A stretch of DNA of 64,000 nucleotides from Phycisphaerae bacterium. Lineage in GTDB: Bacteria; Planctomycetota; Phycisphaerae; UBA1845. The notes under the pieces were generated by a model that made no database searches, was not told the DNA's origin, and saw only the letters and a program-made list of their open reading frames with translations. Positions 1-64,000 of the stretch are shown one piece after another; position 1 is the first letter of the stretch, and every line of letters starts with the position of its first letter. Both the position numbers and the translations under genes were made by a program. The DNA lies in the NCBI GenBank assembly GCA_022072505.1, contig JAJVHU010000005.1:1-64000 (forward strand), written 5' to 3'.

Positions 1-142
1 GTGAAACCCACGGTGGCGTGCGGGATCAAAACGCGACCCCGAAGGGGTCGAACCAACCTGGGTGGATCGCGTGGTGCAACCCCTACCTTCTTGACAATTG
101 TCACCCCGTTGGGGTTGAGGATCGAGCAGTTTCGGTTCCCCA

Positions 143-560
143 GGGTAGGTCGCCTGCGGCGACCCACCCTGGGCTGGAGGACGCGACCCCGTTGGGGTCG
201 AAGAAACGCGACGCGCCGCGCCGCCTTCGAGGCGGGTCGAGAAACGCCGTGCGCCGTGCTGCCTTTGAGGTGGGTCGAGGAGCGCCGCGCGCCGCGGCGC
301 GCCGGAGTCAAGCGGGGACTCAGAAGAACGCTTCCTTACGGGCGCGGCTCGGTTAAGTTCGCGGCAACCCCGACGACGCGACCCCGTTGGGGTCGAGGAA
401 ACGCGACGCGCCGCGCCGCCTTCCAGGTGGGTCGAGGAACGCCGCGCGCTGTGCCGCCTTCAAGGTGGACCGAGAAACGCGGCGCGCCGTGCCGGCTTCC
501 AGGTGGGTCGAGGAACGCCGCGCGCCGCGGAGCGCCGGAGTCAAGTGGAGACTCAGGAAA
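143..560. repeat. GC-rich imperfect tandem and dispersed repeats
   Basis: The first 675 bases hold no credible gene; reading frames here are Arg/Pro/Ala-rich and follow the repeats. A block starting ACGCGACCCCGTTGGGGTCG occurs at about 181 and again at about 376. Each copy is followed by units of roughly 40 bp built on GCCTTCNAGGTGGGTCGAG (two units in the first block, three in the second) and by GCCGGAGTC...GGAGACTCAG. The section at 143-200 recurs in degenerate form near 10704-10745 and 39078-39140. Confidence 0.75.
330..365 (+). repeat. Dispersed repeat, CTTCCTTACGGGCGCGG type, copy 1
   Basis: The run from 330 to 365 is matched almost base for base at 3424-3459, partly at 4449-4467, and in inverted, internally duplicated form at 19058-19108. 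Translated it reads LPYGRGSV, a phrase often seen in spurious proteins of planctomycete and acidobacterial genomes (recollection, not checked). The exact spread outside coding regions points to a dispersed intergenic element and not a gene. Confidence 0.7.
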
Positions 561-598
561 TGTCAATATGTCCGAATCCACCGGGAATGCCTGAATTC

Positions 599-624
599 GC
601 GCGGGCTGAAGCCCGCGGCTCGGT
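599..624. repeat. Hairpin repeat (GCGGGCT-GA-AGCCCGC), copy 1
   Basis: A perfect 7-bp stem with a 2-base loop followed by GGCTCGGT. An identical 26-bp copy lies at 46319-46344. It sits just beyond the stop of the kelch-like gene at 676, so it could also act as a bidirectional transcription-end structure, but the second distant copy favours a dispersed element. Confidence 0.65.
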
Positions 625-675
625 GAGTTCCGGGACAGGTTTGGGTCCGAAACGCTCTGCCCCCTCAGGCCACGA

Positions 676-2817
676 TCACGGACACGCGTATTCCTTCACC
701 CGCGCCATCCCGCAAGCCCACTTCACCGATGCCACGCCGCTGTCACCCGTCGGCCGTTTGTTGAACTTGACTTTGGCGGCGCCGCGCCGGCTGACCGTTC
801 CGGATCGTTGCGAGCCGTCGCTGAGCGTCACGACGAAGGAGTCCCCGAAGATGCCGCGCCCAAGCCTGACCACCAGTTGATTGCGCCCGTTGCGATAGGC
901 GCATTCAACCCGTCTGAACTGTTCGTGCCCCCCGCACCCGGCATACACCCACGTCTGCCCGCCGGCGCCTTCGCCATAGCCACCCCCGCCGCCGCCGAAG
1001 AGGACGATCTGCTCACGGGCGCTATCGTAGATCATGGCGGAGTCGATACGATCGGATAGACCGGGCGCTTCGATTCGCGTCCAGCTTTCCCCATCCCATT
1101 CCCACGTGTCTTCTGAATGATACAACCCGCCATAGAGTACGGTGACGCCGCGCGCGCTGTCGTAAGCCATGGCATGAAAGTAGCGGCCCTCGGGGCCGTC
1201 GGTCGCTCGCAGCGTCCAGCGCACTGCGTCCCATTCCCACGTGTCGTTCAATTCGTCCTCGAGGTCATAACCCCCGAACAGCATGATGACGCCGCGCCGG
1301 CTGTCGTAGACCATCGCGTGTCCGAGGCGCGGCAACGGTCCGTCGCTGCCGCGGGGGCCCCATCCCGCGCCATCCCATTCCCAGGTGTCGCCGAAGCACG
1401 TCGCAGTCAATCCGTCCCAGCCGCCGAACATGACGGTGACGCCCCGCCCGCTGTCATAGGCCATGCGATGGCTGCTTCGGGGTTGTGGGTTGATCAATCG
1501 GTCGTGGGGAGTCCAGGTTGCGCCGTCCCAGGTCCACGTGTCGCCGAGCGGACCCTGGTCCCATCCGCCAAACAACACGGTCGCTTGCCGGGCACCGTCA
1601 TACGCCAGCGCCAAACGCCGCCGACTCGCGGGTCCGGTGGTCGCTCGCAGAAGCCACGTCGCGCCATCCCACTCCCATGTCTCGTTCGCGCCCTCAGGTC
1701 TGTCGCCGCCGAAGAGCACGGTCACGTCGCGATCGCTGTCGAAAGCCATGCCGTGCCCGCCCCGGTCCGAAGGATTCGTTTGCGGGCCGATCGTCCAAGC
1801 CGCCCCGTCCCATTCCCAGATCAGACGGTCGTCCGTCGCGCCGAACAGGACGCTGACGCCTCGGGCGCTGTCGTAGACCATTGCGTGGTAATACCGAGGT
1901 TCGGGGCCTGAATCGGCGCGCCGCGTCCAGAGGCTGCCGTCCCATTCCCAGGTCTCGCCGTCTTTTGTGCCGTCGTTCACGCCAAAGAGCACGGAGACCC
2001 CGCGGGCGCTGTCAAAAGCCATGGCGTGAGCGTGGCGAGGCGACGGGCCTTTGGCGTCGCGAGGCGTCCACGCGGCTCCGTTCCACTCCCAGGTGTCACC
2101 AAAACGTTGCTGCTCATCCTGACCGCCAAACAGGACCGCGACTTTCCTGAGACTGTCGTACACTAATCCGTGAAAGGAGCGAGGCGAAGGACCGGTCGTG
2201 GCGCGCAGGGACCAGCTTGTCCCATCCCATTCCCAGGTTTCGCCTCCGTGATCGACATTCGTCGCCCCAAACAACACCGTGACGCCCCGGTTGCTGTCAT
2301 ACGCCAAGGCATGCCCCTGACGGGGCGAGGGGCCCGATGTTGCCCTCCGTCTCCATCTCGTTCCGTTCCATTCCCACGTTTCACCATCGAGCGATCCATC
2401 CCATCCGCCGAACAGAACCATGACGCCGCGGCGACTGTCATACGCCATCGCGTGTCCGGATCGAGCCGTTGGACCCGTATGGGCGCGCCGCTCCCACCCG
2501 GCGCCATCCCATTCCCAAGTATCTGCTCTCAGGTTATTCGAATTCCCCGTGTACCTGCTGAACAGGACCGTCACGCCGCGCGCGCTGTCGTAGGCCATGG
2601 CGGCACGCTCCCGGGGGGTCGGCGCGGTACTGACGTCGCGCCACAGACGGTCGGCTGCGATGGCCGCCGGAACGCCTGTCACCACGACGAGGCACGCCAG
2701 GGCCGCGGTTCGGAACCGCTGCGGACGCCGAGCACGGTGCGCGGCCATTCGATCGAGTCGGCGGCGAAAAGAACCTGAAGCGGTGACGTTTCGAACCAAC
2801 TCGACAACGCATCTCAT
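676..2817 (-). CDS. Secreted kelch-like beta-propeller repeat protein with C-terminal Cys-Pro module
   Basis: A 713-residue exported protein. The start at 2817 is preferred because GGAGG lies seven bases before it; an in-frame upstream start lacks this. The N-terminus carries a basic stretch and then a hydrophobic segment ending VPAAIAA, consistent with export after an unusually long n-region (an internal Met at 2748 would give a more standard signal peptide). The body is about twelve tandem units of roughly 50 residues with the pattern HAMAYDSxRGVxVLFGG...TWEWDGxxWxxR, a kelch/galactose-oxidase-like propeller strand set, enough for two six-bladed propellers. The last ~86 residues leave the repeat pattern, contain paired cysteines and end in Cys-Pro, like three other secreted proteins in this window. 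Function unknown; a surface or extracellular binding role is inferred. The gene stands alone between repeat-rich gaps. Confidence 0.85.
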   Translation of the reverse strand: MRCVVELVRNVTASGSFRRRLDRMAAHRARRPQRFRTAALACLVVVTGVPAAIAADRLWRDVSTAPTPRERAAMAYDSARGVTVLFSRYTGNSNNLRADTWEWDGAGWERRAHTGPTARSGHAMAYDSRRGVMVLFGGWDGSLDGETWEWNGTRWRRRATSGPSPRQGHALAYDSNRGVTVLFGATNVDHGGETWEWDGTSWSLRATTGPSPRSFHGLVYDSLRKVAVLFGGQDEQQRFGDTWEWNGAAWTPRDAKGPSPRHAHAMAFDSARGVSVLFGVNDGTKDGETWEWDGSLWTRRADSGPEPRYYHAMVYDSARGVSVLFGATDDRLIWEWDGAAWTIGPQTNPSDRGGHGMAFDSDRDVTVLFGGDRPEGANETWEWDGATWLLRATTGPASRRRLALAYDGARQATVLFGGWDQGPLGDTWTWDGATWTPHDRLINPQPRSSHRMAYDSGRGVTVMFGGWDGLTATCFGDTWEWDGAGWGPRGSDGPLPRLGHAMVYDSRRGVIMLFGGYDLEDELNDTWEWDAVRWTLRATDGPEGRYFHAMAYDSARGVTVLYGGLYHSEDTWEWDGESWTRIEAPGLSDRIDSAMIYDSAREQIVLFGGGGGGYGEGAGGQTWVYAGCGGHEQFRRVECAYRNGRNQLVVRLGRGIFGDSFVVTLSDGSQRSGTVSRRGAAKVKFNKRPTGDSGVASVKWACGMARVKEYACP

Positions 2818-2970
2818 GACTCGTCCTCCGAAAGTTAAGGCGCCCTTCACAACGGATGATCTCATTGAAGGGCGGAACACCGCTTGATCCTCGGTACGTC
2901 AGCGGACCGCAAAAGGTTCACGCTGTGGCGGAATCCAAGGTAGGAGGGTTCGCCCTCTCTCGCCGTGAAT

Positions 2971-3080
2971 TAACCAAAACGGCCCATTGAAAAAGGGTCG
3001 CGCGTCCTTCCGGGACGCGAATTTCATCGGGAAAAACCGGCATCACAAAGACCGATCGTGAGTTCTTCAACGGGCGGTTA
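2971..3080. repeat. Short palindromic element, family A copy 1
   Basis: A ~110-bp unit whose left end reads TAACCAAAACGGCCCATTGAA and whose right end, read on the other strand, begins TAACCGCCCGTTGAAGAA, so the ends form an imperfect inverted repeat. The interior (GGACGCGAATTTCATCGGG..., CATCACAAAG.CCGATCG) matches copies at 38975-39080 (same orientation) and 40411-40517 (inverted). It encodes nothing and looks like a MITE- or REP-type dispersed element. Confidence 0.7.
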
Positions 3081-3147
3081 CGGGCGCGACTCGGAATTGA
3101 AACAGCGGGCCTGAATCTCCACCTGACTCCGGTTGTGACATACCCAC

Positions 3148-3231
3148 AAGCGTCATCCGAAGATCCTCCGAGCGTCCCCCGAGCGTCATTCGAGCGTCAT
3201 CCAAGAGTCATCCGAGCGTCATCCGATATCC
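3148..3231. repeat. 11-bp imperfect tandem repeat (AGCGTCATCCG)
   Basis: Seven or so consecutive units follow the consensus AGCGTCATCCG with one or two changes each. It lies in the noncoding gap between the kelch-like gene and the CBS gene. The unit has no spacer, so it is not CRISPR-like. An ATP-independent direct-repeat binding site or simple replication slippage would both fit. Confidence 0.7.
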
Positions 3232-3393
3232 GTAGCCCCGGAAGGGGCGCCAGACAACAGCCCAGCACGCCAGTGCTGGGAAGCCGTCGCCGAGGATCCG
3301 GAAGTCCCGGAGGGAAGGAAAATCACCGCGCCGATCCCCCGTCCCTCCCGAGCATGACCGCACGCCACAACGACAGGCCTCCCAAGCCCCGAA

Positions 3394-3459
3394 CACCGGA
3401 GTCCGATGGAGACTCAGGAGAACGCTTCCTTACGGGCGCGGCTCGGTTAAGTTCGCGGC
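3394..3459. repeat. Dispersed repeat, copy 2 (GGAGTC...GGAGACTCAGG plus CTTCCTTACGGG type)
   Basis: Contains ACCGGAGTCCGATGGAGACT followed by the same ~36-bp run found at 330-365. The order of both parts is the same as at 301-365, so the two sites are copies of one longer element of about 65 bp. Confidence 0.7.
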
Positions 3460-3484
3460 GATCCGCGCCTCGACCAACCCCGTT

Positions 3485-3603
3485 GAGCCTGGGAATTTTT
3501 CCAGCCGACGCCTCACGAACGCGCGTCTTTCGGGTCACGGACCCGCCTTTCAGTCTCGGATTTGGTGTTTGATGCGGAGGGCTTCCCAACAATTCCCAGG
3601 CTC
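3485..3603. repeat. Palindromic element with perfect 13-bp inverted ends (GAGCCTGGGAATT)
   Basis: GAGCCTGGGAATT at 3485-3497 is mirrored exactly by AATTCCCAGGCTC at 3591-3603, enclosing 93 bp with no coding potential. It is followed at 3620-3647 by a second, perfect 9-bp hairpin. The size and termini suit a miniature non-autonomous element. Confidence 0.65.
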
Positions 3604-3619
3604 GGAGGGGCATCCCGGA

Positions 3620-3647
3620 GTCGCCCGGCGATTCATCACCGGGCGAC
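3620..3647. repeat. Perfect 9-bp stem hairpin (GTCGCCCGG / CCGGGCGAC)
   Basis: Two 9-bp arms surround a 10-base loop CGATTCATCA. There is no T-tract after either arm, so it does not look like an intrinsic terminator; it fits the general population of palindromic units in this gap. Confidence 0.6.
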
Positions 3648-3770
3648 GAAATAAGCCGACGGGCGCTGCTCGACCCGGAAAGGGCGTCTTTCAGGCTCAA
3701 GTCCGCCCCCACGATATCCGACAGCTATCTGGGGACTCCCGGCGGGCGTCCGGAGCCAAGGAGGCTCCCG

Positions 3771-4298
3771 ATGATCAACCCCTGCCGGATCCCGATGACG
3801 ATGCCAGCGACCGACGCCAACTCGTCCGCCCTTTGCGTGCGCGACATCATGACCCCGCGCGTGCATACGATGCAACTGGACGACTCCGTCCGCAACGCGG
3901 CACGCCTTTTCGAGCGCGAGCGTTTTCACCACGTCGTGGTGCTGGAGCGCGGGCGCGTGTTCGGCGTCGTGTCGGACCGCGACATCCTCAAGGTCATCAG
4001 CCCGTTCTGCGGCGACCCGGTCATGGGGCGCGCTCAGGACGAAGGCCCCCTGAAGAAACGCCTCCACCAGATCATGACCCGCAAGCCCACGAACATCCGC
4101 CCGGAACGCTCCATCGCCGAGGCGGCCCAGATGATGCTCACGCACCGCGTCTCCTGTCTGCCCGTGGTGGATGGGGATGAAACGCTCGTGGGCATCCTGA
4201 CGGCCCGCGACCTGCTGGCGCAACTGGCGGCGCCAAACCAAGGCGAGTCCCTCGCGCCGAACGAAGCTCTATCCGCCCGGGGTGAGGGTTCCTCCTGA
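3771..4298 (+). CDS. CBS-domain pair protein
   Basis: A 175-residue soluble protein made of two CBS domains (about residues 21-80 and 95-155). The first carries VRDIMTPRVHTMQLDDSV and VVSDRDILK, the second IMTRKPTNIRPE and LVGILTARDLL, the usual beta-alpha-beta signature that forms a Bateman module binding adenosine ligands such as AMP, ATP or SAM. AGGAGG sits six bases before the ATG. There is no attached catalytic domain, so it is a stand-alone energy- or nucleotide-sensing module; its partner is not evident. The gene is isolated, with repeat DNA on both sides. Confidence 0.85.
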   Translation: MINPCRIPMTMPATDANSSALCVRDIMTPRVHTMQLDDSVRNAARLFERERFHHVVVLERGRVFGVVSDRDILKVISPFCGDPVMGRAQDEGPLKKRLHQIMTRKPTNIRPERSIAEAAQMMLTHRVSCLPVVDGDETLVGILTARDLLAQLAAPNQGESLAPNEALSARGEGSS

Positions 4299-4669
4299 CC
4301 TGCTTGATGCACGCTCCGCGTCGGCGTTAAGAATCCGTCGCTAACACGTTGTTTCAAGACCGAGCCGCGCGCGTCAGCAAGCGGGTTCACCCGCGACTCA
4401 GGCGGGAACGCCCCAGGCAGGTTGACCGCATCCGACGCGGCAACGTTCGCTTCCTTACGGGCGCGGCCTGGGACTCGCCCGGGCCAGAAGCGGGTTCTCC
4501 CGTATTGCCGAGCCGCACCTCGCATCTCCGGGCTGCTCAACTCGGCTGTGGCTATCGTCGGAAGCGGCATCAGGGTAAGGAAGCGCCTGAGGAAGGCGAC
4601 AAGGCAACAGGAAGAAGGCACGGAGGCGCGGAATCACCAAGGCGCGGATTCGTCAAAGGCGTCCCGCGT
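4299..4669. repeat. Gene-free gap with dispersed-repeat fragments
   Basis: This 371-base gap holds no convincing gene. Around 4336-4400 it carries a segment whose reverse-strand translation reads ...LADARGSVLKQRVSDG, a phrase recognisable from dispersed planctomycete repeats, and 4449-4467 is a partial copy of the repeat at 330-365. The last 80 bases are purine-rich and lie beyond the pnkp stop. Confidence 0.6.
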
Positions 4670-7333
4670 TCAAAGGCGCGGGTCGACGGGTTCACTTTCC
4701 AGGGCCAGCACGCCGAACACGCATTCATGCGTCCGCCGCAGCGGTTCGCCGCGGACGAACCGCTCCAGCGCCTCGATTCCGAGCGCGAACTCGCGAAGGG
4801 CGAGGGCCCGTTTCCGGTTCAGACTGCGGCTGCGAAGCCGCTCGAGGTGCTCGGGCCGCGTGTATTCCGGGCCGTAGATGATCCGCAGGTACTCGCGCCC
4901 GCGGCACTTCACCGCCGGCTGCACCCAACCGCGCGGACCGCGGGCGATGAAGTCCACGGGCTTGACGACCATCCCCTCGCCGCCGCATTCGGTGAGGTCC
5001 GTCCACCAGGCAATCCCCTCCTGCTCGCGGTCCGCATCGGTCAGATCCACCACCCGGTACGGCGTGGCGAGCAGGATCTCCGGATCGGCCGCGCAGATCC
5101 GGGCGAGCGTGTTCATGTGCCAGACGTGGTCGCGGTCGACGTGGACGCGGCCCTCGGTCGCGAGCAGATGAAAAGGGGCCAGTTTCAGGTCGGCGATCGT
5201 CTCCACATCCCAGCAGTACCGCTGGTACGCCTGCACGTACCGGTCGATCAGCGCCGCGCGCCGGCGGGTGTGGTCCAGCAAGGCGCTCACGTCGCTTCCG
5301 TTCCCGGCGGCCTGATGAAGCGCGGCGGCGGCTTCCGCAAGCGAACCTCGCGCGGCGGCGCCGACCGAGGCGTATTGCTCCTGCAGCAGCGTTTTCGCCT
5401 TCGCCGACCAGGGCATCAGCTCGGCGTCGAGGCAGACCCAGTCTGTCCGGAGTTCCTCCCAGCACCCGCACGCCTCAAGCGCTCCCCGGACGCGGTCCAG
5501 CAATTCGGTCTCGCGCCGCCGGTCGTCGAAGAACCTCCGGCCCGTGCGCGTGTAAACGATGCCGATCCCCTCGTTCACCACGCCGAACCGTCGTCGCGCG
5601 GCGCCCTCGTCGCGGCAGACAATCACCACCGCCCGTGAACCCATGTGCTTCTCCTCGCACACGACGCGCGGCTGGCCGTGGGTTCGGTAGTGGGCGAACG
5701 CCTCGCGCGGGTGTTCAAGCAGGTCCGCCTCCGCCGACGTCTCACAGGGGGACATCGTCGGCGGCAGGTAGATCAGCCACTTCGGATCGACGGCGAAGCG
5801 GCTCATCACCTCCAGCGCCGCGGCGCTCTGCTCCTCGCGGAGGATCACGCTGCGCTGCAGGCGGGTCGAGAGGATGCGCTTGCCGAGCAGGTCCGCGATG
5901 TCGAGCACGTCGTCATACGCCTGCTGGGCCGTCAGCCCCGTCCCGACCGACAACGCCTGCGCCGGCGCGAAGGGTTTTCGAGACTCCGCGTACACGCGCT
6001 GCGCCGGAACCGACCTCAGCTCCCGCTCCGGGTAACGCAGCGCCGTGAGCCGTCCGCCGAAGACGCATCCGGTGTCGATGTTGATCGTGCGGTTGAGCCA
6101 CTCCGGTTCGGGAACCGGCGTGTGACCGTACACGACGCACGCCTTGCCCCGGTACTCCGCCGCCCAGTTGTAGCGGATCGGCAGTCCGAACTCGTCCGTC
6201 TCGCCCGTCGTCTCGCCGTAAAGGGCAAACTCGCGGACCTTCCCGGAACCCCGCCCCTGCATCTCCGCCTTCATCCCGGCGTGCGCGACGACGAGCCTGC
6301 CGTCGTCGAGGACGTAGTGGCTGACGAGACCGTCGAGGAACTCGGCGACCTGCGGACGGAACTCCGCCGGTTCCGACTCAAGCTGCGACACGCTCTCCGC
6401 CAGGCCGTGCGTGAGCTGCACATCCTTGCCGCGCAACTTGCGCAGGAGCTTCATGTCGTGGTTTCCGGGCACGCACAGCGCCGCGCCGTCGGCGACCATG
6501 CTCATGACGAGTCGCAGCACCTGCGGAATCTTCGGTCCGCGATCGACCAGGTCGCCGAGGAAGATCGCCTTGCGGCCCGGCGGGGGAATGACCCGCGGAC
6601 CGGACCGCTCCGCCGGTTCCACCCCGCCATCCGTCGCGGGATCACGTTGCCTCGCGGACGCTGCGGCTTCGGACCGCTGGGCCTCGGCGCCTTTTCGCCT
6701 TGTCTGCGCCTCGATCCGGTATCCGAGCACGCCGAGAAGCTCGACCAGCTCGTCGAAGCAGCCGTGAACGTCGCCGATGATGTCGAAGGGGCCGTGCTCG
6801 TGCTTCCTGTTGCTCCACAGCGGCGTCCGTTCGACGACGGCGGCGTCCACCTCCTCGGGCGCGTTGAACACGAAGACGTGGCGGAACCCCTCCTTGCGAA
6901 GATGGCGCAGCCCGCGACGCATCGCCCCCTGCTGATGCCGGATCACCTCGCTGCGCATGTTGTTGCGGTCCTGCCGCCGTGCGTTGCGATCGGCGCAGAT
7001 CCGGGCGCCGATGTCGAACACGACCGCGACCGGCAGGCAGTGGAATTCGCGCGCGAGCCGCACCAGCGGCTTGCGGTCCTCGGGCTTGACGCTGGTTGCA
7101 TCAACGACCGCCAGCTTGCCGGCGGCGAGGCGCTTGCCGGCGACATAGTGCAGCACGTCGAACGCGTCGCCCGTCGCGGCCAGATCATTCTCGTCGTCGC
7201 TGACGAGCGCCCGGAAGGCGTCGCTGCTGAGCACCTCGGTCGCCTTGAAGTGCCGCCGCGCAAAGGTGGACTTCCCGGCGCCGGAGGGGCCGATGAGGAC
7301 AACGAGGGAAAGTTCGGGGATGGTGATTGTCAT
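4670..7333 (-). CDS. pnkp: Polynucleotide kinase-phosphatase with ligase domain (bacterial Pnkp)
   Basis: An 887-residue three-domain RNA end-healing and sealing enzyme. Residues 1-170 are a P-loop 5' polynucleotide kinase (GPSGAGKST at 15-23). Residues about 183-430 are a calcineurin-like 2',3' phosphatase/phosphodiesterase (GDVHG at 187, then GDLVDRG, GNHD, VVAHAG, VYGHTP). The C-terminal ligase-like adenylyltransferase carries KHMG with Lys562 as predicted AMP acceptor, and later GMVVKP and KCRG. In characterised Pnkp/Hen1 systems the ligase acts on broken RNA, such as tRNA cut in the anticodon loop, together with Hen1. An Arg/Ala-rich insert of about 35 residues interrupts the phosphatase between its first and second metal motifs. 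It is the last gene of the hen1 operon, 86 bases after the restored end of vapC. The start matches the family N-terminus. Confidence 0.95.
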   Translation of the reverse strand: MTITIPELSLVVLIGPSGAGKSTFARRHFKATEVLSSDAFRALVSDDENDLAATGDAFDVLHYVAGKRLAAGKLAVVDATSVKPEDRKPLVRLAREFHCLPVAVVFDIGARICADRNARRQDRNNMRSEVIRHQQGAMRRGLRHLRKEGFRHVFVFNAPEEVDAAVVERTPLWSNRKHEHGPFDIIGDVHGCFDELVELLGVLGYRIEAQTRRKGAEAQRSEAAASARQRDPATDGGVEPAERSGPRVIPPPGRKAIFLGDLVDRGPKIPQVLRLVMSMVADGAALCVPGNHDMKLLRKLRGKDVQLTHGLAESVSQLESEPAEFRPQVAEFLDGLVSHYVLDDGRLVVAHAGMKAEMQGRGSGKVREFALYGETTGETDEFGLPIRYNWAAEYRGKACVVYGHTPVPEPEWLNRTINIDTGCVFGGRLTALRYPERELRSVPAQRVYAESRKPFAPAQALSVGTGLTAQQAYDDVLDIADLLGKRILSTRLQRSVILREEQSAAALEVMSRFAVDPKWLIYLPPTMSPCETSAEADLLEHPREAFAHYRTHGQPRVVCEEKHMGSRAVVIVCRDEGAARRRFGVVNEGIGIVYTRTGRRFFDDRRRETELLDRVRGALEACGCWEELRTDWVCLDAELMPWSAKAKTLLQEQYASVGAAARGSLAEAAAALHQAAGNGSDVSALLDHTRRRAALIDRYVQAYQRYCWDVETIADLKLAPFHLLATEGRVHVDRDHVWHMNTLARICAADPEILLATPYRVVDLTDADREQEGIAWWTDLTECGGEGMVVKPVDFIARGPRGWVQPAVKCRGREYLRIIYGPEYTRPEHLERLRSRSLNRKRALALREFALGIEALERFVRGEPLRRTHECVFGVLALESEPVDPRL

Positions 7334-7419
7334 TCAACTACGCCGCGCGTGAACGGCCTGGAGTCGGAGGTGCTCGCATGAATCGGCGACCGGCACGGCG
7401 CGCCCGGCACACGTTCCGG

Positions 7420-7838
7420 TCATTGCGTACCTACGAAACTGATAACATTCAGGTCTGGAATTGACCGCCCAACAAAATCGCCGTCGTGCGAGAGGAGGGG
7501 ATCCCGCGATATACGGCAGTCGCGGCGATCCAACAGTCACCTGCTTCAAAACGCCGCCCCGCGCTTCTGGATAGCGCCATGACTCGGGCCCAGACCTTGG
7601 CCAGTTCGTAATCGTACGGGATAACGAGAAACCGGCGAATGAAGGCGTCAAGCCCTGAGCGCGCCTGCTCGCCCCATTTCTTGGCCTCTGCCCAATCCCA
7701 AAGCTCAGCGACCGTCTGGAAGCTCAGCGCCAGCGTTTGCCCTCGCATGTGCGGCTCGTACTTTGCGCGAAGTGCATCGGACTTCTTCTTCGGGTGCAGA
7801 AGGGAGGCGACGCTCGTGTCGAGCAGCACGACGCTCAT
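7420..7838 (-). pseudogene. VapC-type PIN-domain ribonuclease with a C-terminal frameshift
   Basis: PIN-domain toxin-like nuclease. The N-terminal LLDTSVASLL supplies the first Asp, TVAELWDWA the Glu, and AGDCWIAATA the third acidic residue. As read, the frame ends at 7449 after an abnormal tail. If one C is added to the C-run that reads as GGGG at 7497-7500 on the plus strand, the protein instead continues GIP-LLSHDGDFVGRSIPDLN-VISFVGTQ and stops at 7420, giving 139 residues with the canonical HDGDF motif that carries the fourth acidic residue. So the gene is either recently broken or a base is missing in the assembly. Its ATG overlaps the stop of the upstream gene by four bases, the usual toxin-antitoxin coupling. 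The family cleaves RNA, often tRNA or rRNA. Confidence 0.8.
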
Positions 7839-8836
7839 GGCGCGTTGCCTCCGTCATCGATTGCTTTGCGGGCCGCACGTTCGTGGAGCACGTGGTGGAG
7901 GAGTTCTTCGGGGTCGTCATCGACTGGCCAAAGCGCACTAAGCTCGTCAAGGTCGTCTACGGCCGACACCCCCTGGCGTTCAGCAAGTTCGTCAAGCGTC
8001 ATCGACTCCCAGAACGGCACCTCCTGGGGTGCGGTGGCCGCGACCTCCACATCAAGCACGTCGACCGATTCAACTTCGAGAATGCGCTCCTTGCTCTCCT
8101 CCACGGTGGCGCGGCCCATTAGTCGCACCGTGCGCATCCAGGCGTCCGGCAGTTGTTCCAGATGTTCCTGCTTGAAGTGGCAAAGCCATCTGGTGCCATT
8201 CGGCTCCCAAAACCGGCCTGTCAGAGCACCATGTCCGTTCAGCTCTTCGAGGCGGCCGGTCTTTGTAATGATGGAAACATCGGCCGGCAGCCCGAGCAGT
8301 TCCTGAACGCGGGCGCGCAGCGGCCCATCAAGAGCAAACGACTGCGCAGCGACGCCGTTTTGAGATTGAAATGTGATGCTGTCAATGCCATGTTCCAGGG
8401 CGCGTCCCAGGTCATTGCAGGTCTGCAAGACGCCCCGATCGAAACCCGCAGGCAGGCTTGCAGGTGTAATTGCTGCGTCCTTGAGTTTCTCCATTCCCGC
8501 GGTGAAGGCTTTCAGGCTCTCCTCGCCGATGTAGCCGAACATATGCATCTGCGCTGGCGGTTCCCCCAACTCGAGGTCGGCTACCGCGCTGCCAGATTTC
8601 CATGCGACCAGGAAGAGCTCGCAGAGTTGCTCGATGTCAGCCCGATCTCTGCCCTGACGGGCTGACTGCTGGCCATAGAGAACACGCCCGACGCGCTTCA
8701 GCGCCTTCTGCGTTCGCTTCACGATATCTGCGAGGTCGGCAGCCGATAGACGCGCAGCGCCCACCTTGGGCCCCTTCATGATAACCGAAAGGCGCGACGG
8801 CGTGCCGCCTCGCTGCTGTTGCCTGGTTCGTGCCAT
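7835..8836 (-). CDS. Antitoxin-like protein with large N-terminal domain, paired with PIN toxin
   Basis: A 333-residue soluble protein that I cannot assign to a named family. Its last ~70 residues (VPFWESMTLDELAERQGVSAV, then DELSALWPVDDDPEELL) resemble the toxin-wrapping tails of small VapB-like antitoxins, which typically read SLDELAxxQGVxPVxDxxxL. The first ~250 residues form a separate alpha/beta domain with a basic N-terminus (MARTRQQQR), so the protein is three to four times the size of a normal antitoxin. It overlaps vapC by four bases and begins 24 bases after the hen1 stop, so all four genes are probably co-transcribed. The large domain might sense RNA damage or bind the operator; that is conjecture. 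An in-frame Met at residue 20 is an alternative start. Confidence 0.75.
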   Translation of the reverse strand: MARTRQQQRGGTPSRLSVIMKGPKVGAARLSAADLADIVKRTQKALKRVGRVLYGQQSARQGRDRADIEQLCELFLVAWKSGSAVADLELGEPPAQMHMFGYIGEESLKAFTAGMEKLKDAAITPASLPAGFDRGVLQTCNDLGRALEHGIDSITFQSQNGVAAQSFALDGPLRARVQELLGLPADVSIITKTGRLEELNGHGALTGRFWEPNGTRWLCHFKQEHLEQLPDAWMRTVRLMGRATVEESKERILEVESVDVLDVEVAATAPQEVPFWESMTLDELAERQGVSAVDDLDELSALWPVDDDPEELLHHVLHERAARKAIDDGGNAP

Positions 8837-8860
8837 TTGATCCTCGACGGTTCTTGGTCC

Positions 8861-10519
8861 CTATACGTTACTCTCAAACACCCCCATCTGCGTCGGCGCC
8901 CCGACTCCCGCGTCCTCCGGCCCCACCGGCAGGAAGCGCACGCTGTACCCGAACCGCTCCGCCACGCCGCCGGTCCACGCCTGAAACTCCTCCCGCGTCC
9001 ACTCGAAGCGGTGATCGCGATGGCGGAACCGGCCCGCCGGCAGCGTCTCCCACTTCACGTTGTACTCGCGGTTCGGCGTCGTGACGATCACCGTCCGCGG
9101 TCGCGCGAACTCGAACAGCACGCGCTCGAACGCCGCCAGCCGCGGCGCGTCCAGGTGTTCGATCACCTCTACGCACGCGGCGGCGTCGAACGGCGTCGCC
9201 GCGTCGATGCGCAGCCGCGCGTCGCGGTACATCAGCGACCCGTGGATCAATTCGATGCGCCGGCGCTTCATCGGCGGCAGGCGGTCCAGCCGCAGGCGTT
9301 CCGACGCCAGCTTCAAGGATCGCAACGACACATCCATCCCGAGAATGCGCTCGAACCGCTTGTCGTCCAGCAGCACGCGCAGGAGGTTCCCCTCGCCGCA
9401 ACCGACATCCACGACGCTCGCCGCCTCGCAGGCGCGCAGCGCCGCCAGCACCGTCGCAAGCCGCTGCGTGTTCAGCGTCGCCGCCCGTTGAGGCGCTGCG
9501 TCCGTCTCGGGTTCAGCCGCAATATCCGCGAAGGCGTCCGAAACCACATTCCGCGCCGCGCCGACTCCATCAGCGCCGGCACGCGCCACCCCGGCTCCGG
9601 CAGCTCCAACCTCCGTCACGTCGGCAACCATCGCCCCGACCTGCGCCGCGGCGATGCCCGTCGCGGGGATCTTCATTGCTCCGGCTTCCGGCGCGCCGTC
9701 GCCGGCTTCGATCGCCACCTGCGCTTCGAGCGCTTCCTCCTCAAACTCCTGCTCCGCCTGCTCCGCATCCGGATCGGGCTGATCCTCCTCAACGAGCCGG
9801 GCAAGCGCTTCCCGCGCCAGATTCCTGCGGTGCTTCAGGTATCGCCGCGCGATGGCGTCTCGCTCCGGGTGCGCCGCGAGCCACCCCTCGCCCTTGCGAA
9901 GGAGCTTCTCGACCTCGTCGTCGCCTACCCAGTAGTGCTTGTCGTTGTCGAGCACGGGGATCAGCACATACAGGTGCGCCAGCAGGTCGCAGAGCCGCTG
10001 CTCGCCGCGCAGCGTCACCGTGAAGGCGTTGCTGTCGCCCCAGTCGGTGAACTTCGTGTCCAGCGCGTGGCCTTCAGCCAGGACTTCGTACCCCAGCGGC
10101 TCGAACAGGCGACGCAGGAACCCCTCGCCCCCGCGGCACGGCAGCACCGCGAGGCGCGCCTCCAGCGGGAGAACCTCATCCACCAGTTCCGGCCGCTCCT
10201 TGCACCGCCCCCCGAGCGCCGAACCGTACACCTGCGCGAGGGCGACGCTCATGAAGCTGCTGGCGACATAAGGCCGGTCGTTGACGTACTGCTGAAGCGA
10301 AAAACCCTCGCCCGCCGGCCCGCCGCGACGCCGCACCAGCCTGATCGGATCGACCTCGAGCAGCAGCGCCGCCGTGCAGCGCCCCTCCGTCGCCTCGGGA
10401 TAGAAGACGTGCGCACGCCCGAACGTCAGCTCGAACGCCTGCGCCTTGGCCGGGCGCTTGTGCAGCAGCCAGCCCAGATCAGTGGCGGGCGATCGTGTTG
10501 TCGTCAGCGTCAGCAGCAC
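8861..10519 (-). CDS. hen1: 3'-terminal RNA ribose 2'-O-methyltransferase Hen1
   Basis: About 552 residues from a GTG start at 10519, chosen because the family begins LLTLTTTRSPATDLGWLLHK right after it; the reading frame extends further upstream without support. The N-terminal half is the ligase-activating domain typical of bacterial Hen1. The C-terminal half is a SAM-dependent methyltransferase with VDVGCGEGNLL, EVIEHLD, and the metal-binding FRHRDHRFEW segment that marks the 3'-end 2'-O-methylase. It methylates the ribose at the broken 3' end so that sealed RNA resists renewed cleavage, working with Pnkp. Between the halves is a long Ala/Gly/Glu-rich linker (about residues 250-340) that makes it longer than the usual ~465. 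First gene of the four-gene minus-strand unit. Confidence 0.93.
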   Translation of the reverse strand: MLLTLTTTRSPATDLGWLLHKRPAKAQAFELTFGRAHVFYPEATEGRCTAALLLEVDPIRLVRRRGGPAGEGFSLQQYVNDRPYVASSFMSVALAQVYGSALGGRCKERPELVDEVLPLEARLAVLPCRGGEGFLRRLFEPLGYEVLAEGHALDTKFTDWGDSNAFTVTLRGEQRLCDLLAHLYVLIPVLDNDKHYWVGDDEVEKLLRKGEGWLAAHPERDAIARRYLKHRRNLAREALARLVEEDQPDPDAEQAEQEFEEEALEAQVAIEAGDGAPEAGAMKIPATGIAAAQVGAMVADVTEVGAAGAGVARAGADGVGAARNVVSDAFADIAAEPETDAAPQRAATLNTQRLATVLAALRACEAASVVDVGCGEGNLLRVLLDDKRFERILGMDVSLRSLKLASERLRLDRLPPMKRRRIELIHGSLMYRDARLRIDAATPFDAAACVEVIEHLDAPRLAAFERVLFEFARPRTVIVTTPNREYNVKWETLPAGRFRHRDHRFEWTREEFQAWTGGVAERFGYSVRFLPVGPEDAGVGAPTQMGVFESNV

Positions 10520-10875
10520 CCTGGTCTGTCCTCGCTTCGCGGCGGGAGGATTGTCCACTGAATTCCGCGGGGTGTGAAGGGTGCGGCAGGGGCGACCGCT
10601 CCCCAATCCGCGGAAGCGCGGGGTCATGCCGTGGCGCCTTCGCTGCACTCTCGAAGGTTACGCAGGAGCACCGGGTGCGTTTGCCTCAATCCCGAAGGGA
10701 GGGCGGTCTCCCAGGCTGGAGGACGCGACCCCGTTGGAGTCGAGGAACGTCGGCGCCACAGCGTGTCCTCGCCTGTGCGGCTTTTCCAGGAAACCGCTCT
10801 GTCCGGCAGCGGCGGCGCCGGGGAACCGCGGGACGACCCACGGCTCGTGCGCTGCCGGAGCATGCGCTCCGCGAC
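10520..10875. other. Gap between hen1 and the recombinase; one dispersed-repeat fragment
   Basis: These 356 bases contain no supported gene. Positions 10704-10745 (CCAGGCTGGAGGACGCGACC and the following GTTGGAGTCGAGGAACG) are a diverged copy of the repeat at about 160-200. The hen1 promoter should lie near its left end, but I could not pick a convincing -35/-10 pair. Confidence 0.5.
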
Positions 10876-11802
10876 TCAAGGTCGTGGGTGGCATTTCTGA
10901 TGAATGTTGCGCAGATGCACCGGATCGACGTGGGTGTAGACCTGGGTGGTCTTGATGTCCGCGTGACCGAGCAGTTCCTGCACGACGCGAAGGTCGGCCC
11001 CGCCGGTCAGCAGGTGGGTGGCGAAGCTGTGCCGCAGCAGGTGCGGATGCGTCTCCTTGGACAGTCCCGCGAGGCGTCCGTACTTATGCACCAGGCGCCA
11101 GATGTTCGTGCGGTCCAGCGGGCGGCCCGTCCGGGAGAGGAAGACGTGTTCGCTGCGCCGCTCGCGGGAAAGCTGCGGACGCAGATCCTCCAGGTACGTC
11201 GTCACCGCGTCGATCGCGCAACGCCCGATCGGCACGATCCGCTCGCGCCCGCCCTTTCCCACGCAGCGCAGGTACCCGACCTTCAGATTCAGGCTCCGCA
11301 GCGTCAGACCGGACAACTCGCTGACCCGCAGCCCCGTCGCATACATCAGCTCCAGCAGCGCCCGGTCGCGCAGGTAATACTCGTCGCTCGGGTCCGGTGC
11401 GGACAGCAGCGCCTCGACCTCCGCCACGTGCAGGCTGTGCGGAATGCGGTTCCAGCCGCGCGGCGTTTCGATCAGCGTGGCGACGTCGTGGCGGATGAGG
11501 CGCTCGACGTGCAGGAAGCGCAGAAACATCTTGATCGCCATCAGGTGGCGGCAGATCGACGAGACGGCGAGCCCGCGCTCCTGAAGCCGGATCAGGTGCT
11601 TCTGAACGTCCTGGATCGTGACGTCGGGCAGGTAGACGTCCAGCTCGACGAGGTGATTCCAGAACTCGTTGAGATCGCGCTGGTAAGCCGTGACCGTGTT
11701 GCCCGCCAGCCCGCACTCAATGAAGAGATAATCGAGGAAGCGCTTGACGGGCGCGGACGTGGCGGGTCTGGTGCTCCTGGGGGGAGTCGCTTGCAGCAGC
11801 AT
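10876..11802 (-). CDS. Xer-type tyrosine recombinase (XerC/XerD family)
   Basis: A 308-residue site-specific recombinase. The start at 11802 has GGAGG eight bases before it, and the protein then begins with the usual core-binding SAM-like domain (FLDYLFIECGLAGNTVTAYQ). The catalytic domain shows Arg in ATGLRVSEL, Lys in GKGGRER, HLLRHSFATHLL with His and Arg, LGHADIKTTQ, and the nucleophile Tyr in QVYTHV. This length and motif set match the housekeeping XerC/XerD enzymes that resolve chromosome dimers at dif, and the closest sense is XerD-like. It lies near a tRNA gene but has no prophage-type features, so a phage or island integrase is less likely. No dif-like site was recognised nearby. Confidence 0.93.
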   Translation of the reverse strand: MLLQATPPRSTRPATSAPVKRFLDYLFIECGLAGNTVTAYQRDLNEFWNHLVELDVYLPDVTIQDVQKHLIRLQERGLAVSSICRHLMAIKMFLRFLHVERLIRHDVATLIETPRGWNRIPHSLHVAEVEALLSAPDPSDEYYLRDRALLELMYATGLRVSELSGLTLRSLNLKVGYLRCVGKGGRERIVPIGRCAIDAVTTYLEDLRPQLSRERRSEHVFLSRTGRPLDRTNIWRLVHKYGRLAGLSKETHPHLLRHSFATHLLTGGADLRVVQELLGHADIKTTQVYTHVDPVHLRNIHQKCHPRP

Positions 11803-12141
11803 TTTTTTGTCCTCCGACCCCGACGACCTCCGGTGCAGCGCCGCAACGCTGTCATGCACGCATACCCCTTCGCCCTCGCGCTTCAGCGATGATGTTAGCC
11901 GAACGCGCGGGTCCGGCGAAGGATTCTTCCCGGCATTCCGCCATTATGGGACGCGCCCGACCGGTCCGAAAAAGCACGCGCCTCGGCGCGCAACCTCTCC
12001 GCACCGTCGCGCAGAAACGGCCCACAGGGCTTTGTTCGGTTCGCGCCGCGCCGAATCTTCAGCCATTCCGGCGAAATCCCCCTTTTTTTTCGCGCTCGAC
12101 GCCGTGCGGAACCCGCGACGCGGCGCCGGACCGGGAAGGGG
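11803..12141. other. Intergenic region without recognised features
   Basis: I see no credible gene between the recombinase and the promoter of the tRNA gene. The reading frames are short and GC-driven. The recombinase gene's own promoter should be here. Confidence 0.4.
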
Positions 12142-12169
12142 TTGCAGGATGGACGCGGGCGGCGATAAT
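12142..12169 (+). promoter_or_regulatory. Putative sigma70-type promoter of tRNA-Ala
   Basis: TTGCAG at 12142-12147 and GATAAT at 12164-12169 are separated by 16 bases, and the mature tRNA begins 12 bases after the -10 box. The position is right for a tRNA promoter, though both boxes deviate from consensus. Confidence 0.5.
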
Positions 12170-12181
12170 CCAGCCGACGCA

Positions 12182-12254
12182 GGGGCCATAGCGCAGTTGG
12201 GAGCGCGTCTGCATGGCATGCAGAAGGTCAGGGGTTCGACTCCCCTTGGCTCCA
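12182..12254 (+). tRNA. tRNA-Ala (anticodon GGC)
   Basis: A 73-base cloverleaf. The acceptor arm pairs GGGGCCA with TGGCTCC (one G-U) and ends in discriminator A. The D stem is GCGC/GCGC around AGTTGGGA, the anticodon stem TCTGC/GCAGA carries the loop ATGGCAT with anticodon GGC, and the T arm is AGGGG-TTCGACT-CCCCT. The 3' CCA is not encoded. The gene stands alone and decodes GCC and GCU. Confidence 0.95.
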
Positions 12255-12557
12255 GTCCCGCCCCCGCGCGGACGTCCGCGCAACAGGGAACACACAACCC
12301 GGGATGTCCCCGCCCACGACTCCCCTTCTCGCCTGCGGACAGCCGCCGGTCAAGCGGTCGAACGGGTTGTACAGGATGAGGTCGTCGTCCACCGCTCGAT
12401 ATCAGGGCGTCCTCCACCGCACGATTGAACCTCGTGTGGACGATGCGGATGTGAAGACCCGCCGTCCGCGGACTGGGCGCGCCGCGGCCTCTTTGCGGCG
12501 AGGCCTTCCGTCCACGCGGTGCGCCGATCCGTCAAGGCGCCGGCGCGCTGTAGCCGA
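12255..12557. other. Region downstream of tRNA without recognised genes
   Basis: About 300 bases after the tRNA show no supported gene or clear terminator. It leads into the MITE-like element at 12558, and the stretch from here to 13090 appears to be an accumulation zone for mobile-element debris. Confidence 0.4.
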
Positions 12558-12678
12558 GAACCTATCCCAGAACGTCTTTTTATGGCTTTGCTCATCGCGG
12601 CACGACTGCGTTTATTCGATGAAATTGCATTACCCCTCAACTGTGCTAACCATAGCTACCGGGTTTTGGGATAGGTTC
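12558..12678. mobile_element. MITE-like element, family C copy 1
   Basis: A 121-bp unit bounded by GAACCTATCCCAGAAC and its inverse GTTTTGGGATAGGTTC. It is too short to encode a transposase and is distinctly AT-richer than its surroundings. The right half shares CTGTGCTAACCATAGCTA with the second copy at 12963-13084. The ends look like those of a non-autonomous IS5- or IS630-type element; the parent transposase is not in this window. Confidence 0.8.
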
Positions 12679-12774
12679 GAGTGTCCCACGTTTTCGTTGA
12701 CGCGGCTCACGGCGGATGCCAGAATCCGGGAACACTGCCGGCGGGCCAAAGACACGGCGTTACCGGGTGCGTAA

Positions 12775-12960
12775 CTATTCAGCCGCCTGCAATGGGCTCA
12801 CCGGTATCGGCGGGAGGTTGCCGGTTTTCATGTAAATCCGCAGCGCCTCGGCCACGGTGCAAGAGGGGTCGAGGTCGCGGAGTTTGAGGGTGCGGAAGAC
12901 GGTCATAAGAACGGCCTGCGTGTCGGCGCCTCCTGGCGAGCGGTTGCCACAGATACTAAC
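12775..12960 (-). pseudogene. IS66-family transposase remnant (C-terminal end only)
   Basis: About 60 codons in one open frame read ...GNRSPGGADTQAVLMTVFRTL and then KLRDLDPSCTVAEALRIYM, ending near NLPPIPVSPLQAAE and a stop at 12775. This resembles the conserved C-terminal tail of IS66 TnpC transposases. Everything upstream is missing: the frame runs straight into the MITE-like element at 12963, which probably inserted into, or beside, an already deleted copy. Confidence 0.7.
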
Positions 12961-12962
12961 TA

Positions 12963-13084
12963 GAACCTATCCCAGAACTTCATTCTTGTGGTTTACGTCA
13001 TTCTCGTCACTCTGCATTTTCTCGGGGAACCTCAGTTGTCGCTTCCCTGTGCTAACCACAGCTATCTGGCTTTGGGATAGGTTC
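12963..13084. mobile_element. MITE-like element, family C copy 2
   Basis: A 122-bp unit with the same inverted ends (GAACCTATCCCAGAAC and CTTTGGGATAGGTTC) as copy 1, 284 bp away and in the same orientation. It is flanked on both sides by TA (CTA-element-TAG), consistent with a TA target duplication. Two copies bracket the IS66 remnant, like a tiny composite. Confidence 0.8.
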
Positions 13085-13090
13085 TAGTCC

Positions 13091-13378
13091 TTAGCATAGG
13101 CTACACCTGCAGCATGAAAAAAACGAGCGGATGATTCGGGGGTTTGTGCCTTGAGCGCTTGGAGGTCCGCGGCCACCCGGGCCGGCAGGGATTCCCCGTC
13201 CCGCAATGGTTTCCTGGTGACGCCGTGCCGCAATGGTTTCCTGGCGACGCCGTTCTGCCGCAGACACGTCGTCCTTGCTCATGGTCGGCGTAACGGCGAT
13301 CCCGAGTTTCTTCGCGTAGCGAAGTTGCTTGCCAGTCGGCGGGTCTGCCGGCGGTTTCTTCTTGAAGAAGCCGAACAT
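13091..13378 (-). CDS. Small hypothetical protein, probably truncated
   Basis: A 95-residue frame. The first 45 residues look genuine: MFGFFKKKP followed by TGKQLRYAKKLGIAVTPTMS, similar to the start of proteins that carry a TxKQxxYAxKLGI helical motif. The rest is low complexity and includes a 27-bp tandem duplication (two copies of RRxQETIA encoded at about 13200-13255), and the frame runs to the edge of the MITE-like element at 13084. I read this as a gene whose 3' part was lost through slippage and element insertion. No function is known. Confidence 0.4.
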   Translation of the reverse strand: MFGFFKKKPPADPPTGKQLRYAKKLGIAVTPTMSKDDVSAAERRRQETIAARRHQETIAGRGIPAGPGGRGPPSAQGTNPRIIRSFFSCCRCSLC

Positions 13379-13498
13379 TTCGGTTCTCGGCGATCATCGC
13401 CGGAAGATTTCATCATCGTCATGGCAAGATGCGTCAATATGCGGCGGAAGGTTCCACAACCTGGAGCACGAATTCGGCATCCCCTCTATCTTTGCGGC

Positions 13499-14110
13499 TC
13501 ACTCCCGCTTCTTCTCCCCCTCCTGCTTCAGCGCCGCCAGCTCCGCCCGCAGACCGCTCAAGCGGGCGAGTTCGCTGGCGTGCTCGGCCTCGGCTTCGGC
13601 GTCGATCAGGCGGTCCAGCTCCGCGTCGGTGATGACCTCGCCGGCGGCGGAAAGCTCGACGTCCTGGCTGGCGACGTCCTCCACCGTGTCGAGGAACATG
13701 TTCATCCGCTCCTCCATGCTCTGCGACTGGACCATCGCCTTCTCCCAGTCCGCCTGGGTCTTGAGCAGGTCCGTCTCGCCGAAGAGGCGGCCGATCTCCT
13801 TGGCCATCAGCGACATCGACGCGGCGAAATCCGCGGACGCTTCGGCCTGCCGCTTGATGAGCAGGGCGTTCTTCACCGAGAGGAGCTGGCGTTCGAGGAG
13901 CTTGCGGATGGTCGCGGTCTTCTTCAGCGAGTTGCGGATGAACAGGTACTGGGCGTTGTCGCCGATCTTGCGGGCGTGGTGCGCGTTTCGGATGAACTCG
14001 TCCTGAAACCGCGCCTGCTCCCGGATGGACTTTTCGATCCGCCGGATGCCCTGGCGGATGCGGAGATCCCGCTCGATGCGCCGCTCTTCGGATGATTTGA
14101 ACAAGCCCAT
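13499..14110 (-). CDS. Coiled-coil protein resembling Snf7/ESCRT-III (PspA superfamily), protein 1
   Basis: A 203-residue, almost wholly helical charged protein starting MGLFKSSEERRIERDL at 14110; an upstream in-frame Met comes from low-complexity repeat DNA and is unlikely. A basic first helix is followed by a long helical hairpin (about residues 20-110) with QYLFIRNSLKKTATIRKLLE, and then acidic C-terminal helices with DAELDRLIDAEAEAE. That order (basic helix, long hairpin, acidic tail with a short DELDxLLxE-type segment) is the layout of ESCRT-III/CHMP proteins and of their bacterial relatives PspA/Vipp1. No transmembrane segment. It follows pspC in the same direction. Membrane remodelling or membrane-stress repair is inferred from the architecture and neighbours; a generic coiled-coil protein remains possible. 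Confidence 0.6.
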   Translation of the reverse strand: MGLFKSSEERRIERDLRIRQGIRRIEKSIREQARFQDEFIRNAHHARKIGDNAQYLFIRNSLKKTATIRKLLERQLLSVKNALLIKRQAEASADFAASMSLMAKEIGRLFGETDLLKTQADWEKAMVQSQSMEERMNMFLDTVEDVASQDVELSAAGEVITDAELDRLIDAEAEAEHASELARLSGLRAELAALKQEGEKKRE

Positions 14111-14199
14111 CGTCAGATCACACGAAAATGATGAATGCAGAATGATGAATGCAGAATTGCAGTGCCGCCTTGCGGAACCCACTCCCGTACCTCATTTCA

Positions 14200-14271
14200 C
14201 TGGTTCCTTCCGCCCGGGTTCCTTCCGCCTGGTTCCTTTCGCCTGGTTCCTTTCGCCTGGTTCCTTCCGCC
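14200..14271. repeat. 14-bp tandem repeat (CTGGTTCCTTYCGC)
   Basis: Five consecutive units of 14-15 bp lie between the Snf7-like gene and pspC. They are followed by CATTCTGCATTCTTCATTCC, a low-complexity run of the kind seen also at 14628-14697 and 18688-18728. Confidence 0.8.
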
Positions 14272-14307
14272 TTTCTCATTCTGCATTCTTCATTCCGCAT
14301 TCTTCAT

Positions 14308-14511
14308 TCAGTAATATTCCCGTTCCGGAATCACCACCCACAGGACCAGGTAGATCAGCACCGGCGACCCGAACCCCACGACCGCCGCGATGGCGAACAA
14401 CACCCGCAGCACCGTCGCGTCGATGCCGAAGTACTCCCCCAGCCCGCCGCACACGCCGGCGAGGTAGCGGTTGTGAACGCTTCGACGTAGAACAGAAGAT
14501 CGACTCATCAT
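14308..14511 (-). CDS. pspC: PspC-domain membrane protein
   Basis: A 67-residue protein with the PspC signature YLAGVCGGLGEYFGIDATVLR followed at once by a hydrophobic helix (VLFAIAAVVGFGSPVLIYLVL) and the end WVVIPEREYY. PspC proteins sit in the inner membrane and control PspA-type membrane-stress responses by sensing the bilayer or secretin stress and binding partner proteins. Two ATGs are adjacent at 14511; GAAGGA precedes them. Its place between two coiled-coil PspA/ESCRT-III-like genes supports a psp-type module. Confidence 0.9.
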   Translation of the reverse strand: MMSRSSVLRRSVHNRYLAGVCGGLGEYFGIDATVLRVLFAIAAVVGFGSPVLIYLVLWVVIPEREYY

Positions 14512-14627
14512 TCCTTCGCGCTCAAACCGGAAGTCTCGCGCTTATCCTTCCGCATTCGCCACTGACAGGATTCACAAGATGAACAGGATGGGTTTCGCAC
14601 CCTGTCAATCATGTTCATCCTGTCCAA

Positions 14628-14697
14628 ATCAGCATTCCGCATTCCGCATCCGCCTTCAATTCGTTATTCGCTATTCGCAATTCGCCATTCTATTCCG
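14628..14697. repeat. ATTC-rich low-complexity repeat (ATTCGCNATTCG type)
   Basis: Runs such as GCATTCCGCATTCCGCATCC and TTCGTTATTCGCTATTCGCA fill the gap between pspC and the upstream gene, and the last bases overlap that gene's 3' end. Similar tracts occur at 14120-14160, 14275-14312 and 18688-18728, all inside this one gene cluster. Confidence 0.75.
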
Positions 14698-15292
14698 CCG
14701 CCTGCTGACGCTCGCGCACGCGCCGGTCGGCTTCGTCGAAGCCTTCGCCCGCGTCGGCGATCTCGCCGCGGTCCAGTTTCTCCCAGATGTCCATCACGGC
14801 CTTGCCCGCTTCGTTGTTCGTCGCCGCATGTTCGTCGGCCTCGCGGCCCAGCGAAAGAATCTCGTCGAGCCGCTCCTGGTACATCTCGACTTTCACCGAG
14901 TCGGCCTCGATGAGCTTGCCGAGGCGCATCATGTCCTTGGCGTTGATGAGGCCGAGCTTCCCCGCGCCCTTCATGCGGTCGGCGTTTTCGCGGAGCATCC
15001 GCAGGCGCGAGACGGTGAGCAGCTCCTTGGTGCGGATGTTGAGCTGCCGCTGGAGCATGAGCTGCTCGGTGGTGCGCAGCTCGAACTCCTGCGCGAGCAT
15101 CTGCCGCGCCTCGGGGGTCCGCTCCTTGGCCCCGCGCTCGAAAAGCCCCTGTTTATCCTTGGCGAGCTTGAGCACCTTGTCGAGCATCTGCTTGCGGTCT
15201 TTTTCCAGCAGAAGCTCCTGCCGCCGCAGCTCCGAGCGAGACATCTCGGAGATGGACTTCTTGCGCTTGGTGAGGTAGTCGAAGAAAGTCAT
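14690..15292 (-). CDS. Coiled-coil protein resembling Snf7/ESCRT-III (PspA superfamily), protein 2
   Basis: A 200-residue helical protein from ATG at 15292 (MTFFDYLTKRKKSISEMS). After a short amphipathic basic start comes a long hairpin (residues about 15-120: SRSELRRQELLLEKDRKQML ... QEFELRTTEQLMLQRQLNI) and a string of shorter helices with an acidic Ala/Glu-rich end. No membrane helix or known enzymatic motif. The profile matches ESCRT-III-like or PspA-like filament proteins and parallels the proteins at 13499 and 17076, though direct sequence identity among them is low by eye. It lies upstream of pspC on the same strand, 178 bases away. The last bases of the frame lie in ATTC-rich repeat DNA, so the true C-terminus may have been altered by repeat insertion. 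Confidence 0.6.
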   Translation of the reverse strand: MTFFDYLTKRKKSISEMSRSELRRQELLLEKDRKQMLDKVLKLAKDKQGLFERGAKERTPEARQMLAQEFELRTTEQLMLQRQLNIRTKELLTVSRLRMLRENADRMKGAGKLGLINAKDMMRLGKLIEADSVKVEMYQERLDEILSLGREADEHAATNNEAGKAVMDIWEKLDRGEIADAGEGFDEADRRVRERQQAAE

Positions 15293-15554
15293 AAACGCCA
15301 AAAATCCAAGACGTCAGAACGCCGAAATCAGAACCGCGACCGTCAGGGAGCTGGCTCCGCGGCGCAGCGAACATAGCCATAGCAAGTGAGGAGAAATCCG
15401 CAGGAGGCGCAGAGGAAATGCGCTCTGTTCACTCGCATCCGCAAACCCGTACTTCCCTATCCTGTGCATTCTCTTCGTTCATCTGCGGATCAAGAATCTT
15501 CGGATTCAGCTCGCCTCCGGGCCGCACGACCTAAAACCAAAACGCCACACTGTC

Positions 15555-16997
15555 TCACGGACAGTCAACTGACTTGGCTATTCCACAGTTGCCCGGACTG
15601 ATCAACTCTACCCAGTGCGCCCCACGAGCACCTCGGACCGACAATTCAACAAAGCGAGCCTTGATTTCTAGTGGGAAGCGATGCCCATCAACCATGAGGG
15701 TCAAAAACTCACCGACCTTGCTGGCATCAGCGATCATAATGGTCACTTTGATTCGGCGGCTACGGCACCGCACGTCAAACTTGCGAATATCTTCGCAGGC
15801 AGGAATTGGACAGCCTTCCAGCTCGATCGCCCCATGCACCGCCACACCGTCTGCTGAAGAAAATCCACCGCCGATCATAAGCGATTGGCGCCTTTCTTCC
15901 GGGAACTGCACGGTCGTCATCGCGTAAACCTCTTGATCCGAGCCCGACCCAAGCGGGAACCAGGCACGGCCATCCCACCGCGCCAAGTGATGCGCCTCAT
16001 CCCGACCAGCCGTCGTGAAGTCCCCCCCTGCAAACAACAACGGTCCTTGGCCATCACCCGAGTCGAATACGCTTAGGCTTCGGACGTCCCATGGATCAAG
16101 GCCCTCATCCAAAGCATGCCACTGCGCACCATCCCACTCCGCAATGTTGTTCGCCGCCGCTTCGCCCGCGTGATCAAACCGTCCCGCGACGATGAGACTC
16201 GGACGCCCGTCACGTCCATAACGCAGACCCGCAAGCGTTAATCCAAGGGCCGCCCGTCCGTCACGGGTCAGGCCGGTTCCAAGAGTATGCCAATGCTCTC
16301 CGTCCCAGCGCGCAATGCTGTTGACCTTCATTTGAGCCATATCCGTGAAGGTTCCGGTGATGTAGAGGTTGGGGCCCGTTCCATCGTCATGCACGATCAT
16401 GGAATGGACCGGACCATTAGGAGGAGACCGGTCTGTGCTCGACCATTCCTGACCGTTCCACCGCGCCAGCCTAGGGAAGGGACGACCGCCGGCATCGGCG
16501 AAATCACCCCCAACGTAAACGTAGCGTGTAATACCGTCGTCAAAAACACAAAGCGAAAACACGCGGCCGCCCGAAACGCCGCCCCCTACTTGCGTCCAGC
16601 GGTTGCCGTCCCACTTGGCGATGCCCAACGCATCTTCCTTATCCGCGATCCGGAATGTGCCACCGGCGTAGATCCAGTCCCCCAGCGCATCCGACCAATT
16701 AACAATCGAGAACACGGACGAATCCATGCCGTCCCCCATGGGGAACCAATTCGGCTCGGTGTAGAACGCAATCCGCTTCGCAAACTGGCCACCGGCCATT
16801 GTGAAGGATCCTCCCGCAAACAACGCGGTAATGCCCGTACTCGGTTCTCGCAGCTGCGCCAGGCAGAATACGTTCCGATCCACACCGGGGTTGCCGATCG
16901 CGCCGTCCCAGACCGGACAACCCTCATCCCCCTCAGTTCCGACCAACCCTAACATGCACAGCAGAAGCAGTGAATTAAGCACTCTGGCACCCCCCAT
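15555..16997 (-). CDS. Secreted beta-propeller-like protein with C-terminal Cys-Pro module
   Basis: A 480-residue exported protein. A short signal peptide (ARVLNSLLLLCMLGLVG) precedes seven or so repeats built on VYVGGDFADAGGRPFPRLAR, WNGQEW and later LFAGGDFTTAG...HLARWDGRAW, a propeller repeat common in planctomycete surface proteins. The last ~80 residues begin CEDIRKFDVRC and end CGIAKSVDCP with the stop right after Pro, the same type of module as in the proteins at 676, 25474 and 54620. GGAAGGA precedes the start closely. Codon usage is less GC-biased than its neighbours, and it separates genes of the Snf7-like cluster, so it may be a later insertion. Function unknown; an extracellular or cell-surface role is likely. 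Confidence 0.8.
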   Translation of the reverse strand: MGGARVLNSLLLLCMLGLVGTEGDEGCPVWDGAIGNPGVDRNVFCLAQLREPSTGITALFAGGSFTMAGGQFAKRIAFYTEPNWFPMGDGMDSSVFSIVNWSDALGDWIYAGGTFRIADKEDALGIAKWDGNRWTQVGGGVSGGRVFSLCVFDDGITRYVYVGGDFADAGGRPFPRLARWNGQEWSSTDRSPPNGPVHSMIVHDDGTGPNLYITGTFTDMAQMKVNSIARWDGEHWHTLGTGLTRDGRAALGLTLAGLRYGRDGRPSLIVAGRFDHAGEAAANNIAEWDGAQWHALDEGLDPWDVRSLSVFDSGDGQGPLLFAGGDFTTAGRDEAHHLARWDGRAWFPLGSGSDQEVYAMTTVQFPEERRQSLMIGGGFSSADGVAVHGAIELEGCPIPACEDIRKFDVRCRSRRIKVTIMIADASKVGEFLTLMVDGHRFPLEIKARFVELSVRGARGAHWVELISPGNCGIAKSVDCP

Positions 16998-17075
16998 TCC
17001 TTCCTTACGCCTGACCCATTAACGGATTCACATTGAAACGAGTAGCCGATGGCCAGATTTCGAACGGCCGCGATT

Positions 17076-18605
17076 TCAACTGGCTTCCGGATCACGTGAT
17101 CTGGGGTTCGCCTCCGGTCGCCCCGGCGTCCTTGCGTTCGGCGGCGGTTCCGGCGGTGACGCTGCGCCGGCGCGCTGCGGCGAGGCGGGTTCCTTGTGCG
17201 GCGCGACCGGCTTCGCCGCTTCGCGCTGCGGAGCACGATGCGCCGAATCTTCCGGCGCTTTGCCCGCGGGAGCGCCCGCCTTACTCCCCGCCCTCGACGA
17301 CGACGCTTCCTGAAACTCCTTCAGGATGTCCGCCTCTTCGGAACTCATCACCGCTTCGCTCATTCCCGCTTCCAGCGAGGAAACGAGGTCCGCGTCCGCC
17401 TTCAGCGTCTCCAGCATCTCCTCCGCCGCGACCGCGTGCTCGGTCAGCTCCTGCGAATCCGGCAGCTTGGCGATCTGCCCCTGCTGGATCAGCGTGAGGT
17501 TGTGAATATCCGTGCTGATGATGTTGATCTGCTGATTGAGCATCCCCAGCGACGTGTTGACGCGGAGGATGTCTTTGCGAAGCTGGGCCACATGAGCGGC
17601 GATGCGCCGCTGGGTCAGCGGGGAGTTCGCCGCCCGCCCCTGCTCCATCAGCTCGTCTTCCTTCTTCTCCAGCTTGGCGATGTCGTCGTAGATGCGGTCG
17701 CGGCGCTGCGTGAGCGCGGCGCGTCGCTCCGACAGCAGGTTGATCTTCTGCTTGTCGTCGCCCTCGCGCGAAAACAACTGCCTGATCCGCTCGATCATCC
17801 CCACGGACGGTTTCTCCCCCGGCATGGCCGCGGCGCCGCGATACAAGAGGAATGTTCCATCTTTCTTGGCCAACTTCAACTCCGGGTCGGTTTTCACGAC
17901 CTCTTCCAGCGCGGATTTCACCACGCTCTCCGGCAAACCCGTGCGCTCGACGATCTGTTCGAGCGACAAGCTTCCCATCAGCAGATCGGCACTGGCGTCC
18001 TCGACGGCGCGCTTCGCCCGCTCGACCTTCTGCCGCGCGCCCTCGGGGTCGAAGATCGCCAGCACGCGAGCGTCGACCGCCGCCCCGGGGGAGGAGACCT
18101 TCCAGCCGCCCGTCCCGTCCGGCTCGATGAGCACCAGGGTGATATTCGGGAAATCCAGGCCGCTATTGTGGACGTCGCGGGAGAAACCCGTCGGGCTGCA
18201 CACGCCGATGACGTGAGGCGTTTTCGCGTCGCCGGCGAGACGCCGGACGTGGTCCGTCAACTCCGCCAGGCCGATCGGCGGCGCGTCGCCGGCGTTATCG
18301 GCCGCGAAATGATCGAGCGGCGACAGCACCGACGCGATCGCCACGCCCGTCGCGCGCTTCCCGAAGATGAAACGCCGCTCGAACCCTCGTAGGACGACCC
18401 GGCGGTTGCACGGCAGGGCCTTCAGCGCCGCGCGGTCCGGCCGGCCGTGCCGCGCGAGCAGCGCCCGCAGACGGTCCTCCTCGTCGTGCTGCGACGTGCG
18501 CCAGAACTTCCCCCGGAACGCCTTCCCCTTGGCGGTCTCGAAGTTCATCTGCACGCCGGACAGAAACGTCGTCTCACGCTGAAAGGCTTGTTCGGCTCCA
18601 CTCAT
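17076..18605 (-). CDS. Large ESCRT-III-like protein with N-terminal unknown domain and winged-helix segment
   Basis: A 509-residue soluble protein in three parts. Residues about 20-190 are an alpha/beta domain of unknown type (GKRATGVAIASVLSPLDHF, HVIGVCSPTGFSRDVHNSG). Residues about 195-265 look like a winged-helix fold (LSLEQIVERTGLPESVVKSA). Residues about 275-430 form a long helical hairpin (SERRAALTQRRDRIYDDIAK ... NTSLGMLNQQINIISTDIHN) followed by LEAGMSEAVMSSEEADILKE, very like Snf7/ESCRT-III cores and their C-terminal regulatory helix. The end is a Pro/Ala-rich disordered tail. Combination of winged helix with an ESCRT-III hairpin recalls archaeal and eukaryotic ESCRT proteins (for example CdvB-type or CHMP7-like designs). 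It lies upstream of the other two on the same strand. An alternative start is Met20. Confidence 0.6.
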   Translation of the reverse strand: MSGAEQAFQRETTFLSGVQMNFETAKGKAFRGKFWRTSQHDEEDRLRALLARHGRPDRAALKALPCNRRVVLRGFERRFIFGKRATGVAIASVLSPLDHFAADNAGDAPPIGLAELTDHVRRLAGDAKTPHVIGVCSPTGFSRDVHNSGLDFPNITLVLIEPDGTGGWKVSSPGAAVDARVLAIFDPEGARQKVERAKRAVEDASADLLMGSLSLEQIVERTGLPESVVKSALEEVVKTDPELKLAKKDGTFLLYRGAAAMPGEKPSVGMIERIRQLFSREGDDKQKINLLSERRAALTQRRDRIYDDIAKLEKKEDELMEQGRAANSPLTQRRIAAHVAQLRKDILRVNTSLGMLNQQINIISTDIHNLTLIQQGQIAKLPDSQELTEHAVAAEEMLETLKADADLVSSLEAGMSEAVMSSEEADILKEFQEASSSRAGSKAGAPAGKAPEDSAHRAPQREAAKPVAPHKEPASPQRAGAASPPEPPPNARTPGRPEANPRSRDPEAS

Positions 18606-18687
18606 CGCTTATGTACCGCCAGCCAGACTGAACTCCGCGCCCGATCCTCTTAGGCGACAGAAAAGGCAGCGTTTGCGTCGATCTTCC

Positions 18688-18728
18688 GTCATTCGTTATT
18701 CGACATTCGTAATTCGCAATTCAACCCC
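18688..18728. repeat. ATTCGTNATTCG low-complexity repeat
   Basis: TCATTCGTTATTCGACATTC and TAATTCGCAATTC form a run of 7-10 bp units just upstream of the 509-residue gene. Same type as the tracts around pspC. Confidence 0.7.
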
Positions 18729-18761
18729 CGTCATTCCACCGCCGGCGTTCCAATTCCGGCG

Positions 18762-19004
18762 TCAGATTCTCCCTCCGCACTTCGGACAGTACCTTGCCGG
18801 CCGGGCGTCCTCGTGTCCGCAGGCGGGGTTTCGGCAGCGGGACAGCGCCGCGGACCGCGCCGCGGTCCCGTCGCCCTCGTCCACGTCGAACATCCACATG
18901 ACCCCGCGGCTGACCGCGCGGAGCGCGTACGACAAGGCCCAGAAGACGCCGTAAATCAGCGCTCCCAGTCCCGCCATCACCGCCACCAGCAGGTCCGCCG
19001 GCAT
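18762..19004 (-). CDS. Membrane-anchored zinc-ribbon protein
   Basis: An 80-residue protein from ATG 19004, preceded by TGAGGGGACG. One transmembrane helix (LLVAVMAGLGALIYGVFWALSYALR) leads into an amphipathic stretch and a C-terminal zinc ribbon CRNPACGHEDARPARYCPKC with two cysteine pairs. Zinc ribbons of this sort usually serve protein-protein contacts. Its neighbour kinase also ends in zinc ribbons, so the two may act at the same membrane site. No enzymatic motif. Small but convincing because of the ribosome binding site, the helix and the paired cysteines. Confidence 0.7.
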   Translation of the reverse strand: MPADLLVAVMAGLGALIYGVFWALSYALRAVSRGVMWMFDVDEGDGTAARSAALSRCRNPACGHEDARPARYCPKCGGRI

Positions 19005-19057
19005 CGTCCCCTCACTTCTCCCGCCGTCGCGCGCCGCCGCAAGACTTCCCGCATTCC

Positions 19058-19108
19058 CGAGCCGCGCCCGCATAACCGAGCCGCGCCCGCAAGGAAGCGT
19101 TCCGCAGG
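19058..19108. repeat. Dispersed repeat, inverted and duplicated copy of the 330-365 type
   Basis: On the minus strand this reads CGCTTCCTTGCGGGCGCGGC followed by a second GCGGGCGCGGCTCGG unit. It is intergenic, between the zinc-ribbon gene and the kinase. The rest of the gap to 19355 holds GATTCAAGATT-type low-complexity sequence and no gene. Confidence 0.65.
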
Positions 19109-19355
19109 AGGCTCGATTGAAGATGGCTGATTCAAGATTCGGGATCGAACGTCGAGATCAAACCGGCTCCGCAAGCGTAAGCCCGCCATCTTGAATCCCA
19201 AGTCTTGAATTCTCACCGTGTCCGCCCGCCCTTGACGTCGCGACGCAAGGTCCAGGGTCGGGAAGCGCGCTTGCTTCCGGTCGAGCACGGGTTCCGCATC
19301 AACATCGCACGCTCGCGCGGTCGTCGCCGCAGCGCTTCGATCGCCGCTCCTTTCA

Positions 19356-20405
19356 TCATACCACCAGGCGCAGCTTGTTTCCGCAGAAGATGCAGTAGCG
19401 GTCCGCCGCCTGCACGAACCCGCCGCACTCGCCGCATCGCGGAACCACGGCGGCAAGCTGCACCCCGCAGTGAATGCAATACTGATCGCCCGCCCTCACG
19501 GCGCGTGCGCAACGCGGACAGGCCTTCTCGCCGCCCGCGCCGCCGACTTCGCACCGACCGGCCGGACCGGCAACGTCGATCGCCTCCGCGCGGACCGCGG
19601 ACAGCGCCTCCAGCATCTGCTCGGCGGAGGCGTAGCGCCGGTCCAGCCGGGTGTACGCCCGGCGGAAAACGTCGTCGAGCGTTTTCGGAAGTCCCGGACG
19701 CAGCAGGCTGGGTGTCTCGGTCCCCTGCGGGCGCTCGCCGGTGAGCATCTCGAACAAAAGGATGCCGCAGGAATACAGGTCGCTGCGGGCGTCCACCGGC
19801 TGGTTCTCGCGCTGCTCGGGCGACATGTAGGCGAGCGTGCCGCTGATGCCGCGGCCGTCCTCGGCGAAGAAGCTGCCGCTTTGCAGCATCGACTCGGTCG
19901 CGGCGCCGCCGACGCGGCCCAGCCCGAAGTCCGTCACCTTGACCGCGCCCTCGTTGATCGACGCCGGCCCGTCGAGCGCATGCGCCAGCAGGACGTTCTC
20001 CGGTTTCAGATCCCGGTGAACGACGCCGCGCCCGTGCGCGGCGGCGAGCGCCCGCAGCACGCCGCGCAGAACCGTCACCGCGGCGGAGACGGGAAACGAC
20101 GCGCGATAATGCTCGATCGCCCTCCGCAGCGACACTCCGGGCACATACTCCATCACCAGGTAGGGCGGGTCCGCATAAGGATCGAGGTCGATCGCGCGGA
20201 CGATGTTCGGGTGCCGCAGGGCGTGGACGACGACGCCCTCGCGCTGAAGGTGGCGGACGTAGTCGGGCTGCGTCGGAACCTTGATCGCCACCGTCTCATC
20301 CAGCACGTGATGGCGCGCCCGCCAGACCTCGCCGAACGCCCCGGCGCCGAGGCGCTCCTCGAGGAGGTAGTTGTTGATCCGGGTTCCTTTCTGAAGTGTG
20401 AGCAC
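19356..20405 (-). CDS. Ser/Thr protein kinase with C-terminal double zinc ribbon
   Basis: A 349-residue Hanks-type (PknB-like) kinase. It shows the glycine loop LGAGAFGEV (19-27), Lys42 in VAIKV, catalytic HRDLKPEN, DFG, and the activation/APE-equivalent GTLAYMSPEQ, so it should be active. After the kinase domain (to about 265) come two zinc-ribbon units, CPRCARAVRAGDQYCIHC and CGECGGFVQAADRYCIFC, and no transmembrane helix. Planctomycetes have many such kinases, but the zinc ribbon tail is less common and matches the neighbouring ribbon protein at 18762. Its position upstream of the ESCRT-III/PspA-like genes suggests it regulates them by phosphorylation or scaffolding (inference). Confidence 0.92.
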   Translation of the reverse strand: MLTLQKGTRINNYLLEERLGAGAFGEVWRARHHVLDETVAIKVPTQPDYVRHLQREGVVVHALRHPNIVRAIDLDPYADPPYLVMEYVPGVSLRRAIEHYRASFPVSAAVTVLRGVLRALAAAHGRGVVHRDLKPENVLLAHALDGPASINEGAVKVTDFGLGRVGGAATESMLQSGSFFAEDGRGISGTLAYMSPEQRENQPVDARSDLYSCGILLFEMLTGERPQGTETPSLLRPGLPKTLDDVFRRAYTRLDRRYASAEQMLEALSAVRAEAIDVAGPAGRCEVGGAGGEKACPRCARAVRAGDQYCIHCGVQLAAVVPRCGECGGFVQAADRYCIFCGNKLRLVV

Positions 20406-20486
20406 GATGACGGAAGATCGCCGATGTTTTCTGACGGTCCGGCGGCGCGGGCGGGTTTTCCGACCGCTCGCGGCTGACCGTCACGA

Positions 20487-20897
20487 TCACCACCCCGCGC
20501 GCTCCTCCAGCCGCGAGACCTGGTAGTCGCAAACCACCAGATTATAAGCCGCGGCGGCGAGGAAACCCAGCATGAACACGATCCACGTGAACGTGCCGTG
20601 GTCCTTGACCCCCGCCAGCAGCAGCGCCGCCGCCACGTCGACGGCGAGATACGCCGCGAGCAGGGCGACGCCCGCCGCGTTGCGGTCCTTGCGCATGACC
20701 CACCGCGGAGCGAAGAAACACGCCCAAGGCAGCGCGACGACAACCCCGATCCACGCCGCGCCGCGCCCGATGACGCTCCACATCGCGTCCCAGTGCTCGG
20801 GGTGCTTGTAAAACCAGATCACCGCGGCCGCGCCCGTGACGAACAACACCGCCGTCAGCACGCGCCCGCCGACGTACTCTCCGATCGCCTTGATCAT
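20487..20897 (-). CDS. Four-helix integral membrane protein, unknown function
   Basis: A 136-residue protein with four predicted transmembrane helices (VLTAVLFVTGAAAVIWFY, AAWIGVVVALPWACFFAP, AAGVALLAAYLAVDVAAALL, FTWIVFMLGFLAAAAYNLVV) and short loops. GGACAGGTG precedes the ATG at 20897. It is 81 bases upstream of the kinase gene in the same direction and probably shares its transcript. No family recognised. Confidence 0.7.
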   Translation of the reverse strand: MIKAIGEYVGGRVLTAVLFVTGAAAVIWFYKHPEHWDAMWSVIGRGAAWIGVVVALPWACFFAPRWVMRKDRNAAGVALLAAYLAVDVAAALLLAGVKDHGTFTWIVFMLGFLAAAAYNLVVCDYQVSRLEERAGW

Positions 20898-21022
20898 CAC
20901 CTGTCCGCCGCTTCACCCGTCGAGCGGCATGTCCGCGGGGTACGCCCGCAACGCCCGCCCAAGGTCGCGCCGCGAAACCCGAGGCGCGGCCCCCCCACCG
21001 GTTATTCGGCTTGAAGGGCGGA

Positions 21023-22954
21023 TTATCTCCCGCCGGACCCGGCGGCAACCGGGCTTGCCAGGGCGACGGGCCTCGCCGGAGCCGGCGGGGCGGTGGACAG
21101 CGCGTTGAGCAGAACCCCGGTTTCGGACTCGTAGATCCGCACGGCGCCTGTCCAGTCCCCTGCGGCGAGCTTCGCGCCGTCGGCGGAGAACACCGCCTGA
21201 TAAACCCAGTCCCCCTGCGGTTCGATCGAGCGGAACTCGCCGCCGTCGGCGTTCCAGATCCGGACGCGCCCGTCCGCTCCGCTCGTCGCCCACCGTCCGC
21301 CGGCGGCGGCCGCGACGTCCAGCGCCGCCACGCCGTGCGCGGAGACCTGCCGGATCGCGTTGCCCGCCTCGACGCCCCAGAATCGCATCGTTCCGTCTCG
21401 CCCGACGCTTGCGAGCACGGCGCTGTCCCGCTGGAACGCCAGCGCGCTGACGCCCCCGCTGTGCCCGCGCAGTTCATGCACGCGCCGGCCGGTGTCCGAC
21501 TCCCAGAGATAAAGCCCGCCCGCCCGGTCGCCCGTCGCCAGGTAAAGCCCGTCGGGACTGAACACGACCGCCTGCACCCAGTCCGTGTGATCCGCGATCT
21601 CGAAGAGGCGCTCCGCGGTGAATCCGTCGAAGATGCGGACCTTGCGGTTCGCGCCGCCGACGGCTGCGAGCGTCCCGCCGGGCGCGAGGTCCGCGCATAA
21701 CACCGCGTCATATTGCTTATCAAACTCGACCGCCTTCCGCCCGGTTTCGACGTCGAAGAGCAGGGCCGACCCGTGCTTGCCGGAAAGTCCGCCGGCGGCG
21801 AGCAACGCCGTGCCGTCGTCGCTGAAACTCAGCGACTCGACGCGGAAGTCCGCCACGTCGATCGCCCCGAGCAGCGCCCCTGTGTCCAGGTGATACATGA
21901 AGATCTGCTCGAAACCGGCGACGGCCAGCAGCGGCGCGGCGGGGCTGACGGCCAGGGCGGAGGCGGGCGGCGGCTGGGCGACCGGTTTCACCGTGAAATC
22001 CGCCAACGATGCGGCGGGCATCGGCCCGGATTCCTGATCGACCGGCGCGGCGGACGCGGACGCCGCTTCCGTCATCGACGTGGCCGCCGCCGCATCCGCC
22101 GCTCGCTGCGCGGACGCGGCGTCGGCGTGCGCTCCGGCGGCGATCCAGCGGCGAAGCAACTCGATCTTGTCGTCCGGAAGCTTGCTGCGCATCGGAGGCA
22201 TCTGCGGCGCCTCCAGGTGCGCCACGAGGCGGAAGAGGCGGCTTTGATCCGGCGAACCCGCCACGATCACCGCGCCCGATCCGCCGCCCTGCATCATCGA
22301 AGCGTAGGAATCCAGCACGAGTCCGCCCTTCGCCTTGTCCGGGTTGTGACAGCCGAGGCAGCTTTCGGCGAAAACCGGAAGAATGTGATCCTGATAATTC
22401 GGCGCGGGGGCGGCATCGGCCGTCGTCATCGTCGGCGCGGTCGCCGGCGGGCTGGCGGCGGGGCCTTCAACCGGCGACGGAGCGGCCGGCGGCGGGGCGG
22501 ACGCCTCCGTCGCGGCGACCGCTCCCTGCGCCGGCGCCATCGCCTGCCCGGGCGCGGGGGGCGGCGGGACAGGTGCGACGCCGCGCACTTTCAGCAGCGC
22601 CTCCAGCAACAGAGCGTGAATCCCCAGTTTCTGCGCCTCAGCCTCGTTCCCGGCGATCTTCGCCTTCAACGCCTCATTCTCCTCGCGCAACGTCGCGATC
22701 TGCGCCTGCGTCGCCGCCAGCCGCTCCGCCAGCAGCGCCGGATCGATCTTCGTCAGGTCTTCGAGGATCCGGTCGAGCGTGGGCTGCGCCTCGACCGGTG
22801 CGGGCGCCGGGGGTTCCGGAGGGGTTGCAGGCGCCGCCGGGTTTGCGGCGGCCGGCGCGGGGGGATCCTGCGCACGAAGCACCCCCGCCGATGCGGCGAC
22901 GGCGCTCAACGTCAGCACAAACATCCGCGCCAGTCTCTTTTGCTTTTCTCGCAT
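21023..22954 (-). CDS. Exported planctomycete-type cytochrome c fused to WD40 propeller
   Basis: About 643 residues from ATG 22954, preceded by GGAAGG; the in-frame extension upstream is not credible. A signal peptide (FVLTLSAVAASAGVLRAQ) is followed by a Pro/Ala-rich linker with a coiled coil (LAATQAQIATLREENEALKA). Next is a cytochrome c-type domain with the haem motif ESCLGCHNPDKAKGGL and MPPMRSKLP, as in planctomycete PSCyt1 domains. From about residue 310 to the end are some seven WD40 repeats (LLFDVETGRKAVEF, VVFSPDGLYLATGDRAGGLY, ALAFQRDSAVLASVGRDG). A periplasmic redox or haem-binding scaffold is inferred. The haem would bind Cys-Leu-Gly-Cys-His, a normal CxxCH. Confidence 0.88.
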   Translation of the reverse strand: MREKQKRLARMFVLTLSAVAASAGVLRAQDPPAPAAANPAAPATPPEPPAPAPVEAQPTLDRILEDLTKIDPALLAERLAATQAQIATLREENEALKAKIAGNEAEAQKLGIHALLLEALLKVRGVAPVPPPPAPGQAMAPAQGAVAATEASAPPPAAPSPVEGPAASPPATAPTMTTADAAPAPNYQDHILPVFAESCLGCHNPDKAKGGLVLDSYASMMQGGGSGAVIVAGSPDQSRLFRLVAHLEAPQMPPMRSKLPDDKIELLRRWIAAGAHADAASAQRAADAAAATSMTEAASASAAPVDQESGPMPAASLADFTVKPVAQPPPASALAVSPAAPLLAVAGFEQIFMYHLDTGALLGAIDVADFRVESLSFSDDGTALLAAGGLSGKHGSALLFDVETGRKAVEFDKQYDAVLCADLAPGGTLAAVGGANRKVRIFDGFTAERLFEIADHTDWVQAVVFSPDGLYLATGDRAGGLYLWESDTGRRVHELRGHSGGVSALAFQRDSAVLASVGRDGTMRFWGVEAGNAIRQVSAHGVAALDVAAAAGGRWATSGADGRVRIWNADGGEFRSIEPQGDWVYQAVFSADGAKLAAGDWTGAVRIYESETGVLLNALSTAPPAPARPVALASPVAAGSGGR

Positions 22955-23138
22955 GTTTCGCGCCTTCCGGGCGGCATGATTATATCGGATCGCGCCGGCG
23001 GATGACAGAAGGTCAGCGCGGAATCCGCCCTCAAAGCGCGCGGAACCGCGTGCGCGACAACCGCGCCGCACGACGGCATGCATGCGTGCGCGATCAACCT
23101 CTCGACCCCGAAAGCGACGCGGGCCGGCGTCGCATCCT

Positions 23139-23933
23139 TCAATCCGACCGGCGCATGCGGTCGAGAAACGCCGCAAGGTGATGATTGAACTCCTCCGGCT
23201 TCTCGACGGGAAGCATGTGACCCGAGCCCGGCACGATGACCAGCGTCGAGTCCGGCAACGCCTGATGCATCGCCCGGGAGACCTCCGGCGGCGTGAGCGT
23301 GTCCTGATCGCCGACGATCACCAGCGTCGGAACCCGGATCGTCGCCAACATCGGAGTCGAGTCGGGTCGGTCGGCCATCGCCTTCAGCGCCGCCGCCACG
23401 CCCGCGGGCGGGCTGGCGTTCATGATTCCGCGCCACTCTTCTTTCAGCGACTCGCTCGCCGCCGGACCGAAAAGCGCGGGCATCATCGCGTCCGCCACGA
23501 CCCGCGTTCCCTCCGCCAGCACACGCGCCGCCTGCTGCCGACGCTCCTCGGCCTTTTGAGGCGGGTCCGCGTTCGCCCGCGTGTCCGCCAGAACCAGCCC
23601 CCGCACACGGTCCGCATGTCGGCGCACGAACTCGAACGCGATGTACCCACCCATCGAAAGCCCGACCACGACGACCGGCTCCGTCTCGCCCAGCGCGTGC
23701 AGCAGGTCCGCCACGTCGTCCGCGTAACGCGACATCGTCGCAAACGCATGACCCCCGCTTTCCCCCAGCCCGCGGACATCCGGGATGATCAGCCGGTAAC
23801 GCCTCCGCAGCGGCTCGATGCAATGCCGCCACAACCGCCCGGACAGGGGGAACCCGTGCAGGAACACGACGGGCGCCCCGTCGCCGTGAACCTCGTAACG
23901 AATCCGATCTCCGGCAATTGTCGCGTAAGACAT
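23139..23933 (-). CDS. Alpha/beta-fold hydrolase
   Basis: 264 residues from ATG 23933 (GGAG nine bases before). Motifs of the family are in order: VVFLHGFPLSGRLW (oxyanion region), DVRGLGESG, the nucleophile elbow GLSMGG, an acidic residue in VIVGDQDTLTPP, and His in VPGSGHMLPVEKP. It resembles small-molecule esterases or enol-lactone hydrolases of the PcaD/haloperoxidase type, but the substrate cannot be deduced. It sits 38 bases downstream of the MsrB-MsrA gene and may be co-transcribed with it. Confidence 0.9.
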   Translation of the reverse strand: MSYATIAGDRIRYEVHGDGAPVVFLHGFPLSGRLWRHCIEPLRRRYRLIIPDVRGLGESGGHAFATMSRYADDVADLLHALGETEPVVVVGLSMGGYIAFEFVRRHADRVRGLVLADTRANADPPQKAEERRQQAARVLAEGTRVVADAMMPALFGPAASESLKEEWRGIMNASPPAGVAAALKAMADRPDSTPMLATIRVPTLVIVGDQDTLTPPEVSRAMHQALPDSTLVIVPGSGHMLPVEKPEEFNHHLAAFLDRMRRSD

Positions 23934-23971
23934 GAAGAAAGCTCCGCCCGCCGCAGCCCGTCCGCGCCCGT

Positions 23972-25057
23972 CTACCACGGATTCGTCACGTGGCACGCGC
24001 GCCCCGTGCGCACGATGTAATCCTGATGATACTCCTCCGCCGGATAAAACGTCATCGCGGGTTCCACCTGGGTGACGATCTTCCGGCCGCTGTAACGCGC
24101 GGAGTTTTCAAGCTGGCGGATCACCAGCTCGGCCTCGCGCTTCTGATCGTCGTCGACGGTCCAGATGCCTGAGCGGTACTGATCGCCGACGTCCGGTCCC
24201 TGCCGGTCAAGCTGCGTCGGGTCGTGCATCTTGAAGAAGGCGTCGAGCAGTTGACGGTACGAGATGCGCTTCGGGTCGTAAACGACCTTGACCGTCTCGG
24301 CGTGGCGGGTTCCGCCATCGCAGACGTCCTTGTACGTCGGCTGGTCCGTCTTTCCCTGCATGTATCCGCTGACCGCGTCGATGACGCCCGGACCTTTCTG
24401 GAAGTAATGCTCCAGCCCCCAGAAACATCCTCCCGCGAAGTACGCGACCGCGAGCTCCGCGGGACGGCTTTGCGCGGGCAACTCCCGCCCTTTCTCGTGA
24501 AAGACCAGCGACGCGGAATTAAGACAGTGACGCTCGCCCGTCGGCTTCGGACCGTCCTCGAACACGTGCCCGAGGTGAGCGGCGCACCGGGCGCAGTTGA
24601 TCTCCGTGCGGATCATGCCGTGGCTGTGATCCGCCTTGCGCGCCACGTGCTCGGGGTCGAATTCGCGGTAGAAGCTCGGCCAGCCGGTTCCGGAATTGAA
24701 CTTGTGTTCGCTGGAGAACAGCGGCAACCCGCACACGACGCAGACGTAGACTCCCTCCTTCTTGTTGTCGAGGAGCGTGCCGCAGAAGGGACGCTCCGTC
24801 GCGGCGCTCTGGGTGATGCGGTATGCCTCCGGATCCAGCTTCTTCGCCAGTTCGGCGACCTGGTCCCGCGGCAGCGGCGTGATGTCATAACCCGACTTTG
24901 AGTAACGAATCTTCATCTGATCGTTCTGTCCTCCCGACGTCCGGGCCTTGCCGCCCGAGTCTTCCTGCCCCCGCGCGTCCGCCCGTCGACACCCGGTCAG
25001 CGCCAGCGTCATCGTCCCCAGCATCACCAACACTCGCAGCCCCCGTAGCCCCTGCAT
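23972..25057 (-). CDS. Lipoprotein methionine sulfoxide reductase, MsrB-MsrA fusion
   Basis: A 361-residue bifunctional repair enzyme. The N-terminus is a lipoprotein signal with lipobox LTGC (Cys23), so it is envelope-anchored. Residues about 50-185 are MsrB: zinc cysteines in VCVVCG and CARC, SGTGWPSFY, and catalytic Cys in GERHCLNSAS. Residues about 200-355 are MsrA with catalytic Cys in GGCFWGLEHYF and the GYMQGKTDQPTYKDVC segment. Together they reduce both R- and S-methionine sulfoxide in exported proteins. Domain order MsrB then MsrA is less common than MsrA-MsrB. Start has GGAAAGGACGG upstream. The first of two co-directional genes with the hydrolase. Confidence 0.95.
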   Translation of the reverse strand: MQGLRGLRVLVMLGTMTLALTGCRRADARGQEDSGGKARTSGGQNDQMKIRYSKSGYDITPLPRDQVAELAKKLDPEAYRITQSAATERPFCGTLLDNKKEGVYVCVVCGLPLFSSEHKFNSGTGWPSFYREFDPEHVARKADHSHGMIRTEINCARCAAHLGHVFEDGPKPTGERHCLNSASLVFHEKGRELPAQSRPAELAVAYFAGGCFWGLEHYFQKGPGVIDAVSGYMQGKTDQPTYKDVCDGGTRHAETVKVVYDPKRISYRQLLDAFFKMHDPTQLDRQGPDVGDQYRSGIWTVDDDQKREAELVIRQLENSARYSGRKIVTQVEPAMTFYPAEEYHQDYIVRTGRACHVTNPW

Positions 25058-25473
25058 ATCCGCCGTCCTTTCCTGAAGCGGGCGTCCGCCGATCCCCGAT
25101 TATCAACCGCCGGCGCCGCACGTCCACGCAGGCGCCGCTGCCGCGCCGCGCGGCGATCCACGCACCTTCGTTCGATGCACGGGAATCCAGGATTGTTATG
25201 AGCTTCGCGGCGATCGACGACTTCGGACTTTTCAGGGGGACTGAATAACTTGGCCTGCAAGGATGTTCTGTGCCTGAATCTGAGCGACGCGGGGGCGTCA
25301 CGAACCGGGTGAGGTCGAATTCGGAATTGTCCGGGAGGGTTTCTTGCATTATACTGTAGCGGTCGGCACGCGAGGGGGTCGCCTTCGCCGCTCGGGCGTT
25401 CGGTCCGGTAAGCGGCGAGGCGGGAGTGTGTCGTTTCTCGCATCGAATCCAACGGGAGGAAAGGGGACAGATC
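25058..25473. other. Divergent intergenic region
   Basis: This 416-base gap separates the MsrB-MsrA gene from the dehydrogenase gene, which point away from each other. It contains the promoter listed at 25327-25355 and no supported gene. The leader of the dehydrogenase mRNA would be about 110 bases. Confidence 0.5.
25327..25355 (+). promoter_or_regulatory. Putative sigma70-type promoter of the sugar dehydrogenase gene
   Basis: TTGTCC and TATACT are separated by 17 bases. The -10 box is close to consensus and stands out from the GC-rich surroundings. It points at the gene starting at 25474. Confidence 0.55.
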
Positions 25474-26916
25474 ATGCGTTCAGGGAGCATCGTAACAAGA
25501 GGCGGGGTGATCGCGGCGGCGCTGGCGGCGGCGTGTCCCGCGCTCGGACAGGAGATTTCGGCGGTCCGGATCGTCTCCGGGCTTTCCCGTCCGGTTTTCG
25601 TCACCGCGCCGACCGGCGACACGAACCGCATCTTCATCGTTGAGCAGCGCTCCGGCAGCACGGGGCGGGTCCGCATCTACAAATTCGACTCCGGTCAACT
25701 GCTCGGCACGCCTTACCTCTCGGTTACGGTCTCGACCGGAAGCGAGCAGGGCTTGCTGGGGCTTGCGTTTCACCCGGACTACGCCAACAACGGCTACGTG
25801 TACGTGAATTACACCCGGTCGGACGGCGACACCGTCATTCAGCGGTTCACCGTCTCGGGGAATCCGGACGTCGTGGATTCGGGTAGCGGCCAGATCGTCA
25901 TGATCATCGATCAGCCCTTCGCCAACCACAACGGCGGGTACATCGCCTTCGGTCCGGACGGGTATCTTTATATCCCCACCGGCGACGGCGGCAGCGGAAA
26001 CGATCCGGGGAACCGCGCGCAGAACATCAATGAGTTGCTCGGAAAGATCCTCCGCATCGACGTCAACGGCGACGACTTCCCCGCTGATCCGAACAAGAAC
26101 TACGCCAACCCGGCGGACAACCCGTATGTCGGCGTCGACGGTCTCGACGAAATCTGGGCGATCGGTTTGCGCAACCCCTGGCGCGGCGACTTCGACAATC
26201 AGACGGGCGACTTCTACATGGGCGACGTCGGACAGGACGCGCGCGAGGAGATCGACTTCCAGCCCGCGTCGAGCACCGGCGGCGAGAACTACGGTTGGCG
26301 CTGCAAGGAAGGCACGCGATGCACCGGTTTGACCGGATGTTCGTGCGCGGACACGACGCTCGTCGATCCGATCCACGAGTACAATCAAGGTCCCGGGTGC
26401 TCGGTGACCGGCGGAGTGGTGTACCGCGGGGCCGGTTTCCCGGCGCTGTCGGGGACGTATTTCTTCAGCGACTTCTGCGACAGCCGGATCTTCTCGTTCC
26501 GTTATGTCGGCGGGAACGTGACGGAGTTCACCAACCGCACCAGCGAATTCATTCCCGACGTCGGCACGATCGACTCGGTGTCGTCCTTCGGCGAAGACGC
26601 TTCCGGCGAGATGTACATCTGCGACCTGGAGGGCGAGGTCTTCAAGATGGTGCCGCGCGACGACATCACCTGCGACGAGATCAAGAAGTTCAAGGGCAGT
26701 TGCAAGGACAACGGCACGCTCAAGGTCGTTCTTCGTCTCAACACCGAGTCGCATGACGGCGACGACGTGACGATCGGCATCAACGGCCAGGACAACGTGG
26801 TCACGCTCAACGGCTCGAAGGCGGTGTTCAAGGCCTGCTGCTTCGCCGGTCAGGTGACGGCCTCGCTTGAGGATCCGGCCGGTTGCGAGCCGGACCTTTT
26901 GCTTCAGTGTCCGTAA
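25474..26916 (+). CDS. Secreted PQQ-type sugar dehydrogenase (GSDH-like propeller) with C-terminal Cys-Pro module
   Basis: 480 residues from ATG 25474; GGAGG and AGGGGA lie upstream. A signal peptide ends at PALGQ. The body is a six-bladed glucose/sorbosone-dehydrogenase-like propeller: GLSRPVFVTAPTGDTNRIFI, EQGLLGLAFHPDYANNGYVY, HNGGYIAFGPDGYLYI with TGDGG, GKILRIDVNGDD, GLRNPWRGDFD and DVGQDAREEID. These are the usual PQQ- and calcium-binding stretches of soluble aldose dehydrogenases. The last ~80 residues start CDEIKKFKGSC and end LLLQCP, the module shared with three other exported proteins here. Extracellular sugar oxidation or a lectin-like role is inferred; PQQ synthesis genes are not in the window. 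Confidence 0.92.
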   Translation: MRSGSIVTRGGVIAAALAAACPALGQEISAVRIVSGLSRPVFVTAPTGDTNRIFIVEQRSGSTGRVRIYKFDSGQLLGTPYLSVTVSTGSEQGLLGLAFHPDYANNGYVYVNYTRSDGDTVIQRFTVSGNPDVVDSGSGQIVMIIDQPFANHNGGYIAFGPDGYLYIPTGDGGSGNDPGNRAQNINELLGKILRIDVNGDDFPADPNKNYANPADNPYVGVDGLDEIWAIGLRNPWRGDFDNQTGDFYMGDVGQDAREEIDFQPASSTGGENYGWRCKEGTRCTGLTGCSCADTTLVDPIHEYNQGPGCSVTGGVVYRGAGFPALSGTYFFSDFCDSRIFSFRYVGGNVTEFTNRTSEFIPDVGTIDSVSSFGEDASGEMYICDLEGEVFKMVPRDDITCDEIKKFKGSCKDNGTLKVVLRLNTESHDGDDVTIGINGQDNVVTLNGSKAVFKACCFAGQVTASLEDPAGCEPDLLLQCP

Positions 26917-26949
26917 CGGCGGGATTCACCGCACGAGGGTCTTCAATCA

Positions 26950-26984
26950 GGGGTCGCGCGCTTCGGCGTCGCGGCCCCTTTTTT
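26950..26984 (+). terminator. Rho-independent terminator
   Basis: GGGGTCGCG pairs with CGCGGCCCC (one G-T) and is followed by TTTTTTG. It lies 33 bases after the dehydrogenase stop, between convergent genes. Confidence 0.8.
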
Positions 26985-27008
26985 GTTGCGCCCGCGCCTT
27001 TCCGCGCC

Positions 27009-27833
27009 TCAACCGGACCCCGGTCGCCCCACGTACATCCGGACCTCGTACTCGAACGTCACCGCGCCCGCGGACTGATGCCGGGTGAAGATATCGCCGA
27101 GGCGTGCGACCGTCGCCGGATACCGCGGGTGATCGCGCGCGGGCATGTACGAGCACGACGCGGTCCGTCCGATCAGACCCTCAAGATTCATCGACACGTC
27201 GTGACGGAAGGACCGCAGGGCGAAGCCCTCGTTCCCGAAGAACCGCGTGATCCGGCCGTCCTGCTCGGCGCTCTGGTGCTTCACCCGCGCGTAGTCGATG
27301 CCGTATTCGTGCAGAAACGCCTCGTACTCGGAAAGGAACGGACCGTCTTCGAGGCGGTTGTTCCACAGCAGCGCCGCGCCGCCGCCGCCGCGGTCGTCGC
27401 GAAGGATGCGCCGAAGCTCAATCCGCGCGACGTCCACGTCGAACCAGTGAAACGCCTGCGCCGCGAACACCCAGTCCACGGCGCGGTCCGGCAGCCCCGT
27501 CCGCTCGGCGGTTCCGGGGCGCACGCGGCATCGTCTGTCCACGCGGAACCGGTCCGCCGCCAGCTTGCGCATCCCCTCGTTCGGCTCGATCGCCTCGACC
27601 TCCAGTCCGCGCGAAAGCAGCAGCGCCGTGAAGATCCCCGTCCCGGCGCCCACGTCCGCCGCAACCTGCCCCGCGCGAAGCCCCCACGTTTCCGCGAAGT
27701 CGTTGATCACCTGCGGCGGATACGTCGGCCGATACCGGTCGTAATCGGCGATCCGGTTCGAGAACCGCTCCGACGACGAGGGCGGCGCGCCCGCGACCGC
27801 TTCGTCCTCCTGTTGCCGACGTTCGCTTAACAT
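27009..27833 (-). CDS. Class I SAM-dependent methyltransferase
   Basis: 274 residues from ATG 27833, which overlaps the end of the upstream gene by seven bases. It has SAM-binding motif I ADVGAGTGIFTALLL, motif II EAIEPNEGM, and AAQAFHWFDV, the pattern of the UbiE/type 11 family that includes trans-aconitate and small-molecule methylases. The N-terminus has SNRIADYDRYRPTYPPQVI, typical of this subgroup. Substrate unknown. Translational coupling to the LD-carboxypeptidase is likely from the overlap. Confidence 0.9.
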   Translation of the reverse strand: MLSERRQQEDEAVAGAPPSSSERFSNRIADYDRYRPTYPPQVINDFAETWGLRAGQVAADVGAGTGIFTALLLSRGLEVEAIEPNEGMRKLAADRFRVDRRCRVRPGTAERTGLPDRAVDWVFAAQAFHWFDVDVARIELRRILRDDRGGGGAALLWNNRLEDGPFLSEYEAFLHEYGIDYARVKHQSAEQDGRITRFFGNEGFALRSFRHDVSMNLEGLIGRTASCSYMPARDHPRYPATVARLGDIFTRHQSAGAVTFEYEVRMYVGRPGSG

Positions 27834-28873
27834 GACGCGAAGGCTCCCCAGTCCACGTTCAACTCGCCGTGTCCGCCGGGATCCAGGTCCACCCGGATCG
27901 GAAAGTTTACCGGAAGCGGCGACATCGGCCAGACATGCCCGATCCGATCGCACCCGACAACCGGAAGCCGACGATCGGCGCCCAGATGGTGCGGCAGAAG
28001 CGACAAAACCGCGTCGAGCAGGTCTTCGGCTCCGTGGTGGAAGTTGCCGAGCAGGACTCCGTCGACGCGCCGCCAGACCTCTGCGAGCGTCAGGTGCGCC
28101 AGGAGACGGTCGATCCGGTAGGGCGCCTCATTGACGTCCTCAAGAACCAGCCAGCGCACGGTTGTGTCGCCGTCGCCGTCGCGCGTGCCGCCGAAAATCC
28201 GCTCCTCGAAATCGCGCCGCGCCAGCGCCGCCGCCAACACGGCGAGATTCCCGCCGACGAACCGGACACGCGCGCCCCGCGCGATCGCCCCCTCCAGCAC
28301 CCGGATCGGCAGCGGGCGCGACGAGCCGGCCCCCGTCAGCATCGCGCGCACGTCAGCGAAATACCGGGCGGTCCGGGCTTCCAGTTCAGCGGCGTCCGGA
28401 GCGGCGTCCGCCCCGGCGTAACGCGCGTCAAAGCGCTTAAGCCCGTAGTGGATGAACGCCGGTCCCAGATCGAGAATTCCGCGCCCGAACCGTCGGCACG
28501 CGACGAGATTCACCAGCGACGTGATCTCGCTGAATCCGAAGACGGTCACCGGCGCCGACCGGCGATCCAGCAGCGAGAAGTCGATCCTCGGCAGGGCGCG
28601 CGTCAACCAGGCGCCGCCGCGAAGCGCGACGATCGCCCGTGTCGCGCCATCCGCGAACGCCTGCATCAGATCCTCCGCCCGAGCCGCGTCGTCCCAGCGC
28701 CCCCCACGCCGGTCGTCCTCGTCGGTTTCAATGAGGCGCTCGTTTCCCGTGACGGTGAAATCTCCGCCCAGCCAGGACCGGATGCGGTCCAGGAAAGCTG
28801 CGGCGGACGGCGCGCCCAGCCCCTCGAGATACCGACGACACGAACCCGCCGGTGCGCACACGTGAATATTCAT
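27827..28873 (-). CDS. LD-carboxypeptidase family protein (peptidase S66)
   Basis: 348 residues from ATG 28873 (GTG three codons earlier is possible). S66 signatures are visible: HVCAPAGSCRRY near the start, ALRGGAWLTRALPRIDF, the nucleophile Ser in VFGFSEITSL, FVGGNLAVLAAAL, and LEDVNEAPYRIDRLL with the charge-relay Glu region, followed by a His in LGNFHHG. Members cleave the LD bond between meso-diaminopimelate and D-Ala in peptidoglycan tetrapeptides during cell-wall recycling, or detoxify peptide-nucleotides (MccF type). Cytoplasmic, with no signal peptide. First gene of a two-gene unit. Confidence 0.88.
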   Translation of the reverse strand: MNIHVCAPAGSCRRYLEGLGAPSAAAFLDRIRSWLGGDFTVTGNERLIETDEDDRRGGRWDDAARAEDLMQAFADGATRAIVALRGGAWLTRALPRIDFSLLDRRSAPVTVFGFSEITSLVNLVACRRFGRGILDLGPAFIHYGLKRFDARYAGADAAPDAAELEARTARYFADVRAMLTGAGSSRPLPIRVLEGAIARGARVRFVGGNLAVLAAALARRDFEERIFGGTRDGDGDTTVRWLVLEDVNEAPYRIDRLLAHLTLAEVWRRVDGVLLGNFHHGAEDLLDAVLSLLPHHLGADRRLPVVGCDRIGHVWPMSPLPVNFPIRVDLDPGGHGELNVDWGAFASC

Positions 28874-28909
28874 CCGCCGCACGTCGCCTTCTCAGGACTT
28901 GCAAACTCG

Positions 28910-29698
28910 CTACGCCTGCGCCCTGGCCGCCCGCACGAATGCATGCGCCAGGTCCGGGTCCACCGGGAGGTCCAGATCGCCGCCGGGCTTCAACGCCGAT
29001 CCGACGATGACGCCCGCGGCAACGTCCAGGTAACCCGCGACGGTCTGCGCCGTCACGCCGCTGCCGACGAACACGGGGCGTTCCGGAACGGCCTGCCGGA
29101 CCCGGCGCACGTCTTCAGCGCTGGTCTCGACGCCCGTGGCCGGACCGGTCACGATCAGCCCGTCGGCAAGCCCTCGCCGCGCCGTGTCCCGCGCGGCACC
29201 CGCCAGATCGGTCGCGTGCAGCGTGACGGCATGTTTGACGAACACGTCGGCGAGGATCGCCGTCTTCAAGCCGAGGAGCTTGCGGTGGCGCAAGACCTCA
29301 TCCGCGCGACCCTGAATCAAACCCTGATCCGCGGCGACCACGCCGGTCAGGACGTTGACCCGGATGAAAGACGCGCCGCACGCCGCGGCGACCCCCAGCG
29401 CCGCGATCGCGTCATTGCGCAGGCAGTTGACCCCGACCGCCAGCCGCGTAGACCCGCGCAGGGCTTCGCCGACGAGCGTCATGCAGGCCACCGTCACCGG
29501 CGGAATCCGATCCGAGAAAAACGGAGCGTCGCCGAGATTCTCAAGGATGACCGCGTCGAACCCCGCCGCCTCGAGAATCCGACCCTCCTGAACCGAGCGA
29601 TCCACGATGGATTGCACGGGCAGGTGGTGCCGCGGGCTGCCGGGCAGCGGGGGCAGGTGAATGACGCCGATCAGGGCTCTTTCCGTCCGGATGATCAT
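28910..29698 (-). CDS. BtpA/SgcQ-family TIM-barrel protein
   Basis: 262 residues from ATG 29698. LIGVIHLPPLPGSPRH, DAVILENLGDAPF, VGVNCLRNDAIAALGVA, FIRVNVLTGVVAADQGLIQG and VFVGSGVTAQTV are hallmarks of the BtpA family, a TIM-barrel group whose cyanobacterial member affects photosystem I stability and whose other members lie in sugar clusters. The biochemical reaction is not established. It may share a transcript with the genes around it, but spacing (36 bases downstream, 42 upstream) is moderate. Confidence 0.88.
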   Translation of the reverse strand: MIIRTERALIGVIHLPPLPGSPRHHLPVQSIVDRSVQEGRILEAAGFDAVILENLGDAPFFSDRIPPVTVACMTLVGEALRGSTRLAVGVNCLRNDAIAALGVAAACGASFIRVNVLTGVVAADQGLIQGRADEVLRHRKLLGLKTAILADVFVKHAVTLHATDLAGAARDTARRGLADGLIVTGPATGVETSAEDVRRVRQAVPERPVFVGSGVTAQTVAGYLDVAAGVIVGSALKPGGDLDLPVDPDLAHAFVRAARAQA

Positions 29699-29740
29699 CG
29701 GCGCTGACTCCCTCAACCGCCCGGACGGGGCCGCGATGGT

Positions 29741-30064
29741 TCATTCTCCCTTGCGGAACACCGCGACGATGTCTTCGACCGGAACCACGTACAACTGATT
29801 GTCCGGCTCGAAGTCCACCGGGATCGCGTGCTTCGGGTTGAAGAGCACCTTGTCGTACTGGGCGAGCGGGAAATCCTCATCCCGGCCCACCTGTGCGGAA
29901 ACGGCGACGATCCGCCCCGTCAGGGTCGGGATCTCGACGGAATCCGGCAGTTCGATCCCGCCTTTCGTGCGCTTCTTGTCCTGATCCTTGCGGATCAGCA
30001 CGCGCTTGCCCACCGGCTCGACGACCTCGAGCCTGGAGGTCGTGCGCCTGACTGGATTTGACAT
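29741..30064 (-). CDS. GroES-like co-chaperonin
   Basis: 107 residues from ATG 30064 (GGAGAGCGAGAG upstream). The Cpn10 fold is clear from VGKRVLIRKDQDKKRTKGGI, LPDSVEIPTLTGRIVAVS, and DKVLFNPKHAIPVDFE, with the mobile loop TKGGIELPDSVE. The end VVPVEDIVAVFRKGE is standard. It is slightly longer than usual at the N-terminus. No groEL gene lies beside it, so it is likely a second, divergent co-chaperonin. The gene is divergent from the membrane protein at 30255. Confidence 0.88.
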   Translation of the reverse strand: MSNPVRRTTSRLEVVEPVGKRVLIRKDQDKKRTKGGIELPDSVEIPTLTGRIVAVSAQVGRDEDFPLAQYDKVLFNPKHAIPVDFEPDNQLYVVPVEDIVAVFRKGE

Positions 30065-30254
30065 GTGCTCTCGCTCTCCGCGCCGGCGAGGGACCGACTC
30101 GACCCCTTCCGCCCCGACGCCTGCGGGGAATCTTACCCTGCATCCGCCCGCAAAACCACTGCGGAGTGCGCAGACCGAAGCCTTTACAATTCCGCCTCGA
30201 CCGCCCACACTGGTGATCGACAGGAGGTCAAGGCCGGCTCAGGGAGATGCGTCG

Positions 30255-30815
30255 ATGTCGACATTGCGAGGCGTGACGGGGGAGCGACCGTCTGAAAGCG
30301 TCGTGCGGGAGCCTGTTTCCGCGCCGTTTCTTTTCTGGATGCTCGTGCTGCTGGGCATGAGCGGGCTGGCGCCGGCTGTGCTGCTGCCGGAGTGGCGGGC
30401 GTATCAGCGCATCCGCGTCACGGAGCAGCGTGAGCAGTTCGCCCGCGAGCGTCTTGCCGAGGCGGTGGCGGCGGAGCGCCGGCTGCTGGACGGACTTCGG
30501 ACAGATCCCGCACTCCTCTCACGGATCGCTCAGCGTGACCTTCGGACGGCGCCAGCGGACGCGGAGGTCGTTCAGGTGCCGGTGGAGGGGTTGGCGTCCG
30601 CCGGGGCGACTCCGGGCTTCCGACCCGCTGCGGTGGAGCCGCCCGCGTGGGCGCGCCGCTGGACGGATCGACTTCCGGTGCTCAACTACGACGCGGTGTT
30701 CTGCGAGTCCCCGTCGCGTCCGGTGATTATTGCCATGTCGTTGACGCTGATCTGTGCGGCGCTCCTTCTTTACGGGCGGGTGCGCAGCGCTGCGACCCCG
30801 GCGGCGAAGGAGTGA
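30255..30815 (+). CDS. Bitopic membrane protein with coiled coil, unknown function
   Basis: 186 residues from ATG 30255, with AGGGAG before it. Two hydrophobic segments (APFLFWMLVLLGMSGLAPAV near the start, PVIIAMSLTLICAALLLYG near the end) flank a central helical, Arg/Glu-rich region (YQRIRVTEQREQFARERLAE). The first helix plus coiled coil recalls FtsB/septum-formation-initiator proteins, but the extra C-terminal helix does not. No family is assigned. It precedes the TldD-like gene in the same direction, 162 bases away. Confidence 0.65.
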   Translation: MSTLRGVTGERPSESVVREPVSAPFLFWMLVLLGMSGLAPAVLLPEWRAYQRIRVTEQREQFARERLAEAVAAERRLLDGLRTDPALLSRIAQRDLRTAPADAEVVQVPVEGLASAGATPGFRPAAVEPPAWARRWTDRLPVLNYDAVFCESPSRPVIIAMSLTLICAALLLYGRVRSAATPAAKE

Positions 30816-30977
30816 CGCCGCGAGGTCCGACCTTTTGTCGACGGCGCGGGGTTGTCATCAGGCTCGCTTCCCCGCACAATTCACCCGCGGATCGGGCAGG
30901 CGCCGCCGCGCGCCGCCGGCCCGGCGACCCTGGACGGGTTCCAGCCGGGACACATGCTCGCCGCCGGGAAACGTATC

Positions 30978-32777
30978 ATGCAGATCGGCCGCTTGCCGCG
31001 ACTTCACCCGCACACCGGCGCCTCCCGGATTGCGGCAACTCTCCTGACCGGCGCGGGGGTGCTCGCCTTCGTCGCGGGCCCGGCGCGGGCGCAATCTGAA
31101 GAGGCGTCGCCCGGCGCGCTGACCCCGCTGATGCGCCTGCTCGAGGCCGAGTTGGCGTATTCGATGGAGAATCTCCGCACGCCGGAGGGCGCGCGTCCGT
31201 ATTACCTCGCGTACACCGTCTACGAGGAGCACACCGGCACGGTCGTGTGTACGCTCGGAACGCTGGCCACCCGGAGCGACGATCACTCGCGCCAGCTTAA
31301 CATCGACCTCCGCGTCGGCGACTACGCCCTCGACAACTCGCACCAGCTCCGAGGGCGCGGGGGCACGGCGCGCGGATACTCCGTGACCGCGGCGCAACTC
31401 CCCCTCTCCGACGACGAACCCTCGATCCGCCACCTGTTGTGGCTGAACACCGACGCCGCGTTCAAGCAGGCGGTGCAGGTCTTCCAGCAGGTGCAGACCA
31501 ACCTTCAGGTCAAGGTCGAGGAGGAGGACCAGTCCGACGACTTCTCCCGCGAGAAACCGTGGACACGCCTGGATCCGCCCGCGTCCGCAACGTTCGACCC
31601 CGCGTCGTGGACGGACCGGTTGCGCCGCGTGTCCGCGCTGGCGAAGGAGTACCCGACGGTCTATCAGTCGAGCCTCTCCCTCGGCGCCTACGTCGGAACG
31701 ACCACGATCGTGACCAGCGAGGGGACGCGCCTCCGGTCGTCGCAGACGAGATACCGGGTCACGCTTCAAGGAATCACGAAGGCCGACGACGGGATGACCC
31801 TGTCGCACAGCGACGACTTCAACGCCGCCGACCCGTCGCGTCTTCCGGACGAGAAGGCGCTCGCGGACGCCTTCCGCCGCGTGCTCGACCAGCTCGTCGC
31901 CCTGCGGGCGGCGCCCCTGGCGCAGCCTTACACGGGACCGGCGATCCTGCGCAACCGGGCGAGCGGCGTGTTCTTTCACGAAATCTTCGGCCACCGCATC
32001 GAAGGCCATCGCCAGCGCGACGTCGCCGAGGGTCAGACGTTCACCAAGAAAGTCGGCAAGCAGATTCTCCCGACATTCCTGAGCGTGATCGACGACCCGA
32101 CCCTGTCCAAGTTCCGCGACATCGACCTCCGCGGGCACTACGTCTTCGATGACGAAGGCGTGCCCGCGTCGCGCGTCACGCTGGTCGAAGGCGGAATCCT
32201 GAAAACGTTCCTGATGTCGCGCACGCCCGTCGAAGGCTTCCCCGTCTCCAACGGACACGGACGGCGCGCGCCCGGCAACGCCTGCGTCTCGCGCCAGGGG
32301 AACCTTCTCGTCGAGTCGGCGCAGACCGTCTCGTTCGACGAGCTGCGTCGGCGGCTGATCGAGACGTGTACGCAGCAGGGCAAGCCTTACGGGTTGCTCT
32401 TCGAGGACATTTCCGGCGGATTCACGTTCACCGGACGCTCCGGTCCGCAGAGTTTCAAGGTTCTGCCCGTCGTCGTCTACCGCGTGTACGCCGACGGCAA
32501 GCCGGACGAACTGATCCGCGGGGTGGACATCGTCGGCACGCCGCTGTCCTGCTTCGAGCGGATCCTGGCGACGGGCGACGATCCGGCGGTGTTCAACGGA
32601 ACCTGCGGAGCGGAAAGCGGCTGGGTTCCCGTGTCCGCGATTTCGCCGAGCATCCTGGTGGAGAGCATCGAGATTGAAAAGCGCGAGGTCGATCAGTCGC
32701 GCCCGCCGATTCTTGCCCCGCCGGGGGCGCCCGGCGCACGCGCGGAGGGCGGCGCTGAAGGAGAGGCGAAGGAATGA
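30978..32777 (+). CDS. Exported TldD-like metalloprotease subunit
   Basis: About 599 residues from ATG 30978 (start uncertain; an earlier in-frame Met exists). The N-terminus has a signal peptide ending GPARAQ, unusual for this mostly cytoplasmic family. The metalloprotease motif [11 protein letters not shown] begins at His334 and provides the HExxxH zinc site of TldD; the C-terminal half has [24 protein letters not shown] and [11 protein letters not shown] as in TldD/PmbA proteins. In E. coli, TldD pairs with TldE to degrade small peptides. A partner lacking the motif lies at 33755. Its stop is followed closely by the prepilin-like gene. Confidence 0.88.
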
Positions 32778-32803
32778 TGTTCCGCGCTCGGAAGGAAGGG
32801 TTG

Positions 32804-33715
32804 ATGACGAGGCGCGCGGCGTTCACGTTGATCGAGTTGCTGGTCGTCATCGCGATCATCGGCCTGCTGATTTCGATCCTCCTGCCGAGTCTTCAGGCGG
32901 CGCGGCGATCGGCGCGCGGGCTGCGATGCGCGACCAACCTGCGCCAGATCGGCGTCGGATGGACGATCTACGCCGACCAGAACGGCGGAGCCGTCGTCCC
33001 GGGTCGTCCCGGCCGCTTCGCCGACGCCGACCGGAACGTGTACTGGGTCGGCAACGGATATCAGTTCCGCCCGCGCTGGTACGTCCAGATGGGGGCGGAG
33101 GCGGGGTTCTACGCCTTCGATCAACCCAGCCCGGATCCGGCCCAGGACAATCTCAAACAGGTGGACGGCGACGAAGTGTTCCTCTGCCCCGAAGTCGCCG
33201 AGCGGACGAACAACCGCAATTACGCCTTCGGATACAACTACCAGTTCCTCGGAAACGCCCGTTTCAAGGGCGGGTCGGAGTCCGACGGGTTCATCAATTT
33301 CCCGCTCCCGATCGACCGCATCCGCGCCGCGTCCTCGACGGTGATGTGCGCCGACGCGATGGGCACGGCCGCGGGAAAACCGACGAAGTCGCGGACGGAG
33401 TACCGGGCGGACGGCGCGTCAGACCTTTTCGCCTGGGGCAATCACGCCTGGTCGCTGGACCCGCCGCGCCTGACCGCGGAGTCCGACTTCTGCGACGACG
33501 GCAACCGGGCGCCCGAACACCGCTCGGCGATCGAGACCCGCCACGGCGCCAAGGCCAACGTCATGTACTGCGACGGCCACGTCGGGTTCGAGACGTTTGA
33601 GTCGCTGGGGTACGAAGCGGGCGCGGACGGCGTCGTCAGCGTCGGCGCCGGCCGGGCGCACAACCGGATGTTCTCCGGAACCGGTGAAGACCTGGACCCT
33701 CCGTCGATCCGCTGA
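32804..33715 (+). CDS. Prepilin-like protein (type II pseudopilin with planctomycete H-x9-DG end)
   Basis: 303 residues from ATG 32804 (GGAAGG six bases upstream). A short basic leader MTRRA is followed by [14 protein letters not shown] and a hydrophobic helix, the classic prepilin peptidase site with Glu5. The body is a large mixed domain and the C-terminus has [20 protein letters not shown], the H-x9-DG signature that marks a greatly expanded planctomycete family. Such proteins assemble into or associate with type II secretion or pilus-like fibres. It lies between the two TldD/TldE-like genes, so export or processing of a product of this cluster may be linked. Confidence 0.92.
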
Positions 33716-33754
33716 CGTTCCGCATTTGCGCCAAGGACATCAAGGAATCATCGC

Positions 33755-35467
33755 ATGAATCTCGTTGGAAAGCGTCTCATCGCCGGGTTCAGCTCGGGCC
33801 TTGTCGCCGTCGTCGCCGGGGCCTCCGCTGGCGCGCAGGCGCTGGTCGAGCGCGGGACTGAACAAGCGCCGGCCGCCTCGGCGCCGGACGACGTCGTGCT
33901 TCAGGCGATGCTCGCCGAACTCGACCGCTCAATAAAGGAGTTGGTTCTCGGAGGGCTGGAAAGACCCTACTTCATTCAGTACGTCGTCGAGGACACCGTC
34001 GCGCACAACGCCTCGGCGAAGTTCGGCGGCGTCCTGTCGTCGGGACGGACGCACCGGCGCACGTTGAACACCGACGTCCGCGTCGGATCGTACGAACTGG
34101 ACGACGGCAACCTCGGGTTCGGCGGGTTCTCCGGCGGCGTCCTTCCGCTGGACGACGACGAGCAGGCGATCCGCCACGCGATCTGGCTGGCCACCGACGC
34201 GGATTACAAGGTCTCCGTCGAGCTTCTCACGCGGAAGCGCGCCGCGCTGAAGGAGATGAACGTCGAGGACCGTCCGAACGACTTCTCGCCCGCGCCGCCG
34301 GTGCAGGCGCTCGATCCGCGCGTGACGCTCGAGGTGGACCGCGCCGCGTGGACCGAGAACATCCGCCGTCTCAGCGCCCGCTTCCTCGATCATCCGCACG
34401 TCGACGACGCGCAGGTCACCTTCTTCGCCGGGCACACCAACCGCACCCTGGTCAACTCCGAGGGCACGCGTTACCGCCACGGCGACACCGGCATCTTCGT
34501 CAACGTCAGCGCCTCCGCCCGCGCCGCCGACGGGATGGACCTCGCCGCCGAACGCATGTACATCGCCGAAGCCTTCGATCAGCTTCCTCCGCTGGAGACG
34601 ATGCTCGCCGACCTCGACGCCCTCGCCGCAGACCTCGCGGACCGCGCCGCCGCCGGAATCCTGGAGCACTACGTCGGACCCGTGCTCTTCGACGCCGAGG
34701 CCGCCGGCGTCGTCATCAACGATCTGCTCGCCGACGCGCTGGCCGCGAAACCCGTCATCCTCGGTTCGCGCTTCGCGCAGGACGACACGATGGAGAAAAA
34801 GATCGGCCTGCGGATCCTCCCGCGGTTCCTCAGCCTCGTGGATGATCCGAACGAGCACTTCTACGAGGGAACCCTCCTCGCCGGACACGGCGCTTACGAC
34901 GACGAAGCCGTCCGCGCCCAGCGCGTCAGCCTCGTCGAGAACGGCATCCTCAAGACCCTCGTCACCTGCCGCACGCCTTCACGAAAATTCAAGGAGTCCA
35001 ACGGACACGGGCAGGGACGCTTCGGAACCGTCAACGCCCACGTCGCCAACCTCTTCGTCGAAGCCTCGGAAGGTCTGACGCAGGAGGCGCTCGAGGCTGA
35101 ACTCCTTCAGGCCGCCCGCGACGAGGGGCTCGAGTTCGCCCTGCACGTCCGGGCGATCGAGTCCGGCGGCGACGGATCGCTCGGCGATCCGCTGCGCGTG
35201 GACAAGGTGTACGTCGCCGACGGACGGCGCGAGCGCATCCGCGGCATCGAGTTCACCGCGGTCGACGTCGCGAAGCTCAAGGACATCCTTGCCGCGGGAA
35301 CGCAACGCAAGGTGTATAATGATCTGGGGTTCGGGGCGGGAACGTGCGGCGTCGTTTGTCCGGCGCTGCTCTTTGAGGAACTGGAGCTGACGCGCGTGGA
35401 GCCGCAGTTCGACCGCCTGCCGATCCTCAAACCGCCGTCGCAACGGACGGCGAAGACCGTGCCGTGA
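33755..35467 (+). CDS. Exported TldE/PmbA-like subunit lacking the HExxxH site
   Basis: 570 residues from ATG 33755 (AAGGAATC upstream), with a signal-like N-terminus (IAGFSSGLVAVVAGASAGAQA). It follows the TldD-like protein along its whole length (LNTDVRVGSYELDDGN, VNSEGTRYRHGDTGI, ESNGHGQGRFGTVNAH, NDLGFGAGTCGVVCPALL), but where TldD has [11 protein letters not shown] this protein has VINDLLADALA, so no zinc site. That is the TldD-TldE relation in E. coli, where only one partner is catalytic. The two here probably form a heterodimer outside the cytoplasm. It overlaps the LarE-like gene at the stop. Confidence 0.87.
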   Translation: MNLVGKRLIAGFSSGLVAVVAGASAGAQALVERGTEQAPAASAPDDVVLQAMLAELDRSIKELVLGGLERPYFIQYVVEDTVAHNASAKFGGVLSSGRTHRRTLNTDVRVGSYELDDGNLGFGGFSGGVLPLDDDEQAIRHAIWLATDADYKVSVELLTRKRAALKEMNVEDRPNDFSPAPPVQALDPRVTLEVDRAAWTENIRRLSARFLDHPHVDDAQVTFFAGHTNRTLVNSEGTRYRHGDTGIFVNVSASARAADGMDLAAERMYIAEAFDQLPPLETMLADLDALAADLADRAAAGILEHYVGPVLFDAEAAGVVINDLLADALAAKPVILGSRFAQDDTMEKKIGLRILPRFLSLVDDPNEHFYEGTLLAGHGAYDDEAVRAQRVSLVENGILKTLVTCRTPSRKFKESNGHGQGRFGTVNAHVANLFVEASEGLTQEALEAELLQAARDEGLEFALHVRAIESGGDGSLGDPLRVDKVYVADGRRERIRGIEFTAVDVAKLKDILAAGTQRKVYNDLGFGAGTCGVVCPALLFEELELTRVEPQFDRLPILKPPSQRTAKTVP

Positions 35468-36354
35468 TGTCGAACGCCATCCCCATCCCGTCGCCGATCC
35501 CGGACCCCGGCGCGCGAACGCCCGCCGGGTTCGAGGCGCGCTGCGCCGCGCTGCGCGCCGCCCTGCGCGCGATGCGCCGCGTCGCCGTCGCCTTCAGCGG
35601 CGGCGTGGACTCCGCCCTCGTGCTTCGCGTCGCGCTCGACGAACTCGGACGCGACAATGTGCTCGCCGTCACCGGACGCAGCGCCAGCCTGAAGCGCTCC
35701 GAACTCGAAGCCGCCGAGGCGCTCGCCCGCTCGCTCGGTGCGGAACACGTCGTCCTCGACACGTCCGAGTTCGACAACGCCGCCTACCTCGCCAACCCGA
35801 CGAACCGATGCTACTTCTGCAAAACCACCCTTTACGAACACGTCCGCCCGTTGCTGGCGTCGCGCGGTCTGACCGCGCTGATCAACGGAACCAACGCCGA
35901 CGACCTGACGGATCACCGGCCCGGACTCGCCGCCGCCGCCGAACACGGCGTCCGATCGCCCCTCGCCGAGGCGGGCCTGACCAAGCCGGACGTCCGCGAG
36001 CTGGCCCGGCGTCTCGGCCTCGACGTGCATGACAAGCCCGCGTCGCCCTGCCTGTCCAGCCGTGTCCCTTACGGCGAGAGCATCACGCCCGAGAAGCTGC
36101 GCCGCATCGAAGACGCGGAGGACTATCTCGCGTCGCTGGGCTTCCGCGAGGTCCGCGTCCGCAGCCACGCCGATCTCGCCCGCATCGAAGTTCCCGCAAC
36201 CGACCTCCCGCGCCTCGCGGATCCGCAGGTCTGCGCCCGCGTCGCCGCCCGCCTCAAGTCGCTGGGCTTCGTTTACGTCACGCTCGATCTCGCCGGTTTC
36301 CGCAGCGGCAGCCTCAACGACGTCATCCGCCTCAACCTGCCCGTGCGATCCTGA
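35467..36354 (+). CDS. LarE-like ATP-dependent sulfur transferase
   Basis: 295 residues, with ATG 35467 overlapping the upstream stop codon. It is a PP-loop ATP pyrophosphatase: VAVAFSGGVDSALVLRVALD, TNRCYFCKTTLYEHV with the Cys cluster, INGTNADDLTDHRPGL, and PASPCLSSRVPYGESITPEK. These are the LarE-family signatures, enzymes that insert sulfur into the nickel-pincer nucleotide cofactor; some family members work on other substrates. The larB and larC partners are not visible here, so the substrate stays open. Coupled to the TldE-like gene. Confidence 0.9.
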   Translation: MSNAIPIPSPIPDPGARTPAGFEARCAALRAALRAMRRVAVAFSGGVDSALVLRVALDELGRDNVLAVTGRSASLKRSELEAAEALARSLGAEHVVLDTSEFDNAAYLANPTNRCYFCKTTLYEHVRPLLASRGLTALINGTNADDLTDHRPGLAAAAEHGVRSPLAEAGLTKPDVRELARRLGLDVHDKPASPCLSSRVPYGESITPEKLRRIEDAEDYLASLGFREVRVRSHADLARIEVPATDLPRLADPQVCARVAARLKSLGFVYVTLDLAGFRSGSLNDVIRLNLPVRS

Positions 36355-36440
36355 CCCAGTGCCCGCCGCCAGCGGATTCATGGCATTCAGTTGCGTTTCA
36401 CGGATCGAATTGCGCCCTTGTAGGTTTCGCAGAGAAGACG

Positions 36441-38015
36441 TCAGGAGCCGGCGACGACGGATCGCGACATGGCGCGAGCTTTAACCGCGTCATGAAGCTC
36501 GTGCTGGGCTGCAATCCTAATGTTGGTCGACACGCTCCGGCGCTGGCAAAGGGCACATAGCATGTGGCAAGGGCCTTGAAGGGGCCGAAACCTAAATGGG
36601 TAGCCCGGTTTGATGTACAGCAACTCATTCTTTTTGAGTGTCACGGCGCCATCCCAGTTCTTTGGAGATTGATCAGCGAGAGTCGCTGCAAGCCCGGGGT
36701 ACAAACTCGCCTCAGGCCAAGCAACTACATCGACCCCTAGCTCCCCGTCAAGGCAAAGCATCGCAATTTCCGCACAGGACGTGAAATAACTTGGCGCCCC
36801 AGTTTCATTTCCCGGGTTGTGGTGCGCCAACATGCGTCGGCGATTAAGAACTCCAAGAGCGCTGGCGAGTTCACTCTCGAGGCCGGAATCTTGCTCTCCG
36901 CCAACATAAACAAGGAACCCCAACAGTGATTTGGCCAGCGGACTTGATGCGAGGACGACATAGAGGTTCGGTCCCTGCCAGATGTATGGGATGATGGTAC
37001 GACCCTTGGTGTCCGCCTTCTCGTCTGAAACGTATCCCCACCTCTCTCCAAAATACCGCTCCACTTCCGCGGCCGGATGCAGGAAGCAGCCACGGATCAC
37101 CGAAGTATGAACATCATCGGGGCAGATTTCACTAGGCTCGACATCAAGTGCGTATGCCAATCTAGCAATCTCTTCGAGCGTCGGAAGTTCATGCCCGTTC
37201 TCCAATCGCGAAAGAAACGAATTGCTGACGTCGGCATTGCTTGCGAGCTTGTTTGCATCAACACCTTTTGCGCCTCGAATCGCCTGGAGCCTTGGGCCTA
37301 TGGAGAAAATATGCCGCCAGAGCCTGGTTTCATCGCCAAGATCCTCGTCCCCTAAGCGCGAAGCGCCGAGTCCTTGCACGGCAAGGCCAGCAGACCTATG
37401 AACCGCGTGGGCGCCCAACGCATCAGCGTAAAAAGTGATGATCTTGGCGTCTGGCGACATGTCCGTGAATGCGTGCGGGATACGACTCTTGAGCCATACT
37501 GTTCGCCGTCCCGGAGTATCCGACATGCAGAACCTGGGTGGCGGGTTCTCGAAGCCCGATTTCGTATGGCGCACCCATTGACAGGTCATGTTTCCCTTCC
37601 TGATAACGGTCAATTCCTCACCGAGATGGCAATGGAAAGCCGTTCGAGCCTCGGAGTCTGCTGAGTCGGATAGCTTCGATGAGAGAATGGCCATCGAAGC
37701 ACCAACAACCCCCCCGAGGACATCGTTGAATCTTTGCAGCGGGTTACTTGGATTGACTCGCTCGACTGGAAAGTCGTTACCGAGCGGGTTCTCAACGTAA
37801 CAACTTCCGGATCCCCGCATCGCGGTGATCAGCGAAGGGCGATATCGGTCGGATAGCAGCTCGGCATCACCGGCGGCGATTCGCTCAAATTCATCTCTGA
37901 GCGCGCTCCAAAGGTCTGGCGGGGTCGTTCGGAGCCCCCTCTCAAGAGCGTGATGCCTAATGTGTGTATAGAAAAATTGAAGCGACGATGCTAATTTGTC
38001 CCATTTTGGCCCCAC
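36441..38015 (-). CDS. Cupin-HTH-cupin regulator, unusual XRE-type architecture
   Basis: 524 residues from GTG 38015 (GGGGGG six bases before). Residues about 120-200 form a cupin with FHCHLGEELTVIRKG (a proper HxH-x3-E-x6-G motif) and SRIPHAFTDMSPDAKIITF. Residues about 245-305 are an XRE/Cro-type helix-turn-helix (LQAIRGAKGVDANKLASNAD, VSNSFLSRLENGHELPTLEE). The C-terminal ~210 residues carry a degenerate second cupin-like region (LKKNELLYIKPGYPFRFRPL). XRE-cupin regulators normally have the order HTH then cupin in about 190 residues, so this protein is much larger. Base composition is lower in GC than the flanks, suggesting acquisition. Divergent from the gene at 38224, which it may regulate. 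Confidence 0.7.
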   Translation of the reverse strand: MGPKWDKLASSLQFFYTHIRHHALERGLRTTPPDLWSALRDEFERIAAGDAELLSDRYRPSLITAMRGSGSCYVENPLGNDFPVERVNPSNPLQRFNDVLGGVVGASMAILSSKLSDSADSEARTAFHCHLGEELTVIRKGNMTCQWVRHTKSGFENPPPRFCMSDTPGRRTVWLKSRIPHAFTDMSPDAKIITFYADALGAHAVHRSAGLAVQGLGASRLGDEDLGDETRLWRHIFSIGPRLQAIRGAKGVDANKLASNADVSNSFLSRLENGHELPTLEEIARLAYALDVEPSEICPDDVHTSVIRGCFLHPAAEVERYFGERWGYVSDEKADTKGRTIIPYIWQGPNLYVVLASSPLAKSLLGFLVYVGGEQDSGLESELASALGVLNRRRMLAHHNPGNETGAPSYFTSCAEIAMLCLDGELGVDVVAWPEASLYPGLAATLADQSPKNWDGAVTLKKNELLYIKPGYPFRFRPLQGPCHMLCALCQRRSVSTNIRIAAQHELHDAVKARAMSRSVVAGS

Positions 38016-38223
38016 ATTGAACCCCCCAGCTTTGTTCTGTCGTTATCGGATTTTACACCACCAAACCGCGACTGGATTCGCATTTCGAGATGAAAATGTA
38101 ATTATTATTAAAATTCTATTTGAATTGAAATTCGTATTTGACATTATAAATCAATTTGGAAACAATTTTCAGGACACGCAGGCGGCGTTCGCCTGCACGA
38201 AATCGGAAAAGGAGCGGACAAGC
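38016..38223. promoter_or_regulatory. AT-rich divergent regulatory region
   Basis: The gap between the divergent genes is sharply AT-rich, in contrast with the surroundings. On the plus strand TTGACA at 38138-38143 and TATAAA at 38145-38150 are visible but not properly spaced to each other; TTGAAT at 38120 with TATAAA gives a 19-base spacer. GGAGCGG precedes the downstream ATG. A likely site of autoregulation by the HTH protein. Confidence 0.5.
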
Positions 38224-38838
38224 ATGACAAACATCGTGGTTTCCTCTTCACCTTCACCGGGGCGGGGAGGCAAGATTGGCCTGCTGAACGGAAAAATCGG
38301 GCCGTATCGGACGGTCACGAAATGGGGGTGGGACCGCCGCAAGCTGCTTGGCCCCATGCTGGACACGGTTCTCAGGGTCGATGGTGGCGCCTTGGAGGCG
38401 TTCGATTTCTACCTGGACCAAGACATGGTCGGACCTGCTGGGGAGTGCGGCTTCATTTTTGAAGCGCACTTCAATGAGTGCTTCGCCAGCGATCATTCCA
38501 TCGACTGCGTTCTGAAGGAGCTCGACTGGGTCGCCCCGCCGAAAAACACTGGAAAAGCGCGAGAGACGAGCGTGCGTATGCACCGTGGGACGCGAGCGAT
38601 CACCGTGACGGAGCTCGCACGAATGGACGACGTGGTCCCTTTGGTCAAGGAGGTCGGGATGGCGGGGGGGAACATCGAGGCGGCCCACTGCGCCCTCGTG
38701 CAAGGAAGAACACAAGGGGCGATCATGTTTGAATTGCGAATGAAGTTCGAGATCGACCCGAGCGAATGGCCCGGCTTGGGAATGCGCCTGAAAGACCTTG
38801 CCGAGAACATTCTGGACGCCAGATTCACTGATCTTTGA
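38224..38838 (+). CDS. Hypothetical protein, divergent from the cupin-HTH regulator
   Basis: 204 residues from ATG 38224 with GGAGCGG nine bases upstream; in-frame DNA before it is AT-rich and noncoding. The protein is soluble, mixed alpha/beta, with strands such as TRAITVTELARMDDVVPLV and AIMFELRMKFEIDP. No known motif, signal peptide or membrane helix. Its GC content is between that of the island and the chromosome. Since it is the sole gene that faces the regulator, the pair may form a two-gene cassette. Confidence 0.65.
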   Translation: MTNIVVSSSPSPGRGGKIGLLNGKIGPYRTVTKWGWDRRKLLGPMLDTVLRVDGGALEAFDFYLDQDMVGPAGECGFIFEAHFNECFASDHSIDCVLKELDWVAPPKNTGKARETSVRMHRGTRAITVTELARMDDVVPLVKEVGMAGGNIEAAHCALVQGRTQGAIMFELRMKFEIDPSEWPGLGMRLKDLAENILDARFTDL

Positions 38839-38974
38839 ATCAGGCGGGCCGACGTGCTTGCCGATCTCCGCGACTAAGCGGAGGAACACGAAGCGCTCGG
38901 GGGGCGTTATGCCGCCCGGGCGCTTTGCATTTCAACTCCGCTGGGGTTGGCATGGTGTTTGGTATCAATTCTCC

Positions 38975-39080
38975 TAACCGCCCGTCAAAAAAGGGTAACG
39001 CTTCCCTCCCGGACGCGAATTTCACCGGGAAAAACGGACATCACAAAAGCCGATCGCGCGTTCTTCAACGCACTCCTAAG
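38975..39080. repeat. Short palindromic element, family A copy 2
   Basis: Starts TAACCGCCCGTCAAAAAAGG and shares GGACGCGAATTTCACCGGG and CATCACAAAAGCCGATCG with copy 1 at 2971-3080. The right inverted end (TTCTTCAACGCACTCCTAAG) is degraded. The rest of the gap 38839-39315 has no gene. Confidence 0.7.
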
Positions 39081-39140
39081 GTAAGCCGCCTTCGGCACCC
39101 AACCCTGGGCTGGGAGGGGCACGCCCCCGTTGGGACTGAT
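39078..39140. repeat. Dispersed repeat related to 143-200
   Basis: GGTAAGCCGCCTTCGGCACC then ACCCTGGGCTGGGAGGGGCA and CCCCGTTGGGAC follow the same order as the repeat at 143-200 near the window start. It abuts family A copy 2. Confidence 0.6.
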
Positions 39141-39315
39141 TGGCCGCATTCCGGACACACGCCGGACACGTTGCCGGTGAGGTTGTAGCCGCACTTCCGG
39201 AAAAGCCCTTCGGACGCGGACGGAGCGATCCAGGCCTCCAGTCACGCCGCCGATGAAAAGATCGCCCGTCGCGACGGTGACTCCCACCGTCGGCGCCGCA
39301 GGCACATCATATCCG

Positions 39316-39747
39316 TCAGGGGTGCTCCACGCTCGCCCGCGCCTCCGGCCACAGTCCCGGCGGCATGACCATCGGACGCCCATCGCGCCCGACGCATGCC
39401 AAGGTCGAACTCGCCCGGGTGCAGACTTCGTCGCCTCTCACGACTTCGTACTCGTGATCGACGCGCGTGTGCGTGATCCGGGTCAGGCGGCAGCGGACCT
39501 CGACCGTGTCGTCGTACCGCACCGGCTTGTGAAAGGTGCAGGCGAGCTTGTGAACCACGAAGAGCACCCCCTGGGCCTCCAGGTCGCGATAGACGAATCC
39601 GTGACGCCGAAGAAGCTCCGTCCGCACCTCCTCGAAATACACCCAGTAATTCGCGTGGTGCAGGTAGCCCATCGGGTCGCATTCGGCGTACCGCGCCCGG
39701 AAGGTCATCGCGCACGAGTCGGCCCCGGACGTGTTTCCGCAAGTCAT
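39316..39747 (-). CDS. YbgC-like acyl-CoA thioesterase (4-hydroxybenzoyl-CoA hotdog fold)
   Basis: 143 residues from ATG 39747 (GGAAGTCTG upstream). The hotdog signature RYAECDPMGYLHHANYWVYF with catalytic Asp is followed by EEVRTELLRRHG, the helix typical of YbgC/FadM thioesterases that hydrolyse short- to medium-chain acyl-CoA or acyl-ACP. Length is right for the family. It stands alone on the minus strand; no tol-pal genes are nearby, unlike classic ybgC. Confidence 0.9.
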   Translation of the reverse strand: MTCGNTSGADSCAMTFRARYAECDPMGYLHHANYWVYFEEVRTELLRRHGFVYRDLEAQGVLFVVHKLACTFHKPVRYDDTVEVRCRLTRITHTRVDHEYEVVRGDEVCTRASSTLACVGRDGRPMVMPPGLWPEARASVEHP

Positions 39748-39909
39748 CAGACTTCCGCGCTTTTTCCTTCACGCCCGCGTTCCGACGCCTCCGCGGCAAG
39801 GCCGTCCGGTCAACCGCGTCGAACCGCAACGGGCGGACTCCGACCGCCGAGCACGGTCCTCATCAAGACATGCGGCGGAACGGGCAGGTCCGTGATGACC
39901 CGCGCTCGA

Positions 39910-40080
39910 TCAGGACGCCGCTTCGCCCTGGCTCTTCTTGTTGCGCTTCTTGGCGCGCAGCTCTTTTCGCGTTTTCGCCGCGTCTCCCCACAGCTTGTAC
40001 GCTTCCTGCTTGTTGCCCTTCTTGTAGGCGTCCGCGGCGGACTCCCGCTGTCGTTTCACGGCCTTGTTGGCGCGCGGCAT
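39910..40080 (-). CDS. Small basic protein, 56 residues
   Basis: Starts MPRANKAVKRQRESAADAYK at ATG 40080 with GGAGC seven bases before it, and is Lys/Arg/Ala-rich throughout (KKGNKQEAYKLWGDAAKTRK). Single-helix character and strong positive charge suggest nucleic-acid or ribosome association, but no family is recognised. The good ribosome binding site and nonrandom composition make it a likely real gene despite its length. Confidence 0.6.
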   Translation of the reverse strand: MPRANKAVKRQRESAADAYKKGNKQEAYKLWGDAAKTRKELRAKKRNKKSQGEAAS

Positions 40081-40410
40081 GTTTTGCTCCGTTCCTGAAA
40101 GTGGCGCCCGGTTTCCCGATCCCGAGGCGCCCCCCGAGCGCCCGACACCCACGGCTGCACCTCCCGAGCGGATCCAGCCTATCCGACCTGGCGATCCGCG
40201 TCCAGTGCAACTCCCGGCGGCGACGAGGCCGGCGATCCGCCCGGACATGAAGGTTCTGCCCCGCCCAAAGATTGCCGAACGCGTGTCCCGACTGCCGGTC
40301 CGCACACGAACATGGACCGCGAACCTCCGGTCCGCTCATGCGGTGCGCTGCGACTCGAACGCGGGAAGCTTCTCGTTCTCCGCGCCAGAAGCGCCTTTCC
40401 CGCGTTGCGG

Positions 40411-40517
40411 CTTGACCACCCGCTGAAAAAAATCGCGACCCGCCTTTGTGATACCGGTTTTCCTGGTGAAATTCACGTTCCGGAAGGAGGCGCTGCCCTT
40501 TTTCAACGGCCTGTTAA
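40411..40517. repeat. Short palindromic element, family A copy 3 (inverted)
   Basis: Read on the minus strand it begins TTAACAGGCCGTTGAAAAAG, runs through GGAACGTGAATTTCACCAGG and TATCACAAAGGCGGGTCGCG, and ends TTTTTTTCAGCGGGTGGTCA. This is family A reversed relative to copies 1 and 2. It shares its terminal GTTAA with the adjacent element at 40514. Confidence 0.7.
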
Positions 40518-40687
40518 CTCGACTTTTGCCGTTTTCGAAGGGAGGATATCCTTCGGAGGATCGAGGACATCAAAACGACGGTCCGGGGTTTTGCAACACC
40601 CGGCATGGCGGCGGGTGGCGAAACCTCCATCCCCGCGTTTTTCCCCGCGGTTCACGCCCCCCTGAAAAAGGGCAAAAGTCGAGGTTA
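40514..40687. repeat. Palindromic element, family B, with ~17-bp inverted ends
   Basis: TTAACTCGACTTTTGCC at the left is mirrored by GGCAAAAGTCGAGGTTA at the right, 174 bp overall, without coding capacity. The interior contains a further nested palindrome GGATATCCTTCGGAGGATCG. It directly abuts family A copy 3, so 40411-40687 is a composite of two miniature elements. Confidence 0.65.
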
Positions 40688-40773
40688 GGGATTGACGAAG
40701 GATCGGAACAACCGCCGGGGGGAGCGGCCTCCGGTTGAATTCACGCGAATCTCAGGCAGGATCGGAGCACAAA

Positions 40774-41169
40774 ATGTCGCGCATTCTCACCGTCGGACAT
40801 TGCGACTTTGACCACGGAAATCTCTCGCGCATGCTCGAGGCGGGCTTCACCGCGCAGGTGGACCGCGCCCACGGTCTGGACGACGCCCGCGCTGCCCTGC
40901 AAACCCGCGGGTATGATCTCGTGTTGCTCAACCGCATCCTCGACCGCGACGGCGCCGAAGGTCTCCGCGTCCTCGCCGCGCTCAAATCCGACGCCGCCAC
41001 GCGGGACGTTCCGGTCATGCTGATCAGCAACTACCCGGACGCCCAGTCCGCCGCCGTCGCCGCCGGCGCCGTCCCCGGTTTCGGCAAAGCCGAACTCCAC
41101 GCCCCCGCCGCCCTCGATCGCATCCGCGCGGCGCTGGACGAATCCGCCGAGGGACGCAAGCGGTCCTGA
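40774..41169 (+). CDS. Atypical response-regulator receiver domain protein
   Basis: 131 residues from ATG 40774 (GGAGC six bases before). The CheY-like fold is visible: ILTVGHCDFDHGNLSRMLEA with an acidic pair, YDLVLLNRIL as beta-3, PVMLISNYPDAQSAAVAAGA, and FGKAELHAP with the conserved Lys. However, the expected phospho-acceptor position at the end of beta-3 is Asn53 instead of Asp. That suggests a phosphorylation-independent pseudo-receiver, or use of a nearby Asp (57 or 59). No output domain. It may interact with partner kinases or with DNA-independent targets. No kinase lies beside it. Confidence 0.8.
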   Translation: MSRILTVGHCDFDHGNLSRMLEAGFTAQVDRAHGLDDARAALQTRGYDLVLLNRILDRDGAEGLRVLAALKSDAATRDVPVMLISNYPDAQSAAVAAGAVPGFGKAELHAPAALDRIRAALDESAEGRKRS

Positions 41170-41494
41170 AGACGAACCGTTTGTTTGAGCGGCCCTTGAC
41201 GAGACGCTCGACGTCGTTAAGATTCGCCGTGCAGCAGGGGGGTATTGGAAATGCTCGTCAAACACATCAAAAACATCGGCCTGTCCTGAGGCATCCGTTG
41301 ACGTCCGCTCCGCGGAACTTCTTGGCGTCGCATCAGGCCGCAATCATCGTCGCGGCATCAGTGTTTCGGCTGCCGGATCTTCATTTCACCCCGTGATTTG
41401 AGGACCGTGTTCTTCATGCACCGGAAAACCCACGAGCCCGTGACCGGGGCGCGCAGGCGCGCCTGCGCGTCGCCGGGGCCGCCTGAAGGCTTAC
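41170..41494. other. Intergenic region with promoter and possible leader peptide
   Basis: This 325-base gap holds the promoter listed at 41196-41223. Downstream, ATG 41251 opens a 12-codon frame (MLVKHIKNIGLS) behind AGGGGGG, which might be a leader peptide; support is weak. Near 41445-41480 GGGGCGCGCAGGCGCGCCTG forms a GC-rich palindrome shortly before the AAA gene. Confidence 0.4.
41196..41223 (+). promoter_or_regulatory. Putative sigma70-type promoter of the AAA ATPase gene
   Basis: TTGACG (41196-41201) and TAAGAT (41218-41223) are spaced by 16 bases. Both boxes match the typical alphaproteobacterial-like or generic housekeeping pattern. The leader to the gene at 41495 would be about 265 bases. 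Confidence 0.5.
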
Positions 41495-42799
41495 ATGTAC
41501 GAGATCGAGATGATTAATAATCTGTTTCAACGCGTACCGCTCGTCGAGGGCGGGTTGATGCTGATGCTGGCGGGTTGGCTCGGTTACCAGGCGCGAGAGT
41601 TGCCTTTGCGCCTGCTGGAGCTGCTGCGCGGCTGGACCACGCGCGTCGTCCAGATTCGCGAGACCTCGCCGCTCTTTGAAGCGTGGCTTGCCCTGCTGAC
41701 CGAGAGCGCCGTTCGCCGCGGCGGTCCACGGACGCTGGAGGTGCGCGCGTGCCGCAACGATCGCGGCGACGAGGGCGTCAACGCGCGCTTCGCCGCCGGG
41801 ACGGACGCGTTCTGGGCGCGGTTCTGCGACCGCTGGTGCCGCGTTTGCGTGTTCCGCGAGCAGGGAACCGCGGACGCGAACGATCTGTCCCGGAAACTGC
41901 TGATCCACATGGAGGTCGTCCTGGGCACGGCCGGCGATCTCGAGCGAATGATGCGCGCCGCCAAGGCCCGCGCGGACGCCGGCACGGAGCGCCAGTGGGT
42001 GGACATCTGCAATAAGTACGGATCGCGCACCCGGCTTGCCTTGCCGCGCCGCGCGATGGAAACGCTCTGTCTGCCCCGGGAGTTCTTCGCGCCGATCGAG
42101 TCGCGCGTCCGCGAGTTCCTCGACGGCCGCAAGGATTACGAGCGCGCGGGGATCCCCTGGCGATTCGGAGTGCTGCTGCACGGCGCGCCGGGCACCGGAA
42201 AGACGTCCATCGCCCACGTCCTCGCCTCGACGCTCCAACGGCGCCTCGCCGTGATTCCGCTGGCGGACCTGCGCTCGGATGAGGATATGGTTTCAGCGTT
42301 CGACGCCGTCGTCGATCCGTCGATCGTGCTGATCGAGGACGTGGACTGCGCGTTCATCAAGCGGAACAATGAGGACGCCGAGGGCATCACCTTCTCCGGC
42401 TTCCTCAACTGCATCGACGGGATGCTCGCGCCGCACAACGGGCGCATCCTCATCATGACCACGAACCATGTGGATCGACTTGACCCCGCGCTGATTCGCC
42501 CGGGGCGCATCGACCTGCGCGTCGAAGTCCCGCGTCTGACCCGTGACGCCGCGATCGACTACGTGGACCGTGTGTTTCCGCATATGCCGACCCGGCACGA
42601 GATTGTCGATCGGATCATGCGCGAGCCCGCGCCGACGCCCGCAGCGCTGATCAACCACCTGATGACCGCGGGTTGGCGCAGATCGGTCGCGGTCGGGCTT
42701 CAGCCGACAGGCCGGAATCGCCGCCGTTGTCCAGCCCCCGGCGGGCTCCCCGGCGGCGCCCGGAATGCAGAAGGCGTCTGCGACTCGAGGAGCCAATGA
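41495..42799 (+). CDS. BCS1-like AAA ATPase, membrane-anchored
   Basis: 434 residues with GAAGG five bases before the ATG. A short N-terminal hydrophobic helix ([17 protein letters not shown]) anchors the protein. Residues about 55-200 form a middle domain of the sort found in BCS1. The AAA module has Walker A GAPGTGKT from Gly230, Walker [12 protein letters not shown], sensor [20 protein letters not shown] with two Arg fingers. The membrane helix, middle domain and AAA order match mitochondrial Bcs1, which moves the folded Rieske protein across the inner membrane. Bacterial homologues are known but poorly characterised. The C-terminal ~40 residues are low complexity and may be translated repeat DNA. 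Confidence 0.88.
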
Positions 42800-42879
42800 T
42801 GTCAGGCGTAACGCTTTTTGATCGGATATCCCGGGTTTCCCAAGGTTCCCCGAAGCATACCGGAAGATGCCTCGGCGGG

Positions 42880-44346
42880 TCAGGCGGAGAGCGCGCGCCA
42901 CAGCGCCCCTGCCGCGCCGCCGCAAAGGATGACGAGGATGAGGTTCCGCTTCATCACCAGGGCGACGAAAGCCCCGGCGGCGATGGCGATTGCGGCCCCG
43001 TCCACGCCGCGCTCCTTCGGCCAGAACACCTGCCCCGCGAACCACACCGCCAGGTTCAGCACGACGCCGACGACCGAGGCCGTGATCGCGGACAACGCGG
43101 CGGTCAGCGCCGCGTGGCGGCGCAGGCGTTCGACGAAAGGCGCGCCGAGGAGAATCCAAAGGAAGCACGGCGCGAACGTCGTCCACGTCGTGATCCCCGC
43201 TCCCAGCGTCGCCATCAGCAGCGGCGACGTCCCGCCGGCGCTCAACGCGCCGCCGGAACTCAACGATCCGTCCGCGTGCCCTCCGCCACCGCCGTGCCAG
43301 CCGCCGAGGAACCCGACCCACTGCACGACCATGATGAGCGGTCCGGGCGTCGTCTCCGCCAGACCCAGACCGTCGAGCATCTGCGCGGCGGTCAGCCACC
43401 CCTCGCGCTCGACCGCGTGCTGCGCGACGTAGGGCAGAACGGCGTAGGCGCCGCCGAAGGTCACCATCGCGGCCTTGCTGAAGAAGACGCCCTCGCGCAC
43501 CAGCACGTGATCGCGCCCGCCGATCGCCGCCACGATCAGGACCGGCGCCCACCAGATCGCGCCGCAGACGAGGATCACACGCAGCGCCCGGCGGATCGAG
43601 GCGGTCGCGTACGCGGGGAGCGCCGTGTCGTCGTCGATCACGGCGCGCGGGTGCGGGGTCGGCTCGCCGGACGACTTCGACGCCCCGTGCCCGCGAAGGA
43701 CGACGAACTTGTCCGGGCGGACGCGCGCCCCCAGCAGGCCGATCACGCCCGCGCCGATCACGATCGCCGGGAAAGGAATCTTGAAGAAGTAGATCGCGAT
43801 GAACGCCAGCGCCGCCAGCGCCCCCATCACCTCGTTCTTCAGCGCCTTGCTCCCGATGCGCCACACCGCCATCGCCACCACGGCGATCACCGCGGGCTTC
43901 AGGCCGTAAAACAACGACTCGACCCAGCCGACTTTTCCGAACGTGACATAGACGTACGAAAGCAGCCACAACAGCGCGGCGCCCGGCAGGACAAAGAGCA
44001 CGCCCGCGACGATCCCGCCCCAGGTGCGGTGCAGCAGCCAGCCGATGTAGGTCGCAAGCTGCTGCGCCTCGGGACCGGGCAGCAACATGCAGAAGTTCAG
44101 GGCGTGAAGAAAGCGGGATTCGCTGATCCATCGCCGGCGCTCGACCAGTTCCTCGTGCATGACCGCGATCTGCCCGGTCGGTCCGCCGAAACTGATGAAC
44201 CCGAGCTTCAGCCAGAAGAGCAGCGCCTGCACAAAGGACGGATGCGCGGGAGCATCGCACGCCCGCGGCGCGCCGCCGGCTCGCGCGGTGCCACCGTCCG
44301 CCGGAGCGTGAGGGGTCGCGGGCGCCGCGCCTTGGGCATCGTTCAT
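42880..44346 (-). CDS. chrA: Chromate transporter family protein (ChrA)
   Basis: 488 residues from ATG 44346 (a TTG 12 codons upstream lacks a ribosome binding site). The duplicated ChrA fold is clear: N-terminal half [20 protein letters not shown] with [20 protein letters not shown]-terminal half [20 protein letters not shown] with [20 protein letters not shown]. About ten transmembrane helices are interrupted by a cytoplasmic linker ([14 protein letters not shown]). Members export chromate with proton antiport; some transport other anions. A Gly/Ser-rich insert follows WHGGGGG in the second half, unusual for the family. The gene is alone on its strand. Confidence 0.93.
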
Positions 44347-44403
44347 GACGGCAGGCTTACCTGTCGCGCGCCGCGCCGTCAAACAAGGAGGTCGCGGCCG
44401 AAA

Positions 44404-45291
44404 TCATCGCGCCGCTGATCCATCCGGGGCGGGATCGTCCGTTTCGGCGAGATCCGCGACCCAGACCGTGCGGGCGTCGTCGCGGTAGTCGAAGCACCAG
44501 GTGTCCGCCCACGCGCCCATCAGGTCCGTGCCGATGATCATGTCGGGCAGGCCCTCGGTGTCGTAGGTCGAGGCGTAGACGCGGGCGACGCCCAGCACGG
44601 GATGTCCGATCGTGACCACCACGAGGTCCGCGCCGCGCGACGGCTGCGGCGGGACGATTCCCGCGCGCATCACCGTGCGCGTCGATCCGGTGTCGAGGAG
44701 GGCGTGAAGGACGGCGGTGCGGTCGCCGTCCGAGACCTCCACTTCGATGAAGGAACCGGAGAAATCCCGGAGCAGCCCCTCGGGACGGGCGGAGGACAAT
44801 CCGAAGGTGTCCGCGGGAACCTCATCGGTCAGCACCGCGTCGCCGGTCGTGAAATCCAGGTGAACGACTTTTTTTGCTTTCTGAAGGAACCCGAGTCCGA
44901 CGCCGTTGCAGACGCAGGCGGACAGCCCGACGATCGCGCCCGTCCCCCGCATCGTCAGACCGGCGACGGTGTAATCGAAAGGCCCGGTGATCGAGACGTG
45001 CTCGCGTCCGCCGAACGCCAACACCTCCAGCTCGCCCTGGATCGGCAATCCGAAGGGTTCGCTGAGCAAGACCTCGAACTCGCCGCCGGTGTCCAGAAAA
45101 GCCGGGCCGATGTCGCGGTCGCCGATCGAGAGAGGAAAGTAAAAGAGCCGCGGTTGCGGACGTTCGAGCACGGCGTCGCACCCGGCGGTCACCAGGGTTC
45201 CGGCGACGATCGCCGCAAGGCTGACCAGGGCGTAAGCGCGGATCGAGGCGCGCCGGCGCGGCGCGCGGAAACGAACCTCGGGTTGCATCAT
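44404..45291 (-). CDS. Lipoprotein aspartyl protease with two DTG motifs (pepsin/retropepsin-like)
   Basis: 295 residues from ATG 45291 (GGAGG nine bases upstream). The N-terminus has a signal with lipobox VTAGC (Cys38). The two acidic protease motifs are FLDTGGEFEVL with Asp67 and LLDTGSTRTVM with Asp200, both of the D-T/S-G type, so a single chain carries a complete two-lobe aspartyl protease. Between them IGLSACVCNG and DYTVAGLTMRGTGAIVG conform to a beta-rich fold. Bacterial two-lobe proteases are less common than single-lobe retropepsin-type domains. Substrate unknown; the protein sits on the outside of a membrane. Confidence 0.8.
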   Translation of the reverse strand: MMQPEVRFRAPRRRASIRAYALVSLAAIVAGTLVTAGCDAVLERPQPRLFYFPLSIGDRDIGPAFLDTGGEFEVLLSEPFGLPIQGELEVLAFGGREHVSITGPFDYTVAGLTMRGTGAIVGLSACVCNGVGLGFLQKAKKVVHLDFTTGDAVLTDEVPADTFGLSSARPEGLLRDFSGSFIEVEVSDGDRTAVLHALLDTGSTRTVMRAGIVPPQPSRGADLVVVTIGHPVLGVARVYASTYDTEGLPDMIIGTDLMGAWADTWCFDYRDDARTVWVADLAETDDPAPDGSAAR

Positions 45292-45587
45292 TGCGGCCCG
45301 TCCTCCCCTCTCGGCGTGCATCGGAAACATGCTACGCCGCGGCAAGTGTCCGGTTAACCTGGGCGGCCGCGTCCCCACCCCGCGGGCGGGGGCGCCGTCC
45401 CGGTGATACATCGACCTCCCCGCCGTGCCACCTGAAGCGCATCGCCCGCGGCGTGCTCCCGACGGGCAAGTCGCAGGATGGCGCGGTGGAAACCGGCGCG
45501 GCGCGGGAGTACAACCGGTTCGCAAAAGTGACGCGGCTTGCGCCAGATCCTGCGAAGGTCGCGTCCGATCGGAACAGGGGGATGGCA

Positions 45588-46241
45588 ATGCAGACGCTGA
45601 CCGCCGAGGAAGCGCGCCTGCTGGGCGTGCTGATTGAGAAAGCCCTGACGACGCCGGACGCGTATCCGCTGACAATCAACGCGATGACGGCCGGGTGCAA
45701 TCAGAAAAGCAACCGGGATCCCGTCGAGGAGTATGACGAGGGGCAGGTCTTCCGCGCGCTGAACCTCCTTCGGAACAAGGGCCTGGTCGATCAGGCGCCG
45801 CCGTCGCCGGGGGCGCGGTCGAACCGTTATCAGCACAAATGCGTGGAGTTGCTGCGCTGGAGCCGGGGCAAGCAGGCGGTGATGGCGGAGCTGATGCTGC
45901 GCGGTCCGCAGACCCTCGCCGAGCTTCGGGCGCGCGGGTCGCGGATGACGTTGCTGACCGATGTCGCGGCGGTGACGGACATCCTTGGCGAACTGATGCA
46001 GTCCGATCCGCCGCTGGTGACGCTGATTCCGCGCGGCGCCGGACAGCGCGAGGATCGTTACGCGCATCTGCTGTGCGGACCGGTGGACGCGGAGGCGCTT
46101 TCGCGGTCGCCGGCGCGGAGCGCCCCGGAACCCTTGCAGGCGCGTTCGGATGACGCCTCCGCCGCGCAGCGCCTTGACGGCCTTGAACGCCGCGTCGAGG
46201 CGCTGGAGGCGCGGCTTGCCCGGCTGGAGTCTCAGACCTAA
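45588..46241 (+). CDS. YceH/UPF0502-family protein
   Basis: 217 residues from ATG 45588, which has GGGGG six bases upstream (an ATG two codons earlier is too close to it). The family hallmarks are LTAEEARLLGVLIEKALTTP, DAYPLTINAMTAGCNQKSNR, DPVEEYDEGQVFRALNLL and RSNRYQHKC, two winged-helix domains, followed by a C-terminal coiled coil (LDGLERRVEALEARLARLE). Function is not known beyond the fold. It diverges from the protease gene across 296 bases without an evident gene. Confidence 0.9.
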   Translation: MQTLTAEEARLLGVLIEKALTTPDAYPLTINAMTAGCNQKSNRDPVEEYDEGQVFRALNLLRNKGLVDQAPPSPGARSNRYQHKCVELLRWSRGKQAVMAELMLRGPQTLAELRARGSRMTLLTDVAAVTDILGELMQSDPPLVTLIPRGAGQREDRYAHLLCGPVDAEALSRSPARSAPEPLQARSDDASAAQRLDGLERRVEALEARLARLESQT

Positions 46242-46280
46242 AATCAATGCGCGGAGGTGCAACCGGTTCAATCAGGCGGC

Positions 46281-46344
46281 GCTTGACTCAACGTGGTGCT
46301 TGACTCAACGTGGAATCCGCGCGGGCTGAAGCCCGCGGCTCGGT
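46281..46344. repeat. Tandem 17-bp duplication and hairpin repeat copy 2
   Basis: GCTTGACTCAACGTGG occurs twice back-to-back at about 46281-46313. It is followed by the 26-bp hairpin repeat identical to 599-624. Both lie in the gap before the hsp20 gene. Confidence 0.65.
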
Positions 46345-46394
46345 TCCGCAACGAGGTTTGAGACCGGCAGGCCGGTGCTTCAGGGAGATCGATC

Positions 46395-46853
46395 ATGCCT
46401 TTCAACCCCTTCGGCAAAGAGGTTCATCTGAACATGACGGACATCCAGGACGAGATGCAGCGGATGTTCCAGCGTCTCTGGGCGGCCGGAGCGCGGGTCA
46501 ACCCCTTCAGCGAAAGCGACTGGATTCCTTACGTCGAGGTGCGCGACGAAGCGGAGCGCGTCGTGGTGACCGCGGAGGTTCCCGGCGTGGACATTGGCGC
46601 GGTGGACGTGTCCTTCGCGGAGGGGCTGCTGACGATCAGCGGCAACAAGGGTGAACCTTCCGGCGAGGCGGCGGCGGGAAAGAAGCTCGTCAGCGAGCGC
46701 CGCTACGGTGCGTTCGCTCGAACGCTGCCGATCCCGCACAAGATCGAGCCGGACCGGATCACGGCGTCGTGCCGCAAGGGCGTGCTCGAGGTCGTGCTGC
46801 CGAAGTCGCGGTCCGCGACGGCGCGGACGATCAAGGTTGAAAACAGCGAGTGA
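46395..46853 (+). CDS. Small heat-shock protein (Hsp20/alpha-crystallin)
   Basis: 152 residues with AGGGAGATCG before ATG 46395. The alpha-crystallin domain (about 45-140) shows WIPYVEVRDEAERVVVTAEV, VPGVDIGAVDVSFAEGLLTI and AFARTLPIPHKIEPDRITAS, ending in GVLEVVLPK. These proteins form large oligomers that hold unfolding proteins. The C-terminal IxI-like tail is ARTIKVENS. It overlaps the next gene by four bases, so both are coupled; heat induction would be expected but no CIRCE or sigma32 box was recognised. Confidence 0.95.
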   Translation: MPFNPFGKEVHLNMTDIQDEMQRMFQRLWAAGARVNPFSESDWIPYVEVRDEAERVVVTAEVPGVDIGAVDVSFAEGLLTISGNKGEPSGEAAAGKKLVSERRYGAFARTLPIPHKIEPDRITASCRKGVLEVVLPKSRSATARTIKVENSE

Positions 46854-47785
46854 TCCGTCATGACCGCGGCGCTGCGCGGTTGCTCGTCTCCGCGCCGGCG
46901 CTCGTGCTTTACACGTGCCTTTTTCTCGTGGTCCCGCCGCGTGAGGCGCTTCCGGACGGGTGGGCGGACGGCTGGCTGACCGTGCGCAAGGGGCTTTTCA
47001 CACGGCTCAGCGACGGGATTGAGCGCGCGGCGGCGCGTTGGACGGGATCCGCCCCGGCGTCGCCGGTGAAGCGTCACGCGGCGAACGCGGTCTACTTCAC
47101 GCTCATCATGACCGTCGCGCCCGCGGGCGTGATGGCGCTGCTGCGGCGTGGTCGCCCGTCGGAATACGGCACGCGGCGACCGAACCGCCAGGGGTGGCGG
47201 CTCCTGATCGTCAGTTATGCGGTCGCGCTGCCTTTTCTGATCTGGATGGTGGCGAGCCCGTCGTTCATTCCCTACTACATCCGCGATCTGCGGGCGTCTC
47301 CGGCGACGTTCATCAGCAGCTACGCCGTCATGATGTTCGGCGAACACTTGTATTTGCACGGCGTCGTCCTCGCCCTCTGCTGTCCCGGCGGAAGGTGGCC
47401 GGAACCGCGCCTCGCGTGCTCCGCGGAGCCCGCGTCGCCCGAGGGGGCGCCGGATCGCGCGCCGGCCGGACGCGGGGCGATCGCGCTGCTGCGCTGGGTG
47501 GGGTTCGCGCAGGCGCGCGACGGCGTCGGGGGCTGGCGCGGCGCAACGCGGTGGCTGGGCTTGCCGGACGGGGCGACCGCGGCCCTTCTGATGTCCACGT
47601 TTCTTTTCGGGTTGGTTCACTGGGGCAAGGATCCGCGGGAGTTCCTGCTTTCGATCCCGGGCGGACTGGCGTCGGCGTATCTGGCGTTGCGCGGCGGTTC
47701 CTGGCTTGTACCGTTCCTGCTGCACCTGGCGACGGCGGGGACGGCGTGTCTGCTGATGCTGTCCGCCGCGCCGGCGGCGGGCTGA
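46850..47785 (+). CDS. CPBP-like integral membrane protein, divergent active-site motifs
   Basis: 311 residues from GTG 46850, overlapping hsp20 by four bases. About seven hydrophobic segments. In the last third, MFGEHLYLHGVVLAL, LFGLVHWGKDPREFLLSIPG and GGSWLVPFLLHLATAG follow the order of the CPBP/CAAX-protease (Abi) motifs, but motif 1 is EHLYLHG where EExxxR is expected. The fold is probably CPBP with an altered active site. An Ala/Pro-rich cytoplasmic loop lies between motif 1 and 2. Its partner relation with Hsp20 is unclear. Confidence 0.7.
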   Translation: MIRHDRGAARLLVSAPALVLYTCLFLVVPPREALPDGWADGWLTVRKGLFTRLSDGIERAAARWTGSAPASPVKRHAANAVYFTLIMTVAPAGVMALLRRGRPSEYGTRRPNRQGWRLLIVSYAVALPFLIWMVASPSFIPYYIRDLRASPATFISSYAVMMFGEHLYLHGVVLALCCPGGRWPEPRLACSAEPASPEGAPDRAPAGRGAIALLRWVGFAQARDGVGGWRGATRWLGLPDGATAALLMSTFLFGLVHWGKDPREFLLSIPGGLASAYLALRGGSWLVPFLLHLATAGTACLLMLSAAPAAG

Positions 47786-47868
47786 CGCGGCGGCGCTGGA
47801 GCGATCCGCTCGGCCGGGTAAAATGCTTCCTGAGACTCCGGATCCTTCCAGAAGGGAGCAGCAACTTG

Positions 47869-50625
47869 GTGCGCAACATGATCCTCAGAGGCATCCTGAT
47901 TTCGCTTTTTCCGGCGACCACGGTCGCGGTTGGACAAACCGTGCCCGTCGAGAAGTACACGCTTCCCAACGGCATGACGGTCATCCTCCACGAGGATCAC
48001 GCCCTCCCCGTGGCCGCGGTGAACCTCTGGTATCGCGTCGGATCGAAGGATGAGCAGCCGGGGCGCAGCGGGTTCGCGCATTTGTTCGAACACCTGATGT
48101 TCATGGGCACCGCGCGGGCGCCGGGCAACGCCTTCGACGTCCTGATGGAGTCCGGCGGAGGCTGGAACAACGCCTCGACCAGCGAGGACCGCACGAATTA
48201 TTACTCGTTCGGACCGTCGAGCCTGCTGCCGACGCTGCTGTGGCTCGACGCGGACCGGCTCGAGGCGCTCGGCGAGAACATGACGCTCGAGAAGCTGGAC
48301 AAGCAGCGCGAGGTCGTGCGGAACGAGCGTCGGCAGACCTCCGAGAACACGCCTTACGGGCGGGCGGAGCTGCGCATTCCGGAAATGATGTTCCCCGCGG
48401 GGCATCCTTATCATCACACCGTCATCGGATCGCACGAGGATCTTCAGGCCGCCACCGTGGACGACGTGAAGAACTTCTTCGCGACGTACTACGTGCCCTG
48501 CAATGCGTCGCTGGTGGTGGCCGGGGATTTCGACCCGGCGACGATCAAGCCGCTGATCGCGCGGCTCTTCGGAACGCTGCCGCGCGGGTCTGAACCGGTC
48601 CACATGTCCGCGGCGCCGGTGAAGCTGGACCGCGTCAAGCGCACGACGATGAGCGACGACGTCGAGTTTCCGCGAGTCTGGATGGTGTATCACAGTCCGA
48701 AGCACTACGCCGACGGCGACGCGGAGATGGACCTCCTCGCCCGTGTGCTCAGCAACGGCATCACCAGCCGCCTCTACCAGCGCCTGATGTACGGCGACAA
48801 CAAGCTGGCCGTCGACGTCAGCGCGTATCAGCAGTCGATGCTGCTGGGGTCGATCTTCCACGTCATCGTGGATGCGCCGCCGGAGGCGGATCTGGCGGCG
48901 GTGGAGAAGGCCGTGGACGAGGTGATCGCCGAGTTGCGTGAGCAGGGGCCGTCCAAGGACGAACTGGAACGGGAGAAGGCGTCGCTCGAGCACGAGATGC
49001 TCGACGGAATGCAGCCCGTGCTCGAGCGGGCGGACATGCTGAACCAGTACGAGTTCGCGTTCGGCGAACCGGACGCGTTCAAGCGCGACCTGGACCGCTA
49101 CCGCAACGCGACGGCGGAAGGCGTGCGGAACTGGGCGCGCCAGGTGCTGACGCCCGACGCCCGGTTGATTCTGCACGTGCTGCCGGAGCTTCCCGCGCCG
49201 CCGTCGGACCCTCGGGCGACGGCGCCGAAGACCGCGTCATCGGACAAGGCGACGCTCCCGGAGCCGGCGACGTTCACGTTGTCCAACGGTCTGAAGGTGC
49301 AGCACTGGGAGCGCACGGCGCTTCCGCTGACGTGCGTCTCGCTGGTGTTCAACGGCGGCGCGTCGCTGGACGCGTTCGAGACCTGCGGACTGGCGTCGGT
49401 GACGGCGGACATGCTTTCGGCCGGAGCGGGATCGCGCGGGGCGCTGGAGTTCGAGGAGGCGCTGAAGGCGATCGGGGCCGACTTCTCCGCGTCGGTCGAT
49501 CGAGAGTGGTCCTCCGTTGATCTTCAGATTCTCACGCGGAATCTGGACCCGGCGCTGGGTTTGATGGCGGACGCCGTGATGCGCCCGGCGTTCGACGCGA
49601 AGGAGTGGAAGCGCGTCAAGCGCGACGCGGTCAATTATCTCAAGTCCGAGCGCGACGACCCGGCGTCGGTGGCGAGCGCCGTGGGGCTGCGGGCGTTCTT
49701 CGGCGACGCGCATCCTTACGGGCGGCCGGTGGACGGCACGCCCGAGGCCGTGCAGAAACTCGAACTCGATCAGGTCAAGGCGTTTCACGTCCGCGCGTAC
49801 TCGCCGCGGCGCGCGACCCTGCTGACCGCCGGCGACCTCTCCGCCGAGCAGATGAAGGTGAAGCTCGAACCGGTGTTCGGATCGTGGACCGGTCCGGAGG
49901 CGGGGGATGAGCCGATCTGGCCTGGCGCGCCCGAGGGGGCGATGCGCGTCGTGCTCGTGCATCGCCCCGGCGCGGTGCAGACCGTCGTGCGGTTCTTCGC
50001 GCCCGGACCTGCGTACGACGCCCCGCAGCGCGTCGCGCTGGAGGCGTTCGGCACGATCCTCGGCGGAAGCTTCACCAGCCGGTTGAATCAGAATCTCCGG
50101 GAAGACAAGGGGTACACCTACGGCGCACGTTGTGCGTACGCCTTCGGGAGGCACACGGGGTACTTTCAGGCGGGCGCAAGCGTTCACGCGGAGGTGACCG
50201 GCGCGTCCCTGAAGGAGTTTTTCGCGGAGTTCGATCGCATCCGCGGCGGCGACATCGGCGAGGACGAGGCGGCGAAGGCGAAGGCGCAGGTCCGGACGGA
50301 TGTGCTCGAGGGCATTGAGTCGCTCTCGGGGTTGCTGACGTTTGCGGGTGAGCTGGCGCATCTGGACCGGCCGTTCTCGAGCCTGGCGGAGGATCTGACG
50401 GCGCTGAACACGATCCCGGCGTCTCAGCTCAACGAGCTGGCCCGTCCGGCCGTCGCCCTGGAAAAAAGCGTGCTGGTGCTGGTCGGCGACCGCGACGTGA
50501 TCCGCAGGCAGATCGCCGATCTGAAGCTGCCTGCGCCGATCGAGCTCGACGAAGCGGGCAATCCGACGGAACGCGATCGAAGTCCGGCCGTCGGCGCGTC
50601 GCGGGAGCCTGCCCCTCATCCGTGA
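47869..50625 (+). CDS. Secreted M16-family metallopeptidase, single-chain double unit
   Basis: About 918 residues from GTG 47869 (GGGAG upstream; ATG three codons later is an alternative). A signal peptide (GILISLFPATTVAVGQ) precedes two homologous halves. The first has the inverted zinc motif HLFEH (His71, Glu74, His75) after LWYRVGSKDEQPGRSG; the second (from about 460: VSLVFNGGASLDAFETCGL) lacks it, as in pitrilysin-type clamshell enzymes and the paired YmxG/PqqL forms. It should degrade peptides in the periplasm. The long frame upstream of the start is not coding and overlaps the CPBP-like gene. Confidence 0.94.
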   Translation: MRNMILRGILISLFPATTVAVGQTVPVEKYTLPNGMTVILHEDHALPVAAVNLWYRVGSKDEQPGRSGFAHLFEHLMFMGTARAPGNAFDVLMESGGGWNNASTSEDRTNYYSFGPSSLLPTLLWLDADRLEALGENMTLEKLDKQREVVRNERRQTSENTPYGRAELRIPEMMFPAGHPYHHTVIGSHEDLQAATVDDVKNFFATYYVPCNASLVVAGDFDPATIKPLIARLFGTLPRGSEPVHMSAAPVKLDRVKRTTMSDDVEFPRVWMVYHSPKHYADGDAEMDLLARVLSNGITSRLYQRLMYGDNKLAVDVSAYQQSMLLGSIFHVIVDAPPEADLAAVEKAVDEVIAELREQGPSKDELEREKASLEHEMLDGMQPVLERADMLNQYEFAFGEPDAFKRDLDRYRNATAEGVRNWARQVLTPDARLILHVLPELPAPPSDPRATAPKTASSDKATLPEPATFTLSNGLKVQHWERTALPLTCVSLVFNGGASLDAFETCGLASVTADMLSAGAGSRGALEFEEALKAIGADFSASVDREWSSVDLQILTRNLDPALGLMADAVMRPAFDAKEWKRVKRDAVNYLKSERDDPASVASAVGLRAFFGDAHPYGRPVDGTPEAVQKLELDQVKAFHVRAYSPRRATLLTAGDLSAEQMKVKLEPVFGSWTGPEAGDEPIWPGAPEGAMRVVLVHRPGAVQTVVRFFAPGPAYDAPQRVALEAFGTILGGSFTSRLNQNLREDKGYTYGARCAYAFGRHTGYFQAGASVHAEVTGASLKEFFAEFDRIRGGDIGEDEAAKAKAQVRTDVLEGIESLSGLLTFAGELAHLDRPFSSLAEDLTALNTIPASQLNELARPAVALEKSVLVLVGDRDVIRRQIADLKLPAPIELDEAGNPTERDRSPAVGASREPAPHP

Positions 50626-50697
50626 CGGCCCGATCCGAGCGGCAGGGGTCCGAATCACCCCGGCAAGCCGACCGGTTGAAAGGTTCCGAACGTCAGC

Positions 50698-51990
50698 GTG
50701 AAATCGAACCCCGTCGAGGACCGGCGCACGATGGCGCGACGCATCGCCACGGCGGCGGCGCGCTGGCTCATTGCGGATGACGCCGGCTTCAACCCGGAGG
50801 AACCCGGCGCGCCGGACTGGTTCCACCTCGACGCCGAGGCGCGAGTCGAGGTCATCAAAACGTCCGCGCGTCGCGCGGTCTGCCGGGTGGCGTGGGGCGG
50901 GCGCGGCGTCTTCGTTAAAGCGTGGCGGCTCGGCGGGGCATCGGCGGCGCTGCGCCGGTGGTTTCGCCTTTGCCCTGGGCGGGTCGAGTTTCTGCGAACC
51001 TGCGCGGCGCGGCGCGCCGGCGCGCCGGCGGTGCGGCCGCTGGCGTGGGGCGAGACGGGCGGGTCGCCGCGCGTCTTCGTCCTGATCACCGAAAGCGCGG
51101 ATCCCGCCAAGGCGCTGCGCTCGGCGTGGGAGCAACTGCGCGCCGCGGCGCCGAGATCGGTCGCGGCCGAGCGCGACCTCATCTCCGCCGTCGCGGCCGC
51201 CGTCGCGCGCATGCATGCCGGGGGCGTCGTTCACCGCGATCTGCACCCGCGGAACGTGCTGGTCGCGCGGAACGCGGACGGCGGATGGCGCGTGCTCATT
51301 CTCGACTGGCGCTCAGCGAAGATCCGCAAAAGCGCGTCGAGCGCCGCCCGGGCCGCCGATCTTGTTCAACTCGATCAGCATTTTCATCGCGTCGCCTCGC
51401 GTGCCGAGCGACTTCGGTTCCTCCGACAATACCTGCGAACCCTGAGCCCCGACGACGGGCCTTCGGAGAGGCGCGTGCGGGAGAGGGAGGTGCTGGAGGC
51501 GCTGGTCCCGCTGGTGGTGCGCCACCGTCAGCGGCTCGCGCGCACCCGCGACCGCCGCCTCGGAGGGGACGACCGGTATTTCGCGGTCATCGACGCCGGC
51601 GGAGGGTGGCGAGGCAGGGTCATGCTCCGCGACGGGCGACGTCATGTGCTGTCACGGCGGCTGGACGCGGAGCCGGCGATCGCGGACTGGATGCTGGTGC
51701 TGACGCATGCGTTGGCGCGGGCGAGCGAGACGGACGATGCGGAACTCGTGATGCCCGCGCCCTGGGGCGGCGGACTGCGCTGCCGTGTTTCCGTCGCACG
51801 CTCGATGGTTGAGCGGCTGCGCTGGACGCTGGCCGGATCCCCCGCCAGATCCGCGTTCCTGAACGGCCACCGCGCCCGCCACCGCGACCTCGACGTTCCG
51901 CTGATCCTCGCCTTCGCGCAGCGCCGCACGGGCGCGCTGATCGATCGTGCGGTCACGATCGAGCCGGTCGATCAACCGGCGGGGCGCTGA
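50698..51990 (+). CDS. Lipopolysaccharide-kinase-like protein (Kdo/WaaP kinase family)
   Basis: 430 residues from GTG 50698; ATG 50731 is an alternative. Kinase-fold motifs are VVHRDLHPRNVLV (catalytic loop) and ILDWRSAKIRK (metal loop with DW in place of DFG), as in Kdo/heptose kinases of LPS core. VFVKAWRL supplies the ATP-binding Lys. The C-terminal ~170 residues (RVMLRDGRRHVLSRRLD...) form an extra domain beyond the usual ~250 residue kinase. It is a soluble protein. Acts presumably on lipid A-core sugars or another surface glycolipid; the window has no LPS genes next to it. Confidence 0.85.
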   Translation: MKSNPVEDRRTMARRIATAAARWLIADDAGFNPEEPGAPDWFHLDAEARVEVIKTSARRAVCRVAWGGRGVFVKAWRLGGASAALRRWFRLCPGRVEFLRTCAARRAGAPAVRPLAWGETGGSPRVFVLITESADPAKALRSAWEQLRAAAPRSVAAERDLISAVAAAVARMHAGGVVHRDLHPRNVLVARNADGGWRVLILDWRSAKIRKSASSAARAADLVQLDQHFHRVASRAERLRFLRQYLRTLSPDDGPSERRVREREVLEALVPLVVRHRQRLARTRDRRLGGDDRYFAVIDAGGGWRGRVMLRDGRRHVLSRRLDAEPAIADWMLVLTHALARASETDDAELVMPAPWGGGLRCRVSVARSMVERLRWTLAGSPARSAFLNGHRARHRDLDVPLILAFAQRRTGALIDRAVTIEPVDQPAGR

Positions 51991-52057
51991 ACCGGCGCCG
52001 CCGGCGACCCACGTCGTCAACGCCGCTTGCGCCCACCCCGGCGACGGCGCTCGATCC

Positions 52058-54025
52058 TCACAAGGCGCATGCCGGTTGCGCGGCGCGGTCCGCCTCCGCG
52101 TCATCCTCACGACCGAGTTCCTGAATCCGCTCGAAGATCATGCCGGTGACGCGGCGCACCGTCTCGCGATCGCGCGTCCCGGCGAAGGCGGAGAGGTCGA
52201 TCGGCCTGCCGAAGCGGACGCGCGCCCGGTGGCGCACGAACATGCCCTTCAAGAGGCTTTTGTAATAATACGTTCCGCTGATGTGAGCCGGTACGAGCCT
52301 CGCGCCCGTCGCCAGGGCGAGCATCGCCACGCCGTCCTTCAACTCGCTCGGCTCGCCGGGCGGGACGATCCGCCCTTCGAGGAAGATGCCCAGGGCGCCG
52401 CCGTCGCGCAGATGGCGCATCGCCCGGCGCGTCGCCGCCGCGTCCATCCCGTCGCGCTTCACCGGTATGCAGTCCACCACCCGCATGAACCACCCCAGCA
52501 CCCGCATCTCCGTGTATTCCTTCGCCACGAGAAACCCGAACGGCCGGTACGGAACCGCCCCCAGCAGCAGCAGCGGGTCGCCGTAACACGTGTGATTCGC
52601 CACGACCAGCACGCCGCCCTTGTGCGGAACCGTCGACTTGTTCACCACCCGCATCCGCCACCAGAACTTCGTCAGGAACTGATTGACGTTCTCGAGAAAG
52701 AGGATCCACGGCCGGTGCGGCGAGCGACGCAGGCGTATCCGGATCGACGCCGCCGCGGAAGCAAACGCCAACCCCGCCGCCGCCACGATCAATCCGCCGA
52801 CCCAGCGATCAAGCCTTTCCCACGCCGGAATCGCCAACCCCCCGGTGCATAACAGCAGCGCCGCCGTCGAGGACAAGTTGCTCACGCCGAACACACGCCC
52901 GCGAAACCGGTTCGGCACGATCCGCTGAAGCAGCGCGCTGAACGCCGCCATCACCGTCACCGCCCCGATCCCGCCCAGCACCACCGCCACCGCGCCGACG
53001 CGCGCCGCCGCAACCGGCCAGTCGTGCATGAACGCCGACGCCCCGAAAAGCGCCAGCCCCGCCCCCACCGCCGCCAGCCCCCACGTGATGAAGACGTCCC
53101 CGGGCATCGCGTCCCCGAGCGTGATCACCACCAGCGACCCGAGAATGAAGCCCCCGCCGATCAGCGCCCGGTAGAAGCTGAACACCTGGTAATCCGGCCG
53201 CTCATACACGTCTCGCACCACGGCCGGGATCGAACTGTTCACGAGCGCTCCGCAGAACCAGACAATGCACCCGGCTGCGATCAACTCCAGCACCCGCCGA
53301 TGCCCGAGCACGTAACGAAACCCCTCCGCCACGCCGCGCCACGTCGTCGCCTCCGCCGCCGCTTCCGCCCCGCCTCCGACGGCGCTGACCCGCAATCCCG
53401 CGCCCGCTTCAAGCGTCGGAACCCGGATCAGGTAGATCAGGAAGGCGCTGACGGCGAACGTGACGGCGTCGCACACGAACGCCACGCCCGCCGGATATCG
53501 GAACGCGATCCACCCGCCCAGAAGCTGCGCGACCATCGTCGCAATGATGCCCAGCCCGCTGATCATCCCGTTGGCGCGGGTCAATTGATCCGGACGGACC
53601 AGCGTCGGAACCAGCGCGCTGCGTGCCGGAGCGAACACCGACGCAAACACCCCCAGCAGCAGCAGCGGCGACGACGCCCACCACGGCCCCCACGCATGCA
53701 TCATCGGAACCAGCGCCACGAATCCGAGCATCAGCGCGAACCGCGCGGCGTCCGCCGCGATCATCAGTCCGCGCCGCGGAAACCGGTCCGCGAGCATGCC
53801 CGTCATCGGGCCCAGCAGCGTGAAGGGCAGGAAGAACATGAACGTCATGCGCGCCGTCAGCGGCGTCGCGTCCACCGAGGGGTCCGCGGCGTTCTGCGTC
53901 TTGAGGATCGCGATCTCCGTCAGGTGATCGCCGATCGCGCTGATGCCGTAAGCGAACCACAGCAGAAGAAAGTTGCGGTTGCGCAGCAGACGCTCCGGAA
54001 TGTTCGTGGCAGGGTTCATCCGCAT
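52058..54025 (-). CDS. MFS transporter fused to 1-acyl-glycerophosphate acyltransferase (LplT-PlsC-like)
   Basis: 655 residues from ATG 54025. The first ~430 residues are a twelve-helix MFS protein of the LplT/enterobactin-exporter type (GLMIAADAARFALMLGFVAL, NGMISGLGIIATMVAQLLGG). The last ~220 are a PlsC acyltransferase with VVANHTCYGDPLLLLG (HxxxxD), a FLEGRIVPPG element and VPAHISGTYYY. Bacterial lysophospholipid flippase-acyltransferase fusions couple uptake of lysolipids to reacylation; the order transporter then acyltransferase fits LplT-Aas. The HxxxxD box reads HTCYGD. Coupled to the dUTPase-like gene (20 bases). Confidence 0.93.
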   Translation of the reverse strand: MRMNPATNIPERLLRNRNFLLLWFAYGISAIGDHLTEIAILKTQNAADPSVDATPLTARMTFMFFLPFTLLGPMTGMLADRFPRRGLMIAADAARFALMLGFVALVPMMHAWGPWWASSPLLLLGVFASVFAPARSALVPTLVRPDQLTRANGMISGLGIIATMVAQLLGGWIAFRYPAGVAFVCDAVTFAVSAFLIYLIRVPTLEAGAGLRVSAVGGGAEAAAEATTWRGVAEGFRYVLGHRRVLELIAAGCIVWFCGALVNSSIPAVVRDVYERPDYQVFSFYRALIGGGFILGSLVVITLGDAMPGDVFITWGLAAVGAGLALFGASAFMHDWPVAAARVGAVAVVLGGIGAVTVMAAFSALLQRIVPNRFRGRVFGVSNLSSTAALLLCTGGLAIPAWERLDRWVGGLIVAAAGLAFASAAASIRIRLRRSPHRPWILFLENVNQFLTKFWWRMRVVNKSTVPHKGGVLVVANHTCYGDPLLLLGAVPYRPFGFLVAKEYTEMRVLGWFMRVVDCIPVKRDGMDAAATRRAMRHLRDGGALGIFLEGRIVPPGEPSELKDGVAMLALATGARLVPAHISGTYYYKSLLKGMFVRHRARVRFGRPIDLSAFAGTRDRETVRRVTGMIFERIQELGREDDAEADRAAQPACAL

Positions 54026-54045
54026 GTCGCGCGCCGGCCGGGGGG

Positions 54046-54462
54046 CTACCGGTTCACCCGGATGTCCCGGTTGTCGCCCTCGTCCTTGCTCTGCATCGAG
54101 TAATTGTCGTCCTGGCGCCGGTGATTGACCTTCAGCTTCTGAAGATAAAGCTCGTACACGTCCTGCGCCGAAAGCCCCACGCACTGCGCCAGGCTGATCC
54201 AGAAGAAAAGCAGGTCGATCACCTCGACGCGGGCGTTCTGAAGATCGTGAATCTCAAACCGCCGCCCCTCCCGCGCCTCCCGGCACCAGTGCTTCCAGTA
54301 CGTGCAGTCCCGCAGCTCCTCCAGTTCGTTCGCCGCCGCCATCATGTAGTCGTTCAGCCACTTCCCCGCCTGCAACGGATCCCAGCGGTCGTGCAGCGAC
54401 TCCGTGTCGTGACCGATCCGGCGGTTGAGTTCCGCCTGAAACCTGAACATTTCGTCAAGCAT
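54046..54462 (-). CDS. dUTPase/MazG-like all-alpha nucleotide pyrophosphohydrolase
   Basis: 137 residues from ATG 54462, with GAGGACGCGC upstream. The start is MLDEMFRFQAELNRRIG. NELEELRDCTYWKHWC (ExxE) and RVEVIDLLFFWISLAQ (ExxD) are the metal-binding helices of dimeric all-alpha dUTPases, and YELYLQKLKVNHRRQDD follows as in that family. It hydrolyses dUTP/dUDP to dUMP. Placed between the caspase-fold gene and the transporter-acyltransferase gene, on the same strand. Confidence 0.85.
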   Translation of the reverse strand: MLDEMFRFQAELNRRIGHDTESLHDRWDPLQAGKWLNDYMMAAANELEELRDCTYWKHWCREAREGRRFEIHDLQNARVEVIDLLFFWISLAQCVGLSAQDVYELYLQKLKVNHRRQDDNYSMQSKDEGDNRDIRVNR

Positions 54463-54619
54463 GCGCGTCCTCGGCCGATCTGTTTCGGGGCGTGCAACCT
54501 CTCGATGCTTCCTCAACGGATTGTCGATCCCGCCGGACCCGCCGTCAAAGAAGGGCGGCGGACGCGGGATCTGACTCCCGCGCCCGCCGCTCCGGCTTTC
54601 GCCGATCAACGTCGCATCG

Positions 54620-55999
54620 CTACGGACAGGTCACGCTCCTCGACAATCCGCAATCCGCGACTCGCACCGTGCCGCTGCCGCTCGGACATTCCTTCACCAC
54701 GACCTTCCCGCGGTTGTTCGCCGCCTTCTGCACGCAGTCCCCCGACGGCATCTCGATCGCGTAGACCTGCCCCGCGACGCCGCCCTTGAGCACCGCCTTC
54801 ACCTGGCATCCGCATCCCCGCGCCGTCGACGACGCCTTCAGCGACTCGCCGCCGCTGCACCGGGCGTTCGCGCTGCACCCGCCGCCGCTGCCCCGGCCGC
54901 TCTTGGCGATCCCGCCGCTGCTCAGACGCGCCTGCACGCCCCGAAGCCCGCTCGGCAGCCCTTCCGCCGCGCCGAGAATCTGGAAATCCTCCAGCAGCAT
55001 CTCCTCCGGCAGCGGGATCCACGCCTCCCACCCGTCCCCCGGCCCGTGCTGACCGTCGTCGTTCAGATCCACGCGGAACTGGAAGGGAACATTCTGCAGC
55101 AGCATGTCGTTCACACGGACGTTGCAAGGCCGCGGCTGGAAGTCCGTCGGCACGAAGATCGTCAGCGCGGGAACGTTCTCCGGCTCCAGCGCCATGTGCA
55201 GGTACACCGGCTCCCACAGAAACAGCGGATCCCACTGATAAGAGCCCCGCGAGAATTCGGTGCATTCCTTGTCCGCCGCGTCCTGATCTCCGTGATCCGT
55301 CACAAAGAGAATGAACTGCTCGTTCTCGTTCATCATCTCCTTGATCTCCTCCAGCGCGTCCTTGAGGCCTTCCTCCGTCGCGGGGTAGTCCCAGTCTCCC
55401 GTCCCGTCGCCGCCGACCGAGGTGACGGTCGTGTTCGCCTCGCCCGCGAAATTGTTCTCGATCGTCTCAAGCTGCTCCTCGTCGCTTGTGCCCCCGCCGC
55501 CGTCCGGAGACCCCGCGTACACGAGGATATGCCGGCTCTTGATCGGACCGTCCTCGGGATCGACCGGGTCCAGCGGAACGGCGTCGCCGGCTTTGCTCGG
55601 CGTCTCCCCGTCGCCGGCGTCGGCGGACCCGTCATTGTGAACGTCGTCCGACGTTCGTCCCGCGCCGGGTTTGAGCCCGCCCGCCGCGTCGTCGTCGTAC
55701 GCGCCGTACTCCGCCTGCTCGCCTTCACTGGTCGCGGAAATCACCGCCGTGTTCTCGCGCCCGTCGGAAAGGGCGTCCACCATGTTGCCCCCGTAACACT
55801 GCGTCAGCACGATCAGCGTGCTGTGCGCGTTGTCCGTCGGGATGTACTCGTCGAGCAGCTCCCTCAGCCGGTCGCCCGAAATCCCCTTGTCATCATCGGT
55901 GACCAGCGACCCGTTCTGCTCCGTCTGCGCCCACGCCGCCGGGACAAGGCTCGCCGCCAGTCCGAACACCACCGCGCCCATCAGATTCCTCGCGTACAT
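54620..55999 (-). CDS. Secreted caspase-fold (clan CD-like) protein with reversed motif order and C-terminal Cys-Pro module
   Basis: 459 residues from ATG 55999, with AGGAGG eight bases upstream. A signal peptide ends PAAWAQ. TLIVLTQCYGGN with Cys68 looks like the nucleophile strand of C13/C14 peptidases, followed by TAVISATSEGEQAEY. Much later QFILFVTDHGDQD with His236-Gly237 supplies the second half of the dyad. In normal caspase folds His-Gly comes first, so this protein appears permuted, or the two motifs belong to a distinct design. A long acidic Gly/Asp linker separates them. Residues about 370-459 are a Cys-rich domain ending CGLSRSVTCP, the module shared with three other exported proteins. 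Function unknown; extracellular processing is inferred. Confidence 0.75.
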   Translation of the reverse strand: MYARNLMGAVVFGLAASLVPAAWAQTEQNGSLVTDDDKGISGDRLRELLDEYIPTDNAHSTLIVLTQCYGGNMVDALSDGRENTAVISATSEGEQAEYGAYDDDAAGGLKPGAGRTSDDVHNDGSADAGDGETPSKAGDAVPLDPVDPEDGPIKSRHILVYAGSPDGGGGTSDEEQLETIENNFAGEANTTVTSVGGDGTGDWDYPATEEGLKDALEEIKEMMNENEQFILFVTDHGDQDAADKECTEFSRGSYQWDPLFLWEPVYLHMALEPENVPALTIFVPTDFQPRPCNVRVNDMLLQNVPFQFRVDLNDDGQHGPGDGWEAWIPLPEEMLLEDFQILGAAEGLPSGLRGVQARLSSGGIAKSGRGSGGGCSANARCSGGESLKASSTARGCGCQVKAVLKGGVAGQVYAIEMPSGDCVQKAANNRGKVVVKECPSGSGTVRVADCGLSRSVTCP

Positions 56000-56251
56000 G
56001 TGAAAACCTCCTCGATTACGCGGGCCTTCGCCCCGCACCCGTGACTTTGCGAAGCGCCGCGCGGCGCTCCTGAACCGGACCGACCGGCGTGCCCCCGCCG
56101 CGAGATTCCGACTCGGCGTCGCCTCGTCCTCGGCGGCGGGTCGTGCATCGCACGCCGTCGGTCCGTCCTTACTCCGCGACAGCCCGCGGCGTCCTTACAG
56201 ACGCAGGGTTAAGAAATGTAAAAACAAGGGCGGAAAGCGGACACGCAGCTC

Positions 56252-58000
56252 TCACGGCGTCGAAGGCGGGGACGTCCGCATCAGCCCCGCCCGGGCGCGA
56301 ACCTCCGAGGGGTCGAGCCCGGCGGCCGCTTCGTAGCGCGCGTGCGCCTCCGATGTGCGCCCAAGCCGCTCCATCGCCTCGCCCCACGCCAGGTGAATCT
56401 CAATCACGTCCGGTGCGGACGCGCTCGCCGCCTCGAAATGCCCGAGCGCCTCGTGCGTTCGCCCGGAAAGAACCAGCGCCCGCGCCAGATTGAACCGTGC
56501 TTCCGCCGATTCCGGAAAAACCTCCGCCGCCCGCCGGAAGCATCCGAGTGCTGAACTCAGGTCGCCCCGCTCCGCATACGCCACGCCGAGGTTCGACAGC
56601 GCCAGCGCGTCCAGCCGCCCCTCAGGATGAACCGGCGGAACAAACGCAAGACAGGCTCCGACCGCGCCCGCAAAAGATGCGACCCGCAGCCGCCCGGCGC
56701 GCCGCCGCGCCACGTTCCGGATGACGTGAACAAGGCCCGCGCCCGCCCAAGGCATCATCACCAGCGCCAGCGGAAAACGATATCGACCCAGAATGAAAAA
56801 CGCTGACACCGCCACGAGCATCGACAGGAACATCGCCGCCAGCCAGTTCCGCGCCCGCCGCTTCCGCCACGTCGCCGCCGCACCCGCCGACGCCAGCCCC
56901 AACACCACGCCGAAATCCAGCAAGCGCCCCAGCACACCGAGCACCCGGGATTCGCGCCGGTACACCGAAAACGCCTCCACGTCTCCCACCTCGTACGCAT
57001 TCAGCGCCATCAGCGCCTTGACGCCCAGCAGCTTCCCCGTCCGCAGCGGGGACTCCCCCATCTCCGTCAACGCCCGCGCCATCCAGTAACGCGACACCTC
57101 GCGCGAACTCAACGATCGCCCTTCCGCCGACTCCGCCAGCCGCACCGCGTCCGATCGCTCGAACTCCGGCGTCTCGTGCCCGCGCACCAGCGGACGATAT
57201 CGCCCGTCCGCGCCGCGGCCGTTGCCGATGTAGAAGTTCGACCCCATCTGAAACGTCGAGAACGACCACTCCCCCCCGACGCTCCAGTTTCGTGCCCCCA
57301 CCGGCGTCAGCACGGCCGCAAGTCCCGCGATCACCGCAGCCGCGACCCCGACGCGGCTGCGGTTCCGCGCCTCTCCCTTCCGCCCGAACAACCACGGCGT
57401 GGCGACCAGCAGCGGCGACCACGCCCACGCATTCTCCCGCGTCAGAATCAGCAACCCGAGCAACGCGCCCGCGACAACCCCACCGCGACAACGCGCGCGG
57501 GTGAGCAGCTTCGACCACGCCGAAAGCAGCGCGCACGTCAGGAAGCACGCCAGTGAAGTCTTCTGAATCAGCCCGTCGAAGAAGATCGCCGGCGGGTAGA
57601 ACGCCAGCATCAACCCCGCCGCCCAGCCCGCCCGTCGACCGAAGCAGCGCCCCGCCGCGCCGGCGAGCAACACGCACGACAAACCACCCATCACCGACTG
57701 AATCAACCGCACCGCCAGGAGCGACGGACCGGTCACACGGAAGATGACGCCCAGCAGATACGGGTAGAGCGGCGCCTGATAGAAAGGCTCGCTGCCGATC
57801 CAGTCCCCCTCGGCGATCCGCCGGCCCCAGTCCACGTAGGCGCGAGCATCCCCGACCGGCACGTCAAAGAAGGGTACGTCCCGGATGCACGCCAGGTGGA
57901 CGAGGCGGACCAGCAGCGCCGCCGCGAAGATGCACACCGCCGCACGGCGCCGCCAGCGCTCCGGGCGCCGTCTACTGACTTCCGGCAGCGCCCGCCGCAT
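56252..58000 (-). CDS. GT-C-type glycosyltransferase with C-terminal TPR repeats
   Basis: 582 residues from ATG 58000, 29 bases inside the upstream kinase gene. About nine membrane helices and the luminal motif VPVGDARAYVDWGRRIAEGD with FYQAPLYPYLLGVIF identify an ArnT/PMT-like transferase that uses polyprenyl-phosphate sugars, acting on the outer face of the inner membrane. The catalytic Asp is in DARAY. The last ~130 residues contain three TPR units (LSNLGVAYAERGDLSSALGC, FNLARALVLSGRTHEALGHF), as in planctomycete tetratricopeptide glycosyltransferases. The acceptor is unknown. Confidence 0.87.
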   Translation of the reverse strand: MRRALPEVSRRRPERWRRRAAVCIFAAALLVRLVHLACIRDVPFFDVPVGDARAYVDWGRRIAEGDWIGSEPFYQAPLYPYLLGVIFRVTGPSLLAVRLIQSVMGGLSCVLLAGAAGRCFGRRAGWAAGLMLAFYPPAIFFDGLIQKTSLACFLTCALLSAWSKLLTRARCRGGVVAGALLGLLILTRENAWAWSPLLVATPWLFGRKGEARNRSRVGVAAAVIAGLAAVLTPVGARNWSVGGEWSFSTFQMGSNFYIGNGRGADGRYRPLVRGHETPEFERSDAVRLAESAEGRSLSSREVSRYWMARALTEMGESPLRTGKLLGVKALMALNAYEVGDVEAFSVYRRESRVLGVLGRLLDFGVVLGLASAGAAATWRKRRARNWLAAMFLSMLVAVSAFFILGRYRFPLALVMMPWAGAGLVHVIRNVARRRAGRLRVASFAGAVGACLAFVPPVHPEGRLDALALSNLGVAYAERGDLSSALGCFRRAAEVFPESAEARFNLARALVLSGRTHEALGHFEAASASAPDVIEIHLAWGEAMERLGRTSEAHARYEAAAGLDPSEVRARAGLMRTSPPSTP

Positions 58001-59888
58001 CGAACGAGTCCTGAATGTCTTCCGCTTCCTCGAGCGGCCTCAGACCCTGCGGCAGCGACACCTGCATCCGTGTCCCGCGCCCCAGCACGCTGTGCAGCTC
58101 GATCTGACCGCGCATCGCCGCCACCGCATGCCGCACGATCGACAACCCCAACCCGGTTCCGCGAGGCATGTCCTCCCCCGCGCCGCTCCGCGCGCGCTCC
58201 ACCTGATAAAACCGCTCGAATACCCGCGCCTGATCCTCGATCGGTACCCCGCAGCCTGTGTCCACGACCTCAAAAATCACCTGCCGCTCCGCCGTCCGCC
58301 ACAACACCGTCACGCGACCTCCCGGCGGCGTGAACTTCAGCGCGTTGTCCACCAGGTTGTCCAGCACCATCCGAAGCAGGCTCGGGTTCACCGTGATCCG
58401 CCGCGGCCCCCCCGATCCGTCCACCCGGAAGGTCAGTCCTTTCCGCTCGATCGTCGCTGCAAAACGTTCCGCAAGCTCCGACACGAACCGCTCAACTTCG
58501 ATGATCCGCGGCTGAAACCGCGCCATCGGAGACTCTAGCTTCGACAGATCCAGCAGGTCGCGGACCAGTTCCTCCAGCCACGCCGTGTGACGGTCGATCA
58601 CTTCAAGACACCGCCGCAGCTCCTCCGGTTCCGACGCCGCGTCCACGCTCCGCAGCATCTCCGACGCCATCCGGATCGCCGCCAGCGGCGTGCGAAGCTC
58701 GTGCGAGGCGTTCGCCACGAAGTCGCTCCGAACCTGCACCGTCCGCGCCAACTCCGTGACATCCGTCAGGATCAGCAGGCGACCGACCTGATCCTCGCCG
58801 CCTTCCGCAGCCGCTCCGAGCAGCCGGATCGGCGAACTTCGCGCCAGCAGCACGACGGATCCCCCGCGTCGCCGCAGTTCCACGCGCCGGTCCCCCCCTG
58901 ACGCCCCCTCGACGCCGTCACCTTCGCCGCCCGACTCGTTCGTGCGAAGCATGCCCTGAAGTTCCAGCAGCGGGATGCACGCCTCGATCGGCTTCCCCTG
59001 GAAAACGCCCGCTCCGCCCCCCGCCGTGGTCGTCAGGTCCAGCAACTGCATCGCCGCGGGGTTGATCAGCACGATCCGACCTCGCGCGTCCGCCACGACC
59101 ACCCCGTCGCGCAACTGCGCCATCAGCAGCTCGAACGTCCCGCGATGATGCTCCAGCAGCGCCTCAGTGACCGTCAGCTCCTCGCGCATCCGGGTCAGCG
59201 ATTCCGCCAGCGCGTCAACCTCGTCAGCGTACGCCGGGGAACGCGCCGAAGGAGCCTCCTGTCGCCGCGCCAAGCGCACCAGCCGCCGCAGCGGAACACT
59301 CAGCAGCCGCGAAAGCCCCAGCGCAATCAACGCGCCCACGACCCACGCCAGCGCGAAGATCAACCCCGTCGACCTCAAGGCCGCCGCCGCCGCCGCGTCA
59401 TACTCCTCTTGCGGCAGCGACGCCCGCGCCACCCCCGACGCTTCTGGCGCGATTCCGATCCGAAAGGCGGAGTAACGCCAGTGTTCCGACATCGTGTGCG
59501 ACCACCGGCGGCTCCGCGCCGACCCGCGTTCCAGCGCGCCGCGCACTTCCGGCCGATCCGCGTGATTGTCCGTCGCCGGCTGCGCCGCCGAGTCCGCAAG
59601 AACCGTCCCGTCCGCCGCAATGAACGTCACCCGCAGCCTCCCGCCCCCGGCCAGCGCCAGCCGACGCGCCGCACGGTCCGCTTCCGCCCGATTTCCGGCC
59701 AGCGACGCGATCGTCGGCCAGAACTCCCCCGCCGTCCGCGCCTGCGCGTCCAGCCACGCGTCCAGCGCCGACAGCGCGGCGCGCTCCCGATCCGACACGA
59801 CCAGCCCGAGACAGACCAGCAGCACCAGCGCCAGCACCGACACCTGCGCCAGAAAGATCCGCCAGAAAAACCGACTCGGTCTGATCAT
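57972..59888 (-). CDS. PhoR-like sensor histidine kinase
   Basis: 638 residues from ATG 59888 (GGGGGAGCGG upstream). Two membrane helices (VSVLALVLLVCLGLVVSD and GLIFALAWVVGALIALGL) flank a periplasmic sensor of about 140 residues. Then come HAMP (LSVPLRRLVRLARRQE), a PAS domain (LLMAQLRDGVVVADARGRIV), HisKA with the phosphorylated His in FVANASHELRTPLAA, and HATPase with DNLVDNALKFTP, DTGCGVP and GTGLGLSIVRH. All catalytic boxes are intact. The PhoR design usually goes with PhoB, but no response regulator lies beside it; the receiver at 40774 lacks the Asp. Upstream in the unit is the CBM9-like gene. Confidence 0.95.
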   Translation of the reverse strand: MIRPSRFFWRIFLAQVSVLALVLLVCLGLVVSDRERAALSALDAWLDAQARTAGEFWPTIASLAGNRAEADRAARRLALAGGGRLRVTFIAADGTVLADSAAQPATDNHADRPEVRGALERGSARSRRWSHTMSEHWRYSAFRIGIAPEASGVARASLPQEEYDAAAAAALRSTGLIFALAWVVGALIALGLSRLLSVPLRRLVRLARRQEAPSARSPAYADEVDALAESLTRMREELTVTEALLEHHRGTFELLMAQLRDGVVVADARGRIVLINPAAMQLLDLTTTAGGGAGVFQGKPIEACIPLLELQGMLRTNESGGEGDGVEGASGGDRRVELRRRGGSVVLLARSSPIRLLGAAAEGGEDQVGRLLILTDVTELARTVQVRSDFVANASHELRTPLAAIRMASEMLRSVDAASEPEELRRCLEVIDRHTAWLEELVRDLLDLSKLESPMARFQPRIIEVERFVSELAERFAATIERKGLTFRVDGSGGPRRITVNPSLLRMVLDNLVDNALKFTPPGGRVTVLWRTAERQVIFEVVDTGCGVPIEDQARVFERFYQVERARSGAGEDMPRGTGLGLSIVRHAVAAMRGQIELHSVLGRGTRMQVSLPQGLRPLEEAEDIQDSFDAAGAAGSQ

Positions 59889-59940
59889 CCGCTCCCCCGA
59901 GTGCGCCTTCCGACGCCGCCCTGTCGATCGGCGATCCGCT

Positions 59941-60597
59941 TCAACCTTCCTGCGCCAACCGCGCCGTCGCCCACGTCGAAGGATCGACGTACCAGAGCAG
60001 GTCGTCCCCCACCGTCAGGGATTGCTGCCCCAGCTCGCTATCCTCCACGATGACGAAAAACCCGATCCGAGGGTGCTCGACCGGGTCGAATCCCGGCAGC
60101 GCCCGACGAACCGCTCTCCCTTCAAGCGAGTACCCGTCCGCATCCACCGACGCCGCAACGTGAAGATCGCCGGGATCCGCATCCGGCGCGCTCTCACGCG
60201 CCCGCTGAAACGGCGCCGATCCGCAAACCGCCGCGCCCCGACCGCCTCCGCGCGGCAGGAAGAACAATTGCCGGCAGAAACGCGTCGCCCGGCGCAGGTT
60301 CGGCGCCGGACGCATGTTCACACATACCCGCAGACCGTCGCTTTCCCAGTACCGCTTCGCATCCCCTTCCGGCCGACGCCGCTTGCCGCTCACCCGGCAC
60401 CCGAAGAAAAGCCCCGTCTCGTTCCACCCCGCCCAGATCGTCGCAAAACCCTTCCGTCCGTCGATCTCCCACAACGCGGGCACGCGCGCCGGATCGCTCC
60501 ACCCCCGCAGCCGGCCGTCCAGCGCCGGCGCATTCGACAAGTACGACAGCGGAAACTCGAAATCAAAAAGAAACCGGTTCGGTATCAGCCCCGTCAT
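59941..60597 (-). CDS. CBM9/DOMON-like carbohydrate-binding domain protein
   Basis: 218 residues from ATG 60597 (GGGAGG before; the frame upstream is not supported). FPLSYLSNAPALDGRLRGWS, FATIWAGWNETGLFFGCRVS, KRYWESDGLRVCVNMRPAPN and VAASVDADGYSLEGRAVRRA give the order and spacing of family 9-like beta-sandwich domains, with the long strand WYVDPSTWATARL at the end. No signal peptide is seen, so its place in the cell is unclear. It is the first gene before the sensor kinase, 52 bases away, and may provide a ligand-sensing partner. Confidence 0.7.
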   Translation of the reverse strand: MTGLIPNRFLFDFEFPLSYLSNAPALDGRLRGWSDPARVPALWEIDGRKGFATIWAGWNETGLFFGCRVSGKRRRPEGDAKRYWESDGLRVCVNMRPAPNLRRATRFCRQLFFLPRGGGRGAAVCGSAPFQRARESAPDADPGDLHVAASVDADGYSLEGRAVRRALPGFDPVEHPRIGFFVIVEDSELGQQSLTVGDDLLWYVDPSTWATARLAQEG

Positions 60598-60790
60598 GCG
60601 CGATGTGAACCTCCCGACCGACGACGCACGCGGCCCCGAATGCGCCGCCGTGCCTCCGATCCTTGTTCCGGGTAGCATCTTCTTCCGCGTGACGCTCGCG
60701 GGCAACTTCGTCACGCCCGGATGTCGAGGTCGAGCAGCGCGGAGTCGCGCGCCGGATTCCGTCGTTCGCCCGCGGACCGCTGATCACCGC

Positions 60791-61588
60791 GTGAATCAGC
60801 AGAACACAACTCCTCCGGTCCCCGACGCCGCCGCGCGGCCCGATGCGCCCGCTCTCAAGCTCCGCGCTGAGGATGTGATTCTCCCCGCGCTGTTTTACAT
60901 TGCAGCCGCCGTCCTTGTCTCCGCCGTCCTGCGAAAGCTCGGGCTTCTTGTCGATCCGGACGCCTTGCCCTCCGCCGACCCGCGCGACGACGCCCTCCGC
61001 CGGACCTGGACCGTCGCCGCCGGAAACATCGCCCAGGTGGCGGGGCTTGTCGGATGTCTCCTCGTCGCTTCAAAGCGTGCGGCGGCGGGTGCGGCCGGCT
61101 GGTTCCTCGCAGGAATGCCGCCGAAGCGCGCCGCCGCCTTCATCCTCGGAGGGTTCGCTGTCGCAATGCTGGCCAGCTACGCCGCGTACTGGGCGACGCA
61201 GATCGTAATTCATCTTGTTCAACCGGATTACAAGGTCGAGTCCCACCGCGTCGTCGAACTCCTGCGCGGCGGAGTCCTTCCCCCCGTCGCCGTGATGACG
61301 CTCTGGCTCGGCGCCGTCGTCGTCGCCCCGCTCTGCGAGGAGGCCTTCTTTCGCGGCATCGTTCAACCGGCGCTCGCCAACTGGACGTCGCGCGCCGCCG
61401 CGATCGCCGCTGCCGCCGTCATTTTCGGCGCAGCGCATCCGCAATTGCACGCGATCCCGCCCCTGATCGTGCTCGGCGTCGTCCTCGGCGTGTTGTACGA
61501 CCGATCCCGCTCCGTCCTCATCCCCGCCGCGGTCCACGCCCTCTTCAATCTCGCCACGATGCTCGCCGTCACCTTCGGCTGGACCTGA
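60791..61588 (+). CDS. CPBP-family intramembrane metalloprotease
   Basis: 265 residues from GTG 60791 (start uncertain, no good ribosome binding site). Six hydrophobic helices. The three family motifs are intact: CEEAFFRGIVQPAL (EExxxR), FGAAHPQLHAIPPL and HALFNLATML. Such proteases cleave within membranes; bacterial members are implicated in bacteriocin immunity and envelope processing. Divergent from the CBM9-like gene. Confidence 0.9.
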   Translation: MNQQNTTPPVPDAAARPDAPALKLRAEDVILPALFYIAAAVLVSAVLRKLGLLVDPDALPSADPRDDALRRTWTVAAGNIAQVAGLVGCLLVASKRAAAGAAGWFLAGMPPKRAAAFILGGFAVAMLASYAAYWATQIVIHLVQPDYKVESHRVVELLRGGVLPPVAVMTLWLGAVVVAPLCEEAFFRGIVQPALANWTSRAAAIAAAAVIFGAAHPQLHAIPPLIVLGVVLGVLYDRSRSVLIPAAVHALFNLATMLAVTFGWT

Positions 61589-61680
61589 CCCGTCATCCGG
61601 AACGCGCCCGTCACGCCGCGCCTCGCCCGCCGGAACCGCGGAGCTCTGCTCCGCACGTGCGCTCCGCCCCGCGTCGCACG

Positions 61681-62661
61681 TCACCTCTCGCCCGGCGCAA
61701 GCCCCAGCCGCCGCGCATTCCCGATGTACATCGCCGACAACACCTCCGGCGGAAGATCAAGACCCGCAAGCCGCGGCGGATGCTCGCCGTCCGGATCCTC
61801 GATCGGCGACTCCCCGCGGTAATCCGTCTCCCACATCGCCTGATGCGCCCAGTACCGGCTCGCGTAATGATCGAACCCCGCGTAGGCGTCGCGCACCACC
61901 AGGTCGCTCCCGAAGAGCACCCGATCCGCTCGGCGCAGCAGGAAAGCACGCGCCTTCTCCGGCCGACGCGCGACCTCGCGCACGATCCACTTCGTCGCGC
62001 TGCTGTCGAGCACCAGGTTCGAGTGCCGCTCCAGCAGCTCGTCCAGAAACTCCGGATCCTCGACGAACCCGCCCAGATGCGCCCCGATCACCAGCGTCGG
62101 CGACACGTATTTCAGAAACCACTCCAGCGGCGGATACTGCTCCAGCTTGGTTCCGAAGACCGCCGTGTTCTCATACCGCGCCCCCTGCCCCCACCAGGCG
62201 CTCGGATCCGCGACGTGAATCATGAAAACAAAACCCAGCGACCGCGCATGATCCACCACCGGACGCAGAAACGGGTGCTCCAGCGTCCACCCGTGCTCCG
62301 CGCGGATCGGCGGCGCCATCCAGAACTTGCACACCCGCGCCCCGGCCTCCCGGAACGCGTCGAGATCCTTCATCCACCGCGTCCGGAACGCCTCCGACCC
62401 GGACATCTCTTTCCAGTTCGGAATCGCGATGAACCCGACCCGGTTCCCGCGCAGGCGCTTCAACGCGGGAACGTCGGACAGCGGCGTCATCGTCAGATGC
62501 GCCGTCACGCCGTAAGCGTCCGCCGCCTCGAAAAACGTCGCCGTCTGTCCGCACAGGTGAAGATGACAATGCGCGTCCAGGATCGGTCCCGCCGCCTTGC
62601 GTCGAGGAACATCGCGGTAATTCAGCCCCAGGAGATTCGCCGGACCGACCGTCACGCTCAT
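61681..62661 (-). CDS. Amidohydrolase-fold (TIM-barrel) metal-dependent hydrolase
   Basis: 326 residues from ATG 62661, with GAGGAGG upstream and a 4-base gap to the upstream gene. The N-terminus has the paired-metal motif DAHCHLH, then VCKFWMAP, HVADPSA, IGAHLGGF and FGSDLVV, as in family 2 amidohydrolases (for example ACMSD/isatin-type). The His-Asp metal set looks complete, so hydrolytic or decarboxylating activity is likely. Substrate unknown. Coupled to the alpha/beta hydrolase. Confidence 0.9.
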   Translation of the reverse strand: MSVTVGPANLLGLNYRDVPRRKAAGPILDAHCHLHLCGQTATFFEAADAYGVTAHLTMTPLSDVPALKRLRGNRVGFIAIPNWKEMSGSEAFRTRWMKDLDAFREAGARVCKFWMAPPIRAEHGWTLEHPFLRPVVDHARSLGFVFMIHVADPSAWWGQGARYENTAVFGTKLEQYPPLEWFLKYVSPTLVIGAHLGGFVEDPEFLDELLERHSNLVLDSSATKWIVREVARRPEKARAFLLRRADRVLFGSDLVVRDAYAGFDHYASRYWAHQAMWETDYRGESPIEDPDGEHPPRLAGLDLPPEVLSAMYIGNARRLGLAPGER

Positions 62662-62665
62662 GCCC

Positions 62666-63598
62666 TCACCGATCCTCCTCGCCTTCCTTCACCGCGTCCG
62701 GCGCGTCCACGCCCATCGCGCGATCCAGCCACCGGGAAACCTCCTCCGTCGTCGCCTCATTGTAGAACGCGCCCGCCGTCACGTGGTCTCCGCCCGTCTC
62801 GAGGAAGCTCTTCGGCTCCGCCGCCGCCGCGAACAACCGCCGACCCAGCCGGATCGGAATCAGCTCGTCGTCCCGCCCGTGCAGGAAGAGCTTCGGACAC
62901 CGGATCCCCGGAACCTTCCGGGAGGATTCGTAACGATGGCGCGCCAGCAACCGCACCGGCAGCAGCGGATAATGAACCGCCCCCACGTCCGGCAACGTCG
63001 TGAACGTGGACTCGACCACCAGCGCCCCCGGTTCATGCCGCGACGCCAGGTCGATCGCCACCGCTCCGCCCAGCGACCGTCCGAAGATCACGACCCGCCG
63101 CGGCGCCTCGCCTCTCGTTTCGACGACGTAATTCCACGCCGCCTCCGCATCCAGATACAGACCCCGCTCGCTCGGCGATCCTCCGCTCTCCCCGAACCCC
63201 CGGTAATCCACGCCGAACACGTTGAACCCGAGGCGCCGCCACTGTGAGAAGTCCAGCAGCACGTCGGACAGATTCCCCGCGTTCCCGTGAAAGATCAGCA
63301 CCGTCCCGCGCGGCGACTCCGCCGGAACGTACCACCCCACGATCGTCACCCCGTCCGACGTCGTCAGCGCCGCCCGCTCATACCCAAGGTTGACGTCCGC
63401 CGGCGTCATGTCCACGCCGTGCGTCGGAAAGTAGATCAACCGGGACTGACAGCCGACCAGCACGAGGCACACCGCGGCATACGTGCCGCCGATGATCAGG
63501 AACCAGCGGCGAAGACGCGCTCGAATGCGCTTCAGTCGGTCAGCCCGCTCGCCTGCAGGCCCTGACCCACCGCCACCGCCCGCCTGCTCCATCGTCAT
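62666..63598 (-). CDS. Membrane-anchored alpha/beta hydrolase (Bem46/BAAT-like)
   Basis: 310 residues from ATG 63598; ATG two codons later is an alternative. One N-terminal helix (FLIIGGTYAAVCLVLVGCQS) with a Cys that could be lipidated, then VDMTPADVNLGYERAALTTS, GTVLIFHGNAGNLSDVLL (oxyanion loop), GVDYRGFGESGG, nucleophile elbow GRSLGGAVA, HGRDDELIPI, and a final GDHVTAGAF. This is the usual arrangement in surface-associated hydrolases of this type. First of two coupled genes with the amidohydrolase, and just after the PA14-like gene. Confidence 0.9.
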   Translation of the reverse strand: MTMEQAGGGGGSGPAGERADRLKRIRARLRRWFLIIGGTYAAVCLVLVGCQSRLIYFPTHGVDMTPADVNLGYERAALTTSDGVTIVGWYVPAESPRGTVLIFHGNAGNLSDVLLDFSQWRRLGFNVFGVDYRGFGESGGSPSERGLYLDAEAAWNYVVETRGEAPRRVVIFGRSLGGAVAIDLASRHEPGALVVESTFTTLPDVGAVHYPLLPVRLLARHRYESSRKVPGIRCPKLFLHGRDDELIPIRLGRRLFAAAAEPKSFLETGGDHVTAGAFYNEATTEEVSRWLDRAMGVDAPDAVKEGEEDR

Positions 63599-63603
63599 GC
63601 GAC

Positions 63604-64000
63604 CTACACCGGTTCAAGCCGGAACTGAAGCACCGCCCACCCGTTGATCTCGAAGTGTTCAACGCGGAATTCGTGTTTTCCCGGCGCAAGCTCGACCTCG
63701 GCGACGTCCTCCGTCGGCCCGTGCCACGTCCAGTTCGACAGCACGGGTTTGTCATCCACGAATACGCGCACCCCGTCGTCCGAAACCGTGCGGATGCGCC
63801 ACTTCCCCGTCGGCGACGCCGGAAGCTCGATCGTGGTCCGCGCCACGGTCGCGAAGTGATCATGCCCCACCTTCTCGCTGACCGCCCCGCCGTGCCACTT
63901 GAAATCCAGTCCGAAAAGCGTCTGCGTCTCCACCGGCGGCTGCGCAACGATCTTCTTCCAGTTGTCTTCGCTGTCGCGCGGATCGCTCGCCGGATCCCAC
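63604..64000 (-). CDS. PA14-like beta-barrel domain protein, truncated by the window edge
   Basis: The frame is open from the window edge at 64000 to a stop at 63604 (about 131 residues visible), so only the C-terminal part is seen. The last ~100 residues (ETQTLFGLDFKWHGG, RTVSDDGVRVFVDDKPVLSN, WTWHGPTEDVAEVELAPGKH, EFRVEHFEINGWAVLQFRLE) match a PA14-type carbohydrate-binding beta-barrel. What lies upstream is unknown. Confidence 0.8.
   Translation of the reverse strand, partial: WDPASDPRDSEDNWKKIVAQPPVETQTLFGLDFKWHGGAVSEKVGHDHFATVARTTIELPASPTGKWRIRTVSDDGVRVFVDDKPVLSNWTWHGPTEDVAEVELAPGKHEFRVEHFEINGWAVLQFRLEPV

Follow-up and report, generated by a model that had tools for sequence, protein, structure and literature searches.

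Does the protein encoded on the minus strand at positions 55999-54620 of the window (the whole 64,000-nt stretch of Phycisphaerae DNA analysed here) belong to the caspase/legumain-like peptidases of clan CD, with its two halves in the reverse of the usual order? In normal clan CD enzymes, the equivalent of the His half comes first and that of the Cys half comes second. The translation contains the motif TQCYGGN with the Cys at residue 68, VISAT downstream of it (residues 86-90), ILVYAG (residues 158-163) and TDHGDQD with the His at residue 236, all as listed in the sequence-only reading, which took the Cys part for the second half of a caspase/legumain domain, the His part for the first half, and the reversed order for the outcome of circular permutation. 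Cys68 stands 168 residues ahead of His236 and, as only a signal peptide precedes the Cys half, there is no room for the His part upstream of it. The comparisons described below indicate that this is very probably a cysteine peptidase of clan CD (caspase/legumain-like) that is exported and has a natural circular permutant as its catalytic domain (Table 1).

The 459-aa open reading frame is a real gene, as attested by a strong ribosome-binding site, the GC content by codon position (0.69/0.42/0.86), the dN/dS ratio and full-length relatives with 95% and 93% identity from the same genus (the BroJett003 Planctomycetota MAG and Phycisphaerae MAG_25). Strong purifying selection acts on this gene, with dN/dS of about 0.04-0.11 in comparison with the two same-genus genomes (NG86 and YN00, residues 1-349). 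An antisense frame of 332 aa (window positions 55046-56044, plus strand) covers nearly the entire gene; such a frame is expected because the GC content is high, and is unlikely to be a gene.

Table 1. Features of the permuted peptidase gene (window coordinates)
Feature	Residues	Position	Strand	Basis
Ribosome-binding site GAGGAGG		56007..56013	-	Sequence; 7 bases ahead of the ATG
Coding sequence of the 459-aa protein with stop codon		54620..55999	-	Reading frame; dN/dS 0.04-0.11
Signal peptide	1-25	55925..55999	-	By eye: positively charged N-terminus, hydrophobic segment, AWA-Q
Cys half of the clan CD domain (a3-b4-Cys-b5 plus the part beyond b5)	26-152	55544..55924	-	Pfam C13, family profile, model
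Codon of Cys68, predicted nucleophile	68	55796..55798	-	Invariant in the 11-row alignment; in all 15 members; aligned with metacaspase-4 Cys139
Linker region between the old C-terminus and the old N-terminus	110-157	55529..55672	-	Cyclic rotation scan: any cut here gives full collinearity
His half of the clan CD domain (b1-a1-b2-a2-b3-His)	153-240	55280..55543	-	Own profile comparison; model
Codon of His236 in TDHGD, predicted general base	236	55292..55294	-	Invariant in the 11-row alignment; in all 15 members; aligned with metacaspase-4 His86
Strand-rich region past the peptidase domain	246-349	54953..55264	-	Model, low confidence there; no Pfam match
Cys-rich C-terminal tail domain	374-459	54623..54880	-	Matches some 20 other places in this genome

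Residues 26-245 were taken as the catalytic region and, for the rotation tests, the His half was placed ahead of the Cys half, and the native and rotated versions were compared; because the two are identical in composition and residues, they serve as mutual controls. A Pfam search with the native protein aligns residues 32-103 to positions 124-193 of the Peptidase_C13 profile, i.e., to its Cys part, with an E-value of 0.002 and a score of 18.1-19.8 bits, below the curated cut-off (gathering score, 22.8), whereas with the halves swapped, the score is 29.8 bits. Among the members of the family delineated below, C13 matches are found for 4 of 11 native sequences vs 6 of 11 rotated ones. A profile search of the PDB started with the rotated family profile identifies metacaspase-4 with an E-value of 2.3e-6, in a single stretch (15-156), and many legumains, from 1e-4; with the native profile, metacaspase-4 is detected at 2.8e-4 in two stretches, and legumain fragments appear in inverted order. 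Inverted partial stretches of the native profile are 14-64, aligned to 112-155 of 6w8s (a metacaspase), and 168-242, aligned to 20-88 of 6w8r. In the rotated alignment, the His and the Cys of the family fall on metacaspase-4 residues 86 and 139, respectively (counted by hand on the alignment), and His86/Cys139 is the published catalytic dyad of this enzyme (PMC7206013). The window protein used as the query on its own matched no solved structure.

In hhalign runs against a first set of canonical planctomycete sequences, the native version scores 79.6, with the Cys half only, vs 131.9 over the whole domain for the rotated version (E-value 1.9e-19); against a wider canonical set, the Cys half alone scores 87 (1.9e-13), the His half alone 75 (1.6e-12), and the score goes from 90 (native, Cys half only) to 162 upon rotation (3.7e-24), in one alignment of positions 2-197 to 2-196, all these E-values being those of single comparisons that are to be judged alongside 20 column-shuffled controls, which score 7-18. 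The rise upon rotation is seen separately in each of the four subgroups of the family, including the window protein's own (62.6 to 96.5). When the native alignment is rotated at every tenth column, a plateau is reached only with the cut in window residues 110-157, the linker. The assignment of the Cys68 part to the second half of the domain and of the ILVYAG...TDHGDQD part to the first half is thereby upheld, and circular permutation is supported as the source of the reversed order, given that rotation replaces two inverted partial matches with a single collinear one over the full domain in three independent tests, against Pfam C13, solved structures and canonical relatives. What is established at the level of sequence is that the order is permuted, that this order is conserved, and that both halves are homologous to clan CD.

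Two AlphaFold2 models, built from four-sequence alignments, are of low confidence (pLDDT 57.8 and 62.8; pTM 0.59 and 0.69). At that confidence, the predicted succession of elements, namely helix, strand-Cys, helix, strand, linker, strand, helix, strand, helix, strand-His, matches a3-b4-a4-b5 followed by b1-a1-b2-a2-b3 of the caspase fold, which is the order of a permuted caspase fold (in model numbering, H17-27, E36-41 and E59-63 in the Cys half, and E130-137, H147-158, E165-170, H184-197 and E202-209 in the His half). In the low-confidence model, the His-Gly and the Cys each come directly after a strand, as at the ends of b3 and b4 in clan CD. Again at low confidence, the succession of elements fits the 2-1-3-4-5-6 sheet order of the clan. 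A Foldseek search of the PDB with both low-confidence models gave no clan CD structure among the matches listed (best E-values 0.035 and 0.15, unrelated folds); this result was judged uninformative because the models are of low confidence and Foldseek aligns in chain order.

The permuted arrangement is not confined to one genome. Fourteen permuted relatives were identified, 13 from Phycisphaerae and one from a Verrucomicrobia MAG, which makes a family of 15 members with the window protein; in all 15, from many genomes, the C-x-G-G motif comes first and the HG later, with 168-210 residues in between. The relatives include L020, L021 and L022 from other Phycisphaerae families, as well as L030-L036 and L044. 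The Verrucomicrobia protein (L015, 5938-7407; 37% identity) is the sole permuted member found outside Planctomycetota, and its presence there may reflect transfer or mis-binning. In an 11-row alignment of the permuted family, in which the relatives share 11-56% identity with the window sequence, essentially nothing but the Cys, a Gly and the His-Gly is invariant. When 396 genomes sampled from the class were searched with a 7-row family profile, 15 gave a match: 12 contain a permuted member, and the matches in the remaining three (G523, G482 and G470) are canonical-order or unclear. Four further candidates, L012 (E-value 0.0097), L054 (sulfatase-like), L071 and L079, were dropped as chance or unrelated matches. 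Searches of viral contigs and plasmids found no relatives, and no canonical C13 gene was found in the same genome with the Pfam model.

The same class and phylum also harbour clan CD cousins of canonical order (L023, L038 and L060); in L060, the His part of the family profile (155-243) matches upstream of the Cys part (8-152), in one frame. In a tree of the rotated and canonical sequences, all permuted members lie on one side of a single branch (86/76; 90% of bootstraps), with the canonical L060 as the nearest neighbour, at modest support and with long branches. A single origin of the permuted family is favoured by this topology but, with support below 95, not proved. Most likely, a canonical gene would have been duplicated and the outer halves lost, all on one occasion in a Phycisphaerae ancestor; how the permutation arose is directly testable because canonical-order cousins exist in the same phylum. 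A conserved HS (GEHS) is seen near the new N-terminus in L021, L022, L030-L036 and L044, that is, in all permuted subgroups except the window protein's own, which has NG/TG at this place; it is possibly a remnant of a second His-Gly copy left by a duplication, or a mere turn.

The Cys-rich tail domain of the window protein, of about 85 residues, follows the pattern GCGCQ.KAVLK...P.GDC..KAANNRGKVVVKECPS.SG...V..CGL...V.CP and has no match in a Pfam search. In all eight proteins inspected (the window protein and L002-L008), it finishes at or beside the stop codon, and the remaining parts of these proteins appear unrelated to one another; the domain is a candidate for a sorting or anchoring tag specific to the lineage. 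The strand-rich region that precedes it was considered as a family-wide feature and rejected: it has a clear match between subgroups B and C only (E-value 4.8e-6), a weak one between A and C, and none elsewhere, and is therefore not claimed to be common to the family. Other tails are discernible by eye in the permuted relatives, namely a PEP-CTERM-like anchor at the C-terminus of L044 (VIPEPAALSLLAAAGLVLIRRKRR) and dockerin-like stretches in L020, L021, L031, L032 and L036. Downstream in L020 (G708:C373), residues ~550-624 resemble a PDZ domain (PF13180, E-value 5e-4, under the cut-off); a PDZ-like domain downstream is the usual arrangement in secreted proteases. The permuted domain thus appears to be joined to several kinds of export tail, which vary by lineage and all fit export.

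The proposed arrangement is as follows. The signal peptide would carry the protein across the membrane, and the two halves would fold into a single caspase-type sheet, in which the linker bridges the former termini, one behind the final strand of the p10-like half and the other ahead of b1, and the chain now starts and stops in the gap between b3, the His strand, and b4, the Cys strand. Cys68 and His236 would then form the usual clan CD dyad, and the C-terminal tail would direct or attach the protein outside the cytoplasm. Peptidase activity is predicted for the permuted protein. The residue two positions before the Cys is Thr in the window protein and Ser, Asn, Gln or Ala in the relatives, in no case acidic; therefore, specificity for Asn or for Arg/Lys should not be presumed.

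The least improbable alternative, itself unlikely, holds that the permuted caspase fold is not an enzyme but a binding or structural module that retained the motifs. In planctomycete homologues of caspases, loss of the dyad is frequent (64% conserved, PMC3501461), and the acidic S1 residue ahead of the Cys is absent here; against this, the Cys and the His-Gly are nearly the sole invariant residues, even in members only 11-24% identical to the window sequence, and the gene is under strong purifying selection. Quite improbable is a domain-swapped dimer with the active site formed between two chains, in which case the reversed order would reflect swapping rather than intramolecular permutation. 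Intra- and inter-chain pairing are indistinguishable from sequence alone, and the old chain ends need a bridging linker, but every member has a long spacer separating the Cys half from the His half, and the monomer model with pTM of 0.69 holds all the strands in one domain.

The remaining two explanations carry very little weight. That the motifs arose by chance in an unrelated secreted protein might be surmised from the failure of Foldseek to list a clan CD structure among its matches and from the sub-cut-off Pfam score of the single native sequence; this explanation, very improbable, is refuted at sequence level by the fact that each half is significant on its own, by the gain upon rotation, and by the shuffled controls and the agreement of four subgroups. 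An assembly or binning artefact that fused two gene pieces has a negligible chance of being correct: the genomes are indeed metagenome-assembled drafts, but BroJett003 and MAG_25, which were assembled separately, carry the same gene, and its order recurs, without stops, in the Verrucomicrobia MAG and about ten other genomes, so that independent assemblies refute it.

If the reading as a natural circular permutant is correct, the permuted proteins comprise a new clan CD family that order- or motif-based searches overlook, and family counts made with canonical profiles can be suspected to miss such members, the window protein itself being below the Pfam cut-off. The family would also imply that the caspase fold tolerates chain ends between the two catalytic residues, and could offer single-chain templates for engineering.

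Among the known peptidases, MEROPS family C13 (legumain, asparaginyl endopeptidase; PF01650) is the best Pfam match for both the native and the rotated sequence and has the DHG and C-x-G-G motifs in common with it; the window sequence exceeds the gathering score only after rotation (29.8 vs 22.8). The halves are reversed compared to C13, the acid two positions before the Cys is missing, and no legumain prodomain was seen. In legumain, that acid is part of the Asn/Asp-specific S1 pocket. Metacaspases and orthocaspases (C14B) include the best solved-structure match of the rotated family profile, metacaspase-4, with the dyad in register; in C14B, however, His precedes Cys and the S1 residue is acidic, whereas in the window protein, Cys is first and the equivalent residue is non-acidic. 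With regard to the clan as a whole, the catalytic core is homologous, the His-Gly ends b3 and the Cys ends b4 in register with His86/Cys139 by alignment, and Cys68 precedes His236, as in all 15 members, in departure from the dyad order that is one of the criteria for assignment to clan CD (PMC4357240). The permutation explains this departure. By homology the domain belongs to clan CD, but by the order criterion it falls outside the clan; it is therefore filed as a permuted variant rather than as a member of C13 or C14. NCBIfam and PADLOC searches with the window protein gave no match, and therefore no link to a known defence system is drawn.

Rearrangements of cysteine peptidases have precedents of other kinds. 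In algal type III metacaspases, a natural rearrangement of the caspase fold, the p10-like part comes first (PMC5756287); as p10 alone is described as relocated, the His-Cys p20 remains internally intact, whereas here the break is within the p20 core, between His and Cys, and an N-terminal p10-like part followed by an intact His-Cys p20 is absent from the window protein. The engineered cpCasp2, in which the old ends are joined and the subunits swapped, is an active single chain (PMC7760212), but such permuted caspases are man-made, with the new ends between the subunits and the His-Cys order kept, unlike the natural Cys-His family described here. In the literature searched (few subscription journals, no preprints), no naturally permuted clan CD enzyme with reversed dyad order was found, nor any report of a chain break between His and Cys in the caspase fold. 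Natural permutations, some with reversed order of elements, are known in papain-like NlpC/P60 relatives, PPPDE and LupA (PMC10318531); these have another, unrelated fold and are alike only in being naturally permuted cysteine peptidases. The family probably represents an ancient, natural permutation, probably of single origin, inside the caspase-fold catalytic core, in exported bacterial peptidases with Cys-His order, the reverse of that in the clan CD enzymes of the literature searched.
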